64,000 bases of DNA from Agrobacterium larrymoorei (lineage in GTDB: Bacteria > Pseudomonadota > Alphaproteobacteria > Rhizobiales > Rhizobiaceae), in contig NZ_JAAMFB010000027.1 of NCBI RefSeq assembly GCF_013322225.1, positions 248,001 through 312,000 on the forward strand, written 5' to 3'. The notes beneath the pieces are model-generated. The model was not told where the DNA came from and searched no databases. It saw only the letters and a program-made list of their open reading frames with translations. Shown here piece by piece: positions 1 to 64,000 of the stretch (its first letter is position 1; every line of letters starts with the position of its first letter). The position numbers were made by a program, and so were the translations under genes.

Positions 1-2
1 TT

Positions 3-1061
3 TCCCTGTCGTTCGGCGCCGTCAACGTGCTGACCGACCTCAATCTGGATATTTACGACGGCGAGTTTCTGGTGCTGCTGGGATCGTCCGGTTGCGGAAA
101 ATCGACCCTGCTTAATTGTATCGCAGGACTTCTGGAACCCACCGACGGGCAGATTTTCATCAAGGATCGCAACGTCACATGGGAAGAGCCTAAAGACCGT
201 GGCATCGGCATGGTGTTCCAGTCCTACGCGCTTTATCCGCAGATGACAGTTGAAAAAAACCTGTCGTTCGGCCTTCAGGTGGCAAAGGTGCCGAAAGATG
301 AAATCGATAGGAGGGTGAAACGGGCGGCTGGCATTCTCCAGATCGAACCGCTGCTTAAACGCAAACCGGCCGAGCTTTCAGGCGGACAGCGACAGCGCGT
401 TGCCATTGGCCGGGCGCTGGTGCGCGACGTCGACGTATTCCTGTTCGATGAACCTCTGTCCAACCTCGATGCCAAGCTGCGCTCGGAGCTTCGCGTCGAA
501 ATCAAGAGGCTTCACCAGTCACTCAAAAATACGATGATCTATGTCACGCACGACCAGATTGAGGCGCTGACACTGGCAGACCGCATCGCCATCATGAAAA
601 GCGGCGTCATTCAGCAGCTGGACGACCCGGTCTCGATTTACAACAAACCCAAAAACCTCTTCGTGGCGGGCTTCATCGGTTCCCCGTCAATGAACTTCCT
701 GCGCGGCGAGTTGCAGGAGAAAGACGGCAAAGTCGTCTTCGTCACCAACGGCGTCAGCTTCACGCTCGACGGTTATGCAGCATCCGCGCCGCTCGTGGCG
801 GGTAGTTCTGCCGTGCTCGGCGTGAGACCGGAACATGTTCGCGTCGATGCGGACATCACCGGAGGAGAAGTCCACGAGGCCGTGGTCGATATCGAAGAGC
901 CGATGGGTGCCGATAATCTTATCTGGCTTAAGCATGCCGGGCATACCCTGTCCGTGCGTGTGGGCGGGCACCGGCGGTTCGCTCCCGGCACCAAGGTCAA
1001 GCTGTCTTTCGATATGAGCATGGCCTCCCTTTTCGATGCGACGACGGAAGATCGCATCTGA
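3..1061 (+). CDS. Sugar ABC transporter ATP-binding protein (UgpC/MsmK type), 5' end outside the window
   Basis: This is the cytoplasmic ATPase that powers a carbohydrate ABC importer. The reading frame is open to the left edge, so the first few residues are missing and the GTG at 27 is an internal codon. Walker A (GSSGCGKST) comes about 30 residues in, then the Q-loop (VFQSYALYP), the signature LSGGQRQR, Walker B ([12 protein letters not shown]) and the H-loop (YVTHDQ). The last 100 or so residues form the TOBE/MalK regulatory domain usual for CUT1 importers. The operon's permeases and binding protein presumably lie to the left. The downstream isomerase, dehydrogenase and family 43 glycosidase suggest the cargo is a plant-derived oligosaccharide or glycoside. 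Family is certain; substrate is inference. Confidence 0.95.
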   Translation, partial: SLSFGAVNVLTDLNLDIYDGEFLVLLGSSGCGKSTLLNCIAGLLEPTDGQIFIKDRNVTWEEPKDRGIGMVFQSYALYPQMTVEKNLSFGLQVAKVPKDEIDRRVKRAAGILQIEPLLKRKPAELSGGQRQRVAIGRALVRDVDVFLFDEPLSNLDAKLRSELRVEIKRLHQSLKNTMIYVTHDQIEALTLADRIAIMKSGVIQQLDDPVSIYNKPKNLFVAGFIGSPSMNFLRGELQEKDGKVVFVTNGVSFTLDGYAASAPLVAGSSAVLGVRPEHVRVDADITGGEVHEAVVDIEEPMGADNLIWLKHAGHTLSVRVGGHRRFAPGTKVKLSFDMSMASLFDATTEDRI

Positions 1062-1105
1062 CCATAGCAATCCACCCCAGATAGTCCCAATGTCAGGAGA
1101 GACAT

Positions 1106-1867
1106 ATGACGAAACTTGGCTTTCAACTTTACAGCGCGCGCAATTTTCCACCGCTTTCAGACATTTTCAAAAAGCTCTCGGCAGCCGGGTATTCCCATGT
1201 CGAAGGCTTTGGCGGCATTTACGGCACCATGGACGATGCGGCCTTGCAGGCGTTGAAGAATGATCTGGATGCCAATGGTCTGACGATGCCGACTGGTCAT
1301 TTCGGTCTGGACATGCTGGAAAGCGATCCGCAGCGGGCGCTCAAGATCGCCAAGACGCTTGGCATCGAGGCCATCTATTGCCCTTATCTTCTTCCCGATC
1401 AGCGCCCACGCGATGCCGCAGGATGGTTCGCATTCGGCAAACGTCTTCAGGAAGCTGGAAAGCCGTTCCGCGATGCTGGCCATTCCTTCGGCTGGCATAA
1501 CCACGATTTCGAGTTTGTGTCCCTCGAGGACGGCTCCACGCCGCAAGAGCAGATCTTTGCTGGCGGCCCAGAATTGGATTGGGAAGCCGATATAGCTTGG
1601 ATCATTCGCGGCAGTGCCGATCCGTTCGCCTGGATCGAGGGGTACGGGAAGCGCATTACTGCGGTTCATGTGAAGGATATCGCGCCGCTGGGTGAAAACA
1701 CCGATGAAGATGGCTGGGCGGATGTTGGCCACGGTAAGGTAGACTGGAAGGGTCTGGTTGCTGCGCTCAAAGACACGTCCGTAAAATATTACGTCGTCGA
1801 GCATGATAATCCGAGCGATGTGGATCGCCTGATCACGCGCTCCATCTCTTCTTTCAACACCTATTAA
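1106..1867 (+). CDS. Sugar phosphate isomerase/epimerase family TIM-barrel protein
   Basis: This 253-residue protein belongs to the xylose isomerase-like TIM-barrel (AP_endonuc_2) superfamily, which isomerises, epimerises or performs elimination on sugars with a divalent metal. Visible family motifs are WHNHDFEF near the middle, EADIAWI, HVKD and a C-terminal VVEHDNP; their His, Glu and Asp residues are the likely metal ligands and acid/base residues. A ribosome binding site (AGGAGA) precedes the ATG. It lies 44 bp after the ABC ATPase gene and 25 bp before a Gfo/Idh/MocA dehydrogenase. That pairing fits chemistry on a 3-keto or otherwise oxidised sugar. No signal peptide, so cytoplasmic. Substrate unknown. 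Confidence 0.85.
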   Translation: MTKLGFQLYSARNFPPLSDIFKKLSAAGYSHVEGFGGIYGTMDDAALQALKNDLDANGLTMPTGHFGLDMLESDPQRALKIAKTLGIEAIYCPYLLPDQRPRDAAGWFAFGKRLQEAGKPFRDAGHSFGWHNHDFEFVSLEDGSTPQEQIFAGGPELDWEADIAWIIRGSADPFAWIEGYGKRITAVHVKDIAPLGENTDEDGWADVGHGKVDWKGLVAALKDTSVKYYVVEHDNPSDVDRLITRSISSFNTY

Positions 1868-1892
1868 TCCCCCACGTATCTGGAGTTAGATC

Positions 1893-3026
1893 ATGGCCAA
1901 GGAACTTGGCGTCGGCATCATTGGATGCGGCAATATTTCTACCACCTATTTTTCCCTATCCCCTTTGTTCAAGGGCCTGAAGGTTTTGGCATGCGCCGAC
2001 CTCAACAGAAGCGCTGCGGAACTGCGAGCCGAAGAATTCGGTGTAAAGGCGCAGTCCATCGAAGAATTGCTGGCCAATGACGAGATCGACGTCGTCGTCA
2101 ACCTTACCATTCCGGCGGCGCATTTCGAGGTTTCGAAAGAAATTCTCGAAGCGGGCAAGCACGTCTATTCGGAAAAGCCTCTGGTTCTGAGCCTTGAGGA
2201 AGGCGAAGAACTTCGGCGCATCGCCACTGAAAAGAATCTTGCTGTCGACTGTGCGCCCGACACATTCCTTGGCGGCGCACATCAGCTTGCGCGAAAACAT
2301 ATCGATGAAGGCGGCATTGGTCGCGTCACATCGGGAACCTGCCATGTCATGAGCCCCGGTATGGAAATGTGGCATCCCAACCCGGGCTTTTTCTTTTTGA
2401 AGGGTGGCGGTCCGATCCTTGACCTCGGTCCATACTACATAGCCAACCTTATCAACCTGATCGGGCCTGTGAAACGCGTCGGGGCCTTGACCACCATGGC
2501 GAACCCGACGCGTACCGTTACCAGCCAACCGCTCAATGGTCAGATTATTCCGGTCGAAACGCCGACCAATATTCATGCGCTTCTGGAATTCGTGAACGGC
2601 GCAACAATTACACTCTCGGCAAGCTGGGATGTATGGTCGCATCGTCATGCCAATATGGAACTTTACGGCACCGAAGGTTCTATTTACGTGCCGGACCCCA
2701 ACTTCTTCGGCGGAGTGGTGGAAGCCAGCGGACGAGACAAGGATATCAAGCCGCTGAATGACTGGAACCACCCGTTCGGAATTTCAAATCAGGAGAGCCC
2801 GCACGGTCCGCGCGCCAATTATCGAACGGCTGGCCTTGCCGATATGGCGATGGCGCTCATTGAAGGGCGTGATGCACGTTGCTCCTTGGATCGCTCCCTG
2901 CACGGCATCGACATCATGACATCCATTTTGAAATCCGGTGAGGAAGGCCGTTTCATCGAATTGACGACAACCTGCACGCAACCGGAAGCGTTGGGTGTCG
3001 AAGAGGCAAAGTCACTGCTTTGTTGA
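1893..3026 (+). CDS. Gfo/Idh/MocA family NAD(P)-dependent oxidoreductase
   Basis: A 377-residue cytoplasmic dehydrogenase of the glucose-fructose oxidoreductase / inositol dehydrogenase / MocA family. The N-terminus carries the Rossmann motif GIIGCGNIS, and around residue 95 stands the signature EKP (VYSEKPL) whose Lys is catalytic in the family. The C-terminal half is the alpha/beta substrate domain, with GGGPILDLGPYYIANLI holding the usual Asp and Tyr/His positions. Such enzymes oxidise a hydroxyl of a sugar or polyol, often at C3 of a glycoside. It sits between the TIM-barrel protein and the family 43 glycosidase in one operon. Which sugar is oxidised cannot be read from sequence. Confidence 0.9.
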   Translation: MAKELGVGIIGCGNISTTYFSLSPLFKGLKVLACADLNRSAAELRAEEFGVKAQSIEELLANDEIDVVVNLTIPAAHFEVSKEILEAGKHVYSEKPLVLSLEEGEELRRIATEKNLAVDCAPDTFLGGAHQLARKHIDEGGIGRVTSGTCHVMSPGMEMWHPNPGFFFLKGGGPILDLGPYYIANLINLIGPVKRVGALTTMANPTRTVTSQPLNGQIIPVETPTNIHALLEFVNGATITLSASWDVWSHRHANMELYGTEGSIYVPDPNFFGGVVEASGRDKDIKPLNDWNHPFGISNQESPHGPRANYRTAGLADMAMALIEGRDARCSLDRSLHGIDIMTSILKSGEEGRFIELTTTCTQPEALGVEEAKSLLC

Positions 3027-3083
3027 TTGCAAAAATGGGCGGCAAAGAACTCTTGCCGCCTTTCACGCGAGGGAAAGCAACAC

Positions 3084-4697
3084 ATGATCCGTAACCCCAT
3101 TTTGCCGGGCTTCAACCCCGACCCTTCGATTTGCCGTGTGGGGGAAGATTACTATATCGCAACTTCAACGTTCGAATGGTATCCGGGCGTTCAGATCCAC
3201 CACTCCCGCGATCTTGTGAACTGGAAGCTGGTACGTCGTCCGCTGGAACGTGCCAGCCAGTTGGATATGCGCGGGAACCCTGACAGCTGCGGTATCTGGG
3301 CACCCTGCCTTTCCTATGCGGATGGTCGTTTCTGGTTGGTCTATACGGATGTCAAACGCTACGACGGCAACTTCAAAGACGCGCATAATTACATCGTCAC
3401 ATCTGAGACGATCGAGGGTGAGTGGTCGGATCCGGTCTATGTGAATTCTTCAGGCTTCGATCCTTCACTGTTTCATGACGACGATGGTCGAAAGTGGTTC
3501 ATGAATATGCAGTGGAACCACCGCACCGAAAGCTACGGAGGTGCGCCAAAGCATCCGGCCTTCGATGGCATTCTTTTACAGGAATGGGATGCAGAGACCG
3601 GACATCTCGTTGGCCCCATCAAAAATATCTTTCCTGGTAGTCCGCTTGGACTTGTCGAAGGTCCTCACATTTTCAAACGCAATGGCTGGTATTATCTGAC
3701 GACAGCGGAGGGTGGCACGGGATACGACCATGCGGTGACGATGGCCCGATCGCGCCAGATCGACGGGCCTTACGAGATGCACCCCGATACCCACCTCATC
3801 ACATCCAAGGACCACCCGGATGCGCCCCTGCAACGAGCGGGCCACGGGCAATATGTCGAAACGTCGGATGGGCAGTTTTATCACACGCATCTGTGCGGGC
3901 GGCCTATCGGTTCCGAGCGGCGCTGTACGCTCGGTCGAGAAACGGGTTTGCAAAAATGTATCTGGAAGGATGACGACTGGCTGTATCTGGAACATGGAAG
4001 CGTCGTGCCGGCCGTCGACGTGCCCGCCCCAACCGGTGCGGAGCATTTGTCGCAGGCACAGGAAACCGAAACTCGTTTCGATAGCGACAAGCTTCCATCG
4101 GAGTTTCAATGGCTGCGCTCTCCTCACCCGGAAACTCTGTTCAGCCTGAAGGAATTTCCGGGAAACCTCCGCCTATACGGCAGGGAGAGTATAGGGTCAT
4201 GGTTCGATCAGGCGCTGGTAGCGCGAAGACAGGAACATCATAGTTTCCGTGCGGAAACCACGGTGGTTTTCTCCCCGGAAACCTACCAGCAGGTTGCGGG
4301 CCTTACGCACTATTATAATCGTCAGAAGTTTCATGCCATCGCTGTCACTCTTCACGAGAAAATGGGCCGCGTCGTCACCGCGTTTTCCTGCCTGGGAGAT
4401 TTTCCCAATGGCCGGTTGACCTTTCATGAGGGTAGTGTGGCTGTTCCCGAAGGCGCAATCGAGCTCGCGCTTGAGGTCGAAGAAGCGGATCTGCAGTTTT
4501 TCTGGCGCTCAGCTGGTGCGAATGACTGGAATTCGCTCGCTCCTAAACTGGACGCCAGTATCGTTTCGGATGAGGCTGGACGAGGTGAGCATGGTTCGTT
4601 CACCGGCGCATTCGTCGGCATGTTCGCTTTCGACACATCCGGTCGCCGCAAGCCTGCGGATTTCTCGCGGTTTCTCTATTCGAGTCTGAAAACCTAA
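3084..4697 (+). CDS. Glycoside hydrolase family 43, beta-xylosidase/arabinosidase type
   Basis: An intracellular five-bladed beta-propeller glycosidase of 537 residues, the full length of XynB-type GH43 enzymes. The N-terminal NPDPS holds the catalytic-base Asp, GFDPSLFHDDDG the pKa-modulating Asp, and LVEGPHIF the general-acid Glu. The last 200 residues form the beta-sandwich that closes the active site in XynB-like enzymes. The ATG at 3084 is chosen because GAGGGAAAG lies just before it and the product then begins at the conserved IRNPILPGFNPDPS; the longer frame from 3027 starts right at the previous stop codon. No signal peptide, so it would trim imported xylo- or arabino-oligosaccharides or aryl glycosides. 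Last gene of the operon. Confidence 0.92.
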   Translation: MIRNPILPGFNPDPSICRVGEDYYIATSTFEWYPGVQIHHSRDLVNWKLVRRPLERASQLDMRGNPDSCGIWAPCLSYADGRFWLVYTDVKRYDGNFKDAHNYIVTSETIEGEWSDPVYVNSSGFDPSLFHDDDGRKWFMNMQWNHRTESYGGAPKHPAFDGILLQEWDAETGHLVGPIKNIFPGSPLGLVEGPHIFKRNGWYYLTTAEGGTGYDHAVTMARSRQIDGPYEMHPDTHLITSKDHPDAPLQRAGHGQYVETSDGQFYHTHLCGRPIGSERRCTLGRETGLQKCIWKDDDWLYLEHGSVVPAVDVPAPTGAEHLSQAQETETRFDSDKLPSEFQWLRSPHPETLFSLKEFPGNLRLYGRESIGSWFDQALVARRQEHHSFRAETTVVFSPETYQQVAGLTHYYNRQKFHAIAVTLHEKMGRVVTAFSCLGDFPNGRLTFHEGSVAVPEGAIELALEVEEADLQFFWRSAGANDWNSLAPKLDASIVSDEAGRGEHGSFTGAFVGMFAFDTSGRRKPADFSRFLYSSLKT

Positions 4698-4712
4698 AAG
4701 GACTTCACATGT

Positions 4713-4738
4713 GCGCGGCTTTGCTCTAAAAGCCGCGC
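4713..4738 (+). terminator. Hairpin after the GH43 gene, probable terminator
   Basis: A perfect 10-bp stem (GCGCGGCTTT with AAAGCCGCGC) and a 6-nt loop stand 15 bp after the glycosidase stop. No T-run follows, so it may stop transcription only partly or protect the mRNA 3' end. Confidence 0.5.
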
Positions 4739-4743
4739 CTTGA

Positions 4744-4777
4744 ATCCGGTCGCAGCCCACCCGGTCAAAACAAGGGA
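4744..4777 (+). promoter_or_regulatory. Probable preQ1-I riboswitch controlling queC translation
   Basis: The queC leader folds as a small H-type pseudoknot like preQ1-I. P1 pairs CCGG at 4746-4749 with CCGG at 4761-4764. The loop reads TCGCAGCCCAC, and its CCC (4756-4758) can pair with GGG (4774-4776) after an A-rich linker (TCAAAACAA). The loop and A-rich tail resemble the preQ1-I consensus as I know it. The 3' strand AAGGGA is the ribosome binding site 10 nt before the ATG at 4787, so ligand binding would block translation. The gene controlled makes preQ0, precursor of the ligand. The fold is seen in the sequence; ligand and mechanism are inference from the family. Confidence 0.75.
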
Positions 4778-4786
4778 TCCTGAATT

Positions 4787-5497
4787 ATGAAAACCATCGT
4801 CATCTGCTCCGGCGGATTGGACTCCGTTTCGCTTGCGCATAGAATTGCTGCGGAACACGAGCTTGTTGCTCTTCTTTCTTTCGATTACGGCCAGCGCCAC
4901 AAAAAGGAACTGGACTTCGCCGCAGCCTGCGCCACACGGCTCGGCGTGCCGCATCATGTCATCGATATTCGCACCATTGGCGCCCATCTGACGGGCTCTG
5001 CGCTTACGGATGATGTGGAGGTGCCGGACGGACATTATGCCGAGGAGACCATGCGTTCCACCGTGGTTCCGAACCGAAATGCGATCATGCTGACTATTGC
5101 GTTCGGGCTGGCTGCTGCACAGCAGGCGGATGCGGTGGCTATTGCCGTCCACGGCGGCGATCACTTCATATACCCGGATTGTCGCCCTGGCTTTATCGAC
5201 AGCTTTAATTCGATGCAAAAGCACGCGCTGGAGGGATATGCGGATGTAAAGCTGTTTGCACCCTATGTCACTGTCTCCAAAGCGGATATCGTCACCGACG
5301 GGGCGAAACATCATACGCCCTTTGTCGAAACATGGTCTTGTTACAAAGGCGGGTTGCGCCACTGCGGACGCTGCGGAACCTGCGTGGAGCGCCGCGAGGC
5401 CTTCCACCTCGCAGGCGTGGCCGACCCGACTGACTACGAAGATCCGGATTTCTGGGTCGCGGCAACGCAAGGCTATGCGGCGCAGGAGGTGCGCTGA
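4787..5497 (+). CDS. queC: 7-cyano-7-deazaguanine (preQ0) synthase QueC
   Basis: QueC converts 7-carboxy-7-deazaguanine and ammonia to preQ0 at the cost of ATP, the last step to the shared precursor of queuosine. The N-terminus has the ATP-pyrophosphatase loop SGGLDSVSLA (residues 8-17). The C-terminal zinc site is Cys185, Cys193, Cys196 and Cys199. Length (236 residues) is normal. The ribosome binding site AAGGGA is part of the putative preQ1 pseudoknot. The stop overlaps the queD start (TGATG), so queC, queD and queE are translationally coupled. The GTP cyclohydrolase that feeds this route is not in the window. Confidence 0.97.
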   Translation: MKTIVICSGGLDSVSLAHRIAAEHELVALLSFDYGQRHKKELDFAAACATRLGVPHHVIDIRTIGAHLTGSALTDDVEVPDGHYAEETMRSTVVPNRNAIMLTIAFGLAAAQQADAVAIAVHGGDHFIYPDCRPGFIDSFNSMQKHALEGYADVKLFAPYVTVSKADIVTDGAKHHTPFVETWSCYKGGLRHCGRCGTCVERREAFHLAGVADPTDYEDPDFWVAATQGYAAQEVR

Positions 5498-5865
5498 TGT
5501 TTCGCATCACCAAAGAGTTTCACTTCTCCGCTTCTCATCAACTCAAGAACCTTCCAGCGGATCATCAATGCGCGCGTCTGCATGGCCATAATTATGTCGT
5601 GGAAGTCGAGCTTTCCGGCGAGGAGTTAAACGAACATGGCTTCGTGCGTGATTATCACGAGCTTGCACCGCTGAAGCGCTACATCGATGACAGCTTCGAT
5701 CATCGCCATTTGAACGAGGTGCTTGGCCACGACATGGTGACGGCTGAGCGGTTGGCGAAGCATTTTTATGAGTGGTGCAAGGAACGGCTGCCCGAAACGA
5801 GCGCGGTTCGCGTCAGTGAAACGGCAAAAACCTGGGCGGAATATCGACCCTCGGTTCGGTCATGA
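5497..5865 (+). CDS. queD: 6-carboxy-5,6,7,8-tetrahydropterin synthase QueD
   Basis: QueD turns dihydroneopterin triphosphate into 6-carboxytetrahydropterin, the second step of queuosine-precursor synthesis. The 122-residue protein shows the PTPS fold motifs: zinc ligands His14 (SASHQL), His29 and His31 (LHGHNY), and catalytic Cys25 (HQCARLHG). DHRHLNE in the second half supplies the catalytic His region. It overlaps queC by one base and queE by four. Confidence 0.97.
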
Positions 5866-6599
5866 GTGGTACGAAAGAAACCATGATACGCATCAGCGAA
5901 ATCTTTGGCCCAACCATTCAGGGCGAAGGTTTGTTGATAGGCTTGCCGACCATTTTTGTGCGCACCGGTGGCTGCGATTATCGCTGCTTGTGGTGCGATA
6001 CGCTCCATGCCGTGGATAGCGAGTATCGCGAAGACTGGAAACCGTTGACCGTGGATGCGATCTGGTCGGAAGTGACGCGGCTTTCGAATGGTAAACCCGT
6101 GACGATCTCTCTTTCCGGCGGCAACCCTGCCATCCAGCCACTCGGCGAACTCATCGAAAAAGGTCATCATGAGGGCTATCGTTTCGCGCTGGAAACGCAA
6201 GGTAGCGTTGACAAAGATTGGTTTGCAGAACTCGACTATCTGGTGCTTAGCCCAAAACCACCTTCCAGCGGAATGAAGACCGACTGGGAAGCCTTCGAAC
6301 GCTGTCTGGTCGCGGCTGGGCCAAAGCCGCAGATCGCGCTGAAAGTTGTCGTCTTCGATGATGAGGACTTTGCCTACGCGAGGCAAACGGCCTCCCGTTT
6401 CCCGCATTTGGCCGTTTATCTCCAGCCAGGAAACCACACGCCACCGCCGCCTGATGACGATGATGCGCGCGTGGATATCGACGGCATCATGGACCGGATG
6501 TTGTGGCTGGTGGACAAGGTATGCGCGGAGGGCTGGTTTGATGCACGCGTTCTGCCGCAACTGCATGTTCTACTGTGGGGCAACAAGCGCGGTGTCTGA
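5862..6599 (+). CDS. queE: 7-carboxy-7-deazaguanine synthase QueE (radical SAM)
   Basis: QueE contracts the ring of carboxytetrahydropterin to 7-carboxy-7-deazaguanine by radical SAM chemistry. The cluster motif C-X3-C-X2-C is at Cys38, Cys42 and Cys45 ([11 protein letters not shown]), preceded by the typical [17 protein letters not shown] binds SAM. The ATG at 5862 overlaps the queD stop; an alternative ATG at 5883 would remove seven residues and start at the conserved region. Length (about 245) suits the longer QueE type of alphaproteobacteria. The operon appears to end here. Confidence 0.96.
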
Positions 6600-6713
6600 G
6601 TTTTTTGCGCTGCTCATTCGATAGCGACAAGTTGCATGTCCCATATAACGAATTGTCAAATAGGCGTGTTATAAGATTGTATTCAGGCGCATCGTTACGA
6701 ACGCTATGAGGAG

Positions 6714-6738
6714 GGAACGTAGCGTAAGGTGATGCGTT
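6714..6738 (+). promoter_or_regulatory. Candidate EcfG/RpoE2 general-stress promoter
   Basis: GGAAC at 6714-6718 and CGTT at 6735-6738 are separated by exactly 16 nt. This matches the alphaproteobacterial EcfG consensus (GGAAC, 16-17 nt, CGTT; in Sinorhizobium GGAAC-N18-TT). Transcription would start near 6745, with a strong ribosome binding site (GGGAGG) at 6752 and the small gene's ATG at 6763. Confidence 0.7.
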
Positions 6739-6762
6739 TAGGATATCAAATGGGAGGTTGCG

Positions 6763-6957
6763 ATGTTCGACTTTTTAAAATCCACTCAGCCTATTGTCGA
6801 CAACGACGAGGAAACCGGCACCTACGCAGATGCACTTCTGCAGGTTCCTGAAGTGCAGCTGACCCGCACGACTGCGCGCGAGCAGGGTCACGAAGCTCAC
6901 ACTCGTGATTACGGACACCAGCGAGAAGTAGCCCGTGGCGCGCTCGGTTTCGCATAA
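6763..6957 (+). CDS. Small hypothetical protein (64 residues), probable stress-regulon member
   Basis: I do not recognise this protein. It is 64 residues, hydrophilic, with an acidic first half (DNDEETGTYADALL) and an Arg/His-rich second half, no signal peptide and no Cys. It is likely real because GGGAGG stands 5-6 nt before the ATG and a close match to the EcfG promoter consensus lies just upstream. It stands alone between queE and a hairpin at 6987. Function unknown; many small EcfG-regulon proteins are of this size. Confidence 0.6.
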   Translation: MFDFLKSTQPIVDNDEETGTYADALLQVPEVQLTRTTAREQGHEAHTRDYGHQREVARGALGFA

Positions 6958-6986
6958 ACTCGATTTTTGACGAAACCAGATCACTC

Positions 6987-7013
6987 TCTTGGCGTTTGAC
7001 TCATGCGCCAAGA
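6987..7013 (+). terminator. Hairpin after the 64-residue gene
   Basis: TCTTGGCG at 6987 pairs with CGCCAAGA at 7006 across an 11-nt loop. It lies 30 bp after the small gene's stop. No T-run follows, so termination is only likely. The rest of 6958-7122 shows no gene. Confidence 0.4.
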
Positions 7014-7122
7014 ATGGCGGGCAACGCCTGAATGTCGCTTGGATCAAGCTGGCGAACTCCAGTGGACCGGCTGACGATTTCGATGTCGGAGTTGCCCGCA
7101 CAAATCTGAAAGACCGTTTTTC

Positions 7123-7281
7123 ATGACGATTATACCGACCGAGACGCCACCAGGCGAGCCGAAGCCTATCGTGCCTCATCCGGATTTGCCGCCGGTCAAA
7201 GAGCCGGAGCCAGACGGGCTTCCGGATGAAATTCCAACACCAAACCCGGATGAGAACGACGAGCCGCCAAAGGTTCTTTAG
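7123..7281 (+). CDS. Short proline-rich hypothetical protein (52 residues)
   Basis: An open frame of 52 codons rich in Pro, Glu and Asp (repeated PEP, PDP and PNPDEND motifs), expected to be disordered. Compositional bias this strong over the full length argues for a real gene, but no clear ribosome binding site precedes the ATG. Its stop overlaps the stop of the convergent DNA glycosylase gene by a few bases. Function unknown; it may be spurious. Confidence 0.4.
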   Translation: MTIIPTETPPGEPKPIVPHPDLPPVKEPEPDGLPDEIPTPNPDENDEPPKVL

Positions 7282-7826
7282 CTCCCCGGAAACCGCTTGC
7301 TCAAATGCTTCGACCCTTCAAGCCCGAAGCGCCAAGCCAAATCTACGGCTTTTGTAATACCGATCCGCGGCCCGGCGACTATGTTTGCCTTGCGATTGTG
7401 CCTCAGCAATATGGGCTCTTGAAATAGCGACATACCATCGTTCTGCCCGCTGATCCCCAGCGCTTGACACAGTTTTCCGGGGCCGGAGCAAAGGTTTCTT
7501 TCGTTCGTCGTTCCTCGCCTTATCGCCATCATCTCGATACCTGTCGTGGGCTCGAGCGCTCGTATCAAAACGGCAGAACCCGATGTGCAAACGAAGTTTG
7601 CGCACCAGTGGATTCCATAGGACCGGTAGACGTAGAGATGCCCCGGCTCCCCAAACATTGTGCGATTTCGTGCTGTCGGTCCGTTAAAACTGTGGGAGGC
7701 AGCATCATCGGGGCGATACGCTTCAGTCTCTACAATGATTCCGCCGGTGTTGTGGAAACGGAACTCTGCGCCGATCAAATCTTTCGCAACGATGACGGCG
7801 TCCCGTGAAAAATAAGCTTCATCCAT
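7278..7826 (-). CDS. 3-methyladenine (alkyladenine) DNA glycosylase, AAG/MPG family
   Basis: A base-excision repair enzyme that removes alkylated and deaminated purines. The 182-residue protein has the AAG fold motifs: LIGAEF near the start, IVETEAYRPDDAASHSFNG (with the catalytic Glu in VETEAY), ARNRTMFGEPGHLYVYRSYGIHWCANFV, VLIRALEP and GPGKLCQALGI. The length is usual for bacterial members. It is a single gene, convergent with the small proline-rich frame and divergent from the SDR gene at 7940. Confidence 0.95.
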   Translation of the reverse strand: MDEAYFSRDAVIVAKDLIGAEFRFHNTGGIIVETEAYRPDDAASHSFNGPTARNRTMFGEPGHLYVYRSYGIHWCANFVCTSGSAVLIRALEPTTGIEMMAIRRGTTNERNLCSGPGKLCQALGISGQNDGMSLFQEPILLRHNRKANIVAGPRIGITKAVDLAWRFGLEGSKHLSKRFPGS

Positions 7827-7853
7827 TCGTGTAACTTATCCGCTGGTAAAGCC

Positions 7854-7878
7854 GGAACAAGCTGATTTGTTTGAGGTT
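7854..7878 (+). promoter_or_regulatory. Candidate EcfG/RpoE2 promoter upstream of the SDR gene
   Basis: GGAAC at 7854-7858, then 16 nt, then GGTT at 7875-7878, i.e. GGAAC-N18-TT. The -10 element differs from CGTT by one base. It would start transcription about 50 nt before the SDR ATG at 7940. Confidence 0.45.
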
Positions 7879-7939
7879 AACGATAGGATCGCTTCAAAAA
7901 GAGGGAGTGTTTTGACGATGAGCCGATGGAGACATAACG

Positions 7940-8719
7940 ATGACGGTTGAAAAGGTCGCTCTGGTGACGGGGGCGGGATCAGGCATCGGACGGGCTGCGG
8001 CTCTCGCACTTGCCAGGCGAGGCTACGCAATAGGTGCGTTGGGAAGAACAGCATCGGAACTCGATCAAGTAGTGGCAGAAATCCGGAATGCCGGAGGGTC
8101 GGCGAAGACATTGCTGGCCGATGTGTCGGATGAGAAGACGATGGGGGAAGCGGTCGATCTTCTGATCGAAACTTTCGGTAGACTTGACGTCGTCGTCGCG
8201 AATGCCGGTATCAATGGTGTTTGGGCTCCCATAGATGATCTAAAACCTGAGGAGTGGGACCAGACGATAGCGGTCAATCTTCGTGGCACCTATCTCACTA
8301 TGCACAAGACAGTGCCGCATATGAAGGCTGGCAGAAGCGGATCGATCATCATTATATCATCTATCAATGGAACGCGCACTTTTACTTCGCCGGGAGCAAC
8401 CGCATACTCCGCGACCAAGGCTGCGCAGCTTGCGATGGCGCAGCAATTGGCGCTGGAGCTTGGGCAACATGGTATCCGGGTCAACGCCATATGTCCGGGA
8501 GCTATCGATACCGAAATAGACGACAACACCGATATTCGCGCCAGACATGAAACTGAAATTCCGGTAAACTGGCCAAATGGTGAAATTCCGATAAGTGGTG
8601 GGAAAGCGGGTTCAAGCGAGGACGTGGCTGATCTGGTGGTTTTTCTCGCCAGTGACGCGTCGCGTCATATTACCGGCACTCCGATATGGATCGATGGCGG
8701 GCAGGGCCTGCTGCGGTAA
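7940..8719 (+). CDS. SDR family NAD(P)-dependent oxidoreductase
   Basis: A classical short-chain dehydrogenase/reductase of 259 residues. The cofactor loop is TGAGSGIGRAAA near residue 11, NAGI sits near residue 90, the active-site Ser is in IIISSINGTR and the Tyr-Lys pair in YSATKAA near residue 155, followed by CPGAIDTE. The reaction is alcohol/ketone interconversion; the substrate is unknown. GGAG lies 8 nt before the ATG. The gene stands alone, with a candidate stress promoter upstream and a terminator after it. Confidence 0.93.
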   Translation: MTVEKVALVTGAGSGIGRAAALALARRGYAIGALGRTASELDQVVAEIRNAGGSAKTLLADVSDEKTMGEAVDLLIETFGRLDVVVANAGINGVWAPIDDLKPEEWDQTIAVNLRGTYLTMHKTVPHMKAGRSGSIIIISSINGTRTFTSPGATAYSATKAAQLAMAQQLALELGQHGIRVNAICPGAIDTEIDDNTDIRARHETEIPVNWPNGEIPISGGKAGSSEDVADLVVFLASDASRHITGTPIWIDGGQGLLR

Positions 8720-8786
8720 TGCAGCTCACTTCCTTGTGTTCGTATGATTAACGAACTCGTAACGTAAATTCACGACTCTTTGTCCA

Positions 8787-8825
8787 GAAGGGTGGTTGCC
8801 GTCATGCGGCCACCTTCTTTATTTA
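8787..8825 (+). terminator. Rho-independent terminator after the SDR gene
   Basis: GAAGGGTGG pairs with CCACCTTC (one bulged G) across a loop of about 14 nt, and TTCTTTATTT follows. It separates the SDR gene from the transpeptidase gene at 8860. Confidence 0.65.
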
Positions 8826-8859
8826 CAAAACCGCATAGAGAGACGGGCAAAGACATTCC

Positions 8860-9915
8860 ATGAGCAGTTCCATATTTTCCGGTTTCGTTTCCGCGAGGCT
8901 TCGGGGCATCTTGAGCTTATCGTTGAAAGCCGCTGCGACCATCGTGGTGTGCGCAAGCCTTGCCGCGTGTACATCCATGGGTCTGGACAGCGTGACGAAA
9001 GAGGCCCCCAAGCTTTCTTCGAAGATGGTCGCGTCCATGTCGGCTAAAGGCATGAAGCCGGAGAGCCCGGTTCTGGTACGGATTTTCAAGCAGGAAAGTG
9101 AACTGGAAGTCTGGAAGGTAGACAAGAGTGGCGCGTACGCTCTGTTCAAGACCTATCCCATGTGCCGCTGGTCCGGAAAGCTAGGTCCTAAAACCAAGAG
9201 TGGTGACAGACAGGCACCGGAAGGCTTTTATCACGTCTCGGCAGGGATGCTGAACCCGAACTCTCAATATTACGTGTCTTTCAATCTCGGTTATCCCAAC
9301 AGGCTCGAGTCAGCGCTGGGTTACACCGGCGAGGCGTTGATGGTGCATGGCGCCTGTTCGTCCTCCGGCTGTTATGCCATGACCGACCAGCAGGTCGGCG
9401 AAATCTATGCCATCGTGGAGCGGGCATTAAAGGGCGGGCAGGATCGTTTCCAAGTCCAGGCCTATCCCTTCCGCATGACGGCGAAGAACATGGCGCGCTA
9501 TAAGGATGATCCGAATTTCGGCTATTGGCGCACTCTGAAGGAAGGCTACGACTATTTCGAAGTGACAAAGCGCCAGCCGAAGGTTTCCGTCTGCGGTCGC
9601 CGCTACGTGTTCAATTCGGAGTTCGCAGGTGGCGAGCCTGCTGATCCACTTGCAGCCTGCCCGCCGGTGGTAAACCAGCCCGACCCGCTTATTGCCGCGA
9701 AGCTCACGGCTGAAAAACAAAAGCTTGATGTCGCCGTGATCGAGGGAACTTCGAGTGCCTTGAGCGCTTATGTCGATGGCGGAATGCACCCAAGCTTCCG
9801 CGCTATTCTAAAGAGCAATGGCGCAGAGAGCATGGCGAAGAAAGTTTCAGGTACGAAATACCCGATCAGCCGCCCTGACGCGGCCCTTGCCGACCCCTTC
9901 GCGGGCGCAAGATAA
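8860..9915 (+). CDS. YafK-type L,D-transpeptidase-like lipoprotein
   Basis: A cell-envelope protein of 351 residues in the YkuD catalytic family, nearest to the YafK/DpaA group that acts on peptidoglycan cross-links or on lipoprotein-peptidoglycan links. A hydrophobic N-terminal segment ends in the lipobox LAAC (Cys37), so it is probably lipid-anchored. The catalytic motif is His163 in MVHGACSSSG and Cys171 in GCYAMT. A further 170 residues beyond the catalytic core have no motif I recognise. A second L,D-transpeptidase gene follows 9 bp later, so the two are likely co-transcribed. Whether it makes or breaks links cannot be told from sequence. Confidence 0.88.
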   Translation: MSSSIFSGFVSARLRGILSLSLKAAATIVVCASLAACTSMGLDSVTKEAPKLSSKMVASMSAKGMKPESPVLVRIFKQESELEVWKVDKSGAYALFKTYPMCRWSGKLGPKTKSGDRQAPEGFYHVSAGMLNPNSQYYVSFNLGYPNRLESALGYTGEALMVHGACSSSGCYAMTDQQVGEIYAIVERALKGGQDRFQVQAYPFRMTAKNMARYKDDPNFGYWRTLKEGYDYFEVTKRQPKVSVCGRRYVFNSEFAGGEPADPLAACPPVVNQPDPLIAAKLTAEKQKLDVAVIEGTSSALSAYVDGGMHPSFRAILKSNGAESMAKKVSGTKYPISRPDAALADPFAGAR

Positions 9916-9924
9916 GCATGTGAA

Positions 9925-10671
9925 ATGAGGAAAACATTGAGTAACTACGACACCACGCGCCGGGGTTTTCTACTCGGTACGGGCGGCCTCGCAGTGACGG
10001 CGCTGGCCAGTTGCACTGCGACCTCGAGAGAAGTCGCGGTCAACGCGCCACCGAAGGCTGATCCGTTTTATGCCGAAATTTATGGTCCCAAGCCGAACGA
10101 ACAGTTTCCTCTGCCCGCAATCCCCTATGAAAAGATAGATAGGCGTCTCTACCGTCAGATGGTTGAGAATCCGACTGGCGAGCGACCCGGCACCATCGTC
10201 GTGGATACCGCCAATCATTTTCTTTATCTGACTTACGAGAACAATCAGGCCATGCGTTATGGCGTTGGTCTAGGTCGTCAGGGATTTGAGTGGTCCGGGC
10301 GCGGTGTTATTCAGTATAAACGACAGTGGCCGCGCTGGACGCCGCCAGATGAAATGATCGCGCGTCAACCGGAATTGGCTCCCTATAGCGCGGCCAATGG
10401 CGGTATGGAGCCCGGTCTGATGAACCCGCTCGGTGCCCGCGCGCTCTACATCTTCAAGGACGGAAAGGACACGATTTTTCGTCTGCACGGAAACCCTGAA
10501 TGGTGGACCATCGGCAAGTCGGTGTCGTCCGGCTGCGTGCGCTTGATCAACCAGGACATCATTGACCTTTACAATCGCGTGCCGGACGGAACGCCAATTG
10601 TGGTGACGTCGCTTGCTCCATCGCAGCCGGTCATTGCCAATGCCGCACTTCCGGGCGCTATGCCTTATTGA
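9925..10671 (+). CDS. L,D-transpeptidase (YkuD/ErfK family) with twin-arginine lipoprotein signal
   Basis: A periplasmic peptidoglycan cross-linking enzyme forming 3-3 links or anchoring outer-membrane proteins. The N-terminus has a twin-arginine motif (TTRRGFLLG, residues 10-18) and lipobox LASC (Cys30). The YkuD domain carries His188 (RLHGNPE) and the nucleophile Cys204 (SSGCVRL). The ATG at 9925 is given, but the TTG at 9937 has AGGA at a better distance and would give a signal peptide starting SNYDTTRRGF. It is co-directional with and directly behind the YafK-like gene and ends 15 bp from the convergent kinase gene. Confidence 0.93.
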   Translation: MRKTLSNYDTTRRGFLLGTGGLAVTALASCTATSREVAVNAPPKADPFYAEIYGPKPNEQFPLPAIPYEKIDRRLYRQMVENPTGERPGTIVVDTANHFLYLTYENNQAMRYGVGLGRQGFEWSGRGVIQYKRQWPRWTPPDEMIARQPELAPYSAANGGMEPGLMNPLGARALYIFKDGKDTIFRLHGNPEWWTIGKSVSSGCVRLINQDIIDLYNRVPDGTPIVVTSLAPSQPVIANAALPGAMPY

Positions 10672-10686
10672 TCTTTCGGCAGTGCC

Positions 10687-11721
10687 TCACGCCAGAGGCG
10701 CTTCCCACTGCACGCAGATGCGTGTGCCGCCATCGATAGTGGTCGAGCCTTGTTCGATATTCGCCTTCAGGCTTTGGGCCATGGCGGATATGAGCTTCGT
10801 GCCGAGACCGGTGCCGGTAGGCTTCGCTCCCGCCTTCATTCCCACGCCATCATCCTCGACGGTGAGTGTGAATTTCTCGCCCATTTTGTTCAGGCGGATA
10901 CGGATATCGCCGCGATGTACGGGATATGCGTATTTCAGCGCATTCGTCGTCAGTTCCGTCACGATGACGCCGAGAGCGACCGCCTGATCGGGCGCTGCCT
11001 TGATGGTTTCCATGTCCGTCGAAATGCGGATTTTTTCGCTGTCAGGAACGGATTTGGCAAGTTCGTTGATGATGGAAGAGAGGTAGGCGTCGAGATCGAC
11101 GACGCCCATATTGTCCGCCGTGTAGAGACTGCGATGCACTCCCGCAATAGCAGAAATACGGCTTTGCGTTTCCAAAAGCGCGGTGCGTGCCTCGTCCGTT
11201 GAGGCGGCATTCATCTGCATGCGGATCATGGCCGAAACGAGCGAAAGACTATTGGCGATGCGGTGGTTCATCTCCTTTGCCATCAGTTCCGCCCGTTCTT
11301 TCGCCTGGATGAGCAGCCGTTCCGTCTCTTCTTTTTCTTTTCTCAGCTGAAAATTCGCGCACGCCTGCTGTATCGATGTCAGCAGCAGTGGAAAGAAATC
11401 GTCCGTGACGGTTTTGATAACGTAATCAGCCGCCCCAGCCTTAAGCGCATCAATGGCGATTTGCGCTTCGCTTGCGCCGGTGACGTAGAGTACCGGTACG
11501 TTGCGGCTTTCCTCACCAATGGCATTCAGGAACTGGAGCCCAGTGCCGCTTTGAAAATAGTGATCGAGAACGACCGCGTCGAAGCGGCCTGCCTTGAATT
11601 TCTCCAGACCGAGTGAAACGGATGGCGCATGTTCCACATGTACGTCATGCCGACCGAGCACGCGAATGGCGAGCTTTGCAAGCGCAGGGTCGTCATCGAC
11701 ATAAAGTACCTGTAACGCCAT
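10687..11721 (-). CDS. Response regulator receiver - HisKA_2/HWE-type histidine kinase hybrid
   Basis: A soluble signalling protein of 344 residues. Residues 1-120 are a CheY-like receiver (LYVDDDPALA at the N-terminus, phospho-acceptor Asp in VVLDHYF, then VTGAS and YVIKT). A linking coiled coil (LRKEKEETERLLIQAKERAELMAKEM) leads to the HisKA_2 dimerisation box with phospho-His in MNHRIANSLSLV. The HATPase domain follows (ELTTNALKYAYP, VEDDGVGM, GTGLGTKLI). It has no membrane segment, so it acts on a cytoplasmic phosphorelay. It is the last gene of a three-gene two-component operon. Kinases of this group feed the PhyR/EcfG stress pathway in several alphaproteobacteria; that link is inference. 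Confidence 0.92.
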   Translation of the reverse strand: MALQVLYVDDDPALAKLAIRVLGRHDVHVEHAPSVSLGLEKFKAGRFDAVVLDHYFQSGTGLQFLNAIGEESRNVPVLYVTGASEAQIAIDALKAGAADYVIKTVTDDFFPLLLTSIQQACANFQLRKEKEETERLLIQAKERAELMAKEMNHRIANSLSLVSAMIRMQMNAASTDEARTALLETQSRISAIAGVHRSLYTADNMGVVDLDAYLSSIINELAKSVPDSEKIRISTDMETIKAAPDQAVALGVIVTELTTNALKYAYPVHRGDIRIRLNKMGEKFTLTVEDDGVGMKAGAKPTGTGLGTKLISAMAQSLKANIEQGSTTIDGGTRICVQWEAPLA

Positions 11722-11728
11722 CACGTCT

Positions 11729-12166
11729 TCATGGAACCTGTATCACGGAAAAGAAAAGACCGAGGTTTTTGATCGCGGTTGCGAATCCCTCATAATCTAC
11801 AGGCTTCGTGATATACACATTTGCGCCAAGGTCATAACACTTTTGTATTTCCGTTTCGTCGTCGGTTGTCGTCAGCACGACGACTGGAAGGCGCCTTGTG
11901 TGTTCGTTGCTCTTGATTTGCTCCAGAATCCGGATGCCGGACATATCCGGCAGGTTCAGGTCGAGCAGCACGAGAATATATCGGTCCTTGCTGACGAGGC
12001 CGTTTCGCTCTGGCCCCAAAATGTAGTCCAGCGCTTTGTTGCCGAGCGTGAACGGTACGATTTCGTTATTGACGCCTGCGCGCCGAACGTTTTTTTCGAT
12101 GAGACGCGCATGCCCCTCGTCATCCTCTATCATGACGATGGTGACTTCCTGGCCCGTGGTTTTCAT
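11729..12166 (-). CDS. Single-domain response regulator (CheY-like, Rcp1 type)
   Basis: A 145-residue stand-alone receiver with no output domain. Acidic residues are in VMIEDDEGHA, the phospho-acceptor Asp in LVLLDLNLPD, Thr in VLTTTDD and Lys in VYITKPVDYEGF. The spaced insertion (FTLGNKALDYILG...) is typical of Rcp1-like receivers that partner phytochrome or CHASE3-type kinases. Its start overlaps the stop of the upstream CHASE3 kinase (ATGA), and the receiver-kinase hybrid starts 7 bp after its stop. The three likely form one relay. Confidence 0.93.
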   Translation of the reverse strand: MKTTGQEVTIVMIEDDEGHARLIEKNVRRAGVNNEIVPFTLGNKALDYILGPERNGLVSKDRYILVLLDLNLPDMSGIRILEQIKSNEHTRRLPVVVLTTTDDETEIQKCYDLGANVYITKPVDYEGFATAIKNLGLFFSVIQVP

Positions 12167-13656
12167 ACTTCACTACCTCGCGTGATTTTTCGCAGATCCG
12201 TTGGCAAGGTCAGGTGGAACGTGCTTCCCTTGCCAAGTTCAGACGCGACCGTAATGTCTCCACCTAAATTTCTTATTAGCGACCTTACGTGAGCAAGCCC
12301 GATCCCTTCTCCGGGCTGATCCTGATCGCCCGCGCGACGGAAGAGTTCGAAAATACGCTCCAGATCGTCGTCCGCGATGCCGCGTCCGTTGTCACTGATA
12401 TCCACGCGCACGATGCCGCGTCCCTGCGGGAGGATTCGCGCGGAAAGCTTCAGCGGTCTACCGGGCATCTGGTATTTGACCGCGTTATCGAAAAGGTTGC
12501 CGAGAACCTGATCGAGCGAAATTCTGTCCGTGATGACAGTAAAGGACTGCACATCGACATTGATTTCGCCATCGACGGCGGAAACCTGATGCTGCACACT
12601 GGCCGCCGCGGTCGTCAGCAAGTCCTTCAGATCGACCTTTTCTGCCTGCAATTTACGGCGTCCATCTCGGGAAATCTTGAGGATGGCATTGATCAGCTGA
12701 TCCATCTTGCGCGTAGACGAGCGAATGAAGCCGATAGCCTCAGGCAAGTCCTGCTCTACGGCAAGCCGCGCTTCCTTGATTTGTCCTTCGGAGAGCGCTT
12801 TTCCATCAGCAAGCACGTAAGCTTCAATCGGTTTCAAAGAAGCCTCGAACTCCGAGAGGAAGCCCATGATGTTGACTAGGGGCGCTCGCAAGTCATGTGT
12901 TACGATGTAAGCGAAACGCTGGATTTCCTGATTGGCGCGTATCAGGTCTGTCGTGCGTTCGTTGACGCGTTCTTCCAGCCCCTGGTTCAGCGCGTCTACT
13001 TCCTCACGCGAGCGCATGAGTTCGCCGACATATTTAAAGATCAGAGTAATGGCACCGCCGACAACCGCGATAATGGCTACCGATCCGCCAATCGTCACCC
13101 AGCGAAGATTGCTCGCGGCGGCAAGCTGGTCGGCAACGATAATGCGCAGGCGATTATCTGTGAGCGTCTGGTATTCATCCAGTGTGCTACGGATTTGCTG
13201 CATGTAAAGAAGGCCGGTATCGTCCCGGACTATTGCAACAGCTTCGTCCGTGGCGCCGGATTTAACCAGTTCGATGGTTCTGCCGATCTCGGCCATTTTA
13301 GCCCTGATCGCCGTTTGCAAATTTGACAGGCTTGCGGTGTATTCCGGGCCGTTGTCCATGCGCTGTGAAAGTCGGGCGAGCTTCTCGTTAAGCGCGGTTT
13401 CTGCCTCTCGGTACGGGGTAAGGTACTTCTCTTCTCCGGTCAGGAGAAAGCCACGCTGGCCGGTTTCAGCATCCTGAACCGTCGTCAAAACGTCCAGAAT
13501 AGATGCACGCACGCGACGGAGTTCAGCGGTTTCCTGGGAGTAGCGATCATTCGCCTGCACGAGCCATAACGATGCGCCCACCATGCCGATGAGAAGCGCC
13601 ACGCCCAGTCCCAGCATGATCAACGTTCGGCGAACGAAGGGAGACAATTTTACCAA
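12163..13656 (-). CDS. Membrane sensor histidine kinase with CHASE3 domain
   Basis: An inner-membrane sensor kinase. After a first membrane helix (LIMLGLGVALLIGMVGASLWL) comes a periplasmic CHASE3 domain with the hallmark VQDAETGQRGFLLTG, then a second helix (VTIGGSVAIIAVVGGAITLIF). HisKA (YIVTHDLRAPLVNIMGFL) and HATPase (LFDNAVKY, DNGRGIAD, GEGIGLAHV) complete it. The start is uncertain: the TTG at 13656 has AGGA 5 nt before it and is used here. A longer frame begins with TTG at 13716, and the first ATG is inside the membrane helix. Ligand unknown. Confidence 0.9.
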   Translation of the reverse strand: MVKLSPFVRRTLIMLGLGVALLIGMVGASLWLVQANDRYSQETAELRRVRASILDVLTTVQDAETGQRGFLLTGEEKYLTPYREAETALNEKLARLSQRMDNGPEYTASLSNLQTAIRAKMAEIGRTIELVKSGATDEAVAIVRDDTGLLYMQQIRSTLDEYQTLTDNRLRIIVADQLAAASNLRWVTIGGSVAIIAVVGGAITLIFKYVGELMRSREEVDALNQGLEERVNERTTDLIRANQEIQRFAYIVTHDLRAPLVNIMGFLSEFEASLKPIEAYVLADGKALSEGQIKEARLAVEQDLPEAIGFIRSSTRKMDQLINAILKISRDGRRKLQAEKVDLKDLLTTAAASVQHQVSAVDGEINVDVQSFTVITDRISLDQVLGNLFDNAVKYQMPGRPLKLSARILPQGRGIVRVDISDNGRGIADDDLERIFELFRRAGDQDQPGEGIGLAHVRSLIRNLGGDITVASELGKGSTFHLTLPTDLRKITRGSEV

Positions 13657-13789
13657 CGAATTCCTCAGCGATTTTAAAATGAATGTGGAAGAGCGTATGT
13701 AGACCTGTTTATGCAAGTTTCCGAATATTTTCCACTGCCCGCGCGGGTTTTACACGATAAGTATCTCTTGTTGTTGCCATAGGTTCGCT

Positions 13790-13814
13790 GGAACTAATTT
13801 CACAGTCATATGTT
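13790..13814 (+). promoter_or_regulatory. Candidate EcfG/RpoE2 promoter upstream of the small exported protein
   Basis: GGAAC at 13790-13794, 16 nt, then TGTT at 13811-13814 (GGAAC-N18-TT). One base off the CGTT form. Transcription would start near 13821, before the ATG at 13846. Confidence 0.5.
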
Positions 13815-13845
13815 GTTTCTCCAACGATTTAGCCCGATGGAGAGA

Positions 13846-14160
13846 ATGATGAACCGGTTCGCCTGGAGTGCTGCCGCCTGCTTACTTTTGACTGGCACCA
13901 CGATAGCGATGGCGCAAAATTTTGAGGTTAGTAGCTTGGAAAGCAAACGCCCAGCCGAGCTTGGCGCCAGCCTTAAGAAAGCCGAGTCGCATACCTCGCA
14001 GGCGCAGTATATCATCGATGTTTCAGGCAGGCGTGTTCGAATGGTGGGACCACGTTTCTATCCTGAAAGCAACAAGGACATTGAGCTTATCGGTCGAGCT
14101 GATGCATTGCAGAGAGAGGCCGTGCGACTGGAAGCATCGCTTCCGCCCGACAATAACTAA
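13846..14160 (+). CDS. Small exported hypothetical protein
   Basis: A protein of 105 residues with a clear Sec signal peptide (MMNRFAWSAAACLLLTG... cut after AMAQ). The mature part is hydrophilic and of no family I recognise; it contains VSGRRVRMVGPRFYPE and ends in acidic and basic residues. GGAGAGA lies just before two consecutive ATGs (13846 and 13849), either of which may be used; the longer frame from 13810 is unlikely. A candidate stress promoter is upstream, and the LtrA gene begins 30 bp after its stop, so they may share a transcript. Confidence 0.65.
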   Translation: MMNRFAWSAAACLLLTGTTIAMAQNFEVSSLESKRPAELGASLKKAESHTSQAQYIIDVSGRRVRMVGPRFYPESNKDIELIGRADALQREAVRLEASLPPDNN

Positions 14161-14190
14161 TATTTGCCGCATATCAGGGGTAACGGCGGG

Positions 14191-15387
14191 ATGGACACCA
14201 AGGATACGCGCGTCGCGGGGAGACACGACCTTATTCGCCGTGAGGATGAAGACACCGGGAAGGCAACGTTTCCAGAGCTTTTCTTCGACCTCGTATTCGT
14301 GTTCGCACTCATCCAGCTTTCCGAGACACTAACAAAGGATTTCGGACCTACAGCCTTGTTAGAGGCTGGCATACTCGTGCTCGCGTTATGGTGGCTGTGG
14401 GTGCACACCACCTGGCTTACCAACCTCCTCGATACCGAGCGCGGTCCGGTCAGGATGTTGCTTTTTGCGATGATGTTCGGTGGCGTTTTGCTGGCCATTG
14501 CGTTGCCAAAGGCGTTTTCTGAACAGGGGCTGATTTTCGCTGCGATCTATAGCGTCATGCAGCTGTGCCGCTCTATGTTTGGGCTTTACGTTTTCAAAGG
14601 CGTGGATCACGCAAACTCCCAGACGTTCGGACGCATCAGCATTTGGCTGGCTATTTCAGCCATTTTCTGGATCGCAGGCGGGCTGGCCGAGCAGCTTGAG
14701 TGGCGGATCGCTCTCTGGCTTGCCGCCATTGCCATCGAATACATCGCGCCGTCGCTGCGCTATCCCGTGCCGGGAATGCATGCCGCTAAAGATGAGAAGC
14801 TACATCTTTCCGGTGAGCATCTGGCAGAACGATGCGCCCTCTTCGTTATCATCTGCCTTGGCGAAACCATTCTCACGACAGGCAAGACTGCGGCTGAATA
14901 TATGAATTCCAGCCTGACGTTCGCGGTCTTCTGTTCGGCTTTCTCAAGCACGGTTTTCATGTGGTGGATTTATTTCCATCACGGGCAGGAAAAAGTTTCG
15001 GAAAAGGTGGAGGACTCAGCTGAGCCCGAGCGCATCGTGCAGTCACTCTTCAATTACGGTCATCTGCCGATCGTCGCAGGTGTCATCCTGACTGCGGTGG
15101 GTGAGGATTTTAGCCTGTCGCACAGTCAGGATTATTCGACGCTGAGAGAGGCCGCCGCAATCGTCGGCGGGCCTATCCTTTTTCTCGCTGGCAATATATG
15201 GGTTAAGGTGGCGGCTTCTTACGTACGGCCGGTCTCCCATATTGCCGGGATCGTCGTCCTGACCGTGCTGCTTCTCTTTCCGGCGATGCCGCTTTACGTG
15301 CTGCAGATAACCAGTGCTGCGACATTGTTCCTCGTAGCGCTATGGGAATATATCGCGCTCAAGAAAAGGTCGCCCGAGGTGGCATAA
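14191..15387 (+). CDS. LtrA family (low temperature requirement A) membrane protein
   Basis: An integral membrane protein of 398 residues in the LtrA family, whose biochemical role is not settled. About ten hydrophobic helices are visible. The family N-terminus FPELFFDLVFVFALIQLSE is present, as is the central ERCALFVIICLGETIL with its conserved Glu residues. The ATG at 14191 is preferred over the TTG at 14164 because of the GC-rich Shine-Dalgarno-like stretch and the charged N-terminus typical of the family. It ends 6 bp before the convergent isomerase gene. Confidence 0.88.
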   Translation: MDTKDTRVAGRHDLIRREDEDTGKATFPELFFDLVFVFALIQLSETLTKDFGPTALLEAGILVLALWWLWVHTTWLTNLLDTERGPVRMLLFAMMFGGVLLAIALPKAFSEQGLIFAAIYSVMQLCRSMFGLYVFKGVDHANSQTFGRISIWLAISAIFWIAGGLAEQLEWRIALWLAAIAIEYIAPSLRYPVPGMHAAKDEKLHLSGEHLAERCALFVIICLGETILTTGKTAAEYMNSSLTFAVFCSAFSSTVFMWWIYFHHGQEKVSEKVEDSAEPERIVQSLFNYGHLPIVAGVILTAVGEDFSLSHSQDYSTLREAAAIVGGPILFLAGNIWVKVAASYVRPVSHIAGIVVLTVLLLFPAMPLYVLQITSAATLFLVALWEYIALKKRSPEVA

Positions 15388-15393
15388 CTTTAA

Positions 15394-16215
15394 CTAGCAA
15401 GCCGTTCTGAAGCGTTCGATCACTGTCGACAAAACCTCATCAATGGGTTTGGCATTCCACGTGTGAGAAAAGATTTCTACTTCCTGCGGGCCGGTGAAGC
15501 CAGCATTTTCGATCATTCGCCGAAATGCCCTTAGATCGATTACGCCATCGCCCATCATTCCCCGGTCGTTCAACGGGTCGGTCGTGGGCACCAGCCAATC
15601 ACAGATATGATGCGCCAGGATTTGGCCGTTGCGTCCAGCTCGGGCAACCTGCTCCTCCAGTTCGGGGTCCCACCACACATGGTAGACGTCAATTGCGACA
15701 CCCGTTCCTTCGCCCAGCTTGTCGCAAAGATCGAGCGACTGCTTCAGAGTGTTGATGCACGCGCGATCAGCCGCATAGAAGGGGTGCAGAGGTTCGATTG
15801 CCAGGGGAACGCCCGCCTGTTTCGCGTAAGGCAAAAGCTCTGCGATACCGTCTTCCACCATTTGGCGTGCGCCGAAAATATCCTTCGATCCATGCGGAAG
15901 ACCGCCCACCACCAGCACAAGGCAATCGGCGTTCAAGGCGGCGGCTTCATCGACGGCGCGCCTGTTGTCTTCTATGGCGTTGCGGCGGCCTTCTGCATCA
16001 ATAGCGGGAAAGAAACCACCTCGACAATGGCCAGTCAGGCGAATGCCGTTACTGGCAACGATCCGAGCCGCCTCATCGAGCCCAATGGCGTGAACATGTT
16101 CGCGCCAGGGGGAAATCGTCGTGATGCCATGCGCAAGACACGCATCCACAAGCGCGCCGAAGGTGCCTCCTTGCTTGATGGTGGCGAAGTTGATCGAAAG
16201 ACCTTCGAGGCTCAT
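15394..16215 (-). CDS. Sugar phosphate isomerase/epimerase family TIM-barrel protein
   Basis: A 273-residue AP_endonuc_2-type TIM barrel, last gene of the TetR-governed catabolic operon. Probable metal ligands are Glu in LAIEPLHPF, Asp and His in VAIDVYHVWWD, His in LAHHICDW and Glu in QEVEIFSHTW, a four-ligand set known from epimerases such as tagatose 3-epimerase and inosose dehydratase. Its start overlaps the stop of the enolase-superfamily gene (ATGA). With dehydrogenases in the same locus it probably handles a keto-sugar or keto-polyol. Cytoplasmic; substrate unknown. Confidence 0.86.
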   Translation of the reverse strand: MSLEGLSINFATIKQGGTFGALVDACLAHGITTISPWREHVHAIGLDEAARIVASNGIRLTGHCRGGFFPAIDAEGRRNAIEDNRRAVDEAAALNADCLVLVVGGLPHGSKDIFGARQMVEDGIAELLPYAKQAGVPLAIEPLHPFYAADRACINTLKQSLDLCDKLGEGTGVAIDVYHVWWDPELEEQVARAGRNGQILAHHICDWLVPTTDPLNDRGMMGDGVIDLRAFRRMIENAGFTGPQEVEIFSHTWNAKPIDEVLSTVIERFRTAC

Positions 16216-17642
16216 GCGACATCCTTCCCTTTTTGAAGTGCCTGAAATGTTGCCGCCGCCGCATGTTCAGCGACGCCGAGACCGGTAGCGGTCAGCACCG
16301 TTTGAAGCGAAAGCGTACCATCGGTTATTTTTAGGCGGGCGCACCCTTGTGCATCGCGATAAAGATCACTGTGGTCCCGCAACCATTCAGCATTCTCATG
16401 TCGAGATGCACCCTGCATCCCGTCGACATAGTGATGGCCGTTACGCTCTATGTGTTCGAGGCCGAGTAACGCGGCCAGCGCCAGATCCTGCTGCACGGCG
16501 ATGCCCGCCTGCGTGGTCAGGTCTTCGGCAGACATGAAGTAGCCGCCTGAGGTTTCGGTGTTCCATTTTTCCACGCGCATGCGGTTGAGCAGCGAGCGAT
16601 AGAAACCCTTGCAGGATTTGGATGAAACGCCACAATAGCCTTGGGATTTCGCCTTAAGGAAGGCATCTGGCGTGCCATCCGACTCATCGATTTCCAGCGC
16701 AATACGCTTAGCCAATCTTTCCACCGGCTGAGAAAGTGCGACTGCGCGGGAGATCGGCTGCTCCACGAACAAAAGTGATCGGCGCAAACGGGCAAGAGCG
16801 GGTTCTGCCTCGATCCGATCCATTAATTCAATGACGGCGGCCTCGTCTTCAGACTGCTCGTTGCCGTCCAGCGTCGCCCTGTATTCCGGCAATTGATCCA
16901 AAACGGTAGCGATTGCTTTCAGCCGCTGCGTATCTTCCTGCGGTCTGCCCGAAACTTTCAGCTTGAAATATTTGACGCCGTAACTGTCGATCTCTTCCTG
17001 CAGGCATTCCGGCAAACCGTCATTGCGGCGGGCACCGGAAATCTCTTCTGGCATCAGCGGGTCGATGTAGCCCACCGTATGACGGAGTTGAATGTTTTGC
17101 CGCGGTTTGAGCGCTTGCAGGAAGTCATTGACGTTAAAGCCTGCAAGATCCGGTGTGGTGGAACTGTCGATGGCGGGAAGATTATGGCGGATCGCCTCGA
17201 CCGCCGGCAAATCGTGCAGCCTGCAAAGAGCGTCGAGAATCGCTCGGTCCACCAGCGCAAGGCCGAAGGAGGCGATAAGTCCGTTTAGTTCTTCAGACGC
17301 TGCCCGCTCATGTTGCTCCGGCTCCAGCAAAGCATGTATGCCGAACGCCGTCGCAGCTTTGGACTTCTTTGCAAGGTCGACAGCGATGTGCACTGAGCGG
17401 CGCAATTGCTGTTCGTTATCGGCGTTGCTGAGCGCCGGGTTCTTGTCGAACCATTTCGGCACCATCAGCTCTGCCGCGTAACCCTTGCTCGTCCGTCCTG
17501 GCGCATCTTCGACGGTCAGCGACACGAAGATTTGTGCCGCTTCGGTAACGGTCGCGGCACCGAAACGGAACGGCATGCGCATCGTCAGACGCCGCTCGAA
17601 AATGGCGGCATCCACGACTTTCAGGTTTGGTGCGTCGGCCAT
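16212..17642 (-). CDS. Enolase-superfamily enzyme (mandelate racemase/muconate lactonising-like)
   Basis: A 476-residue enzyme with the enolase capping domain and TIM barrel, longer than the usual 370-400. The barrel-end residues can be followed: Lys227 and Lys229 (FKLKVSG), Asp259 (TLDGNEQ), Glu294 (FVEQP), Asp319/Glu320 (LEIDES) and Lys342 (SSKSCKG). These are the two acid/base lysines and three Mg ligands of the MLE-like subgroup, so it should be active. Family reactions are dehydration, racemisation or cycloisomerisation of carboxylates. It is coupled to the isomerase downstream and lies 1 bp from the DUF993 gene upstream. In this context a sugar-acid dehydratase is possible, but that is a guess. 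Confidence 0.82.
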   Translation of the reverse strand: MADAPNLKVVDAAIFERRLTMRMPFRFGAATVTEAAQIFVSLTVEDAPGRTSKGYAAELMVPKWFDKNPALSNADNEQQLRRSVHIAVDLAKKSKAATAFGIHALLEPEQHERAASEELNGLIASFGLALVDRAILDALCRLHDLPAVEAIRHNLPAIDSSTTPDLAGFNVNDFLQALKPRQNIQLRHTVGYIDPLMPEEISGARRNDGLPECLQEEIDSYGVKYFKLKVSGRPQEDTQRLKAIATVLDQLPEYRATLDGNEQSEDEAAVIELMDRIEAEPALARLRRSLLFVEQPISRAVALSQPVERLAKRIALEIDESDGTPDAFLKAKSQGYCGVSSKSCKGFYRSLLNRMRVEKWNTETSGGYFMSAEDLTTQAGIAVQQDLALAALLGLEHIERNGHHYVDGMQGASRHENAEWLRDHSDLYRDAQGCARLKITDGTLSLQTVLTATGLGVAEHAAAATFQALQKGKDVA

Positions 17643-17643
17643 C

Positions 17644-18807
17644 TCAATGAACGCCTCTTACGGCGAGAAACGCTCTCATGCGCCCCATTGCGTCATCGGG
17701 ATCGGCCAAGACATTTGCCTTGTCGGCGAGGCGAAACAGTTCGGCAAAATGCAGGGTGGAACGCGCGCTTTCCTGGCCGCCGATCATGGTGAAATGGTCC
17801 TGCAAGCCGTTCAGATAGGCAAGAAAAACGACGCCCGTCTTGTAAAAGCGGGTAGGCGCCTTGAAGATATGCCGCGACAGCGCGACGGTCGGCTCCAGAA
17901 TATCGAAGAACTCGTTGTTCGCTCCACTCTTCAGGCTCGCAAGAGCCTTGGAGGCCGCGGGCGCGATGGCATCGAAAATGCCGAGCAGCGCATCCGAATG
18001 CCCCTGTTCGTCACCCGCAATCAGCTCCGCATAATTGAAGTCATCGCCCGTATACATGCGCACGCCCGCAGGCAGCTTACGGCGCATTGTGATTTCCTTT
18101 TCCTTGGAGAGAAGCGAAATCTTGATGCCGTCGATCTTGTCGGCATTCGCTTTAATCATCTCAAGGCATGTATCCATCGCAGCCATGTGGTCGCTGGAAC
18201 CCCAATAACCCTCCAGCGCGGGATCGAACATTTCGCCGAGCCAGTGGATGATAACCTTGTCATTGGCGCCAGCCAGAACCCTGGAATAGGTTTCGAGATA
18301 ATCATCTTGTGATTTGGCGCTGGCGGCCAGTGCGCGGCTTGCCATCAGAATGACGCGCCCGCCTTGCCCCTGAACGAAATCCAGTTGCTCGTGATAGGCA
18401 TCGACAATCTGGTTCAACGTATAGTCGGTCCCGGTCAGATGCTCGGTGCCGACGCCGCAGGCAATCAACGCATCGCCGCGTGTCGATGCTTCCTTCAAAG
18501 CGCGGGGAATCAGTTCCTGCGCCTGCGGCCAAGCCAATCCCATACCCCGTTGCGCTGTGTCCATGGCCTCGGCAACGCCAAGCCCTAGATCCCAGAGCCG
18601 GTGGCGGAAGCGCAAGGTTCCTTCCCAGTCGATTGCGGGTGTTAGCCATGGATCGTTTTCAGCAAAAGGATCGGCCACCACATGGGCTGCGGCAAAAGCT
18701 ATGCGGTTGAAATCGGCGGCACTGCGTTTTTCAAGCGCGATCGGCGTGCCGGTCAGCTTGTAGAGCGCGATGGAGCGGTCTTCGTTCGGCAACTTGAGCT
18801 CGGTCAT
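17644..18807 (-). CDS. DUF993 family, dihydrodipicolinate synthase-like aldolase
   Basis: A 387-residue protein of the DUF993 group, distantly related to the N-acetylneuraminate lyase / dihydrodipicolinate synthase barrel. Lys229 in DGIKISLLSK is placed like the Schiff-base Lys of class I aldolases, and MYTGDDFNYAELI follows as in that superfamily. The ATG at 18807 is chosen because GGAGACGACGG precedes it and the product starts at MTELKLP; upstream residues in the frame are unlike protein. Probable role is retro-aldol cleavage of a keto-acid intermediate in the same pathway; no substrate is established as far as I know. Confidence 0.8.
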   Translation of the reverse strand: MTELKLPNEDRSIALYKLTGTPIALEKRSAADFNRIAFAAAHVVADPFAENDPWLTPAIDWEGTLRFRHRLWDLGLGVAEAMDTAQRGMGLAWPQAQELIPRALKEASTRGDALIACGVGTEHLTGTDYTLNQIVDAYHEQLDFVQGQGGRVILMASRALAASAKSQDDYLETYSRVLAGANDKVIIHWLGEMFDPALEGYWGSSDHMAAMDTCLEMIKANADKIDGIKISLLSKEKEITMRRKLPAGVRMYTGDDFNYAELIAGDEQGHSDALLGIFDAIAPAASKALASLKSGANNEFFDILEPTVALSRHIFKAPTRFYKTGVVFLAYLNGLQDHFTMIGGQESARSTLHFAELFRLADKANVLADPDDAMGRMRAFLAVRGVH

Positions 18808-18818
18808 CCGTCGTCTCC

Positions 18819-19961
18819 TCAGACGATTGCCGGAACGTCGAGCCAGCGGCGTTCCTTCCATGACTGGATACCGAGTTCGGCAAGTTGAACGCCCTTCACG
18901 CCTTCCATCAGCCCGTAAGGCCATGGCTCGTCATTCACCAGATGGCGCACGAACATTTCCCATTGCGCCTTGAAGCCATTGTCGTAGACCACATTGTCCG
19001 GCACTTCCTGCCATGTCTTGTAGAAATCGATTGTCTGCGGCTGGTCCGGGTTCCAGACGGGCTTGGGCGTGTTGGTGCGGTGCTGGGTGAAGCATTTCGT
19101 CAGCCCGGCAACTGCCGAACCATGTGTGCCATCCACCTGGAACGTCACGAGATCATCACGGCGCACGCGCACCGCCCATGAAGAATTGATGTGCGCAATC
19201 ACGCCGCCCTCGAGTTCGAACGTGGCATAGACCGCATCATCGGCATCCGCTACATAAGCGCGACCCTGCTCATCGAAACGTTGCGGAATATGCGTTGTGC
19301 CAAGGCAGCTGACCGATTTTACTTCGCCAAAAAGGTTGTCCAGCACATACCGCCAGTGGCACAGCATATCGAGAATGATGCCGCCGCCGTCTTTTAGACG
19401 ATAGTTCCAGGAAGGACGCTGGGCAGGCTGCCAGTCACCCTCGAAAACCCAATAGCCAAATTCGCCCCGCACCGACAGAATCTTGCCGAAGAAACCGCTG
19501 TCCCGCAGCATCGCCAGCTTGCGCAAGCCGGGCAGGAACAGCTTGTCCTGAACCACGCCGTGCTTCACGCCCGAGCTTTCCGCCAGTTTTGCTACGGCGA
19601 TCGCCTCCGGCGTGTTGTCGGAAATCGGCTTCTCACAATAAACGTTCTTGCCCGCCCTGATCGCCTTTTCCAAAAGGCTACCGCGCATCTGCGTCGTTCC
19701 GGCATCGAAAAACAGCGTGTCGTCCGGGTTTGCGAGCGCCGCGTCCAGATCGGTCGCCCAGCGGGCAACATTGTGCTTTTTGGCGATTTCCTCGATCTTT
19801 TCGGCGTTGCGACCGACGAGAATCGGATCGAGCATGACTTTTTCGCCGCTTTTGAGCGTTACGCCGCCTTGATCGCGAATGGCCAGAACCGAGCGGACCA
19901 GATGCTGATTATAGCCCATGCGTCCGGTGATGCCGTGCATGATGACGCCGATACGTTTCAT
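18819..19961 (-). CDS. Gfo/Idh/MocA family oxidoreductase
   Basis: A 380-residue dehydrogenase and first gene of the leftward catabolic operon. The cofactor loop is unusual (GVIMHGITGRMG in place of the common GxGxxG), the EKP motif is VYCEKPIS near residue 120, and GGGIILDMLCHWRYVL carries the substrate-domain Asp and His. An ATG at 19961 follows GGAGG; a longer frame would add five residues. The operator for the divergent regulator lies 62 bp upstream. Expected to oxidise a sugar or polyol hydroxyl with NAD(P); substrate unknown. Confidence 0.88.
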   Translation of the reverse strand: MKRIGVIMHGITGRMGYNQHLVRSVLAIRDQGGVTLKSGEKVMLDPILVGRNAEKIEEIAKKHNVARWATDLDAALANPDDTLFFDAGTTQMRGSLLEKAIRAGKNVYCEKPISDNTPEAIAVAKLAESSGVKHGVVQDKLFLPGLRKLAMLRDSGFFGKILSVRGEFGYWVFEGDWQPAQRPSWNYRLKDGGGIILDMLCHWRYVLDNLFGEVKSVSCLGTTHIPQRFDEQGRAYVADADDAVYATFELEGGVIAHINSSWAVRVRRDDLVTFQVDGTHGSAVAGLTKCFTQHRTNTPKPVWNPDQPQTIDFYKTWQEVPDNVVYDNGFKAQWEMFVRHLVNDEPWPYGLMEGVKGVQLAELGIQSWKERRWLDVPAIV

Positions 19962-20022
19962 GAAACTTCCTCCCAAACCGGCCCGCTCCCGACGGGTCGT
20001 AGCAATTCCACTTGGTCACTTG

Positions 20023-20036
20023 TAACCATTTGGTTA
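20023..20036. promoter_or_regulatory. Probable TetR operator of the leftward catabolic operon
   Basis: TAACCA and TGGTTA form an inverted repeat with a 2-bp centre. On the minus strand a TTGACA box (20066-20061) stands 24 nt upstream, so bound repressor would cover the start of transcription. A near-copy lies at 20955-20968 with the same spacing. The rest of 20037-20206 shows no gene. Confidence 0.65.
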
Positions 20037-20206
20037 TTTGTGGTCGCGAATTCACACCGATGTCAAGAGGCTTTGAGCCACGATAGGATTGATGAGGTGG
20101 TGATTTCTAATCGGTGAAAATCGGGTAAGCAGCAAAGATTCATACACATTTCGCAGTTGCACAAAACTGAGGTCTTGTTCCTGCTCGATAATTTTAGGCC
20201 GAGCAG

Positions 20207-20911
20207 TCAGATCGGCCGCAGTGCAGCAATAACCGTATTGACGATATGCTGCCCCCAGCGTTCCAGCTCTGCCGGTGCCGCGAGATCGCGCTGGAAGATC
20301 GTCGACAGGGTGAACCGGTTCGACAGGTAGAAGAAACCGAGCGACGCAATCGTCAGATAGACGTCCACCGGATCCAGCCCCGCACGGAAATCTCCAGAAA
20401 CTTCGCCGCGCTTCAGCACGCCTTCAAGTTCAGAAATGAAATTCGAGTGCATTTCGGCAATATTGCTGGACTGCCGCAAATATCTGGCCTGATTGAGGTT
20501 TTCCGTAGCAAGAATGCTGAGAAATTCGGGATGGTCGAGAAAATAGTGCCAGGTAAACAGGGCAAGTTCGCGCAGGCCTTCCACCGGCTGCTTGCGCGCC
20601 AGATCAAGCCTGTGTTCGGCGTTGCGGATATGCCGATAGGCGTCCTCAAGAACCGCCAGATACAGCGCGTCCTTGTCTCCGAAATAGTGATAGATCATCC
20701 GTTTGTTGGTGCCGGCGCGTCTTGCGACCACATCGATCCGCGCACCTGCGAGACCTTTGGCAGCAACTTCCCGGCGTGCCGCTTCAAGAATGGCAGCGCG
20801 CGTGCGCTCCGGGTTTCGCGGCTGAGTACTCACACGTTTCCCGCCAGCCGCCGACGTTTTTGTCGTCGCAGGCTTTTCGTCGGGCAGGACCGATTTGCTT
20901 TCATCATTCAT
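20207..20911 (-). CDS. TetR/AcrR family transcriptional regulator
   Basis: A DNA-binding repressor of 234 residues. After a basic disordered leader of about 30 residues comes the HTH domain: RAAILEAARREVAAKGLAGARIDVVARRAG followed by NKRMIYHYFGDKDALYLAVLE. The C-terminal ligand domain is of the TetR_C type with FYLSNRFTLSTIF near the end. The ATG at 20911 is preferred: a longer frame from 20953 would run over the TTGACA box and almost into the operator of the divergent transporter operon. It most likely represses both its own gene and the two divergent operons. The inducer is probably the imported substrate or an intermediate. Confidence 0.92.
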   Translation of the reverse strand: MNDESKSVLPDEKPATTKTSAAGGKRVSTQPRNPERTRAAILEAARREVAAKGLAGARIDVVARRAGTNKRMIYHYFGDKDALYLAVLEDAYRHIRNAEHRLDLARKQPVEGLRELALFTWHYFLDHPEFLSILATENLNQARYLRQSSNIAEMHSNFISELEGVLKRGEVSGDFRAGLDPVDVYLTIASLGFFYLSNRFTLSTIFQRDLAAPAELERWGQHIVNTVIAALRPI

Positions 20912-20954
20912 TGCTAAAGGCCGCTTGACAATGGTGTCGATCAATGATCCCATG

Positions 20955-20968
20955 TAACCAATTAGTTA
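20955..20968. promoter_or_regulatory. Probable TetR operator of the ABC importer operon
   Basis: TAACCAATTAGTTA is a 14-bp near-palindrome between the regulator and the binding-protein gene. TTGACA at 20925-20930 lies 24 nt before it, exactly as at the partner operator 20023-20036. TGTAACCA is shared by both. Confidence 0.65.
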
Positions 20969-21031
20969 TAAAACGGCAAGTGTCGTTTACTTTCATCATC
21001 AATTTGGCAGTCAATTTGGGAGGAGTTGCCA

Positions 21032-22321
21032 ATGTCCGTGATGCTTCAAAGGCGTACTGTATTGTCCGCCGGTCTGGCCGCGTTGTCTCTTGCAACGGTG
21101 GGGGGAGGCTCGGCTTTCGCGCAAGCGGCCCGTCTTCGCCTCTTGTGGTGGGGCTCGCAAGAACGCGCAGATCGCACCAACAAAGCGCTGGCCGCCTTCA
21201 AGCAGGTCAAGCCGGATATCGATATTGCCGGGGAATTTGCGGGATGGTCGGATTACTGGCCGCGTCTCGCCACGCAGGTTGCGGGCCGCAATGCGCCTGA
21301 CCTGATCCAGATGGATTACCGCTATATCTTCGAATATGCCCGCCGTGGTGCCTTGGCGCCGATGGATGAATATCTCGGAAAATCCCTGAAAATCGACGAT
21401 TTCGGTGCGCCAAATATCGATTCCGGTCGCGTCGACGGCAAGCTTTACGGCATCAATCTGGGTGTGAACTCGAGCGCGGTGTTCTACGATGCTGCGGGTT
21501 GGGAAAAGACCGGTGTGGCGGCACCGAAAGCTGGCCAGACCTGGGAAGAGTTTGCCAAGAATGCAGCCGAGTTCGGTAAGAACAAGCCAAAGCCTGGCTA
21601 CTATGCGACAGCGGACGCCAGCGGCGTGGAGCCAAGCTTTGAAAACTGGCTGCGTCAGCAGAAGAAGGCTTTGTTCAGTGAAGAAGGTGGCCTGGGCTAT
21701 AATGCCAAGGACGCGACCGATTGGTTCACCATGTGGCATGAGATGCGCGAGGCCGGGGCCTGCGTTCCGGCAGACATTCAGGCTCTCGACCAACTCAACA
21801 TCGAAAGCAACGCACTGACCACCGGCAAGGCTGCGACGGCCTTCGCCCATTCCAACCAGTTCGTCGGCTACCAGGCCGTCAACAAAGCCAAGCTTTCGAT
21901 TACCTCCTACCCGAAAATTTCGGCGGATTCGCCATCCGGCCATTATCTCAAGCCGTCGATGTTGATGAGTGTTGCGGCGGGCAGTGCGAATGTGGCGGCG
22001 GCAGTCGATTTCATCAATTTCCTGGTCGCCGTTCCCGAGGGTGTAGATATTCTCGGCGTCGAGCGCGGTGTTCCGGCCTCAGAATCGATGCGCAACCAGC
22101 TTAGCCCCAAGCTCAACGATGTCAGCAAGGCGATGGTGGAATACATCGCGGAAGTCACGCCGAATGTCGGTCCGCTGCCGCCAGCGCCGCCTCCGGGTGC
22201 TGGCGAGTTCGCCTTCGTGCTGAAACGGACAGCAGAGGAAGTCGCCTTCAAACGCATCACGCCAGCAGAGGGTGGGGAGCGTCTCGTCAAGGAGTCGGAA
22301 ACCGTCATCAAGCGGAAGTAA
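21032..22321 (+). CDS. Sugar ABC transporter periplasmic substrate-binding protein
   Basis: The binding protein of a CUT1-type importer, 429 residues. The N-terminus looks like a twin-arginine signal (LQRRTVLSAGLAALSLATVGG, cut after AFA). The mature protein shows family 1 solute-binding features: WWGSQERADRTNKAL, a DLIQMDY hinge region, GINLGVNSSAVFYD and a C-terminal run with a proline-rich stretch (PPAPPPG). The ATG at 21032 follows GGAGGA with 8 nt spacing. It is the first gene of the rightward operon. Expected ligand is a sugar or polyol handled by the divergent enzymes. Confidence 0.92.
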   Translation: MSVMLQRRTVLSAGLAALSLATVGGGSAFAQAARLRLLWWGSQERADRTNKALAAFKQVKPDIDIAGEFAGWSDYWPRLATQVAGRNAPDLIQMDYRYIFEYARRGALAPMDEYLGKSLKIDDFGAPNIDSGRVDGKLYGINLGVNSSAVFYDAAGWEKTGVAAPKAGQTWEEFAKNAAEFGKNKPKPGYYATADASGVEPSFENWLRQQKKALFSEEGGLGYNAKDATDWFTMWHEMREAGACVPADIQALDQLNIESNALTTGKAATAFAHSNQFVGYQAVNKAKLSITSYPKISADSPSGHYLKPSMLMSVAAGSANVAAAVDFINFLVAVPEGVDILGVERGVPASESMRNQLSPKLNDVSKAMVEYIAEVTPNVGPLPPAPPPGAGEFAFVLKRTAEEVAFKRITPAEGGERLVKESETVIKRK

Positions 22322-22327
22322 TGATCA

Positions 22328-23281
22328 ATGGCGCTTGGATCTGATGCGATACAGGGGGAGGGTCGCTCAGCGGCTCTCCAGAAACAGGGCGGCTTCCGCC
22401 GCATGTTCGACCGAAATTTCCATGCCTACATGTTCCTGCTGCCCTGGCTGATCGGCTTCTTCGGCCTGACGCTCGGACCGGCGCTCGTTTCGCTTTATCT
22501 GTCTTTCACGAATTACGACCTGTTGCAGTCTCCAGACTGGGTGGGTGCCGCAAACTATGTTCGCATCGCCACTGCCGATCCGAAATTCGCGGCCTCGATG
22601 CATGTCACATTCACCTATGTGCTGCTGTCCGTACCACTAAAACTCATCTTCGCGCTGATGGTCGCCATGGCCTTCAATCGCGGCATCAAGGGGCTGACAC
22701 TCTATCGCGCGATCTTCTATTTGCCATCGCTGCTGGGTTCGAGCGTCGCCATTGCCGTTCTGTGGCGACAGCTTTTCGCCTCGGATGGCCTCATCAACAT
22801 GCTGCTCTGGCAGGCTTTCGGCTATGAAGGCCCAAGCTGGGTTTCAAACCCGGATTATTCGATCTACACGCTCGTCATTCTGTCGATCTGGCAGTTCGGC
22901 TCTCCAATGATCATCTTTCTGGCGGGCCTGCGGCAAATCCCTCAGGATATGTATGAGGCAGCCGAAATGGATGGTGCGGGTAAAGCGCGGCAGTTCTTCC
23001 GCATTACGCTGCCGCTCCTGACCCCGGTCATCTTCTTCAACGCGGTGATCCAGACAATCGAGGCGTTCAAGGCATTCACGCCCGCCTTCATCATTTCTGA
23101 AGGGACCGGCGGGCCGATCAACTCGACGCTGTTCTACACGCTCTATCTCTATCAGGAAGCATTCGGCTTCTTCCGCATGGGTTATGCGTCTGCGCTGGCG
23201 TGGATACTGGTGGTCATCATCGCAGTCTTTACCGCCTTCTCCTTTCTCAGCGCGCGTTATTGGGTGCATTACGATGACTGA
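22328..23281 (+). CDS. Sugar ABC transporter permease, MalF type
   Basis: One of two inner-membrane permease subunits, 317 residues with six predicted helices (MFLLPWLIGFFGLTLGPALVSLYL first). The EAA loop that contacts the ATPase reads YEAAEMDGAGKARQFFRITLPLL. An unusually long N-terminal tail of about 35 residues precedes the first helix. It starts 6 bp after the binding protein and overlaps the partner permease by 8 bp. Confidence 0.94.
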   Translation: MALGSDAIQGEGRSAALQKQGGFRRMFDRNFHAYMFLLPWLIGFFGLTLGPALVSLYLSFTNYDLLQSPDWVGAANYVRIATADPKFAASMHVTFTYVLLSVPLKLIFALMVAMAFNRGIKGLTLYRAIFYLPSLLGSSVAIAVLWRQLFASDGLINMLLWQAFGYEGPSWVSNPDYSIYTLVILSIWQFGSPMIIFLAGLRQIPQDMYEAAEMDGAGKARQFFRITLPLLTPVIFFNAVIQTIEAFKAFTPAFIISEGTGGPINSTLFYTLYLYQEAFGFFRMGYASALAWILVVIIAVFTAFSFLSARYWVHYDD

Positions 23282-24146
23282 TGTTACCGCTCCACGCCCC
23301 GGTCAGGATGTTCAGCGCCCGCTTTGGAAATCCGTTGGCCTTCATGCAATTTTGATCGCCGCGTCCATAGCCATGATGTACCCGATCCTCTGGATGATAT
23401 CGGGTTCCGTCAGGCCGCAGGAAGAGCTGTTCGGCTCGTCTTCGCTCATTCCCTCGGCTATTGATTTCGGCGGATATATTCGCGGCTGGACTGGGCTTCA
23501 GGTCAGCTTCGGGCAGTTCTTCTGGAATTCCTTCTTCATCGCGGTGCTGGCAACCATTGGCAATGTCGTCGGCTGCTCGCTCGCGGCCTTCGCCTTTGCG
23601 CGGCTGCGGTTTGGCGGGCGAAATTTCTGGTTCGCATTGATGCTCGGCACTTTGATGCTGCCCTATCACGTCGTGCTCATCCCGCAATATATCCTGTTCC
23701 TGGAAATGGGCTGGGTGAACACCTCACTGCCGCTGATCGTGCCGAAATACCTGGCGACGGACGCCTTCTTCATCTTCCTGATGGTGCAGTTCTTCCGCGG
23801 CATTCCGCGTGAGCTGGACGAGGCGGCGGTGATGGATGGGTGCAGCCCGTTCCGCATCTACTGGAAGATCATGCTACCGCTGTCGTCGCCCGTGCTCGCA
23901 ACAGCTGCTATCTTCTCCTTCATATGGACATGGGATGATTTCTTCGGGCCCCTAATTTACCTCAACGATATCAATACCTACACGGTACAGCTGGGCCTTA
24001 GATCCTTCGTGGACTCCACGGGCGCTTCGGACTGGACGTCACTTTTTGCCATGTCCAACCTCTCGCTGGTGCCGGTCTTCCTGTTCTTCCTCTTCTTCCA
24101 GCGTCTTCTCATCGAGGGCATCGCCACCACGGGCATGAAGCGCTGA
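23274..24146 (+). CDS. Sugar ABC transporter permease, MalG type
   Basis: The partner permease, 290 residues, six helices. The first helix is AILIAASIAMMYPILWMISGSV and the EAA loop is LDEAAVMDGCSPFRIYWKIMLPL. The C-terminus QRLLIEGIATTGMKR is typical of MalG-like subunits. The ATG at 23274 overlaps the end of the MalF-like gene and is preferred to the long upstream frame. Confidence 0.94.
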   Translation: MTDVTAPRPGQDVQRPLWKSVGLHAILIAASIAMMYPILWMISGSVRPQEELFGSSSLIPSAIDFGGYIRGWTGLQVSFGQFFWNSFFIAVLATIGNVVGCSLAAFAFARLRFGGRNFWFALMLGTLMLPYHVVLIPQYILFLEMGWVNTSLPLIVPKYLATDAFFIFLMVQFFRGIPRELDEAAVMDGCSPFRIYWKIMLPLSSPVLATAAIFSFIWTWDDFFGPLIYLNDINTYTVQLGLRSFVDSTGASDWTSLFAMSNLSLVPVFLFFLFFQRLLIEGIATTGMKR

Positions 24147-24165
24147 CATATCAAGGCATGAAATA

Positions 24166-25176
24166 ATGAAACCCATTCGATTTGCGACAATCGGCGTCAA
24201 CCACAACCACATCTACGGGCAGACGAACTGCCTTCTGAATGCAGGAGCCGAACTCGTCGGTTTTTATGCGGTGGAAGATGATCTGGCGAAAGAGTATTCG
24301 GAAAAATACCCTGACGCGCCGCGCGTTGATGATCAGCGCCGCTTGATCGAGGACGGCAGTATCGACCTCATCATCAGCGCCGCCATTCCGGCAGATCGCG
24401 CCGATATCGCCATCCGCGCCATGCAAGCAGGCAAGGATGTTATGGTCGACAAGCCCGGGATGGTGACGCTAGAAGAGCTTGCCGAAGTAAAGCGTGTCCA
24501 AGCAGAAACCGGCCGCATCTTCTCCGTGCTTTATTCCGAACATTTCGAAAATCGTGCGACCGTAAAGGCAGGTGATCTGATCGCTGCGGGCGCTATCGGC
24601 AAGGTCGTCTCGACTGCAGGTTTCGGCCCGCATCGCCTGCGTGCGTCAACCCGGCCCGAATGGTTCTTCAAACGAGAGAGCTATGGCGGCATCCTGGTCG
24701 ATATTGCTTCGCACCAATGCGAACAGTTCCTGTTCTTCACAGGTTCGGAAACTGCGACGATCCGCTCCGCCACCGTCTCCAATCGCGCAAATGCTCAATG
24801 GCCGGGCTTACAGGATAGCGGCGATATCCACCTGTCGACTGACACGGCAGATGGCTTCATCCGCGTCGACTGGTTTACGCCGGATGGCCTGCCGAGCTGG
24901 GGTGATGGCCGCCTTTTCATCACTGGTACGGATGGTGCCATCGAAATCCGCAAAAATGTCGATGTTGCGGGACGCGATGGCGGCAATCATCTTTTCCTGA
25001 CGGATAAAAATGGCGTGCAGTATATCAACTGTTCGGACGTAGCCTTGCCTTACGGCCCGCAGCTACTGAACGATATCCGTAACCGCACCGAGACGGCCAT
25101 GCCGCAGGCGCGTTGCTTTGCCGCTATGGAAATTGCGCTGCGTGCCCAAGAGATTGCGGAGGGCAAGAATGCCTAA
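24166..25176 (+). CDS. Gfo/Idh/MocA family oxidoreductase
   Basis: A 336-residue dehydrogenase in the transporter operon. The N-terminus is FATIGVNHNHIYGQTN, so the usual GxGxxG is replaced by GVNHNH, with His residues where the glycines would be. The catalytic-Lys motif is DKPGMVT in place of EKP, and GGILVDIASHQCEQFLFF carries the substrate-domain Asp and His. These departures set it apart from the other family members here and may mean a different cofactor grip or a lyase-like role. It overlaps the next gene by 8 bp. Confidence 0.85.
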   Translation: MKPIRFATIGVNHNHIYGQTNCLLNAGAELVGFYAVEDDLAKEYSEKYPDAPRVDDQRRLIEDGSIDLIISAAIPADRADIAIRAMQAGKDVMVDKPGMVTLEELAEVKRVQAETGRIFSVLYSEHFENRATVKAGDLIAAGAIGKVVSTAGFGPHRLRASTRPEWFFKRESYGGILVDIASHQCEQFLFFTGSETATIRSATVSNRANAQWPGLQDSGDIHLSTDTADGFIRVDWFTPDGLPSWGDGRLFITGTDGAIEIRKNVDVAGRDGGNHLFLTDKNGVQYINCSDVALPYGPQLLNDIRNRTETAMPQARCFAAMEIALRAQEIAEGKNA

Positions 25177-26236
25177 GCGTTACAGGGTTGGCATCATCGG
25201 TTGCGGCATCGGCAGATCACACATTCAGGAAGGTTATTCGGCCCATCCGGACAAGTATGAGGTGGCCGTGCTGTGCGACCTCAACACAGAGAGATTGAAC
25301 GCAGTTGCTGATGAATTCGGCGTCGAAGGCCGTGTTACGTCCTCTGACGAATTGATCGCAATCCCCGATATCGACATTATCGACATTTGCACCCCGCCCG
25401 CCATCCATACCCAGCTCATTCTTCAGGCGCTTGCTGCTGGCAAGCATGTCGTATGCGAAAAACCGCTGACGGGTTCGCTTTCGGAAATCGATGAGGTCAA
25501 GGCAGCGGAGAAGATCGCCAAGGGCAAGCTGATGCCGATCTTTCAGTATCGCTATGGCGAAGGGGTGCAGCAGGCCCGTCGCATCATCGAAAGCGGCCTT
25601 GCAGGTAAGCCGTATGTCGGAACCGCCGAGACGTTGTGGAGGCGCGGCGCGGATTATTATGAAAATCCATGGCGCGGGCGCTGGGCAACGGAACTCGGCG
25701 GCGTCTTGATGACACATGCCATCCATCTCCATGACATGGTGACCTATCTCATGGGGCCGGTGGATCGGGTTTTTGCCCGGACGGCGACGCGGGTCAACGC
25801 AATCGAAGTGGAGGACTGCGTTTCCGCAAGCCTTCTGATGAAGAACGGCGCGCTGGTTTCCGCAACAGCCACGCTCGGGTCGCAGGAGGAAATAAGCCGC
25901 CTGCGTCTCGCATTCGAGAACGTCACGTTCGAGAGCAACAATTCCGCCTATGCTCCGGGGGATGGCCCATGGAAGATCATTCCGGCCAATGAGGAGATAG
26001 GCCAAGCGATCGATGAGCTATTGAAGAGCATGCCGCCCGTCCACAGGCGCTTTAACGGGCAGATGAAGGCCTTCTATCAAGCGCTCGAGAATGGCGAACG
26101 GCCACCCGTCAACACGGATGACGCCCAGCGCTCTCTGGAGTTACTGGCAGCGATCTATCATTCGAACGATACCAATTCCGATGTTGCCCTTCCTATTGGC
26201 CGAGGGCATCCGAAATATATGACCTGGCGGCCTTGA
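25169..26236 (+). CDS. Gfo/Idh/MocA family oxidoreductase
   Basis: A 355-residue dehydrogenase with a canonical Rossmann loop (GIIGCGIGRSH), EKP motif (VVCEKPLTGS near residue 95) and substrate domain (ELGGVLMTHAIHLHDMV with Asp and His positions). The ATG at 25169 lies inside the end of the previous gene and is chosen because the product then starts directly at the Rossmann strand. It is the third dehydrogenase of the locus. It may act on the same substrate at another carbon, or reverse the first oxidation after isomerisation; that is inference. Confidence 0.9.
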   Translation: MPKRYRVGIIGCGIGRSHIQEGYSAHPDKYEVAVLCDLNTERLNAVADEFGVEGRVTSSDELIAIPDIDIIDICTPPAIHTQLILQALAAGKHVVCEKPLTGSLSEIDEVKAAEKIAKGKLMPIFQYRYGEGVQQARRIIESGLAGKPYVGTAETLWRRGADYYENPWRGRWATELGGVLMTHAIHLHDMVTYLMGPVDRVFARTATRVNAIEVEDCVSASLLMKNGALVSATATLGSQEEISRLRLAFENVTFESNNSAYAPGDGPWKIIPANEEIGQAIDELLKSMPPVHRRFNGQMKAFYQALENGERPPVNTDDAQRSLELLAAIYHSNDTNSDVALPIGRGHPKYMTWRP

Positions 26237-26257
26237 GTACAGGGTGGGAGCATCAGC

Positions 26258-27334
<1,077 letters not shown>

Positions 27335-27348
27335 TGGCGTCTCATACT

Positions 27349-28050
27349 TCAGAGAGACGCCCCGCCGCACACGAGAATTTCCTGACCTGTGATCGAAGCG
27401 GCATCGTCCGATAATAGGAATGAAACCAGCGCTGCGACCTCCCGCGGTTTCACCAATCGACCGATGGGCGGCATTTTGGGCGCGACACCCGCGCGTTTGG
27501 GGTCCTTCAGCATCGGTGTGTCCGTTGCTCCAGGGGAGACGATATTCACAGTGATGCCGCGAGGCGCGAGCTCGATGGCGCAGGATCTTCCGAGCCCCAC
27601 CATCGCCGCCTTGCTCGCCGCATATTGCGCTCGTGAAGCCGAGCCACGAGCCGTCCGGCTTCCAAGCAGCACTATCCTTCCGCCATCTGAAAGACGCGGC
27701 GCGAGGCGGTCTATCAGTTGTGTGGAAGCTTCCACATGCAGACGCCACATGTCCTGACCGTCATCGAGGTTGATCGAACCGACGGCGCCGACGCGCAGAA
27801 CACCTGCGGCGTGGACGAGAGCATCAAGGTCGGCGATCTGCGAAAGTGCGTCTTCCAGAGCCGCCCTGCTACTGAGATCGACCGGCAGAAAGGAGAAGCG
27901 TTTGTGTTCGATCTCAGGCTTTGATCGGCTCATGCCGATCACGTTCCATCCCGTGGAGAGTAGTTTCTGCGCGATCTCTGCTCCGATCCCCGAACTTGCC
28001 CCGGTAACAAGAACTCGTTTCGGGTTCGACGTAGACATGGGCTCCAACAT
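27349..28050 (-). CDS. SDR family NAD(P)-dependent oxidoreductase
   Basis: A short-chain dehydrogenase of 233 residues. TGASSGIGAEIA is the cofactor loop, VHAAG the adenine-pocket motif, Ser in VLLGSRTARGS and the pair in YAASKAAM near residue 145 the active site, then VSPGATDTPM. Three in-frame ATGs are close; the one at 28050 has GGAGGA at the right distance. It is a single gene, convergent with the importer operon. Substrate unknown. Confidence 0.91.
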   Translation of the reverse strand: MLEPMSTSNPKRVLVTGASSGIGAEIAQKLLSTGWNVIGMSRSKPEIEHKRFSFLPVDLSSRAALEDALSQIADLDALVHAAGVLRVGAVGSINLDDGQDMWRLHVEASTQLIDRLAPRLSDGGRIVLLGSRTARGSASRAQYAASKAAMVGLGRSCAIELAPRGITVNIVSPGATDTPMLKDPKRAGVAPKMPPIGRLVKPREVAALVSFLLSDDAASITGQEILVCGGASL

Positions 28051-28145
28051 GGCTTCCTCCATTTTCGATCGTCCTGTGATGCAAATACTGGACAGGTTCT
28101 TTTAATCGAGATGGAGAGGGAACTGGAAGCTTTTTGTCGTTGGCG

Positions 28146-29279
28146 TCAGGTTAACCCAGCCGTATCAAGGCTCTTGAAATCACCAATATCGATAAAAGTT
28201 TCCAGCATGGCGCGGTAGGGAGCTATATCGATGCCATTCTTGTCGAGCCAGTCTGGATTGTAATAGGTGGCGGCATAGCGGTCGCCGCTGTCGCAGATCA
28301 ATGAAACGAGCGAACCCTCACGGCCTTCCTTCATCATGGTGGCGGCGATCCAGCACAGGCCGAAGAAGTTGGTGCCGGTGGAGCCGCCGACACGACGGAA
28401 CAGTCGTTCCGAAAGCACATGCATGGCCGCGATGGAAGCGGCATCCGGTATCTTGATCATGTGGTCGATGACGCCGGGAATGAAGGACGGTTCCACACGT
28501 GGACGTCCGACACCTTCGATGCGGGAGGGAGTAGGGCAGGTCACGTCGCGATCACCGGACATGTAAGATGTGTAGAAAGCGGAATGTTCGACATCCACCA
28601 CGCAAAGGCGAGTGGTCAGATTTCGGTAGCGGATGTAGCGGCCGATAGTGGCGGATGTTCCGCCGGTCCCGGCGTTCATCACAACCCATTCCGGTTCGGG
28701 ATGCTCTTCACTCTTCATCTGATCGAAAATGGATTCGGCTATATTGTTGTTGCCGCGCCAGTCAGTTGCTCTTTCCGCATAGGTGAACTGGTCGAGATAA
28801 TGGCCGCCTGCCTCGGCGGCCAGCCGTTCGGCAACGGTGTAGACCTCGGCTGGGCTATTGACGAAATGGCATTTCCCACCAAATCGCTCAATGGCTTCCA
28901 CCTTCTGGCGGCTGGTGGAATGCGGCATGACGGCTATGAAAGGCAAATCCAGCAGATGAGCAAAATAGGCTTCACTGACGGCGGTTGATCCAGAGGAGGC
29001 CTCAACGAGCGTCGTGCCCTCACGAATTTTGCCATTGCAGATGCCGTACAGGAACAGTGAACGGGCCAGTCGGTGCTTCAAGCTGCCCGTCGGATGGGTC
29101 GACTCGTCCTTCAGATATATGGAAATGCCCCGCAGGCCCTTGAATACAGGTTTCACGAGATGCGTATCTGCCGAACGGCGTCCGTCACCTTGAAGAACGC
29201 CGATGGCGCGGCGCGCCCACTCGCGATCCTCACATGCTGGAAGCGGTGTCATGGGTGGAGCCGAGAGACAGTCGGACAT
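28146..29279 (-). CDS. PLP-dependent cysteine synthase family protein
   Basis: A fold-type II pyridoxal phosphate enzyme of about 377 residues, related to cysteine and cystathionine beta-synthases but longer. The Schiff-base Lys is in [11 protein letters not shown], the substrate loop is [13 protein letters not shown], and the phosphate loop [26 protein letters not shown] follows the family pattern. The ATG at 29279 is used; a GTG at 29300 would add seven residues. The exact reaction (cysteine desulfhydrase, synthase or other beta-replacement) cannot be told. A 15-bp palindrome upstream may be an operator. Confidence 0.86.
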
Positions 29280-29394
29280 GGTATTGCTAAACTCCCGCAC
29301 GCCTTCATACAGCTACGCCTTCGGGCATAAATTCCATGTATGCAAAGCTTCATATAAAATTTTACTCCATGGACAAAATATCCAAGAAGAATGT

Positions 29395-29409
29395 TCTATT
29401 CAGAATAGA
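29395..29409. promoter_or_regulatory. Perfect 15-bp palindrome upstream of the PLP enzyme gene
   Basis: TCTATTC and GAATAGA flank a single central base. It lies in an AT-rich stretch 116 bp before the ATG at 29279. The shape suits an Lrp/AsnC or MarR-type operator; no such regulator gene is adjacent in this window. Confidence 0.4.
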
Positions 29410-29467
29410 TACTTTGGAAAATATGATTTGAAAAGACGGCAGGCTCGGCGCGCTTTGATTTGCAAGC

Positions 29468-29499
29468 GAAAAAGGCGGCGCTGAAATCAACGCCGCCTT
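29468..29499 (-). terminator. Rho-independent terminator of the iron-siderophore ABC operon
   Basis: Read on the minus strand, AAGGCGGCG pairs with CGCCGCCTT across a 10-nt loop and runs into TTTTT. It is 15 bp after the ATPase stop. Confidence 0.8.
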
Positions 29500-29513
29500 C
29501 GCCTTCTGGCATT

Positions 29514-30266
29514 TCAGGCCGTCCCGTCGACCAGCACGAAGGGTTGCCCTCGCGAACAGGTCTCGATCCTCGCATCCACGCGGTAGATGTCGCGCAACAT
29601 ATCCGGCGTTATCACATTGCTGGTCTCGCCGCTGACTACCATTTCACCGCCGGAAATGACGATCGTGTTCTCGCAGTAGCGCAATGCGTGGTTCAGGTCG
29701 TGTAGGGCGATCAGAACGATCATGCCTTCGCGACGTGCCAGGTTGGAGATGAAATCCAGAACCTCGACCTGACGATGCAAATCCAGCGCGGACGTGGGCT
29801 CATCCATGAGCAAAACTTCCGGCTTGCGAACGAGCGCCTGCGCCAGCGATACGAGCTGGCGTTGCCCACCGGAAAGCTCGCCAAGGCCTCTGAAGGCGAG
29901 GTTGTCGATGTTGAGCGCCTTGAGGATCGCGTCGATATCGGCCAGTTCGTCGTCATGAACTTTCCAGCCGCTGCCTTGCTTTGCCGATAGCAGGATGGAT
30001 TCGTAGACGGTCAGGACGGCGTTCGCCCCGGTATCCTGCGGCATGTAGCAAATGGTTCGCGGGCCCTGTTCGGTCTGCGAAAGCGTCACGACGCCAGGGC
30101 CTTTAATCAGTCCGGCAATGCGCTTGAACAGGGTGGATTTTCCGGCAGCGTTCGGGCCGATGACGGCCGTCATGCTTCCTGCCTTCAGCATGTCTATGCT
30201 GACGTTGGAAAGAACGGTGAGACGGCCATATTTCGCGCCGACATCCTGTAGAGCCAAGGCTACCAT
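29514..30266 (-). CDS. Iron(III)-siderophore type ABC transporter ATP-binding protein (FepC-like)
   Basis: The ATPase of a class II importer for ferric chelates, haem or cobalamin, 250 residues. Walker A is GPNAAGKST, signature LSGGQRQL, Walker B VLLMDEPTSALD and H-loop IALHDLNHA. The ATG at 30266 overlaps the permease stop by 7 bp and begins the normal product MVALALQDVG. Last gene of the four-gene operon running from 33693. The cargo is inferred to be an iron chelate from the family and from the iron-box-like sites upstream. Confidence 0.94.
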   Translation of the reverse strand: MVALALQDVGAKYGRLTVLSNVSIDMLKAGSMTAVIGPNAAGKSTLFKRIAGLIKGPGVVTLSQTEQGPRTICYMPQDTGANAVLTVYESILLSAKQGSGWKVHDDELADIDAILKALNIDNLAFRGLGELSGGQRQLVSLAQALVRKPEVLLMDEPTSALDLHRQVEVLDFISNLARREGMIVLIALHDLNHALRYCENTIVISGGEMVVSGETSNVITPDMLRDIYRVDARIETCSRGQPFVLVDGTA

Positions 30267-31327
30267 GCGCGTCTCCTGTTGGAAAAGATCAGCACGAAGA
30301 AGAAGGGAACGCCGACGAGCGCAGTGATGACGCCAATCGGCAAAACTGCGCCGGGGATCAGCATCTTGCTGACGACTGAGGTCACGGAAAGCAGTAGCGC
30401 GCCGCAAATGACCGAGCCGGGCAGGAAGAAACGCTGGTCTTCGCCCACCACCATGCGCGCAATGTGTGGTCCAACGAGACCGACGAAACCGATGGTGCCT
30501 ACGAAGGACACGGGGATTGCGGCCAAAAGGCTGACGGTCAACATAGTGTGGAGGCGCAGGCGACGAACATTGACGCCCATGCTGGCGGCCTTGTCATCGC
30601 CAAGACGAAGCGCGGTCAAGGCCCAGGCATTCTTCATGAAAAGCGGTACGGTCAGCACCAGTATCGCCGCCGTTACATAGACCTTTGCCCATGTGGCTTT
30701 CGTCAGGCTGCCCATGGTCCAGAACACCACGGCGGCAAGCGCCTGTTCGGAAGCAAGATATTCGAGAAGCGAGAGCGCGGCATTGAAGGTGAAAACCAGA
30801 GCGATCCCGAGAAGAACGATCGTTTCAACGGTCACGCCACGCATTGTCGAAGCAAAGTGAATGAAAAGAGCCGCTAGCATGGCCATCAGGAAGGCGTTGA
30901 TCGGCACCATATATTCGACAGCGCCGGGAAAAATCGCGATGCCACCGACGAGCGCCATAGCCGCGCCAAAACTGGCAGCTGCTGAGATTCCGAGCGTAAA
31001 CGGGCTTGCCAGAGGGTTGGAAAGGATCGTCTGCATCTGCGCCCCAGCCACGGAAAGCGATGCGCCAACCGTGACCGCCATCAGCGCAATCGGCATGCGA
31101 ATGTCCCAGATCACGACGCGCAATTGATTTCCGACAGCGGCGGGATCGAATATCGCGCCCACGACCTCCGAGAGCGTGTAACGCGCCGGGCCAAGCGCCA
31201 TGTCTGTCGCCACACTGATGCAGAGCGCAAGCACGAGGCCGACCAGGATCATGATGCGTCGACCGGCAAGGGCGCGATATTGATGCCCCCCAGTCGTCTC
31301 CACGCGTGTTTCACCAATGGAAGCCAT
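30260..31327 (-). CDS. FecCD-family iron chelate ABC transporter permease
   Basis: A 355-residue inner-membrane permease with about ten helices, as in BtuC/FepD. Landmarks are LRVVIWDIRMPIALMAVTVGASLSVAGAQMQ, GSLTKATW and GFVGLVGPHIARMVVGED, which includes the ATPase-coupling loop. Only one permease gene is present, so it should act as a homodimer. It sits 2 bp after the first binding-protein gene and overlaps the ATPase gene. Confidence 0.95.
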   Translation of the reverse strand: MASIGETRVETTGGHQYRALAGRRIMILVGLVLALCISVATDMALGPARYTLSEVVGAIFDPAAVGNQLRVVIWDIRMPIALMAVTVGASLSVAGAQMQTILSNPLASPFTLGISAAASFGAAMALVGGIAIFPGAVEYMVPINAFLMAMLAALFIHFASTMRGVTVETIVLLGIALVFTFNAALSLLEYLASEQALAAVVFWTMGSLTKATWAKVYVTAAILVLTVPLFMKNAWALTALRLGDDKAASMGVNVRRLRLHTMLTVSLLAAIPVSFVGTIGFVGLVGPHIARMVVGEDQRFFLPGSVICGALLLSVTSVVSKMLIPGAVLPIGVITALVGVPFFFVLIFSNRRRAW

Positions 31328-31329
31328 TT

Positions 31330-32466
31330 TTAGTTCACGCCTTTTTCGAGTGAGACGAAGTAGCCGGGTTTATAAGTGACCGGCAGGAATTTTTTGTGGA
31401 AGTCCTCGAAGTTCTTTTCCGGATCGAGCTCTGCAAAGAGTTCCGGGTGGAACCACTTGGCAAACTGCTGAATCGGGAAGAACTCGTAAGGCGCGCCATA
31501 AAACTGGTGCCAGACGGCATGAACATTGCCGTTCTTGACGGCATTCAGTTCGGGAAACGGCGTGCGCGTCATCAGCTTCGCCAGACGTTCGCGCGACAAT
31601 GTCATATCTGCGCCGCGACCAACGGGAACGAACTGGTTGATGTCCGATTCTGCCGCCCAGTTGGAGCCGGTGACGATGACATGCTGAGGATCGGAAACGA
31701 CCAGCTGCTCCGGGTTCAGGTCGCCGAATGTCGTCGTGATCACGTCTGCCGCGATGTTGTGACCACCCGCCTGCTCGATCATTGCACCGAAATTGACAGG
31801 GCCGAAGGTGCGGCAGCAATTGTTCTCGCCGGAAATGCCCGGAGCGCGCTCGATGAAAACGCCTGGGCGCTTGAGGTTCTTGACGCTTGCAAGCTTTTCG
31901 GTAACGAGCGCAATTTGTTCGCGGCGGTAAGCCATGAACTCCTCGGCGCGCTTTTCTGCCCCAAAGATCTGGCCAAGCGCGCGAATGGAGCGCTCGGTGT
32001 TCTTTTCCGGGTCCAACCGGAAATCGAGATAGACGACTTTAATCCCAGCTGCCGCAGCCTTTTCTTCAAAGCCGCTTTCCTTGGCGCTGTTTTCTGCTTC
32101 CAGGTTGAGCGTGATGACATCGGGAGCCAAGGCAATCGCAGCTTCAAGACTGAAACCACCCTGCGGCAGATAGCCGAACTGTGGCAGATCGTTGATTTGG
32201 GGAAAACGCTCGACGTAGGCCGTGTAGCTGTCTGGGTCTTTCTTGATCAGATCATCACGCCAGCCAACGATGGTATCGAATGTCTGGTCGCCCTTCAGCG
32301 CTGCGATGATGTGAACCTGACGCGCTTCGCCAATAATGATGCGCTTTGCAGGGAGGTCCATTTCCACGGTGCGTCCGGCAGCGTCGATGATCTCGGCAGA
32401 GAAGGCTGGCATGGAAAACATCGCCAACGCGAGGGTGGCAATAGCGCCAAGGGCTCTGAAATTCAT
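31330..32466 (-). CDS. ABC transporter periplasmic binding protein for an iron chelate (paralogue 1)
   Basis: A cluster A-II (TroA/FepB-like) binding protein of 378 residues with a Sec signal peptide (LATLALAMFSMPAFSAE). The mature N-terminus IIDAAGRTVEMDLPAKRIII is the class hallmark. Mid-protein NNCCRTFGPVNFG has two adjacent cysteines, also present in the paralogue at 32560. The C-terminus has VWHQFYGAPYEFFPIQQFAKW. AAGGGA precedes the ATG. A strong hairpin lies between the two binding-protein genes, which may tune their ratio. Confidence 0.92.
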   Translation of the reverse strand: MNFRALGAIATLALAMFSMPAFSAEIIDAAGRTVEMDLPAKRIIIGEARQVHIIAALKGDQTFDTIVGWRDDLIKKDPDSYTAYVERFPQINDLPQFGYLPQGGFSLEAAIALAPDVITLNLEAENSAKESGFEEKAAAAGIKVVYLDFRLDPEKNTERSIRALGQIFGAEKRAEEFMAYRREQIALVTEKLASVKNLKRPGVFIERAPGISGENNCCRTFGPVNFGAMIEQAGGHNIAADVITTTFGDLNPEQLVVSDPQHVIVTGSNWAAESDINQFVPVGRGADMTLSRERLAKLMTRTPFPELNAVKNGNVHAVWHQFYGAPYEFFPIQQFAKWFHPELFAELDPEKNFEDFHKKFLPVTYKPGYFVSLEKGVN

Positions 32467-32495
32467 GGGATAATCCCTTCTTTATAAATAGCAGT

Positions 32496-32519
32496 GCGAG
32501 GCGACTTTCGCCGCCTCGC
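32496..32519 (-). other. Intercistronic hairpin between the two binding-protein genes
   Basis: GCGAGGCG pairs with CGCCTCGC across 8 nt. On the minus-strand transcript no T-run follows, so it is more likely an mRNA-stabilising or partly attenuating structure than a terminator. Confidence 0.55.
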
Positions 32520-32559
32520 TTTGGTCATTATCTGGCACCGCAATGCCATCTGCATTTCC

Positions 32560-33693
32560 TTACTTGTCGTCCTTCAGGGACACGAAGTAGCCGGGCTTGT
32601 AATCCAGTGGCAGGAAGCGGGCGTGCAGTTCCTTGAACGTCGCTTCAGGATCGAGATCCTTGAAGAGATCCGGATGCAGCCACTTGGCAATTTCCTGAAT
32701 GGCGACGAACTGGTACGGGTTGTTGTAGAACTGGTGCCAGATGGCGTGAACGTTGCCGTCCTCTACAGCCTTGACGCCAGTAAAGGCCGGGCGCTTCGTC
32801 AGGTTCTCCAGTTTGCGACGGGCTTCTTTCAAATCCGCGCCGTAGCCGACACCGACCCAGTTGCCGCCGGGAACATAAGCGTCCCACTTTCCGCCAGTAA
32901 CGATGATCTGTTCGGGGTTGGAGGCGATGACCTGCTCGGGATTGACCGTGCCGAAAGTGCCCGGAATGATATCCTTGGCCATGTTGATGCCACCGGCCAG
33001 TTCCACCATCTTGCCGAAGTTTTCGTTTCCGAAGGACATGCAGCAATCGTCGGAATAGCCGCCCGCGCGCTCAATGAACACGACCGGCTTCTTCGGGTTT
33101 TCCTTTTCCAGAACGTCCGTTACGCGGGCGATGCTGTCAGAGCGGAACTTGATGAAATCTTCCGCCACATCTTCCTTGCCCATCAGCTTGCCCATGATGC
33201 GCATGCTCGGCTCGGTGTTTTCCATCGGCTTTTCACGGAAATCGACGTAGACGAGAGGAATACCGACCTTGCCAAGTTTCTCGATATAACCCGCCTCTTC
33301 CGTCGCCGTCTTGGCGTCGACGTTCATCAGAATAACGTCTGGTTTAAGCGCAACGGCCTGCTCGATATCGAAAGTGCCATCCTTCATGCCGCCGAATGTC
33401 GGCAGCTTGGCGATATCGGGGTATTTCGCCAGGTAGGCTTCGTATGATTCAGGATCGGCCTTGGGCAGATCATCGCGCCAGCCGACGACGTGCTCGAACG
33501 GATTATTCTTGTCCAGAGCGGCGAGGAAATAGATTTGGCGGCCCTCACCGAGAATGACGTGCTTTACCGGCACGTTCACTTCGACATCACGCCCCGTAAC
33601 GTCTTTAAGTGTAACTTTTTCGGCAAAGGCGGGCCAGACAGTGGAAACGAGAAGGCCCATTGCAAGAACGGCGGATTTGCCTGTAATGCGCAT
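32560..33693 (-). CDS. ABC transporter periplasmic binding protein for an iron chelate (paralogue 2)
   Basis: First gene of the operon, 377 residues, signal peptide AVLAMGLLVSTVWPAFAE. It aligns along its whole length with the next gene (VGWRDDL, VFIERA, GGxN, VxVTGxxW, WHQFY, YKPGYFVSL shared) and keeps the adjacent Cys pair (DDCCMSFGNENFG). The two probably arose by tandem duplication and may bind different chelates through one permease. The divergent methyltransferase shares its control region, which has candidate Irr and RirA boxes. Confidence 0.92.
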   Translation of the reverse strand: MRITGKSAVLAMGLLVSTVWPAFAEKVTLKDVTGRDVEVNVPVKHVILGEGRQIYFLAALDKNNPFEHVVGWRDDLPKADPESYEAYLAKYPDIAKLPTFGGMKDGTFDIEQAVALKPDVILMNVDAKTATEEAGYIEKLGKVGIPLVYVDFREKPMENTEPSMRIMGKLMGKEDVAEDFIKFRSDSIARVTDVLEKENPKKPVVFIERAGGYSDDCCMSFGNENFGKMVELAGGINMAKDIIPGTFGTVNPEQVIASNPEQIIVTGGKWDAYVPGGNWVGVGYGADLKEARRKLENLTKRPAFTGVKAVEDGNVHAIWHQFYNNPYQFVAIQEIAKWLHPDLFKDLDPEATFKELHARFLPLDYKPGYFVSLKDDK

Positions 33694-33737
33694 TGAAATA
33701 GTTCTCCAGTAAAACTTATGGCCGCATTAAGATTTTA

Positions 33738-33752
33738 TGATTAGTGAATTCA
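33738..33752. promoter_or_regulatory. Candidate RirA iron-responsive box (TGA-N9-TCA)
   Basis: TGA at 33738 and TCA at 33750 are 9 nt apart, the core of the rhizobial iron-responsive operator. Only six fixed bases, so a chance match is possible; the gene context supports it. Confidence 0.4.
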
Positions 33753-33762
33753 AGTTTTATGT

Positions 33763-33779
33763 TTTAGAGCGATTCTTAA
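33763..33779. promoter_or_regulatory. Candidate Irr box (iron control element)
   Basis: TTTAGAG, 3 nt, TTCTTAA matches the rhizobial iron control element TTTAGAA-N3-TTCTAAA at 12 of 14 positions. It lies 26 bp before the methyltransferase ATG and about 70 bp before the first binding-protein gene. Confidence 0.55.
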
Positions 33780-33804
33780 GTGGCAGGCGTGAGGGTTGGA
33801 TCCG

Positions 33805-34620
33805 ATGGATGACGTAAACGGATACGGGCGTAACTTTGGGCTTCGAGACGAAATCAAGGCCTACTGGTCTGCGCGGGCTGCGACTTTTGATTTATCTCCG
33901 GGGCATGAAATCTTTTCCGAAGAGGAGCGAGCAGCCTGGCATCGTCTGGTGACGAAACATCTGGGCCTCGGTGATGACCGGGCAGCGCTTGATCTTGCAA
34001 GCGGGACCGGGGTGATTTCTCATTTGATGGACGACCTCGGTTATCGAGTCACCGGCCTCGACTGGGCGGAGCCGATGCTTGAGCGCGCCAAAGCCAAAGC
34101 AAAAAAGCGTAATCGTTCCATCAGCTTCCGTATGGGCGATGCCGAAAACACGATGGAGCCGGATGGCGCCTATGATGCCGTTATCAACCGCCATCTGGTG
34201 TGGACCTTGGTGGACCCGAAGTCGGCATTTTCAGAATGGTTTCGCGTATTGAAACCGGGCGGTAAGCTGCTGATCGTCGATGGCGATTTCGTTAATGTCA
34301 GCCTGACTGAAAAGCTGTTGAAGAATCTGGCGAACCTGCTGCAGAAGCGCGGTCTGCTGAAGCCGGATCCGCTGCACGCACCGGCTGAAATGATGGCTGT
34401 GCACAACAGCATCCTGTCACGGGTGTATTTTTCGAAAGGGGCGCGTGCGGACGCTATCGCGGCCTTGCTGAAAGATGCTGGTTTCGTGGATATCGTCATC
34501 GATACCGACCTTCGGGAAGTCCACAAGACGCAGGCCAAAAACTGGAATTTTCTCAAGGCCGCGGCCCGAGGCATTCAACATCGCTTCGCAATCTGCGCAT
34601 CTCGACCGCCTGAAGCCTGA
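33805..34620 (+). CDS. Class I SAM-dependent methyltransferase, divergent from the iron importer
   Basis: A 271-residue cytoplasmic methyltransferase of the UbiE/Methyltransf_11 type. Motif I is LDLASGTGVISHLMDDLGY, motif II region YDAVINRHLVWTLVDP and motif III FRVLKPGGKLLIVDGDF. GTGAGGG lies 9 nt before the ATG at 33805; the TTG at 33796 is less likely. It is divergent from the ferric-chelate importer across 111 bp holding candidate iron boxes. It may therefore modify a siderophore, haem derivative or other iron ligand. The substrate is unknown. Confidence 0.88.
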   Translation: MDDVNGYGRNFGLRDEIKAYWSARAATFDLSPGHEIFSEEERAAWHRLVTKHLGLGDDRAALDLASGTGVISHLMDDLGYRVTGLDWAEPMLERAKAKAKKRNRSISFRMGDAENTMEPDGAYDAVINRHLVWTLVDPKSAFSEWFRVLKPGGKLLIVDGDFVNVSLTEKLLKNLANLLQKRGLLKPDPLHAPAEMMAVHNSILSRVYFSKGARADAIAALLKDAGFVDIVIDTDLREVHKTQAKNWNFLKAAARGIQHRFAICASRPPEA

Positions 34621-34675
34621 GTTGATATAACGGCATATCGTTGCCGCCGCGGCGAAAGATACGGAGGTCCAAGTC

Positions 34676-35074
34676 ATGAAGATCGATAGAAATGGTACCC
34701 CGCCCTCGGGTAAGGGGTCTGCTGACTGGTTTACTGGAACTGTCCGTATCGATTCCCTGTTTTCTGCCAATGAAGCAAGGCGCGGCGCGGCCGCCAGCGT
34801 GACCTTCGAGCCGGGTGCTCGAACCGCATGGCACACACATCCACTCGGACAGACGCTGATCGTGACCGCTGGGTCCGGTCTTGTTCAACGTGAAGGAGGA
34901 CCTGTCGAAGAAATTAGACCGGGCGACGTGATCTGGTTCGAACCCGACGAGAAACATTGGCATGGCGCGTCCGCGACCACAGCGATGACACATATTGCGA
35001 TCCAGGAAACTCTCAACGGCAAGGTGGTGGACTGGATGGAACAGGTGACAGATGTCCAGTATCAGGGCGGCTGA
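34676..35074 (+). CDS. Cupin domain protein
   Basis: A 132-residue single-domain cupin. The metal motif 1 is [17 protein letters not shown] (His, His, Gln in the usual Glu place) and motif 2 PDEKHWHGA. It resembles the carboxymuconolactone/mandelonitrile-lyase-like small cupins often annotated with unknown function. AGGAGG-like sequence (ACGGAGG) precedes the ATG. It is 55 bp behind the methyltransferase and may share its transcript. Role unknown. The 243 bp after it hold no gene. Confidence 0.85.
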
Positions 35075-35317
35075 TTGACGCAATAACTGGCATTCAAGAT
35101 CGCTGACAGGCTCTCGCCCCGCTGCCGCAACGTGGTATATGATCTGCCCTTCTCGGAATTGGCCGTATTCGAGTAGAAAATCATTTCGCTTGGGAGAGCT
35201 ATGAGATAGCTTTCAATCCAACATGAAGCAGCACTCCTTGCTGAAAGAAACCTGGCATAATCGATGCGAGGTTTTGCTTGCATCAAACAACACTCAGGCG
35301 CCCGATCCTCAACGCCC

Positions 35318-36364
35318 ATGAAGATAGACCGGAAGACGACACTCAAAGATGTGGCGCGGGAGGCTGGTGTTTCACTCAGTACCGCTTCCCACGCGATCAA
35401 TGGTACGGCCAAGCTGACGGTCGATGTCCGCGACCGGGTGATAGAGGTTGCCCGGACCCTCGGTTATCTTGAAACGCGCAGGCAAAAGGCATCCATCGCA
35501 ACCCTGCGCGTCGTGCTTCTTGCCATGACCAATGATGCCGCGCCGCAAAGCGACCTCAACATGGTTAGCTGGACGATGCTGAACGGGTTCAGGCGGGAAT
35601 GTGAAAGACGCGCCATCCGCATCGTTCCGCTGGTAAGCGCCACAAGTCGGGTAGACCCTCAGCAGGTGGTTGCGGCAGCGCAACAGGAGAGTGTCGATGG
35701 GATCGTCGTATTAAACGATGACAGGGCGGAACTCGTTCAAACGCTTTCATCGCTTAACCTGCCGGTGGTTATCATCAATGGTGAAGATCCGGCGATGGTC
35801 GTTGATACCGTGACGGCAGAAAATAGATTTGGAGCACGCCTCGGCATCGAAAATCTGCTTTCCCTTGGACATAAGAAGATACTGCATATCACATGGAAGG
35901 GGCGCACGACCATTCGACGCCGCTTCGACGGCTACAGTGACGCGTTTCTGGCCGCAGGATTGCCGGTAGAAACCAATATGGTGGTCGAGGTCGAAAGCTA
36001 CGAACCTGCCTGCGGTGAGCGTGTCGTCAGGGATTTGCTAGAGCAGCCGGTGCCGCTTAGGGGGGCAACGGCGATCTTCTGCGCGGCTGACAACCTCGCG
36101 CTTGGTTGTCTCAAGGCCCTCGGCGAGGCTGGCATCAGGGTACCGGAAGACATCTCGGTCCTAGGTTTCGATGACATTATGCCGGCGGCTTTCACCACGC
36201 CACCGCTTAGCACCATTCAGCTTCCTGCTGATAGGCTGGGTGCAGCAGCGCTTTCCTTGCTGGAGCAGAGATTGGTCGCCGCCGATCCCACGCGGCCTGC
36301 ACATAGACTGGAGCTCGGCTGTCGCCTCGTTCTAAGGGGCAGCATCGCGCCGCCCCCAAAATAA
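35318..36364 (+). CDS. LacI family transcriptional regulator
   Basis: A sugar-responsive repressor of 348 residues. The HTH at the N-terminus reads TTLKDVAREAGVSLSTASHAIN, followed by the hinge helix, and the type 1 periplasmic-binding-like sensor domain runs from about residue 60 (FDDIMPAAFTTPPLSTIQ near the end). The ATG at 35318 begins the normal domain; an upstream frame is ignored. Its stop is 11 bp from the convergent permease gene of the glycan locus. It probably controls that locus through the two 16-bp palindromes at 44546 and 44686. Confidence 0.94.
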   Translation: MKIDRKTTLKDVAREAGVSLSTASHAINGTAKLTVDVRDRVIEVARTLGYLETRRQKASIATLRVVLLAMTNDAAPQSDLNMVSWTMLNGFRRECERRAIRIVPLVSATSRVDPQQVVAAAQQESVDGIVVLNDDRAELVQTLSSLNLPVVIINGEDPAMVVDTVTAENRFGARLGIENLLSLGHKKILHITWKGRTTIRRRFDGYSDAFLAAGLPVETNMVVEVESYEPACGERVVRDLLEQPVPLRGATAIFCAADNLALGCLKALGEAGIRVPEDISVLGFDDIMPAAFTTPPLSTIQLPADRLGAAALSLLEQRLVAADPTRPAHRLELGCRLVLRGSIAPPPK

Positions 36365-36375
36365 GCAATGTCTTA

Positions 36376-37434
36376 TTATTTCATCCCTGTGCCAGCGATA
36401 CCCGTCGTGATGTAGCGCTGGAGGAAAAGAAACACGACGGTTACGGGCGCAAGGCTGAGGAACGTCATGGCAAGGATATAATGCCACTGGACGGAAAACT
36501 CTCCCTGGAATGCATTCAACCCCACCTGAAGCGTGAAATTTTCCCTGCTGCTAAGGACGATCAGCGGCCATAGAAAGTCATTCCAGCGCCACAGCACGGA
36601 GAATATCGCAAGCACCGCAAGGGCAGGGGCCGTTAGTGGCAGGATAATGCGCCAGAATATGCGGAACTCGCTGGCTGCATCGACCCGCGCAGCTTCGATA
36701 AGCTCGTCCGGTATGGTGAGCATGTACTGCCGCAGAAGAAATACGCCGGTCGGCGTTGCGACCGTGGGAATAATGACGCCCCAGAGATTGTCGACAAGAC
36801 CGACGCCGACGATAACGAGATATGCCGGAACCATCACAACTGTCAGAGGGATCATCAGGGTGGAAATGATAAGCACGAAAATCGCCTTGTCGCCCCTGAA
36901 ACGATATTTCGACAACGCAAATGCCGCCATCGCATTAACGATCAAGGTCAGGATTGTGGCGACGAACGTCACGAATACGGAATTCTTCAAAAAGGTGAAG
37001 AAGCTGAACTGGGTCAATGGATCGGTGAAGTTTTGTGTCGCCACGGTCAGTTTCTGAACGGGTGCCATCTCCCTCGTATCGACATTGATCGGAGGACCCG
37101 GATTGACGGGATCGACCATCTGCGCACGCAGGCCGACCCTGCGGACCATCGCCATTTCGCGAGTAGAGCCGTCGACGTTTACCGTCCACAAGCTCAAGGG
37201 CCGTTCGTATCCGGGAACCACGGTCTGAACGGCGGCACGCGGCAGGAGGCTTGGCGGAAAGCGTGTGATTTCGGCCTCCGGTTTCAGTGATGACATCGCG
37301 GCCCAGACCACGGGGATCAGCACGGCAAGCGTTCCGCCGATCAGCCAGACCCATGACAGTATATCTGTCAGCCCGATGCGTCCGGGTCGGCGAGTGCGGG
37401 TTAGAAATGCGACTGCATTGATGCTGCTGGACAT
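36376..37434 (-). CDS. Sugar ABC transporter permease, MalG type, with a long periplasmic insertion
   Basis: A permease of 352 residues, some 60-70 longer than standard MalG subunits. The extra residues (about 55-125) lie between helix 1 and helix 2 and contain PGYERPLSLW, a repeated MAxVxRxxL theme and NPGPPINVDT, so they face the periplasm. The EAA loop is IEAARVDAASEFRIFWRIILPL and the C-terminus QRYITTGIAGTGMK. Last gene of the leftward glycan operon. The insertion may contact the binding protein; such long MalG forms occur in other rhizobial importers. Confidence 0.93.
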   Translation of the reverse strand: MSSSINAVAFLTRTRRPGRIGLTDILSWVWLIGGTLAVLIPVVWAAMSSLKPEAEITRFPPSLLPRAAVQTVVPGYERPLSLWTVNVDGSTREMAMVRRVGLRAQMVDPVNPGPPINVDTREMAPVQKLTVATQNFTDPLTQFSFFTFLKNSVFVTFVATILTLIVNAMAAFALSKYRFRGDKAIFVLIISTLMIPLTVVMVPAYLVIVGVGLVDNLWGVIIPTVATPTGVFLLRQYMLTIPDELIEAARVDAASEFRIFWRIILPLTAPALAVLAIFSVLWRWNDFLWPLIVLSSRENFTLQVGLNAFQGEFSVQWHYILAMTFLSLAPVTVVFLFLQRYITTGIAGTGMK

Positions 37435-37436
37435 GA

Positions 37437-38432
37437 TCAGGACTCCATCTTCTTGCCGAGACGCAATTGCAGCAGTGTAAGAACCAGAAGGACCAGTCCC
37501 ATCAGGACGGAAGCTGCCGATGCCAGTCCGAATAGCCTCAGGTCGCTGCCGAATGCCATCTGGTAGATGTATTGGACGACGAAAGTATTGGCGGTGCCTG
37601 GACCGCCACCATTGGTAAGAACCCAGGCTTCATCGAAGATTTGTACCGAGCGGATCATCAATAGGATCAGCACGACGAGCAGGTTTGGCCCAAGCAGGGG
37701 CAATGTTATACGAAACAGGACGCGCCTAGGCGATGCGGCATCGATGGCGGCTGCTTCATATAGGTCTTTCGGGATTGCCTGAAGGCCCGCAAGCAGAATG
37801 AGGGTGTAAAAGCCCATATGAAACCAGATTGACACCACAACGACGAAGAAGCGTGACCAGCCGACATCGAGCAGGAATATTTCCGGCGGCACACCGAGCA
37901 TCTGTAGGAAAGCGTTCAGGAGGCCGTTCCGGTCCAGAAACCATTTCCAGATAAGCCCGATGACGACGGGTGAAAGCAGGACTGGATAAAAGAACATGGC
38001 GCGGAAAAAACCGCGCGCCGCCATCGCCCGGTTCAGGATCAGCGCTGTGATGAGGGCCACCAGCAGCGTTGCTATAACGTTGAAAGCCACGAACCAAAGT
38101 GTATTCCAGATCGCCGTCCAGAAAAGCGATTCCTGACAACTGCCGGGCTCCATGTAGCTTCGGCAATCCAGAAGCTTCGTGAAATTTTCAAACCCGACGA
38201 AAGGCCGGTTGGTTATGAGAAGTTCGGTGCCTCCGGTGAAGGCGTAACCCACGGCAATTGCAATAGGAAGGAACGTAAAAATGCCGAATAAAACGAGGTT
38301 CGGCGCGAGAAAAACATAGGGCATGCCCCTGTTCCCGATCAGGCTCTCGATGAAATTGATCGGACGCTCGACCACGGCCATAAGGCCGTCGAGCAGTCGA
38401 TCTGAAAGCTGGCTAAGTTTCGGATCGGCCAT
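37437..38432 (-). CDS. Sugar ABC transporter permease, MalF type
   Basis: A 331-residue permease with six helices after a 35-residue cytoplasmic tail. The first helix is VFLAPNLVLFGIFTFLPIAIAV, a periplasmic loop contains a Cys pair (LLDCRSYMEPGSCQES) that may form a disulfide, and the EAA loop is YEAAAIDAASPRRVLFRITLPLL. It lies 2 bp from both neighbours in the operon. Confidence 0.94.
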   Translation of the reverse strand: MADPKLSQLSDRLLDGLMAVVERPINFIESLIGNRGMPYVFLAPNLVLFGIFTFLPIAIAVGYAFTGGTELLITNRPFVGFENFTKLLDCRSYMEPGSCQESLFWTAIWNTLWFVAFNVIATLLVALITALILNRAMAARGFFRAMFFYPVLLSPVVIGLIWKWFLDRNGLLNAFLQMLGVPPEIFLLDVGWSRFFVVVVSIWFHMGFYTLILLAGLQAIPKDLYEAAAIDAASPRRVLFRITLPLLGPNLLVVLILLMIRSVQIFDEAWVLTNGGGPGTANTFVVQYIYQMAFGSDLRLFGLASAASVLMGLVLLVLTLLQLRLGKKMES

Positions 38433-38434
38433 CG

Positions 38435-39541
38435 CTACTGTCTCCCCGCATCGCTCATGCGTGGAATCGCCAGCTCAGTCGCAGGATCGAACATATGTAC
38501 GCGTCCGTGGGCCGGCGTTATTTTCAGAATTGACCCGGGATGCGGAGCGAAATGACCTGCCTGATGCACGATGATCGGCTCTTTTTGCCCTTCGAGATTT
38601 CCATAAATATACGTCTCCGTTCCTAGGCTTTCATGATACTGGACTTCGAATGGCAAACCCCGATCGGTCGAAATTTCGAAGTGGGACGGTCGCACGCCCG
38701 CAAGAACCTGCTGTCCCGCTTTTACGGCAGCAGGATCCGCATCGCAGGCGATAGGGATGCCGTAGCCTGCATCTATCGTCAGGCTTCCATCGCCAGCGGT
38801 TGCTATTGTGCCTTTCAGGATATTCATGCGTGGGGAACCAAGGAACCCGGCGACAAAGAGATTGCGGGGATTGTCGAACAGCTCGAGCGGCGTGCCGACC
38901 TGCTCCACCCGACCGGCCCGCAATACGACGATCTTGTCAGCCATCGTCATGGCCTCCACCTGATCATGCGTGACATAGATCATCGTCGTCTTGATGTCGC
39001 GGTGAAGCCGGGTGATTTCCGCGCGGGTCTGGACACGCAGCGCAGCATCGAGGTTGGAGAGTGGTTCGTCGAACAGGAAGATATCGGGTTCACGCACGAT
39101 GGCGCGGCCAATCGCAACCCGCTGACGCTGGCCACCGGATAGCTGTTTTGGCTTTCGGTCCAGATAGGGTTCCAAGGCAAGCATCCTTGCTGCCTCGTTG
39201 ATACGGCTTTCAATCTCCGCCCGTTTGAACCGCAGGTTCTCAAGGCCGAACGCAAGGTTCTTCCTCACGCTCATGTGCGGATAAAGAGCATAGGATTGGA
39301 AAACCATAGCGATCTTGCGCTCGGCGGGCGATAATGCGCTTACGTCCTTGTCGCCAATGGCTATGATGCCGGATGAAACATCCTCCAGCCCTGCGATAAT
39401 TCGTAGAAGTGTCGACTTTCCACATCCGGAAGGGCCGACAAAAACGACGAATTCCCCGTCTTTGATATCGAGGTCGATCTCGTGCAATACATGAACGGCA
39501 CCGAACGCCTTGTTGACGTTCTCTAGTTTAAGGCTTCCCAT
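38435..39541 (-). CDS. Sugar ABC transporter ATP-binding protein (UgpC/MsmX type)
   Basis: The ATPase of the glycan importer, 368 residues: Walker [11 protein letters not shown]-loop [12 protein letters not shown], signature LSGGQRQR, Walker [14 protein letters not shown]-loop YVTHDQ, then a TOBE domain. The start codon overlaps the stop of the GH28-like gene (TAATG), so expression is coupled to the degradative enzymes. Confidence 0.96.
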
Positions 39542-40893
39542 TACCTGCTCCCTTCAGGCAAGGTCGTCATCGCGACGATCTCCTGCTCATTCCATCCCTT
39601 CGCCAGGGGGTTAATTCTTTCGATGATGACATCGCGAGCCGAAAAGCCATCGACACCGGCCAGAAAAATTGCAGGCATTCCGCCGGGATAGTCATGCAGA
39701 CCCACGATTTTGCCCGCACTGTCACAGGTCCAAGCATTGGCTCTACCAGCACTCGTCGAACTCGGAGCGATGTCGGCATTGGTTGGCCGCATGTCGAATT
39801 GCTGGCCCGTGCCGAGTTGGCCCTCACGTTGCTCCAGTGAAATACGCTCGAGTGCGATATTGTGAATGCCAGCTTGAGAGGCGGAGATAAGGTTGATCGC
39901 GCCCTCCATAGAGCCGGTCAGGCCTTCAACGATGAGATTCTCAATTCGCTGAGCCGGTCGCTCGGGCCGCCGGTCCACTTGCGTCACCGTCAAGGCCTCA
40001 CCTGATCCCCAAAAGCCGCCAGGAGTTTCGCGGCAACGGACGTCGATGCGGGAAAATCGGATATTCCGCATTACCCCTCCGTCTCGCGAAAAGAGGCCAA
40101 GTCCGCGGTTGGATTCGTAAATGGTACAATCTTCGAAAGCGATATTGGTGAAATCTCCAAAAGATTCAGTGCCAAGTTTTAGCGCGCAGCTCAAGCTAGA
40201 GACATGGCAGCCGCGAACCATGATGTCCTGGCACGCCCCGACCGCTTGCTGATCTGGTCCCGCGCTCGTCTTCAGGCAAATCCCGTCATCCGCCGTCGAT
40301 ATGTGGCATTCTTCGATACGTGCACGGCGACAAGCGTCGAGGACGATGCCGTCGGTATTGGGCAGAAGCCTGTCGTTGGATATGCGAACCCTGCTGACGA
40401 TCACGTCTTCACAGTTCACAAGGTGAAGTGTCCACATTGGGGAATCGTCTACGGTGAAGTCCTCGAGCTTCACATTTTGGCAAGCTTCCAGCACCACGAC
40501 GCGCGGACGCCGCGCTGCGGGAACGTATGTGCCCATGACCTCATCATTTCCGTCGATGAAATATTTTCCGCCAGCCTCGATTTTGCCTGTACCGGTAATG
40601 GCGATCTGGTCGGCATTTCGGGCGATAATCATGGCGCGATCAGAGTTCTCGGCGATCACCGAAACGCGATTATCGTCATAGGCCATGTAGTCGGGAACAG
40701 GGGCAATCGTTGAGCCCTGCGCGAGATGAAGTTCGACGTGACTCGCAAGCCGCAATCCCCTGCAAAGATGGCGACCGTTCCGTAACGACACCCTGCCGCC
40801 ACCCATAGCGGTAAGACTGTCTATCGCTGCCTGTATCTCAAGCGTCGCGTCTCTTCCCGTTGCAGAAATTTGGATATCATGAGCCTGCCTCAT
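39541..40893 (-). CDS. GH28-like right-handed beta-helix enzyme (polygalacturonase family)
   Basis: A 450-residue cytoplasmic parallel beta-helix protein related to polygalacturonases. The N-terminal [21 protein letters not shown] is the pectate-lyase-superfamily start. PNTDGI and ADDGICLK hold the catalytic aspartates of GH28. The next GH28 motif, GHG, is replaced by [12 protein letters not shown], so the His is absent. That variant is seen in some exo-acting GH28-like proteins and may mark a rhamnogalacturonan or other specificity, or a changed mechanism. No signal peptide, so it works on imported oligosaccharides. Coupled to the GH105-like gene by an ATGA overlap. Confidence 0.83.
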
Positions 40894-41996
40894 GCCGTTT
40901 TCTGTCCTTCAAGCAGAAGGTCTGTAAGGAGCAACATCGTCAATGCTTGGCCGTATGGGGTCGGGAGATTTGGTATTTTCCTGTAAAAATCAAGGTCATG
41001 ACCCATCGGTGTGCCGTCTGAAACACCATGGACGACGCCCTCGGCATCGATGTTGGACATAACCGCCCTAAACGCGCTCTCGGCATGGTTTCGGTCATCA
41101 GGAGCAAGCACTCCAGCCTTGATGCCACGCAAGATGCCATAGGCTATGCCCGATGTTGCTGACGTTTCGACAGGGGACGCGGGGTCATCCAGCAGCGTAT
41201 GAAACATGCCGTCATCTCGCTGGTAGCGCTTGAGTGAACTGACCTGGCTCGCAAGAACATTCGCGAGGAAACGCTTGTCCTTGACCTCGATATCTGGAAC
41301 CAGTTCGAATAGCTCGGGGATAGCAACCGTGATCCAGGAATTTCCACGCGCCCAAAAAGCGTTGGCAAAGTTGTGCCGTCCATTGAATGTCCAGCCATGA
41401 TACCAAAGACCAGTCACCGGATCCGAAAGGTAGCGGGCGTGAACCATGAACTGATAGACAGCTTCATCGATCCAGTCCTTCCGGTCGCAAACCACCCCCG
41501 CACGCGCAAGAAACAGGCAGGCCATAAAAAGGGTATCATCCCACAACTCGCCGTCATTCAGTCTCTCTTTAACGACATGTTGAAAGCCGCCATCTTCCGT
41601 CTTCGGTAATTTGTGAACGAGCCAGTCCGCCCAGTCCTCGACGAGAGCCCGAAAATCGGGCCGGCCGACATGCTCCGTCAAGATCACAAGCGGCAGCATC
41701 GGCGCAGAGCTGTTGATCTGGCGAGGCGGCAGGCCGCGCTCGATTTGCCAGGCATACCAGTCCACCAGACTGTTCAGCGCTTTTTTGTCGTTTGCCGCCA
41801 GTGCACGGCGCAGGAAGCCGTAAAGACCGACACCGACTTCCCAGTCCCATTCATCGAACTGAATTTGTCCCTCAAGATTTTCGTGCGCAAGCCCTTCCTG
41901 TATGCCTTTGAGGCGACTGAAGGCGGCCGCAACGCGATCTATCGTCTCGCGGAGGGCGTCGTGGTCTACAGCTATCTGGTTCATGCGATATTCCAT
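40890..41996 (-). CDS. Glycoside hydrolase family 88/105, unsaturated rhamnogalacturonyl hydrolase-like
   Basis: A 368-residue (alpha/alpha)6-barrel enzyme that hydrates the double bond of unsaturated uronosyl sugars left by lyases. Family landmarks are WDWEVGVGLYG, the Asp pair in ELWDDTLFMACLFLAR (catalytic Asp), GLWYHGWTF, FWARGNSW and TSATSGIAYGI. The start overlaps nothing but abuts the stop of the 841-residue protein; an ATG at 41984 is possible. Its presence implies that a polysaccharide lyase makes its substrate, and no known lyase gene is seen in the window, which draws attention to the gene upstream. Confidence 0.92.
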   Translation of the reverse strand: MEYRMNQIAVDHDALRETIDRVAAAFSRLKGIQEGLAHENLEGQIQFDEWDWEVGVGLYGFLRRALAANDKKALNSLVDWYAWQIERGLPPRQINSSAPMLPLVILTEHVGRPDFRALVEDWADWLVHKLPKTEDGGFQHVVKERLNDGELWDDTLFMACLFLARAGVVCDRKDWIDEAVYQFMVHARYLSDPVTGLWYHGWTFNGRHNFANAFWARGNSWITVAIPELFELVPDIEVKDKRFLANVLASQVSSLKRYQRDDGMFHTLLDDPASPVETSATSGIAYGILRGIKAGVLAPDDRNHAESAFRAVMSNIDAEGVVHGVSDGTPMGHDLDFYRKIPNLPTPYGQALTMLLLTDLLLEGQKTA

Positions 41997-44522
41997 TCAC
42001 GAGTAAAAGAGTTGAAAAGCTGCGCTCTCGCCAGAGGCAGCGCCGCTATTGAATGTGATTTCAGGAGCCGGTTGGTCGTGGTCGAAAACCAGAAGCTCTC
42101 CGCCTACGAGAAAATCGCCGTCCCACGAGAGGCTGAGGGTCGGACGTGATGGCGGCTTGACTGTCAGAACCAGATTTTCTGCATCGAAGGATATTTCGGT
42201 CGCGACGATTTTCTTACGAAAACGCTGGAATGCATCCTCGTCGCCACAGCTCACAGCGCTAATCCAGCCGCATCTTTGCCCAGGCGATCTGATTTCCCGT
42301 CCTGCCGTTGGACCCGCCAAGACCGGCTGAAGACCGTTCGTCGCATAAAGGGCAGCAAATCCTGCGCCGGAACGGGTGATTACCCAATTCTGGTCGATGG
42401 TGACTTCGTCCAGTCCGTCGCGCCCGAGATAGGCATGGGTCCAGTCGTTGCGATGGTTTTGCGTGTCGAAGATCAACATTGCCAGATCGCGATGTTGGGC
42501 CACGCGGGGAAGAATTCCACTTCCAGCCCAATAGGAGGGACGCTGGGTGCCCCATGGATCGTCTTCACCGGGGTGGTTGATCCAAAGTCGAGCCATGGGA
42601 TGACCTGCCAGTTTGACGTCGAGCACATGCTGCTGATGACCCTTGCGCCCCGTCTTATGATCGACAACGGTCGAGAGTTGAGCAGCTTCGTTCTTGAAGA
42701 GGATCAGCTTTCCCGGCTCCAGACCTTGGCCGTATCGGGCCTCGATTGCCCTTCCCGGCCCAAGCTGGGAGAAGCCCGTCAAGCGGGTTGGCGGCACGTA
42801 ATCGCTGCAGCAGAACATGGGTAGGGAAGCGACACCATTATTGAGCCAGCCTGTACCAAAAGCGACCTGCGCAAAGGGAGCGAGTTCGGTAAGCGGTCCT
42901 GCGCGTAGTTCCTTATCGTAAGCTCTGCCTTGCGAGCCTGATGGCACACCGCCCAGACTGTGAAGCGCGATCATTTCGAAAATCAGGTCAAGCTGATGGC
43001 GTGCGCGCGATGCCAATGACGGCTGGGCAAAATGTTCAATCGCCAGCAGGCCTATGAAATCGACTGGATAATAAGCAGCGGAGTTCCATTCCGCCAGTCC
43101 ATGGGCCTCAACACTGTCGAACCATTTTTCGAGCCGCTTCTCGGCCAGTTCAGCTTGCTGTCTTCCAGTGCGGCCAGACGCGGTGAAAATCGTGTCTGGT
43201 AGATAGGCACCAGCCAGCAACTGGCTAGTATGAAAGCACAGGACATGGTTTTCGCTCCAGAACCACATTACGTCATTTCCGGGTTCGTCCACCCAGTAGC
43301 GATAGTTGACGATGGAGTTCTTTATGCGGTCCACCAGCTCTTCCGGGAGCCGATGCTCGTAACTGCTTACGAGCCAAAGCAGCGGAACGAGAACGAAGTC
43401 GGAGCAATCTTCCCGCCGGTCTATGGATTGCAGTGTTGTTTCGATGATCGCCTTTATCGTTTGCGCGTCATCGCTATTGGTGGCAACCAGAGCAAGTGCG
43501 CGTCCTATCCGCCAGGCACCGAAACGCGCGCTGAACGAGAGGGCTGCTTTTTTCCTTTCGAGAATATTCTCCGAAATTTGGGACGGTTGCAGGTTGCGCA
43601 TGAAAGCGGCATCTACAACCCCGGTTACGGTTGTGTTTCCTGACCCTATGGCGACGCTGATGCCGTGATATCCGTCAGGGATTTCCTCTGTTTCTGGCAC
43701 GCTCAACGAAATCTCGCCGGTATGCAGAACGCAGGACACGTCTGTCAGGACAGTGTGGTCATGTCCGTGGCTTTTTACGGTGACACGGACCGGCAAATCT
43801 TCTTCGGGGGGCGTATCGAAAAGAAGCTCTAGGCGCTCACCGACGAATACATCCCGGGCTGGCCTGATATCTCTAACAAGTGCGGCAAGCCGTTGCGTTT
43901 CCTCCTGATCCAGCGGGACAGGCAGGACAATCGTCAACGGTTGGTCATCAACAACTTCAAGTTCGAAGAACCAGATGATGTCTCGCTCGGCAAGGTCTTC
44001 GCACAAAAGCACGATGTCGTTGTCGCCAGCCTGAAGAGAAATCGTGATGTCTGCGCTGCTCTCAACGTTGCGGATGAAGGGTTCGAACCTGCATTGTTCA
44101 ACTCCGTTCACCCAGATCCTGACGCCGCCGCATGTGCTTAATCGTAGTTGAAGCTGACGCGGTGCTTCGCACCAGAACGTGCTTTTCAGCCAACGCTGCA
44201 CATGCGTCGGGATATGCCAAAATCCGGTGAACTCCACGCGGCGGTTCGAACCTGGCAGATTGAGATGCGTTGTGCTCCACTGCCGCAGCGGTTCGATTTT
44301 CCGCCCGACCATCTCGTTTTGAAACGCCTTGCGGCAGGGCAAGTCGCCGACATCGACGAAGCCGTTGATAAACCTGTAATTCACTCTGTCTTCCGCTGGG
44401 GACGGAATTCCTGGAAAATGTGAAGAGACAAGTTCCGAAACGAACCAGGCCGTTACAGTCTGCCCCTTGGCCACGCTATAAGTCGGACGTGCCGCAATCG
44501 GCGTGGTTAGCACATCTGTCAT
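41997..44522 (-). CDS. Large protein of unknown family, polysaccharide-lyase-like layout
   Basis: I cannot assign this 841-residue protein to a named family. Three parts can be seen. Residues 90-190 look like a jelly-roll carbohydrate-binding-like domain (LRLSTCGGVRIWVNGVEQC, then LQAGDNDIVLLCEDLAERD). Residues 315-560 are helical and Trp-rich like an (alpha/alpha) toroid, with FWSENH (Asn425, His426), EWNSAAYY (Trp479, Tyr484, Tyr485) and GRAYDKELR. From about 570 the sequence is beta-rich like the sandwich of heparinase or PL8-type lyases (HVLDVKLAGHPMARLW). No signal peptide is visible. It heads the operon with a GH105-like hydrolase, so a lyase function is attractive but is inference. Confidence 0.7.
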   Translation of the reverse strand: MTDVLTTPIAARPTYSVAKGQTVTAWFVSELVSSHFPGIPSPAEDRVNYRFINGFVDVGDLPCRKAFQNEMVGRKIEPLRQWSTTHLNLPGSNRRVEFTGFWHIPTHVQRWLKSTFWCEAPRQLQLRLSTCGGVRIWVNGVEQCRFEPFIRNVESSADITISLQAGDNDIVLLCEDLAERDIIWFFELEVVDDQPLTIVLPVPLDQEETQRLAALVRDIRPARDVFVGERLELLFDTPPEEDLPVRVTVKSHGHDHTVLTDVSCVLHTGEISLSVPETEEIPDGYHGISVAIGSGNTTVTGVVDAAFMRNLQPSQISENILERKKAALSFSARFGAWRIGRALALVATNSDDAQTIKAIIETTLQSIDRREDCSDFVLVPLLWLVSSYEHRLPEELVDRIKNSIVNYRYWVDEPGNDVMWFWSENHVLCFHTSQLLAGAYLPDTIFTASGRTGRQQAELAEKRLEKWFDSVEAHGLAEWNSAAYYPVDFIGLLAIEHFAQPSLASRARHQLDLIFEMIALHSLGGVPSGSQGRAYDKELRAGPLTELAPFAQVAFGTGWLNNGVASLPMFCCSDYVPPTRLTGFSQLGPGRAIEARYGQGLEPGKLILFKNEAAQLSTVVDHKTGRKGHQQHVLDVKLAGHPMARLWINHPGEDDPWGTQRPSYWAGSGILPRVAQHRDLAMLIFDTQNHRNDWTHAYLGRDGLDEVTIDQNWVITRSGAGFAALYATNGLQPVLAGPTAGREIRSPGQRCGWISAVSCGDEDAFQRFRKKIVATEISFDAENLVLTVKPPSRPTLSLSWDGDFLVGGELLVFDHDQPAPEITFNSGAASGESAAFQLFYS

Positions 44523-44545
44523 ACTGCCCGCCTCCCGTCGGGTTT

Positions 44546-44561
44546 ATGAAAATATTTGCAT
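44546..44561. promoter_or_regulatory. Candidate LacI-type operator, site 1
   Basis: ATGAAAATATTTGCAT is a 16-bp near-palindrome preceded by GGTTT, 24 bp before the ATG of the 841-residue protein. The same GGTTTATGAAAATA recurs at 44681 in front of the binding-protein gene. Confidence 0.6.
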
Positions 44562-44685
44562 AAATCGTAAGCCTGCAAATCAGGCTCAATGTGATCTCTG
44601 CCGCGAACAAACAGCTTGACCTTTGCTGTGTCAAGTCGCAAAACAATGAAAGTCGGATTAAGACGAGGAGCTTCAATCCGGTTTA

Positions 44686-44701
44686 TGAAAATAATTTCAT
44701 T
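44686..44701. promoter_or_regulatory. Candidate LacI-type operator, site 2
   Basis: ATGAAAATAATTTCAT, 140 bp from site 1 in the same orientation, ends 11 bp before the binding-protein ATG and so would cover the early transcript or ribosome binding region. Repressor bound at both sites could form a loop over the divergent promoters. Confidence 0.6.
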
Positions 44702-44712
44702 TGGAGGACATT

Positions 44713-45993
44713 ATGCTGAAATTGTTTTCGGGCGTTGGCGCCCTGATGTTCGCTTCCGTGGCCGGTCTGACCATCGCTCATGCTGAAACACGGACCATTA
44801 CTTTTCTTTTCACGGATGATGATCAGGGATATGTTCAGCGAATGGCTGAACTCAGCAAGGAATTCGAGGCAGCCAATCCCGGGGTTAAAATCAATTTTGT
44901 CTCGTCGGGTTACGACGCCGTTTCCAAGCAATTGCCCGTTCAACTTGCTGTAGGCGAAGGTCCAGACGTCGCCAAGATAACGGACTGGCAGCTCGCGCCC
45001 TATTTTCTTGATATGCGGCCGCTGATGAAAGACCCGGATGCTTTTGCCAAGCTTCACGGAACGAGCCTCGGACAGCTTCGCTTGCCCGGCGTCAATGATC
45101 CGAACTCTATAAACGGCTATATGGCTTCGCAGACGCTGAACCTGCCTTTCGTCAATAAAACGCTGTTCGAACAGGCGGGTGAACCTTTGCCTGGCCCGAC
45201 GGCAAAATTCGGTGAGATCGTCGAGGCTTCAGCCAGGGTTGCGAAAGCGACCGGCGTTCAAATTCCCTTCACAATGGACCGTTCCGGCCACAGGTTTTCC
45301 GGTGGTGCGTTTTCCTATGGTTCGACCTATGTAAAAGATGGAAAGTTCAACTTCCCTGACGATGCGGCCCAGAAGTACATCGCAGATGTTTATGCGTGGA
45401 CGCAGAACGGTAGCTTCCCCAAAGAAATGTGGGGCGCAGCTGGTGGTTCGCAATACAAGAACATGGGCGATGAGTTCGTCAACGGAAACGTCGTCACCTA
45501 TCTTGCCGGCAATTGGATGGTTAATCCCTTCCAGAACAAGATCGGCGACGCTTTTGACTGGACCGCGATCAATGCGCCATGCGGCGACGCAGGTTGTTAC
45601 GCGATGCCGGGCGGTACAGCTGTGGTGGGCTTCAAGCGCACGAAGCATCCAGAGGATGTGGCGCACTTCATCGAGTTTCTAGGATCGGAAAAAGTTCAGC
45701 GCGAAATCGCTGAAACCTACGTCGTTTTGACGGGCGCCGAAATCCAGAACCCGCAATACAAGCTGAAGAGCGAAAACGCCAAGGCTGCAATGCAGGTCTT
45801 TCTCGACAACAGGAAAAATGTGCCCGAAGCTGCGAGAGAGTTCGAGCACTCGAAGGGCGGTACGGCAATGTACCAGCAAATCGTCCAGCGCATGAGCCAG
45901 TTGATCGTTGGAGAATTGACCCTGGAGCAGACCTATAAGGTTCTGGCGGACGATGTTGCCAAGATCAATGAAGCTGTGGCTGTGAAGAAGTAG
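44713..45993 (+). CDS. Sugar ABC transporter periplasmic substrate-binding protein
   Basis: The binding protein of the glycan importer, 426 residues, read divergently from the rest of the operon. The Sec signal is LFSGVGALMFASVAGLTIAHA. Family 1 features include FLFTDDDQGYVQRMAELSKEF, GEGPDVAKITDWQL and GNWMVNPFQN. GGAGGA precedes the ATG at 44713; a frame from 44701 would start inside the operator. The cargo is probably an oligosaccharide from pectin or a related acidic glycan, judged from the GH28- and GH105-like genes. Confidence 0.93.
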   Translation: MLKLFSGVGALMFASVAGLTIAHAETRTITFLFTDDDQGYVQRMAELSKEFEAANPGVKINFVSSGYDAVSKQLPVQLAVGEGPDVAKITDWQLAPYFLDMRPLMKDPDAFAKLHGTSLGQLRLPGVNDPNSINGYMASQTLNLPFVNKTLFEQAGEPLPGPTAKFGEIVEASARVAKATGVQIPFTMDRSGHRFSGGAFSYGSTYVKDGKFNFPDDAAQKYIADVYAWTQNGSFPKEMWGAAGGSQYKNMGDEFVNGNVVTYLAGNWMVNPFQNKIGDAFDWTAINAPCGDAGCYAMPGGTAVVGFKRTKHPEDVAHFIEFLGSEKVQREIAETYVVLTGAEIQNPQYKLKSENAKAAMQVFLDNRKNVPEAAREFEHSKGGTAMYQQIVQRMSQLIVGELTLEQTYKVLADDVAKINEAVAVKK

Positions 45994-46009
45994 TTCTCGC
46001 TTCGCTATG

Positions 46010-46066
46010 GGGTTGGTCATGCTTCTGGTATCGGGAGTGGCCAACCCTCCCTCGATTTTGTCCTTC
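46010..46066 (+). terminator. Probable terminator after the binding-protein gene
   Basis: GGGTTGG pairs with CCAACCC, extended by TCA/TGG pairs, with a loop of about 20 nt, then TCCCTCGATTTTGTCC. It stands 17 bp after the stop. Confidence 0.45.
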
Positions 46067-46168
46067 AAAAAACAAAACATAAAAAGTGTAGATCCGCACT
46101 GTGAGCAGGGGGCGGCGCAACTGTCTCCCGCCATGCGCGCATGCGCTTTAAAATGACGGGAATTTATC

Positions 46169-48145
46169 ATGACCCATTTCAACGCTTCCTCTCGTTTGTT
46201 CATCAGGGTCGTCTTGCTCGGCTCCGCTGCGCTTTCGATTGCGATTCCTCAACTTCATGCATCCGAACCATATGCGCCTCATGGTGTCGGTTATTCCGTC
46301 GATGTGCCTGCGCCCAAAGTTCGTTTCCCGCTTCCTGTTGTAGAGAACTACCGGAACCAGACGGGCAAGAATGCCAAGGGAGAAAATGTCCGCGCCTATG
46401 ACGCTCGGGATAATCCTGTCATTCAAATCCTGTCCGGCTTCAATCGCATCTGGACAGTTGGTGACGAGGTATGGGCCAATGGGGGCGCCAATGGCGATGG
46501 GCCGACGAATTTTGATCACGTAAAGATCGTTGACCCGCAGATATGGCGTGAAAACATGCGTTATGTTCTGTCAGTAACGGGGCCTAACCGCACGAAGGAG
46601 GCTGCTTTTCAAGCCTACCTGAATGATCGCCGTTCGCAGGGATACAGCGTTATTGACGGGATGGGACCGCTTGCGCCGTGGTATCGGCAAGGTGCTGGTG
46701 CAACGACAACGATTAACCACACCCTTGCGGATTTCGATCCAAACGCAGTCATCGAGCGAAAGGAGGACGACAAGGGAACCGAAGCGGGGTCACCGGATTC
46801 GGAACTCAAGAATTTCGTGGCTTTCATGAAGATCATGCGCGGACCCGAAGGTACGACATCACCCTCGAAGTATTTTTATTCCTCGCCCCGACCCTGGCGC
46901 ATAAACGATCAGGGCGAGGTTATCGAAACCGGCAAGGAAACCATCGCAGACAAGACTTTCGAAACCTATGAATCTAATCCCGGCGTCATCGTTCCGGCTC
47001 TGAAATACGTCCGTGAAACGCGTGGCCGACAAAAGGATGGCGGATTTCCCAGCGGCCACACCAATGCGGCCTATCTGGCCGCCATCGCCTACGCCTATGC
47101 GGTTCCGGAACGCTTTTCTGAACTGCTGACGAGTGCGTCAGAGCTTGGTGAGAGCCGCATCGTTGCCGGTATGCATTCCCCGCTTGACGTCATCGGTGGT
47201 CGTATCAGCGCAACTGCCATGGCAGCGTCGATCCTGAGCGACCGCAAGAACCAGGATGCTAAAAAGGCAGCCTATGTCGAGCTTCAGGACTACTTCACAA
47301 AGCGATTGCCGCAGGGGCAGACACTGCAGGAATTTGCGCATGGCGAGGACAAGGACGTTGATCGTTTCGCGGATGACGCTGCCAACAAAGCAAATTACCG
47401 AAAGCGAATGACTTATTCATTTGCCCGTAAATCCATCAGCGATGCGCCGATGGTCGTACCGGTCGGCGCCGAGGTTCTGCTCGAAACCAGGCTGCCTTAC
47501 CTCGATGCAGCACAGCGACGCGCTGTACTGTTTTCCACGGGCATCCAGTCCGGTTACCCACTTCTCGATGACAGCAATGGCTGGGGGCGGATCAACCTTG
47601 TGGCAGCCGCTGCGGGATATGCTTCGTTCGACGGCGATGTCGCGGTGACGATGGATGCTTCGGCTGGCGGGTTTAGTGTGGCTGATCGCTGGACGAACGA
47701 TATTTCCGGGGCCGGCCGGCTGGCGAAATCCGGAACGGGCGCGCTCACTTTGAGCGGTAGCAATAGCTACAGCGGCGGCACACTCCTAACGCAAGGCAAC
47801 TTGAAGGCTGCCAGCTCGAAAGCGCTGGGGACAGGCGATGTGCTGGTCTCCGGAGGCGTGCTGGATATTGAGGCCTCTGGCGGCTTGTTACTCAATGGTA
47901 GTTTTCGCCAATCTGGCGGTGAGCTTGCGATAAGACCTGAAGTCGGCGGGGTTCAGGTGGGCAAGGATGTGACGTTGGAAGGCGGTGTCCTAAGGCTTGT
48001 TTTTGAGACAGCACCTGTCGAGGGCAGTCGGTTTGATATTGTATCAGGCAGTTCCCTGACTGGTGAGTTCTCCAGAATAGATGCGGGGAGCGTGAAGGTG
48101 AAACCTCTTTACACAGGCACGACTCTCACAGTTGTTGTTCAATAA
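46169..48145 (+). CDS. Exported PAP2-family acid phosphatase with autotransporter-type repeat tail
   Basis: A secreted protein of 658 residues with signal peptide (VVLLGSAALSIAIPQLHA). The PAP2 (class A acid phosphatase) triad of motifs is complete: KYFYSSPRP (Lys234, Arg241), PSGH (294-297) and ESRIVAGMHSPLD (Arg330, His336, Asp340), so it should hydrolyse phosphomonoesters. From about residue 505 it carries beta-strand repeats of autotransporter passengers (LAKSGTGALTLSGSNSYSGG, then GTGDVLVSGGVLDIEA). No C-terminal beta-barrel follows; it ends in a beta-rich segment TTLTVVVQ. It has no operon partner. Confidence 0.88.
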   Translation: MTHFNASSRLFIRVVLLGSAALSIAIPQLHASEPYAPHGVGYSVDVPAPKVRFPLPVVENYRNQTGKNAKGENVRAYDARDNPVIQILSGFNRIWTVGDEVWANGGANGDGPTNFDHVKIVDPQIWRENMRYVLSVTGPNRTKEAAFQAYLNDRRSQGYSVIDGMGPLAPWYRQGAGATTTINHTLADFDPNAVIERKEDDKGTEAGSPDSELKNFVAFMKIMRGPEGTTSPSKYFYSSPRPWRINDQGEVIETGKETIADKTFETYESNPGVIVPALKYVRETRGRQKDGGFPSGHTNAAYLAAIAYAYAVPERFSELLTSASELGESRIVAGMHSPLDVIGGRISATAMAASILSDRKNQDAKKAAYVELQDYFTKRLPQGQTLQEFAHGEDKDVDRFADDAANKANYRKRMTYSFARKSISDAPMVVPVGAEVLLETRLPYLDAAQRRAVLFSTGIQSGYPLLDDSNGWGRINLVAAAAGYASFDGDVAVTMDASAGGFSVADRWTNDISGAGRLAKSGTGALTLSGSNSYSGGTLLTQGNLKAASSKALGTGDVLVSGGVLDIEASGGLLLNGSFRQSGGELAIRPEVGGVQVGKDVTLEGGVLRLVFETAPVEGSRFDIVSGSSLTGEFSRIDAGSVKVKPLYTGTTLTVVVQ

Positions 48146-48163
48146 TCTAAAAAATGCTCGCAG

Positions 48164-48195
48164 AAGCACGGCGCGACAGCAATCGCGCCGTGCTT
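48164..48195 (+). terminator. Strong hairpin after the PAP2 gene
   Basis: AAGCACGGCGCG pairs perfectly with CGCGCCGTGCTT over an 8-nt loop, 18 bp after the stop. No long T-run follows (GCGCTTGTTG), so termination may be factor-aided. Confidence 0.6.
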
Positions 48196-48206
48196 GCGCT
48201 TGTTGT

Positions 48207-48228
48207 GTCCGTGAAAAATTTCACGGAC
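48207..48228. promoter_or_regulatory. Perfect 22-bp palindrome, candidate operator
   Basis: Arms GTCCGTGAAA and TTTCACGGAC surround AA. A diverged half-copy (TTCATGGAAAATTTGG) lies near 48387-48403, just before the -35 box at 48412. This suggests a regulator acting on the peptide-transporter promoter; a second terminator for the PAP2 gene is the alternative. Confidence 0.45.
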
Positions 48229-48411
48229 GGAAAAATGCAACTCAAGTTATTCATTCTGCAACATATTATAAGTTTTAAAATCTGTTGTGATGACCGTGTA
48301 ATGGCATCACATCTTCACTTGTGAATAACGCCTTTACGGACAATTCGAGACAGTTTCCGAACGCGGTAACTCGCTGCGTTTGTCGTGTTCATGGAAAATT
48401 TGGCGCAACAA

Positions 48412-48440
48412 TTGACTTGTAATACGAGTCATCATATGAA
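48412..48440 (+). promoter_or_regulatory. Sigma-70-like promoter of the peptide-transporter operon
   Basis: TTGACT at 48412-48417 and TATGAA at 48435-48440 with 17-bp spacing. Predicted start near 48447. Confidence 0.55.
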
Positions 48441-48654
48441 TTCTTCACCATAAGTTTGGAGGGGGACTTGATATCGCGGTCGGATAGCCGTGTTTCGGGT
48501 CTTCCTCAAATTCATGTTTCGCAAAAGCGAGCCAGATCTCGAACAGCAACGACGGTATCGGTCCGGCGGTTAATCCCGCTGTGGAGCGAACATGTTTGGA
48601 ATTTAGTCTTGAGTGCCTCGCATTGGGTACTCAGTCTTCAGAGAAATATCTGGG

Positions 48655-48693
48655 TTGGTCGAATTTGGAAGTATTTCCAAATCACCAGACCAA
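48655..48693 (+). other. Leader hairpin before the peptide-binding-protein gene
   Basis: An outer stem TTGGTC/GACCAA and inner stem ATTTGGAA/TTCCAAAT with tetraloop GTAT, ending 18 nt before GGGAGGAG. It may tune translation or stability. Confidence 0.5.
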
Positions 48694-48723
48694 GAGCGGC
48701 AAATTCACTTGGGAGGAGTGTCA

Positions 48724-50226
48724 ATGAAATCGATATCTTTAATTGCGGGCGCTTTGGCTATGCTGGGATCGACAAGTCATGTAGCTGCGCAGAACACATC
48801 CGAAATTCGGATCGTCCTGCCAGAGCAACCCGCAAACCTTGAGCCTTGCGGAACCATCATCACCAATGTCGGGCAGATTTTGAGCCGCAATGTGGTAGAG
48901 CCGTTGACCGTCATCGATGCCGCAACGGGTCAGCCGACGCCTGTGCTTGCAACCGAATGGACACAGAAAGATCCGAATACCTGGCAGCTGAAAATCCGTG
49001 AAGGCGTGAAGTTTCAGGATGGTGAAGCGTTGAACGCCGAGGCTGTGAAATACTCCATCGAACGCATGACGGGCGGCAAGGTCACATGCAGCAACATCGC
49101 CAAGTTCGGTAGCGCGAAGCTGACCGTTTCTGTGGTTGATGATCACACGGTAGAGATCAAATCCGATACCCCGCAGCCGATCTTACCGACACTCTTGAGC
49201 GTCGTGATGGTTGTCTCTCCAAAAACGCCTGCTGATAAGGCGGTCAATGATCCTGTCGGTACCGGTCCTTTCAAGTTGAACACCTTCAACCAGCAGACAG
49301 TCGTTCTGGACGCTTTCGACGGATATTGGGGCGACAAGCCAGCCTTCACCAAAGCCACCTATGTCTGGCGTCCAGAATCCTCGATCCGTGCAGCGATGGT
49401 CGAAACGGGCGAGGCCGATCTGACGCCGTCCATTGCCATCCAGGATGCTACCAATCAGGACACCGATTTTGCCTATTTGAATTCGGAAACTACAGCTATC
49501 CGTATCGATACGGGCTTTGCGCCACTGGATGATGTTCGCGTTCGCAAGGCGCTCAATCTTGCCATCGATTGGGATGGTTTGGCCCAACTCTTTGGGGATG
49601 ACATCAAGCGTGCGTCGCAGATGGTGGTCACGGGTATCAACGGGCACGACGATCAACTTGCGCCGTGGTCTTACGATGCCGAGCAAGCGAAGGTACTCGT
49701 TGAAGAAGCAAAGGCTGCGGGCGTGCGGGTCGATACGGAAATCGAGATGATCGGTCGTAACGGCATCTATCCGAACGGCTCCGAGGCAATGGAGGCCATG
49801 ACTGCCATGTGGCAGGAAGCAGGTCTCAACGTAAAGCTGACCATGCTCGATGTGAACGACTGGCTCCGTTACCTGCAAAAGCCATTTCCGGAAGGCCGTG
49901 GTCCGAACATGCTGCAGATGATGCATGACAACAATAAGGGCGACGCCGCTTTCACGATCCCGATTTTCTACACCTCCGCGGGTAGCTATTCGACAGTGAA
50001 CGATCCTGCGCTCGACAAGGAAATCGCAGACGCTCTTGCAGCGACTGGCGAAGACCGCACGGCGAAATTCAAGGCGATTTTCGGTAAGGCTCGCAACGAA
50101 AAAGTTCTGGATATCCCGATGTTCCACATGATCGGCTACACCCGTGTCGGCCCGCGTCTCGACTGGAAGCCGGACATCACAACAAATAGCGAGATTCCGC
50201 TCGCCAATATCAGCCTGAAGAACTGA
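48724..50226 (+). CDS. Peptide/nickel-type ABC transporter substrate-binding protein (DppA-like)
   Basis: A family 5 solute-binding protein of 500 residues with signal peptide (SISLIAGALAMLGSTSHVAAQ). Class landmarks are EPLTVIDAATGQPTPVLATEWTQKDPNTWQLKIREGVKFQDG, NDPVGTGPFKL, DGYWGDKP and VRKALNLAIDWDGL. The ATG at 48724 follows GGGAGGAG; upstream in-frame codons are ignored. Ligand could be a peptide, opine, glycoside or similar; the family is broad. A 9-bp hairpin follows the stop, which often keeps binding-protein mRNA more abundant than that of the permeases. Confidence 0.94.
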   Translation: MKSISLIAGALAMLGSTSHVAAQNTSEIRIVLPEQPANLEPCGTIITNVGQILSRNVVEPLTVIDAATGQPTPVLATEWTQKDPNTWQLKIREGVKFQDGEALNAEAVKYSIERMTGGKVTCSNIAKFGSAKLTVSVVDDHTVEIKSDTPQPILPTLLSVVMVVSPKTPADKAVNDPVGTGPFKLNTFNQQTVVLDAFDGYWGDKPAFTKATYVWRPESSIRAAMVETGEADLTPSIAIQDATNQDTDFAYLNSETTAIRIDTGFAPLDDVRVRKALNLAIDWDGLAQLFGDDIKRASQMVVTGINGHDDQLAPWSYDAEQAKVLVEEAKAAGVRVDTEIEMIGRNGIYPNGSEAMEAMTAMWQEAGLNVKLTMLDVNDWLRYLQKPFPEGRGPNMLQMMHDNNKGDAAFTIPIFYTSAGSYSTVNDPALDKEIADALAATGEDRTAKFKAIFGKARNEKVLDIPMFHMIGYTRVGPRLDWKPDITTNSEIPLANISLKN

Positions 50227-50245
50227 CGTTTCATTTCAGGAAGCT

Positions 50246-50276
50246 GCAGGTGCCGGGGCTTTGTCCAGGCACCTGC
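50246..50276 (+). other. Intercistronic hairpin after the binding-protein gene
   Basis: GCAGGTGCC pairs with GGCACCTGC over a 13-nt loop between the binding protein and first permease gene. No T-run; probably an mRNA 3'-end stabiliser. Confidence 0.55.
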
Positions 50277-50302
50277 CTGCCACTCAAGACCAGAGGTTCT
50301 GC

Positions 50303-51220
50303 ATGATGTTCGGCTATATCGGCCGGCGGGCCTATCACAGTATCATTTCGGTGCTAGGCCTGCTGACGCTCGTCTTCTTTCTCACGCGCATGACGGGCGA
50401 TCCGTCGGCGCTCTATCTGCCTCTCGACTCCAGCCTCGAAGCCCGTCAGGATTTTGCGCGGCTGAATGGTTTGGATCAGCCGATCTATGTGCAGTTTGTC
50501 CAATATCTGCAAAGCCTCATGTCGCTGGATTTCGGCCAGTCGCTACGCCAGAATCGCTCCGCAATCGAGGTTGCACTGGAGGCATTTCCGGCAACGCTGA
50601 AGCTCGCGTTCGTCGCTATGTCGCTTGCGATTACGCTTGCGATCATCGTCGGCGCGCTGGCTGCTGCCCGTCCCGGCAGTCTGTTCGATCGTATCGCAGG
50701 CGTCGTTTCGCTTGCAGGCGCAAGTACGCCGGATTTCTGGATTGCAATCGTCGGCATTCTCGTTTTTGCCGTGGGCTTCGGAATGCTGCCAACATCGGGA
50801 ACCGGGACTGCGCTGCATTGGATCATGCCGATAACCGTCCTGATGCTACGCCCTTTCGGATTGCTGGTGCAGGTGGTACGTGGCACGATGATTTCGGCGC
50901 TCGCCTCACCCTATATCAAGACCGCTCATGCCAAGGGTATGAAGCGGCGCAAGATCATCTTCGGTCATGCGTTGCGCAACTCACTCCTGCCAGTCATCAC
51001 GGTCGCGGGCGATCTGATGACGGGTCTTATCAACGGTGCCGTAGTGGTTGAAACCATCTTTGGCTGGCCGGGCATCGGTAAACTGATGATCGACAGTATC
51101 ATCCAGCGAGACTTTGCCGTGGTGCAATCCACCATCCTCGTAACGGCAATCGCCATTTTCATCGTCAACATCGCAATCGACCTGCTCTACGTAGCGCTCG
51201 ATCCGCGTATCCGGTATTGA
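50303..51220 (+). CDS. Peptide-type ABC transporter permease (DppB-like)
   Basis: An inner-membrane permease of 306 residues with six helices. FGYIGRRAYHSIISVLGLLTLVFFLTRMTGDP is the usual DppB opening, YIKTAHAKGMKRRKIIFGHALRNSLLPVIT the EAA loop, and GAVVVETIFGWPGIGKLM the last conserved segment. The ATG at 50303 (or 50306) follows AGAGGT; the frame from 50261 has no support. Confidence 0.95.
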   Translation: MMFGYIGRRAYHSIISVLGLLTLVFFLTRMTGDPSALYLPLDSSLEARQDFARLNGLDQPIYVQFVQYLQSLMSLDFGQSLRQNRSAIEVALEAFPATLKLAFVAMSLAITLAIIVGALAAARPGSLFDRIAGVVSLAGASTPDFWIAIVGILVFAVGFGMLPTSGTGTALHWIMPITVLMLRPFGLLVQVVRGTMISALASPYIKTAHAKGMKRRKIIFGHALRNSLLPVITVAGDLMTGLINGAVVVETIFGWPGIGKLMIDSIIQRDFAVVQSTILVTAIAIFIVNIAIDLLYVALDPRIRY

Positions 51221-51230
51221 GGAGATGACA

Positions 51231-52148
51231 ATGGCCGTCGTAACATCGCCATCCGTAAAATCTCCCGGCAACGTCAAACAGTTGTTGATCTATCTCACCC
51301 GCGACAAGCTTGCGCTTTGTGCGGCGATCTTCCTGCTTATCCTCATCGGCTGTGTGCTTCTCGGGCCGTTGCTGGTGGGAGATCTGGCGGGAAAGCTCGG
51401 TCTTCGACAGCGCAATCTGGCACCATTCTCGTTTGACAACGGGTTTATCTATTTCCTCGGGGCCGACACCTTGGGTCGTCCCATTCTGGCTCGTTTGATA
51501 GTTGGCGCGCAGACTACGCTTGGCATCGCTGCGGCAGCCGTCTGCACGTCCATGATCGTCGGCGGAACGCTGGGTTTGGTGGCGGGATATTCCGAGCGCT
51601 GGTATAGCCATGCGATCCTGCGCTTTGCAGACATTATCATGAGCTTTCCGTCACTGCTTCTGGCGCTGATCGTGCTCTACACGCTTGGTCCCAGCGTCAT
51701 GAATCTCGTGATCGTTCTCGCAATCACGCGCCTGCCGGTGTTCATCCGTACTGCACGTGCAGAAGTGCTGGAACTGCGCGAACGCATGTTCGTCAGCGCC
51801 GCTCTTTCCATGGGAGCGAGCACGGGGCGTATTCTGTTCAAGCACATCGCACCGCTCGTTGTCCCGACGCTCGTTACCATTGCAGCCATCGATTTCGCGA
51901 CGGTCATTCTGGCGGAGTCTGCGCTCAGCTTCCTTGGTCTCGGCATCCAGCCCCCGGACTTTACGTGGGGGGCAATGGTCGCCAATGGCAGAGGCTACCT
52001 CGCATCCGCATGGTGGATCGCGTTCTGGCCGGGCTTGGCGATCCTCCTCACCACCCTGTCGCTTAATATCATTGCGAGCTGGGCGCGAACGGTTGCCGAT
52101 CCGTTGCAGCGCTGGCGTTTGCAGTCTCTCAGAAAGGCGGCTCGATGA
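51231..52148 (+). CDS. Peptide-type ABC transporter permease (DppC-like)
   Basis: Partner permease of 305 residues. Landmarks are FLGADTLGRPILARLIVGAQTTLGIAAAAV, the EAA loop FVSAALSMGASTGRILFKHIAPLVVPTLV and ILAESALSFLGLGIQPPDFTWGAMV. The ATG at 51231 has GAGGAG six nt before it, whereas the ATG at 51225 would sit directly on that site. It overlaps the ATPase gene by four bases. Confidence 0.95.
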   Translation: MAVVTSPSVKSPGNVKQLLIYLTRDKLALCAAIFLLILIGCVLLGPLLVGDLAGKLGLRQRNLAPFSFDNGFIYFLGADTLGRPILARLIVGAQTTLGIAAAAVCTSMIVGGTLGLVAGYSERWYSHAILRFADIIMSFPSLLLALIVLYTLGPSVMNLVIVLAITRLPVFIRTARAEVLELRERMFVSAALSMGASTGRILFKHIAPLVVPTLVTIAAIDFATVILAESALSFLGLGIQPPDFTWGAMVANGRGYLASAWWIAFWPGLAILLTTLSLNIIASWARTVADPLQRWRLQSLRKAAR

Positions 52149-53779
52149 CCCAGTCGAACACTCCTATCCTGTCGATCAATAACCTGACAGTGGACTTTCT
52201 GTCCGAAGGCGATCCTGTGCGTGCGGTGGACAATGTCTCCTTCAACGTTTGCCCCGGTGAAACGCTGGTTATTCTGGGCGAAAGCGGTTCCGGCAAAAGC
52301 GTCAGCACCGGCACGGTGATGAGCCTGATCGATTGCCCGCCAGGCGATATTGTTTCCGGTTCACTCGTCTTCGATGGCTCGGATCTTCTCGGGCTGGATG
52401 CCGAGCGCCGACGCGAGCTGAACGGTCGGCGCATTGCGATGATCTTTCAGGACCCGCTTGCCTATCTAAACCCCGTGTACACAGTCGGGCGGCAGATCGC
52501 CGAGGTGTTCGAAAGTCACGGCGATACCACCGATGGGCCGGTCAAGGACAAGGTCATCAAGCTTTTGGAGCGCGTGGGCATTCCCGAAGCTGCAAGCCGC
52601 GTCGACTATTACCCGCATCAGTTCTCTGGCGGACAGCGCCAGCGCGTTATGATCGCCATGGCGATTGCCTTGAAGCCCGATATCCTGATTGCGGATGAAC
52701 CGACGACGGCGCTCGACGTCAGTGTGCAGGCGCAAATCCTTGAGCTTCTCAGCGACTTGCAGCGGGAAACCGGCATGGCGCTGATCATGATCACCCACGA
52801 TCTGGAAGTGGCTGCGGCCATGGCAGACCGGATCATCGTCATGAACGGTGGCAAGGTTGTTGAGAGCGGCAACGCGCAGGAGGTGTTTACAAATCCGGCG
52901 CATGCCTACACACGCAAACTGATGTCTGCCGTACCTCATGCTGGAGCTGAAGGAAAGCGGGTGCGAGATCCGGTTACCAGCGAGATTTTGCTGAAGGTGG
53001 AGAACCTTTCCAAGCATTATTCACTAGGGTCTGGACCTTTTGCCGCAAAACAGGAATTCCGCGCTGTCGATGATGTCAGTTTTGATGTTCGCCGCGGGGA
53101 GACCGTCGGTATCGTGGGCGAGTCGGGCTCTGGAAAGTCCAGTATTGCCAGAATGCTGTTGAGGCTCAACGAACCGACTTTGGGACGTGCGCTGTTTGCG
53201 GGCGATGATATCTTCAAGCTCGAAGGCAAAGGGCTGAATGGGTTTCGCCGCCGAGTGCAAATGGTGTTTCAAGACCCGTTCGGCTCCATGAATCCGCGCA
53301 TGAATGTTCGCCAGATCGTTTCCGAACCCTGGGATATCCATAAGGATATATTGCCCAAAGCGAAGTGGAATGACCGTGTTGTCGAGCTTCTCGAAATGGT
53401 TGGGCTCAAGGCTGAGCATGCGGAGCGCCATCCGCACCAGTTTTCCGGCGGTCAGCGTCAGCGTATTGCCATCGCGCGGGCACTGGCGAGCGAACCGGAA
53501 CTGATCGTCTGCGACGAGGCTGTGTCCGCACTGGATGTTTCGATCCAGATGCAGGTGATAGCGCTTTTGGCTGAGCTTCGCCGTTCACTAGGGCTCTCCT
53601 ACATCTTCATCACCCATGATCTGCCAATCGTCCGGGAGTTCGCAGACCGTATTCTGGTCATGCAGCGCGGCAAGGTGGTAGAAGAGAATGAGACGGAAAA
53701 GCTGTTCTCCGAACCGCAGCACGACTATACGCGCTCGCTGCTGAACGCCGTACCCCAGCCAAAGTGGATGGTTGCTTGA
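52145..53779 (+). CDS. Fused peptide-type ABC transporter ATPase (DppD-DppF)
   Basis: Two complete ATPase modules in one chain of 544 residues. Module 1 has Walker A GESGSGKS near residue 40, signature FSGGQRQR, Walker [14 protein letters not shown] and H-loop MITHDLEVA. Module 2 repeats the set from about residue 320 ([39 protein letters not shown]). In module 2 the usual DEP is DEA. Fused forms like this replace separate DppD and DppF in many rhizobial importers. It ends the operon at the terminator 53787. Confidence 0.96.
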
Positions 53780-53786
53780 TGGATTG

Positions 53787-53823
53787 GCCGAAGGCCCGCA
53801 ATTGGCCTTCGGCTTAATTTGTT
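53787..53823 (+). terminator. Rho-independent terminator of the peptide-transporter operon
   Basis: GCCGAAGGCC pairs perfectly with GGCCTTCGGC over 7 nt and runs into TTAATTTGTT. It separates this operon from the convergent pccA gene. Confidence 0.8.
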
Positions 53824-53830
53824 ACACCGG

Positions 53831-55834
53831 CTACTCGAACTCAAGAATGACTTCATCGACGGCAAGGCTCTGGCCTTGGCTGACCGCAATTCTGCTCACC
53901 GTCCCTTTCCGCTCCGCGCGCAGAATATTCTCCATCTTCATCGCCTCGACTGTTGCCAGTGCTTGTCCGGCTTCCACCTGATCACCTTCGGAAACCGAGA
54001 CGGAAGTGATGACGCCGGGCATGGGGCAGAGCAACATTTTCGATGTGTCGGGCGCCTGTTTCTCCGGCATCAGGCGAGCGAGTTCGGCCATGCGGGGGGA
54101 GCGAACCCGCGCCGTCACATCTGCTCCACGCCATCTCAGGCGAATGGCTGATGGTGAGAGATCGATCTTGATCGCCAGAGTTTCGTCGCCGATTGTGAAG
54201 AGCCCCAGCGTCTGGCCCGGCGTCCAGTTCGTCTTGACGGGCACGGTTTCTCCGCTTTCAAAGCGTATCGCACCATTACCGTTTTCCAGCTCAACGGTAA
54301 CTTTTTGCTCTGTCTTTCCAAAGGAAACGACCCAATCCCTGCCGACAATACGACGGTGATTGCCTATCGTTCCGGAAATTTCCGCTGCACGGTTCTGGGC
54401 ACGAAAGTTCACGAACGCGGCGATAGCGGAAAGCTTCATTCCGGCCTCTTCGTCCAGCGTAACGCCAGAAAACCCATCTGGAAATTCTTCCGCAATGAAG
54501 CCCGTCGTCAGGTTTCCGTCTCGAAACCGCGAATGCTGCATGACGGCTGAGAGGAAGGGCAGGTTGTGGCCGATACCCTCGACCTCGAAGCGATCCAGTG
54601 CTTCTCCCATCGCGCCTATTGCTTTGGCCCTATCCTTGCCCCAGGTGCAGAGTTTGGCGATCATTGGGTCGTAATACATCGAGATTTCGCCGCCCTCGTA
54701 TACGCCGGTGTCATTGCGGACGATTGCCCCATCCGCTTGTCGGCCCTCAGCTGGCGGGCGATAGCGTGTCAGGCGACCGATAGACGGCAGGAAATTACGG
54801 TATGGGTCTTCGGCGTAGAGGCGGCTCTCTATAGCCCAGCCGTTGAGCATTATGTCATCCTGTCCGAAAGTGAGGCTCTCACCCGCGGCAACACGGATCA
54901 TCTGTTCTACAAGATCGATGCCGGTGACGAATTCGGTAACCGGATGCTCGACCTGAAGCCTCGTATTCATTTCAAGGAAATAGAAGTTGCGGTCTCCATC
55001 GACGATGAACTCAACCGTTCCGGCGGAAAAATACCCAACTGCCCTAGCCAGCGCGACGGCCTGCTCGCCCATCGCCTTGCGTGTCGCCTCATCCAGAAAG
55101 GGGGAGGGCGCTTCTTCTATCACCTTCTGGTTTCGGCGCTGGATGGAGCATTCGCGCTCACCCAGATAGAGGATGGTGCCGTGACGATCCCCCAGAACCT
55201 GAATCTCAATATGGCGCGGCTGATCCACGAATTTTTCTATAAAGATGCGGTCGTCACCGAATGAAGCTTTGGCTTCGTTGCGGGAGGACTTGAAGCCTTC
55301 GCGTGCCTCGGTGTCGTTCCACGCGATCCGCATACCCTTGCCGCCGCCGCCCGCTGATGCCTTGATCATCACCGGATAACCGATGGATGAGGCGATGCGC
55401 ACCGCTTCATCTGCCGTCTCGATCAATTCCATATGTCCCGGAACGGTGGATACGCCTGCCTGCGCCGCCAGCTTCTTCGACGTTATCTTGTCACCCATCG
55501 CTTCGATGGCGTTTACCGGTGGGCCGATAAAAGTCACGCCTTCCTTTTCCAGCGCTGCGGCGAAGGCGGGATTTTCCGAAAGAAAGCCGTAACCGGGATG
55601 CACTGCATCCGCACCCGTTTGACGGATTGCGTCAAGGATTTTCTCGATGACGATATAGGACTGGCTTGAGGGGGCAGGGCCGATGTGAACGGCTTCATCC
55701 GCTTCGCGCACATGCAGCGCATTGGCATCGGCGTCGGAATAGACGGCAACCGTCTTGATACCCATTTTCTTTGCCGTGCGAATGACGCGGCAGGCAATTT
55801 CACCCCGGTTGGCAATGAGGATTTTCTTGAACAT
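53831..55834 (-). CDS. pccA: Acyl-CoA (propionyl-CoA) carboxylase alpha subunit: biotin carboxylase and biotin carrier
   Basis: A 667-residue biotin enzyme subunit. MFKKILIANRGEIACRVIRTA opens the biotin carboxylase domain, GGGGKGMR is the ATP-grasp glycine loop, and EMNTRLQVEHPVTE the active-site segment. A BT linker domain follows, and the biotin carrier ends the chain with EAMKMEN, its Lys being biotinylated. The ATG at 55834 gives the canonical start. With pccB 11 bp upstream, it converts propionyl-CoA to methylmalonyl-CoA. Size and order fit PccA, though 3-methylcrotonyl-CoA carboxylase is a weaker alternative. Confidence 0.92.
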   Translation of the reverse strand: MFKKILIANRGEIACRVIRTAKKMGIKTVAVYSDADANALHVREADEAVHIGPAPSSQSYIVIEKILDAIRQTGADAVHPGYGFLSENPAFAAALEKEGVTFIGPPVNAIEAMGDKITSKKLAAQAGVSTVPGHMELIETADEAVRIASSIGYPVMIKASAGGGGKGMRIAWNDTEAREGFKSSRNEAKASFGDDRIFIEKFVDQPRHIEIQVLGDRHGTILYLGERECSIQRRNQKVIEEAPSPFLDEATRKAMGEQAVALARAVGYFSAGTVEFIVDGDRNFYFLEMNTRLQVEHPVTEFVTGIDLVEQMIRVAAGESLTFGQDDIMLNGWAIESRLYAEDPYRNFLPSIGRLTRYRPPAEGRQADGAIVRNDTGVYEGGEISMYYDPMIAKLCTWGKDRAKAIGAMGEALDRFEVEGIGHNLPFLSAVMQHSRFRDGNLTTGFIAEEFPDGFSGVTLDEEAGMKLSAIAAFVNFRAQNRAAEISGTIGNHRRIVGRDWVVSFGKTEQKVTVELENGNGAIRFESGETVPVKTNWTPGQTLGLFTIGDETLAIKIDLSPSAIRLRWRGADVTARVRSPRMAELARLMPEKQAPDTSKMLLCPMPGVITSVSVSEGDQVEAGQALATVEAMKMENILRAERKGTVSRIAVSQGQSLAVDEVILEFE

Positions 55835-55845
55835 GGCTTTTACCC

Positions 55846-57378
55846 TCAAAGCGGAATCGTATCGTGCTTTTTCCAATGCGTCGTCACCTGCTTGTTGCGA
55901 AGCGAAGCAAACGCGCGGGCGATGCGGCGGCGGGAGGAATGCGGCATGATTACTTCATCGATGAAACCGCGTTCGGCTGCGACGAAAGGATTGGCGAAGC
56001 GCTCTTCATATTCCCGCGTTCGTTCCGCGATCTTGTCCGGGTCTGAAAGCTCTGAGCGATAGAGGATTTCAGATGCACCCTTGGCTCCCATCACCGCAAT
56101 TTCCGCCGTTGGCCAGGCATAGTTCACGTCGGCGCCGATGTGTTTCGAGGCCATCACGTCATAGGCCCCGCCGTAAGCTTTGCGGGTAATGAGCGTGACC
56201 ATAGGGACCGTTGCCTCGGAATAAGCAAAAAGCAGCTTTGCGCCATGCTTGATGACACCGCCATATTCCTGCGCCACACCCGGCAGAAACCCTGGCACAT
56301 CCACCAGCGTCAAAATCGGTATGTTGAAAGCGTCACAGAAACGCACGAAGCGCGCGGCTTTTCTGGAACTGTCGATATCCAGGCACCCCGCCAGCACCAT
56401 GGGCTGGTTTGCAACCACGCCCACCGTTTCTCCTTCGATACGAAGGAAACCGGTTATGATGTTCCTGGCAAAAGCCTCCTGCAACTCAAAGAAGTCGCCC
56501 TCGTCGGCAAGCGCCAGTATCAGCTCCTTCATGTCGTAAGGCTTGTTGGAGCTATCCGGGATCAGCGTGTCGAGCCGGGCCTCAAGTCGCGCTGGATCGT
56601 CATGAAACTTGCGGGTAGGAAGCTTGCTGCGGTTATTGAGCGGCAGAAAATCGAACAGCGCTCGCACCGCCTCCAGCGCCTCTATGTCGTTTTCGAAAGC
56701 GCCGTCAGCGACTGAGGATTTTTTTGTGTGGGTTACAGCCCCGCCCAATTCCTCTGCCGTGACGATCTCGTTTGTGACGGTCTTTACCACGTCCGGGCCG
56801 GTCACGAACATATAGGAACTATCGCGCACCATGAAGATGAAGTCGGTCATGGCGGGGGAATAGACCGCGCCGCCTGCGCATGGTCCCATGATGACAGAGA
56901 TTTGCGGGATGACGCCGGATACCTCGGCATTGCGGCGAAATACCTCGGCATAGCCAGCGAGCGAGGCAACGCCTTCCTGAATGCGCGCGCCGCCTGAATC
57001 ATTCAGACCGATCACTGGCGCACCGACGCGCACCGCCATATCCATGATCTTGCAGATTTTCTGCGCATGGGTTTCAGAGAGTGAGCCGCCGAGTACGGTG
57101 AAGTCCTGGCTGAAAACGTAGACCTGTCGTCCGTTGATCGTGCCCCAGCCGGTCACGACGCCATCACCTGCGATCTTCTGGCCCGCCATGCCGAAATCCA
57201 CCGCGCGGTGGGTGACATACATGTCGTATTCTTCGAAGGAGCCTTCATCCAGAAGAACGTCTATGCGTTCCCGCGCCGTAAGCTTACCCTTGGCGTGCTG
57301 TGCATCGATACGCTTTTGCCCGCCACCAAGGCGGGCCTCGGTGCGCCGGCTTTCGAGTTCATTCAGGACTGAGCGCAT
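55846..57378 (-). CDS. pccB: Propionyl-CoA carboxylase beta subunit (carboxyltransferase)
   Basis: The 510-residue carboxyltransferase subunit, usual length for PccB. The N-terminal half has [24 protein letters not shown] and [20 protein letters not shown] (oxyanion site), the C-terminal half [25 protein letters not shown] and [13 protein letters not shown] (second oxyanion site). Propionyl-CoA specificity is inferred from overall likeness and its pairing with pccA. GGGAGG precedes the ATG. Confidence 0.95.
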
Positions 57379-57462
57379 AAGACCTCCCTACTCGCAATCG
57401 GGATCAAGTCTTAGCAGACGGAGTGAGTTCATAAAACCATCATTACTGGTAGTGGTATGAAA

Positions 57463-59106
57463 TCAATGAAGAACTTTGGGTGGCACCCATCGCCGGTGCG
57501 GCTGCGCCTCGCTGGCAAGCAACATGGCAGAAGGTTCTGTCTCGCTGCTGGACGCCGTGGCTCTGAGCCTCGCGAGTGCATTTCTCGCCTTTTCCGCATA
57601 TTCCATGTTGACCCCATCGTCGGAGTGGTAGCCCTGAAGCTTCTCGAAAATGGCGGCAGCTTCCGCGCGTCTGCCTGCCGCCACCATGGCAATCCCACAC
57701 TTGTAAAGTCCTTCACGATGGAACGGTGCGCGGTGAGAAACCTCCTGAAATGCCCGAACGGCACCATTGTAATTCTGCTGCGCCAGCCGGGTTTCGCCAA
57801 GACGAAGCAATATGGGTAGCGGGTCTTCGACAGTGCGGCTCAATGCGGCATATGCGTCTTCAGCCTCCTTGAATGCGCCTTTCTCGAACATGAGGTTGGC
57901 AAGTCCGAAGGCTGCGCCGCTATGTTCCGGCGCTGTTTCCAGCACCTGCCGGAACGCGATCTCGGACTGCGCCTTCGCTCCGCGTTTGTAGAGTTTCAGC
58001 GCCTCGTCATAGACGAAGCGAATGCTACACGGGTGTAGTTTGCCCTCCAGGTTCTCGCCGCTGCGCGTTCTGAAAAGCGTACAAGTAATGGGGCGCTCGA
58101 CAGGGCCGAACATGTATTTGTAAGGCTCGTTGCCGCGCAGAAAATCGTAATGCGTGAAGCCCATTTCAATGGCACGGCGGATGCAATATCCATGCAGCAC
58201 GAGACCGGGCGACGGTGTGGTCCAGGTTTCGTCGCGTCCGGTAATATAAAAGAGTACGGCCTTCTTCTGCCGGTCCAGGATGTTGGCGAGAGCGCCCAGC
58301 GGACGGTCTTCGTGCCACAGAACCGGAACGTCCATATTCCCATCGATAAAGCTGTCCATCAGCATTTCGCGGGTGGCGAATATAAGTTTTTCCGTTTTTT
58401 CCTTGCCCTTGTATGGCGTCCATTTGATGCGCCAGAGATCGAACAGAATGTCGAGGTCGCGATCAATCGTGTCGGGGGTGGCAAATGTAATGCGATATGC
58501 GTCGTCGCCTTCGACCTTGCGTAAGAAACGGCGAAGCTTCTGCCGGGTCTGGCTGCTCATTGACGTGTCCAGATATTGATCGAAAGTTTCCGGAAGCGTT
58601 ACGACCGGGCAGACGCAGTTGTTGATGTTGTTGAGCGCTGGCGGCGTGCTGTCGCGAAACATCACCAGGGGCCCTTGCAGTGCTTGGATCATGGCGTCGC
58701 GGCGTGTTGGTGGGCCGGAGAGGTAATCCATCTTGAAATGAGTCCAGCGCTGTTCTTTTATAAACGTGCAGAAACCGGCAACGGCGTGATCTTCATACTC
58801 CGGTAGCGTGATAAAGCCCGTATAGTCGGCGGCAAAATTGCCGGCCATGATAATCTCATCGTAAAATCGACCAGTCTTTTGATCCTGCTGCGTTACGACG
58901 CGTAGCGCGAAGAAGGCAACGTAGGGCGATCCTGCGGGCTTTTCCCGCAGCGCCAGTATGAACCAGCGTCCGCGCCGCCACAGATAGGCTCTTAGCCAAA
59001 CCCATGAGAGAAAATGCTGGGCGTGCGGATCGGCCATGAAGACTTGATCCCAACGGTCTTTCAAGGCGTCGTATCCCGCCCGCGTGTCGATGACGTCGAT
59101 GCGCAT
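57463..59106 (-). CDS. CelD/BcsL-type GNAT acetyltransferase with C-terminal TPR repeats
   Basis: A 547-residue cytoplasmic protein. Residues 1-350 match the BioF2/GNAT_6 acetyltransferase fold of CelD-like proteins (DPHAQHFLSWVWLRAYLWRRG, LGALANILDRQKKAVLFYITGRD, GFTHYDFLRGNEPYKYMFG). Residues 375-520 hold about four tetratricopeptide repeats (AFRQVLETAPEHSGAAFGLANLMFEKGAFKEAEDAY and the next). Such proteins are linked to polysaccharide or cell-envelope acylation, but the partner is unknown. The gene precedes pccB by 84 bp on the same strand. Its ribosome binding site can pair with an upstream CCTCCCAA. Confidence 0.83.
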   Translation of the reverse strand: MRIDVIDTRAGYDALKDRWDQVFMADPHAQHFLSWVWLRAYLWRRGRWFILALREKPAGSPYVAFFALRVVTQQDQKTGRFYDEIIMAGNFAADYTGFITLPEYEDHAVAGFCTFIKEQRWTHFKMDYLSGPPTRRDAMIQALQGPLVMFRDSTPPALNNINNCVCPVVTLPETFDQYLDTSMSSQTRQKLRRFLRKVEGDDAYRITFATPDTIDRDLDILFDLWRIKWTPYKGKEKTEKLIFATREMLMDSFIDGNMDVPVLWHEDRPLGALANILDRQKKAVLFYITGRDETWTTPSPGLVLHGYCIRRAIEMGFTHYDFLRGNEPYKYMFGPVERPITCTLFRTRSGENLEGKLHPCSIRFVYDEALKLYKRGAKAQSEIAFRQVLETAPEHSGAAFGLANLMFEKGAFKEAEDAYAALSRTVEDPLPILLRLGETRLAQQNYNGAVRAFQEVSHRAPFHREGLYKCGIAMVAAGRRAEAAAIFEKLQGYHSDDGVNMEYAEKARNALARLRATASSSETEPSAMLLASEAQPHRRWVPPKVLH

Positions 59107-59110
59107 GTCC

Positions 59111-59142
59111 CCTCCCAATACGATTTACTGCTTCTTGGGAGG
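59111..59142 (-). promoter_or_regulatory. Hairpin that would occlude the ribosome binding site of the acetyltransferase-TPR gene
   Basis: In the mRNA, CCTCCCAA (59142-59135) pairs perfectly with TTGGGAGG (59118-59111) across 16 nt. The second arm holds the purine-rich ribosome binding site directly before the ATG at 59106. This could be a translational switch; the trigger is unknown. Confidence 0.45.
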
Positions 59143-59215
59143 TGTCATTCTAGGCAGAAACTGTTCGCCTGATATTCTCCGTTTGGGTGAGCCTGGCGTA
59201 TCAAATGGAGTTAGA

Positions 59216-59653
59216 TCACCCGCGATAGGCAACCAGAACCGCACCGCAGGCGATGAGAATCACACCGAACCAGTTCGGAAGCGACAGCTTTTCTCCGAGA
59301 AACAGCACGGCGAAAACCGCTACGAACACCACGCTCAGCTTATCGATGGGAGCGACGCGTGCGGCATCGCCGATCTTCAGGGCACGGAAATAGCATATCC
59401 AGGATGCGCCCGTGGCGAGGCCCGAGAGCGTAAGGAAAATCCACGTTCGACCGGAAATGGACGATGGCTGCTGCCAGTGTCCGGTAATGTAAACCATGAA
59501 GCCGGCGGCCAACAGAATAACGATGGTTCGGATGAAGGTTGCGAAGTCGGAGTTGACGTTTTCCACACCGATTTTTGCGAAGATCGCGGTCAGCGCGGCA
59601 AAAGCGGCAGAAAGCAAAGCCCAGAATTGCCAGGAAATGAGAAGATTTTTCAT
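59216..59653 (-). CDS. Half-size EamA/DMT family transporter
   Basis: A membrane protein of 145 residues with one EamA domain (four to five helices) in place of the usual two. Landmarks are FAALTAIFAKIGVENVNSDFATFIRT, TGASWICYFRALKIGDAARVAPIDKLSVVFVAVFAVLFLGEKL and GVILIACGAVLVAYRG. Such short forms are thought to act as dimers in metabolite or drug export. The gene starts with AAA-rich codons after a GGTGGGACC stretch without a strong ribosome site. It stands between dctA and the acetyltransferase gene on the same strand. Confidence 0.9.
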   Translation of the reverse strand: MKNLLISWQFWALLSAAFAALTAIFAKIGVENVNSDFATFIRTIVILLAAGFMVYITGHWQQPSSISGRTWIFLTLSGLATGASWICYFRALKIGDAARVAPIDKLSVVFVAVFAVLFLGEKLSLPNWFGVILIACGAVLVAYRG

Positions 59654-59798
59654 GGTGGGACCACCAGTTCAACGTGAAAGGATGAATGCTGTTCGAATTT
59701 GTATCCCGTTGACCCAATGATGAAAAGATTTCGGATGAGACAAGGCCCGCGCCGGGGGACGACACGGACCTTGCTCATCAGGTCTTCCTTGGGAGGAC

Positions 59799-61139
59799 TT
59801 ATTCTGCTGGCTGCGGCATCGGTGTCGCCGCTGGTTCGCCAATGCTTACGGGTTGCTCACCCTTCAGCACGGCTGCCAGTTGTTCCTGGTCCAGTTCGCC
59901 TTCCCAGCGGGCGACGACAATGGTTGCGACCGCGTTGCCAACGAAGTTGGTCAGCGCGCGGCACTCGGACATGAAGCGGTCAATGCCGAGGATCAATGCC
60001 ATACCGGCAACCGGCACGGACGGCACGACGGAGAGCGTCGCTGCCAGCGTGATGAAGCCAGCGCCGGTGATGCCTGCGGCGCCCTTTGAACTCAGCATTG
60101 CAACGAGAAGCAGCAGGATCTGTTCACCGAAGGACAAATGAATGCCGGTTGCCTGCGCGATGAAGAGGGCTGCCAGCGTCATGTAGATGTTGGTACCGTC
60201 GAGATTGAACGAATAACCGGTCGGAATGACGAGACCAACGACAGAGCGCTTGCATCCAGCCTTTTCCATCTTGCTCATCAGACCCGGAAGCGCTGCTTCG
60301 GAAGAAGATGTGCCGAGAACCAGCAACAGTTCTTCCTTGATGTAACGGATCAGCGCCAGAATGGAGAAGCCGTTATAGCGGCAGACGGCGCCCAGTATGA
60401 CGAGCACGAAGAAGATCGACGTGAAGTAAAATGTGCCAATCAACATTGCGAGATTGGTGACGGACGAAATGCCATATTTACCGATGGTGAACGCCATTGC
60501 ACCGAAAGCGCCGATAGGGGCGGCCTTCATCAGAATAGCGACCAGCTTGAAGATCGGATACATCAGCGCGTGCATGAAATCGACGACTGGCTTGCCGCGT
60601 TCACCAACTATGCCCAGCGAAATGCCGAACAGTACGGAGAAGAACAGGACCTGAAGGATATCGCCTTCCGCGAACGCACCGACAATGGTCGTCGGAATGA
60701 TGTTCATCAGGAAGCCCGTGATGGACTGCTCATGCGCCTTGGCGGCGTAGGTCGCGACTGCCTTGCCGTCCAGCGAGGCCGGGTCGATGTTCATGCCAGC
60801 GCCGGGCTGAACGACGTTAGCGACGATCATGCCCACGAGCAGCGCCAACGTGGAGAAGGTCAAAAAGTAGATCATCGCCTTGCCGGCAACGCGGCCAACC
60901 TTCTTCATGTCGTTCATACCGGCGATGCCGGTCGCGACAGTCAGGAAGATTACAGGTGCGATGATCATCTTGACGAGGCGGATGAAGCCGTCACCAAGCG
61001 GCTTCAATTGTTCGCCGAGTGCAGGGTAGAAGTGACCGAGCGCAATACCTGCGACAATGGCCACAATGACCTGGAAATAGAGGTGCCGGTAGAACGGCAG
61101 TTTAGCATGGCTTTCGGCCACGGCAGTGCTGTCAATCAT
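59799..61139 (-). CDS. dctA: C4-dicarboxylate transport protein DctA
   Basis: A sodium/proton symporter for succinate, fumarate and malate, 446 residues. It shows the glutamate-transporter fold: [38 protein letters not shown], the serine-rich hairpin [34 protein letters not shown] and [22 protein letters not shown], with ligand residues in the last two. The ATG at 61139 follows GGAGGA. A sigma-54 promoter and two DctD-like sites stand upstream, with the dctBD regulators divergent. Confidence 0.97.
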
Positions 61140-61232
61140 GTTAGTTCCTCCTCGGTCCAAACCCTGCCCTGAATGGCCTCCCGGGTTCGCCGTAACATTT
61201 TCGCGGTCCTCAAACCGTTCGTTGGCAGCTTT

Positions 61233-61248
61233 TGCAAGCGCTGTGCCA
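61233..61248 (-). promoter_or_regulatory. Sigma-54 promoter of dctA
   Basis: On the minus strand TGGCAC, 5 nt, TTGCA, the exact -24/-12 form. Transcription would begin near 61222, leaving an untranslated leader of about 83 nt before dctA. Confidence 0.88.
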
Positions 61249-61320
61249 GATTGTGAAGAGAATATTAAGTAAATGAAATCGTTTGTTTAATTAGATTATT
61301 AGGTTTTCGAAGGTTGGAGT

Positions 61321-61339
61321 TTGTGCGGATTTTCGCCCT
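61321..61339. promoter_or_regulatory. DctD upstream activator site, promoter-proximal (degenerate)
   Basis: TTGTGCGGATTTTCGCCC keeps one good half (TTGTGCGGA) and a diverged second half. It is about 100 bp upstream of the dctA start point. Confidence 0.65.
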
Positions 61340-61353
61340 CCTTACCTTGCGAA

Positions 61354-61373
61354 TTGTGTAGAAATCCGCACAA
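61354..61373. promoter_or_regulatory. DctD upstream activator site, promoter-distal
   Basis: TTGTG and CACAA flank an inner GAAATCC; its right half TCCGCACAA mirrors TTGTGCGGA of the proximal site. Two such sites are the known arrangement in rhizobial dctA promoters. It ends 27 bp before the dctB ATG. Confidence 0.7.
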
Positions 61374-61400
61374 TAATCGCGGGAGTTTCGTGAGAGTTCG

Positions 61401-63221
61401 ATGGCAGGTTTTCTTGACAGTAGCCGTTTCCGCTGGATGGCATTTGTCGTCACGTGGATCATTATTGCCGCCGGGACTTTCTTTGCCGCTGATAAGCTGG
61501 GGCGCATTCAGGCGATGCGGACTTTGCTTGCCGACGCGTCGACCGATGCTGAACTGAAGTCGGCTTTGTTGAATGTCGCGCTGGAACGACCTCGCGTCTT
61601 ACCGCTCGTTCTATCTCGTGACCGCGATCTCATAGACGCTCTCGAAGGTGGTGCGCCCGCAGTAGAGCGCCTCAACGCAAAGCTGGAGGGCCTTATCGAA
61701 GGCACGCAAGCGTCAGTCATCTACGTCACAAACATGTCGGGCGTGACAGTCGCTTCCAGTAACTGGCGCACACCCGAAAGCTTCGTCGGTTCGAACTACG
61801 CCTTCCGCGATTATTTCAGGCGCGCATTGGGAACCGGCAGCGCCGAACATTATGCGCTTGGCAATGTCAGTCGCAGACCGGGGCTTTATATTTCTCGCCG
61901 TATCGACGGGCTGAATGGAAGCCCTTTGGGTGTGGTGATTGCGAAGGTCGAGTTCAATCGCCTCGAAGCGGATTGGAATATTGGTGGACGACCTGTCTAC
62001 ATCGTTGACAAGAACGGTGTGGTGTTGATGACCAGCATTCCCGAATGGCGGTTCAAGACGGTTGCGCCGATTGATGATGCGCGTCGCAAGACGATTGCCG
62101 AAAGCCTTCAGTTCGGGGACGAAACGCTTGATCCAATGCCGGTAAAAGAGCTTGCCACGCCCGGGACGCAGGTCGCGATCGTGGAAGTCGATGCTCCTGC
62201 AGCGCTGCGTGGGGAGTATCTACGACTGGAATTATCAGTTTCGATGACGGAGTGGTCGCTACATTATCTCCAGCCGGTGGCGGCGACGATGAATTCGGCA
62301 ATTCGAGAAAGCAGGACCATCGCGGCGGCCGGCCTCATGCCATTACTGGCGATCTCCGGCATTTGGCTTCGGCGTCGGCAAAAGGCAGACCAGGTACGGG
62401 CCGCGGCCGAACGGGATCGCGCCGAGCTTGAACGGCGCGTGCAGGAGCGTACGCGCGACCTCACGATGGCACGGGACCGGCTCGAGGCTGAAATTCTGCT
62501 TCACGAGCAGACCGGCAAGGAACTGCAAAGCGTTCAGCACGAACTGGTGCAGGCAAACCGCCTGTCGATTCTCGGTCAGGTGGCGGCAGGGGTCGCACAC
62601 GAGATCAACCAGCCGGTAGCGACAATCCGCGCTTTTGCGGACAACGCTCGTGTCTTCCTTAAGCGTAAACGCACGAGTGAGGCGGATGAGAACCTTGAGA
62701 GCATCGCCGCGCTCACCGAGCGTATCGGTGTTATCACCAGCGACCTCAAAATATTGGCGCGTAAAGGGCGCACGGCGGCGGAGCCTGTCAGTATCCGGTT
62801 CGTGATCGAAGGTGGCGTGGTGCTTTTGCGCAGCCGCTTTGCGGGCCGCATGGACATGCTGGATATCGAGCTTCCAGATGAAAGTTGGAAGGTTTTGGGA
62901 AGCCGCATCAGGCTCGAGCAGATTGTCATCAACCTGTTGCAGAACGCACTGGAAGCAGTGGAGGAAAAGCCAGATGGGCGTGTCGAGGTTCGCGTGATTG
63001 AGGTTGGCGAAGACGTGATGTTGACTGTCAAGGACAACGGACCCGGCATCGCACCGGATATCCATGAACAGCTTTTCTCACCGTTCAATACCTCAAAGGA
63101 GGGCGGGTTGGGACTTGGTCTCGTCATCTCCAGCGATATCGCGTCCGATTATGGCGGTCGCATCGAGGTCGATACAGGTGAAAGCGGCACCTGCTTTTCT
63201 GTTTATTTGAAACGGGCATGA
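61401..63221 (+). CDS. dctB: C4-dicarboxylate sensor histidine kinase DctB
   Basis: A 606-residue membrane sensor. Helix 1 ([18 protein letters not shown]) is followed by a periplasmic tandem PDC sensor of about 260 residues ([25 protein letters not shown] is the substrate-pocket region). Helix 2 then leads to a coiled coil, HisKA ([26 protein letters not shown] with phospho-His) and HATPase ([34 protein letters not shown]). DctA modulates DctB signalling in relatives. Its stop overlaps the dctD start. Confidence 0.96.
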
Positions 63222-64000
63222 CTATGAGTGGAACGATCTTTCTGGTGGATGACGACACCCAATTGCGCAAGGCCATGCGGCAAACGCTGGAGTTGGAGGG
63301 AATGACCGTGACGCCGTTCCCAAAGGCAGAGCTGGCGCTTGAGGCGCTTACTAGCGATTTCGAAGGCATCGTCATTACCGATGTGCGCATGCCTGGCATG
63401 GACGGTCTCCAGTTTTTCGAGCGGGTGCGCAGGATCGATACCGATCTGCCTGTCATCCTCATCACCGGCCACGGCGACGTGCCGATGGCGGTCGCGGCGC
63501 TTCAGAATGGCGCCTATGACTTTATCGCCAAACCTTTCCCTGCGGAACGAATGGTGGAAAGCGCGCGTCGCGCCCTGGAAAAACGGCAACTTATTATGGA
63601 AAATCGTGCCCTGCGGCGTGCCGCGGAGCAGGCGCAGGACGATTTACCCTTGCTTGGTCAAACCCCGGCAATGGAGCGGCTGCGCAACACCCTGCGCCAC
63701 ATTGCCGATACCGATGTGGACGTGTTGGTGGCTGGTGAAACCGGCAGCGGTAAGGAAGTGGTGGCGACCGCATTGCATAGATGGAGCAAGCGCCGGTCCA
63801 AGGGTAATTTCGTGGCTCTGAATTGCGGCGCGCTTCCAGAGACGGTGATTGAGAGCGAGTTGTTCGGGCATGAGGCAGGAGCCTTCACCGGCGCACAGAA
63901 AAAGCGCATCGGACGCATCGAGCATTCGAGCGGCGGTACTCTGTTTCTGGATGAGATCGAAAGCATGCCGCCTGCCGTACAGGTGAAAATGCTGCGTGTT
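63218..64000 (+). CDS. dctD: C4-dicarboxylate response regulator DctD, sigma-54 activator (3' end outside the window)
   Basis: The activator of dctA, cut by the right edge after 261 residues. The receiver domain has the acidic pocket (FLVDDDTQ), phospho-acceptor Asp55 ([12 protein letters not shown]), Thr83 and Lys105 (AKPF). The AAA+ domain starts with Walker A GETGSGKE (173-180), the sigma-54 contact loop GAFTGA (221-226) and Walker B TLFLDEIE. The C-terminal DNA-binding HTH is not in the window. The ATG at 63218 overlaps the dctB stop (ATGA); a second ATG at 63224 is possible. Confidence 0.95.

Follow-up and report, generated by a model that had tools for sequence, protein, structure and literature searches.

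Polysaccharide lyases of families PL8, PL12, PL15, PL17, PL21, PL35, and PL39 belong to a fold class in which a helical (alpha/alpha) toroid is followed by a beta-sandwich. Two further families are relevant here: PL26, the rhamnogalacturonan exolyases (PF21345), is a large multi-domain pectin lyase family, and the fold of PL22 differs from the toroid/beta-sandwich fold. The PL22 oligogalacturonate lyase (Ogl) is cytoplasmic and feeds its product into the 5-keto-4-deoxyuronate isomerase/reductase route (PMC12838403), as the protein considered below would. For PL15, exo action is stated in the title of structure 3afl and in PMC7904915.

The rows of Table 4 in PMC12088678 considered here give Asn/Tyr pairs for PL35 (192/246, 187/241, and 189/243), PL8 (183/242), PL12 (240/294), exoHep (336/390), PL17 (201/258), PL23 (236/299), and PL39 (186/239), with an Asn-Tyr distance of 53 to 63. 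Three other rows list a different neutralizer (Asp in 2Q1F, Arg in 3A0O, and Glu in 2FUQ); hence, Asn is not universal in this role among these lyases. In Alg17c, Asn201 and His202 were proposed as neutralizers and Tyr258 as the acid (excerpts of PMC4765187). Beta-elimination at a uronate is also attributed, in the literature excerpts drawn on (which further include PMC12269599 and PMC8511951), to the oligosaccharide dehydratases BcGDH (formerly GH154) and P29_PDnc.

The gene and its operon

The window (the whole 64-kb stretch of Agrobacterium larrymoorei DNA analyzed) contains a gene at 41997..44522 on the minus strand, with its ATG at 44522, its stop at 41997, and 841 codons, for which the initial annotation had given the right coordinates and suggested a polysaccharide lyase. 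Read on the plus strand, these coordinates are interrupted by many stops and give no open frame. The minus-strand frame is intact and a real gene: relatives were found (36-74% identity over the best segment), and the mean column identity across 55 aligned rows of the family is 57%. No signal peptide was recognized on reading the N-terminus by eye.

The gene had been placed at the head of a glycan-use operon, and this arrangement was borne out: tightly packed minus-strand genes, separated by gaps of a few bases or overlapping, follow it down to 36376. The next gene (40890..41996, minus strand) is of the GH105 unsaturated uronyl hydrolase type, with a match over cut-off to PF07470 (E 7e-101, 338.1 bits against a cut-off of 26.6) and one to NF051900 (552 bits), although its NCBIfam name is "beta-galactosidase BglB." It is followed on the same strand by a GH28 gene of the PglB type (39541..40893; NCBIfam "polygalacturonase PglB"), without an export signal by eye, and by the genes of an ABC importer, namely, an ATPase with a MalK OB-fold domain (38435..39541) and two PF00528 permeases (37437..38432 and 36376..37434). 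Our literature search did not find the source of the names BglB and PglB. A family-1 solute-binding protein is encoded divergently (44701..45993, plus strand), and a LacI-family regulator (35264..36364, plus strand) lies at the far end of the cluster, just past the last permease. The statement that the locus holds no known lyase gene agrees with our scan of eight neighboring proteins, none of which is a known lyase.

In the divergent intergenic region, we found two 16-base operator-like sites 139 bases apart, each one mismatch from the palindrome ATGAAAATATTTTCAT. One lies before the 841-residue gene (44546..44561) and the other directly before the solute-binding gene (44685..44700). At up to two mismatches, no further copies of the palindrome were found in the window (0.02 expected by chance) or in the 4.85-Mb genome. 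A related palindrome pattern is present in 21 of 24 upstream regions (the window and 23 of 80 loci), and two copies by a strict pattern occur in 18 of the 24, a count made without a chance control. The sites are putative targets of a regulator. Neither a sigma-70-like promoter nor a terminator scored between 44480 and 44760, and Rfam gave no match within the window.

Two other features of the window are worth recording. The gene at 46169-48145 (plus strand) encodes a protein that combines a PAP2 phosphatase domain with a passenger-associated-transport repeat at its C-terminus, and a relative of it adjoins the cluster in 13 loci from Agrobacterium and close kin. At 31330-33693 (minus strand), two similar exported binding-protein-like genes stand in tandem, as read by eye from the list of open reading frames.

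Sequence relatives and predicted fold

The 841-residue protein had no match in Pfam (E <= 1), PHROGs (E <= 1), or the PDB sequences (E <= 10), and no NCBIfam family came near its cut-off. A profile of 19 family members found four PDB sequences at E <= 10 (best E 0.084), none of them a lyase, and the only Pfam traces in these members were PA14, CBM60, BetaGal_gal-bd, and DUF2793. Comparison with hhalign gave probabilities of 0.2-0.3% against 24 PF07940 proteins (all from one alphaproteobacterial subgroup), 0.5-1.3% against six PF05426 proteins, and 0.1% against two PL26 (PF21345) proteins, and so showed no sequence kinship to these small samples. PL26 is likewise set apart by the lack of a Pfam match from our protein, and one genome (G590) carries both PL26 and a gene of the new family. 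Because of these profile comparisons, the protein looks like a new family of known fold, within a comparison that covered NCBIfam, PHROGs, the sampled families, and those PL families with Pfam or PDB entries, rather than CAZy as a whole. With no sequence membership in the families tested, we describe it as lyase-like in its working and fold rather than as a numbered PL member.

Relatives occur frequently in Alphaproteobacteria and extend to Gammaproteobacteria and to Haladaptatus. In a species-level genome collection, 150 candidate stretches encode them, 80 of which were kept as loci; they also occur in 32 of 397 genomes of the order, 9 of 398 genomes drawn from the phylum, and 200 of 72,556 plasmid records. 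Many of the alphaproteobacterial records come from plants or algae. All four annotated records of family members give "hypothetical protein" as the product, and a literature search of titles and abstract openings, with most subscription journals outside its reach, returned no description of the family. Its members form two clades that are about 30% identical to each other, and several genomes of the order have two copies, the second at 32-34% identity. The relative on a Haladaptatus plasmid (L161:7797-9782, 661 residues) lacks the N-terminal beta domains and retains the Asn-His and Tyr motifs; therefore, the catalytic part can stand alone. Another relative (L074:7836-10520) is split into two frames.

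An AlphaFold model of the 841-residue protein (pLDDT 88) shows the predicted order that the initial annotation had read from the letters, with N-terminal beta domains (about residues 14-308), a helical (alpha/alpha) toroid (about 316-585), and an antiparallel beta-sandwich (about 592-825). The toroid followed by a sandwich, present in the predicted models, is the hallmark of the fold class introduced above. In a Foldseek search with the catalytic part, 18 of 18 PDB chains at E <= 0.001 were polysaccharide lyases, with low TM-scores (0.27-0.43 by query length), rmsd values of 11-16 A, and a best Z of 11.9; for helical folds, the tool advises caution below about 13. By sequence, no non-lyase family was matched, and by fold these lyases ranked first for the catalytic part.

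The top matches were both PL15 enzymes, exoHep (6lja) for the whole protein and Atu3025 (3afl) for the catalytic part, at 8-12% identity and with no match at the sequence level. Identity to the PL35 GAGases (8khv and 8khw) and to the PL17, PL39, and PL12 lyases is 7-12% in structural alignments, and the PDB sequences of these four families have no HMMER match to our protein. It differs from them by its extra N-terminal beta domains, by being read as cytoplasmic, and by a sandwich His that is not conserved across its family.

Taken together, it seems likely that these proteins are a new family of polysaccharide lyases or oligosaccharide uronate dehydratases that act inside the cell on imported oligosaccharides, usually with a GH105 partner, common in Alphaproteobacteria and with a domain-reduced form in haloarchaea, in which a lyase toroid is combined with a sandwich base that differs between two clades. 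This gives a likely function to a family so far called "hypothetical protein." If true, it would add a family to CAZy, supply the missing first step of the GH105/KduI/KduD route in rhizobia and Agrobacterium, and offer a direct test of whether sequence can tell lyases from dehydratases.

Candidate catalytic residues

The initial annotation had pointed to Asn425, His426, and Tyr484/485. The first three are kept in every row of our three alignments (55/55, 19/19, and 11/11), always with Asn425 and Tyr484 59 positions apart, while Tyr485 is Phe in the five clade 2 rows of the 19. The 55 rows are the window and 54 of the 80 loci, picked for spread and completeness; the 19-row alignment takes in five clade 2 rows and the 11-row alignment the archaeal protein. 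Codons 424 to 426 (Glu-Asn-His; 43245..43253, minus strand) fall at the N-terminus of helix 424-440, and Asn425 and His426 are putative carboxylate neutralizers. Tyr484 (43071..43073, minus strand), just before helix 487-498, is a putative acid and/or base.

In the 11-row alignment, Asn425-Tyr484 is the only invariant Asn-to-Tyr pair 53-63 residues apart, a spacing like that of the lyases. A second pair, Asn480-Tyr535 (55 apart), looked invariant in the 19 rows and was rejected because Asn480 is not kept in the Haladaptatus relative, so Asn425-Tyr484 is preferred. Two PF05426 proteins with both motifs (L148 and L150) have 55 residues from the second Asn of NNH to the Tyr.

The sandwich His, on which most of these lyases rely, is the weak point of the lyase residue pattern. 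His632 (42627..42629, minus strand; 207 residues after Asn425) is a candidate base where present, being kept in 55/55, 14/19, and 7/11 rows, that is, in clade 1 and the Haladaptatus relative. It was dropped as a universal base because clade 2 has Thr at this position. His650 (+225) is kept in 52/55, 17/19, and 11/11 rows, and His696 (+271) in all rows of the three alignments. The contrast between the two clades, with and without the sandwich histidines, offers a natural experiment on which residue serves as the catalytic base.

Partner genes and the proposed reaction

We examined the partners of the gene in 104 loci (the 80 kept and 24 fetched later; 84 of clade 1 and 20 of clade 2), which are not phylogenetically independent. 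GH105 is present in 64 of the 84 clade 1 loci (63 within 300 bp) and in 16 of the 20 clade 2 loci. It is missing nearby in 20 and 4 loci, respectively, and two of the former (L029 and L043) are on contigs ending in or soon after the gene. KduI and KduD are rarer near clade 1 (16/84 and 11/84, none within 300 bp) than near clade 2, where KduI is found in 15 of 20 loci (14 within 300 bp) and KduD in 10. The importers beside these partners vary among the ABC type of the window, Opp-type ABC, and TRAP. In Pseudosulfitobacter, the order is GH88, TRAP genes, kduD, lacI, kduI, and the hypothetical protein, and no lyase is annotated in the 18 kb around this family member. The GH105, KduI, and KduD genes near distant relatives add weight to the lyase proposal.

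At the genome level, GH88/105 exceeded its cut-off in 24 of the 32 genomes that carry the gene and in none of the 20 that lack it (Fisher p 3e-8), and KduI in 31 of 32 and 10 of 20 (Fisher p 1e-4); the comparison genomes are the 20 listed no-match genomes of the order, 345 further ones being left out, and since 8 of the 20 belong to one genus, these p-values overstate independence. Among the 32 genomes that carry the gene, eight keep KduI although their GH88/105 does not reach cut-off; seven of these eight come from one genus, and three show sub-threshold GH88/105 traces. In the genome of the window, a KduI gene above cut-off (NF002091, 416 bits) lies on the window's own contig. The stronger of this genome's two PF04962 matches, on another contig (C24), was rejected as KduI, as NF002091 finds only the former gene; we take it that it may be the KduI-related IolB.

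The fold, the residue pattern, and the partners make it very likely that the protein carries out beta-elimination on a uronate in the cell, whether as a lyase or as a dehydratase. In the latter case, it would be a non-reducing-end uronate dehydratase that acts on an imported oligosaccharide and eliminates water, in place of a sugar, at its terminal uronate, making the unsaturated end for GH105 with no glycosidic bond cut. The GH105 context fits such an enzyme, and the idea keeps some weight because both oligosaccharide dehydratases described in the literature excerpts drawn on also work with GH88/GH105. However, the alignments of the BcGDH-type dehydratase entries (9o4u and 8oi4) are confined to 232 residues of the toroid, whereas the toroid and sandwich as a pair match lyases. 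Moreover, the product of a dehydratase would be stranded in the eight genomes without GH88/105 over cut-off unless another enzyme frees it, while a lyase could release free unsaturated uronate there. For both reasons we prefer a lyase with a sugar as the leaving group and regard the dehydratase as rather unlikely. A glycoside hydrolase, or another sugar-processing enzyme, with only the toroid fold in common and a different sugar of the same oligosaccharide as its target is quite improbable, since the lyase match covers toroid and sandwich together and the invariant Asn-His plus Tyr is a lyase pattern. A uronate C5-epimerase of the dermatan sulfate epimerase type would use the same proton abstraction and fold with no elimination, but this would leave the frequent pairing with GH105, KduI, and KduD unexplained, and we give it hardly any credence.

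We therefore favor, with some reserve, a cytoplasmic lyase that cleaves oligosaccharides, probably in exo mode, and belongs to a sequence family not described before. Its targets would be acidic sugar chains of plant or algal origin. The initial annotation was largely right in view of the predicted fold, the Foldseek matches to lyases, and the gene context. What the enzyme does, on which substrate, where in the cell, and with which residues is what we infer from these data; an exo mode is suggested by the exoHep match together with the N-terminal beta domains. The ABC importer would take up uronate-containing oligosaccharides, and the GH28 in the operon suggests pectic ones for this genome. 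A 4-linked uronate would bind in the cleft between the toroid and the beta-sandwich, where Asn425 (with His426) may neutralize the carboxylate, a base would remove H5, and Tyr484 would protonate the leaving glycosidic oxygen. A 4,5-unsaturated uronate would be left on the next sugar, to be released by GH105, and KduI/KduD would pass the resulting keto acid to central metabolism.

The relatives in Devosia (L063:10492-13596, L061:3772-6816, and L060:10460-12037) have GH38 or GH29 beside the gene and lack GH105, a hint that their glycan differs. The contig of the window (C14) holds a further GH88/105 gene (155367-156401; L159), which immediately follows a GH28 of the PglA type. A separate cluster of the window's genome (C17, 62000-81500; L190) combines a PF07940 heparinase II/III-like protein (L190:7317-9104, minus strand) with ABC importer genes and a weak GH88 match (L190:10968-12296, plus strand), a known-type counterpart of the arrangement in the window.
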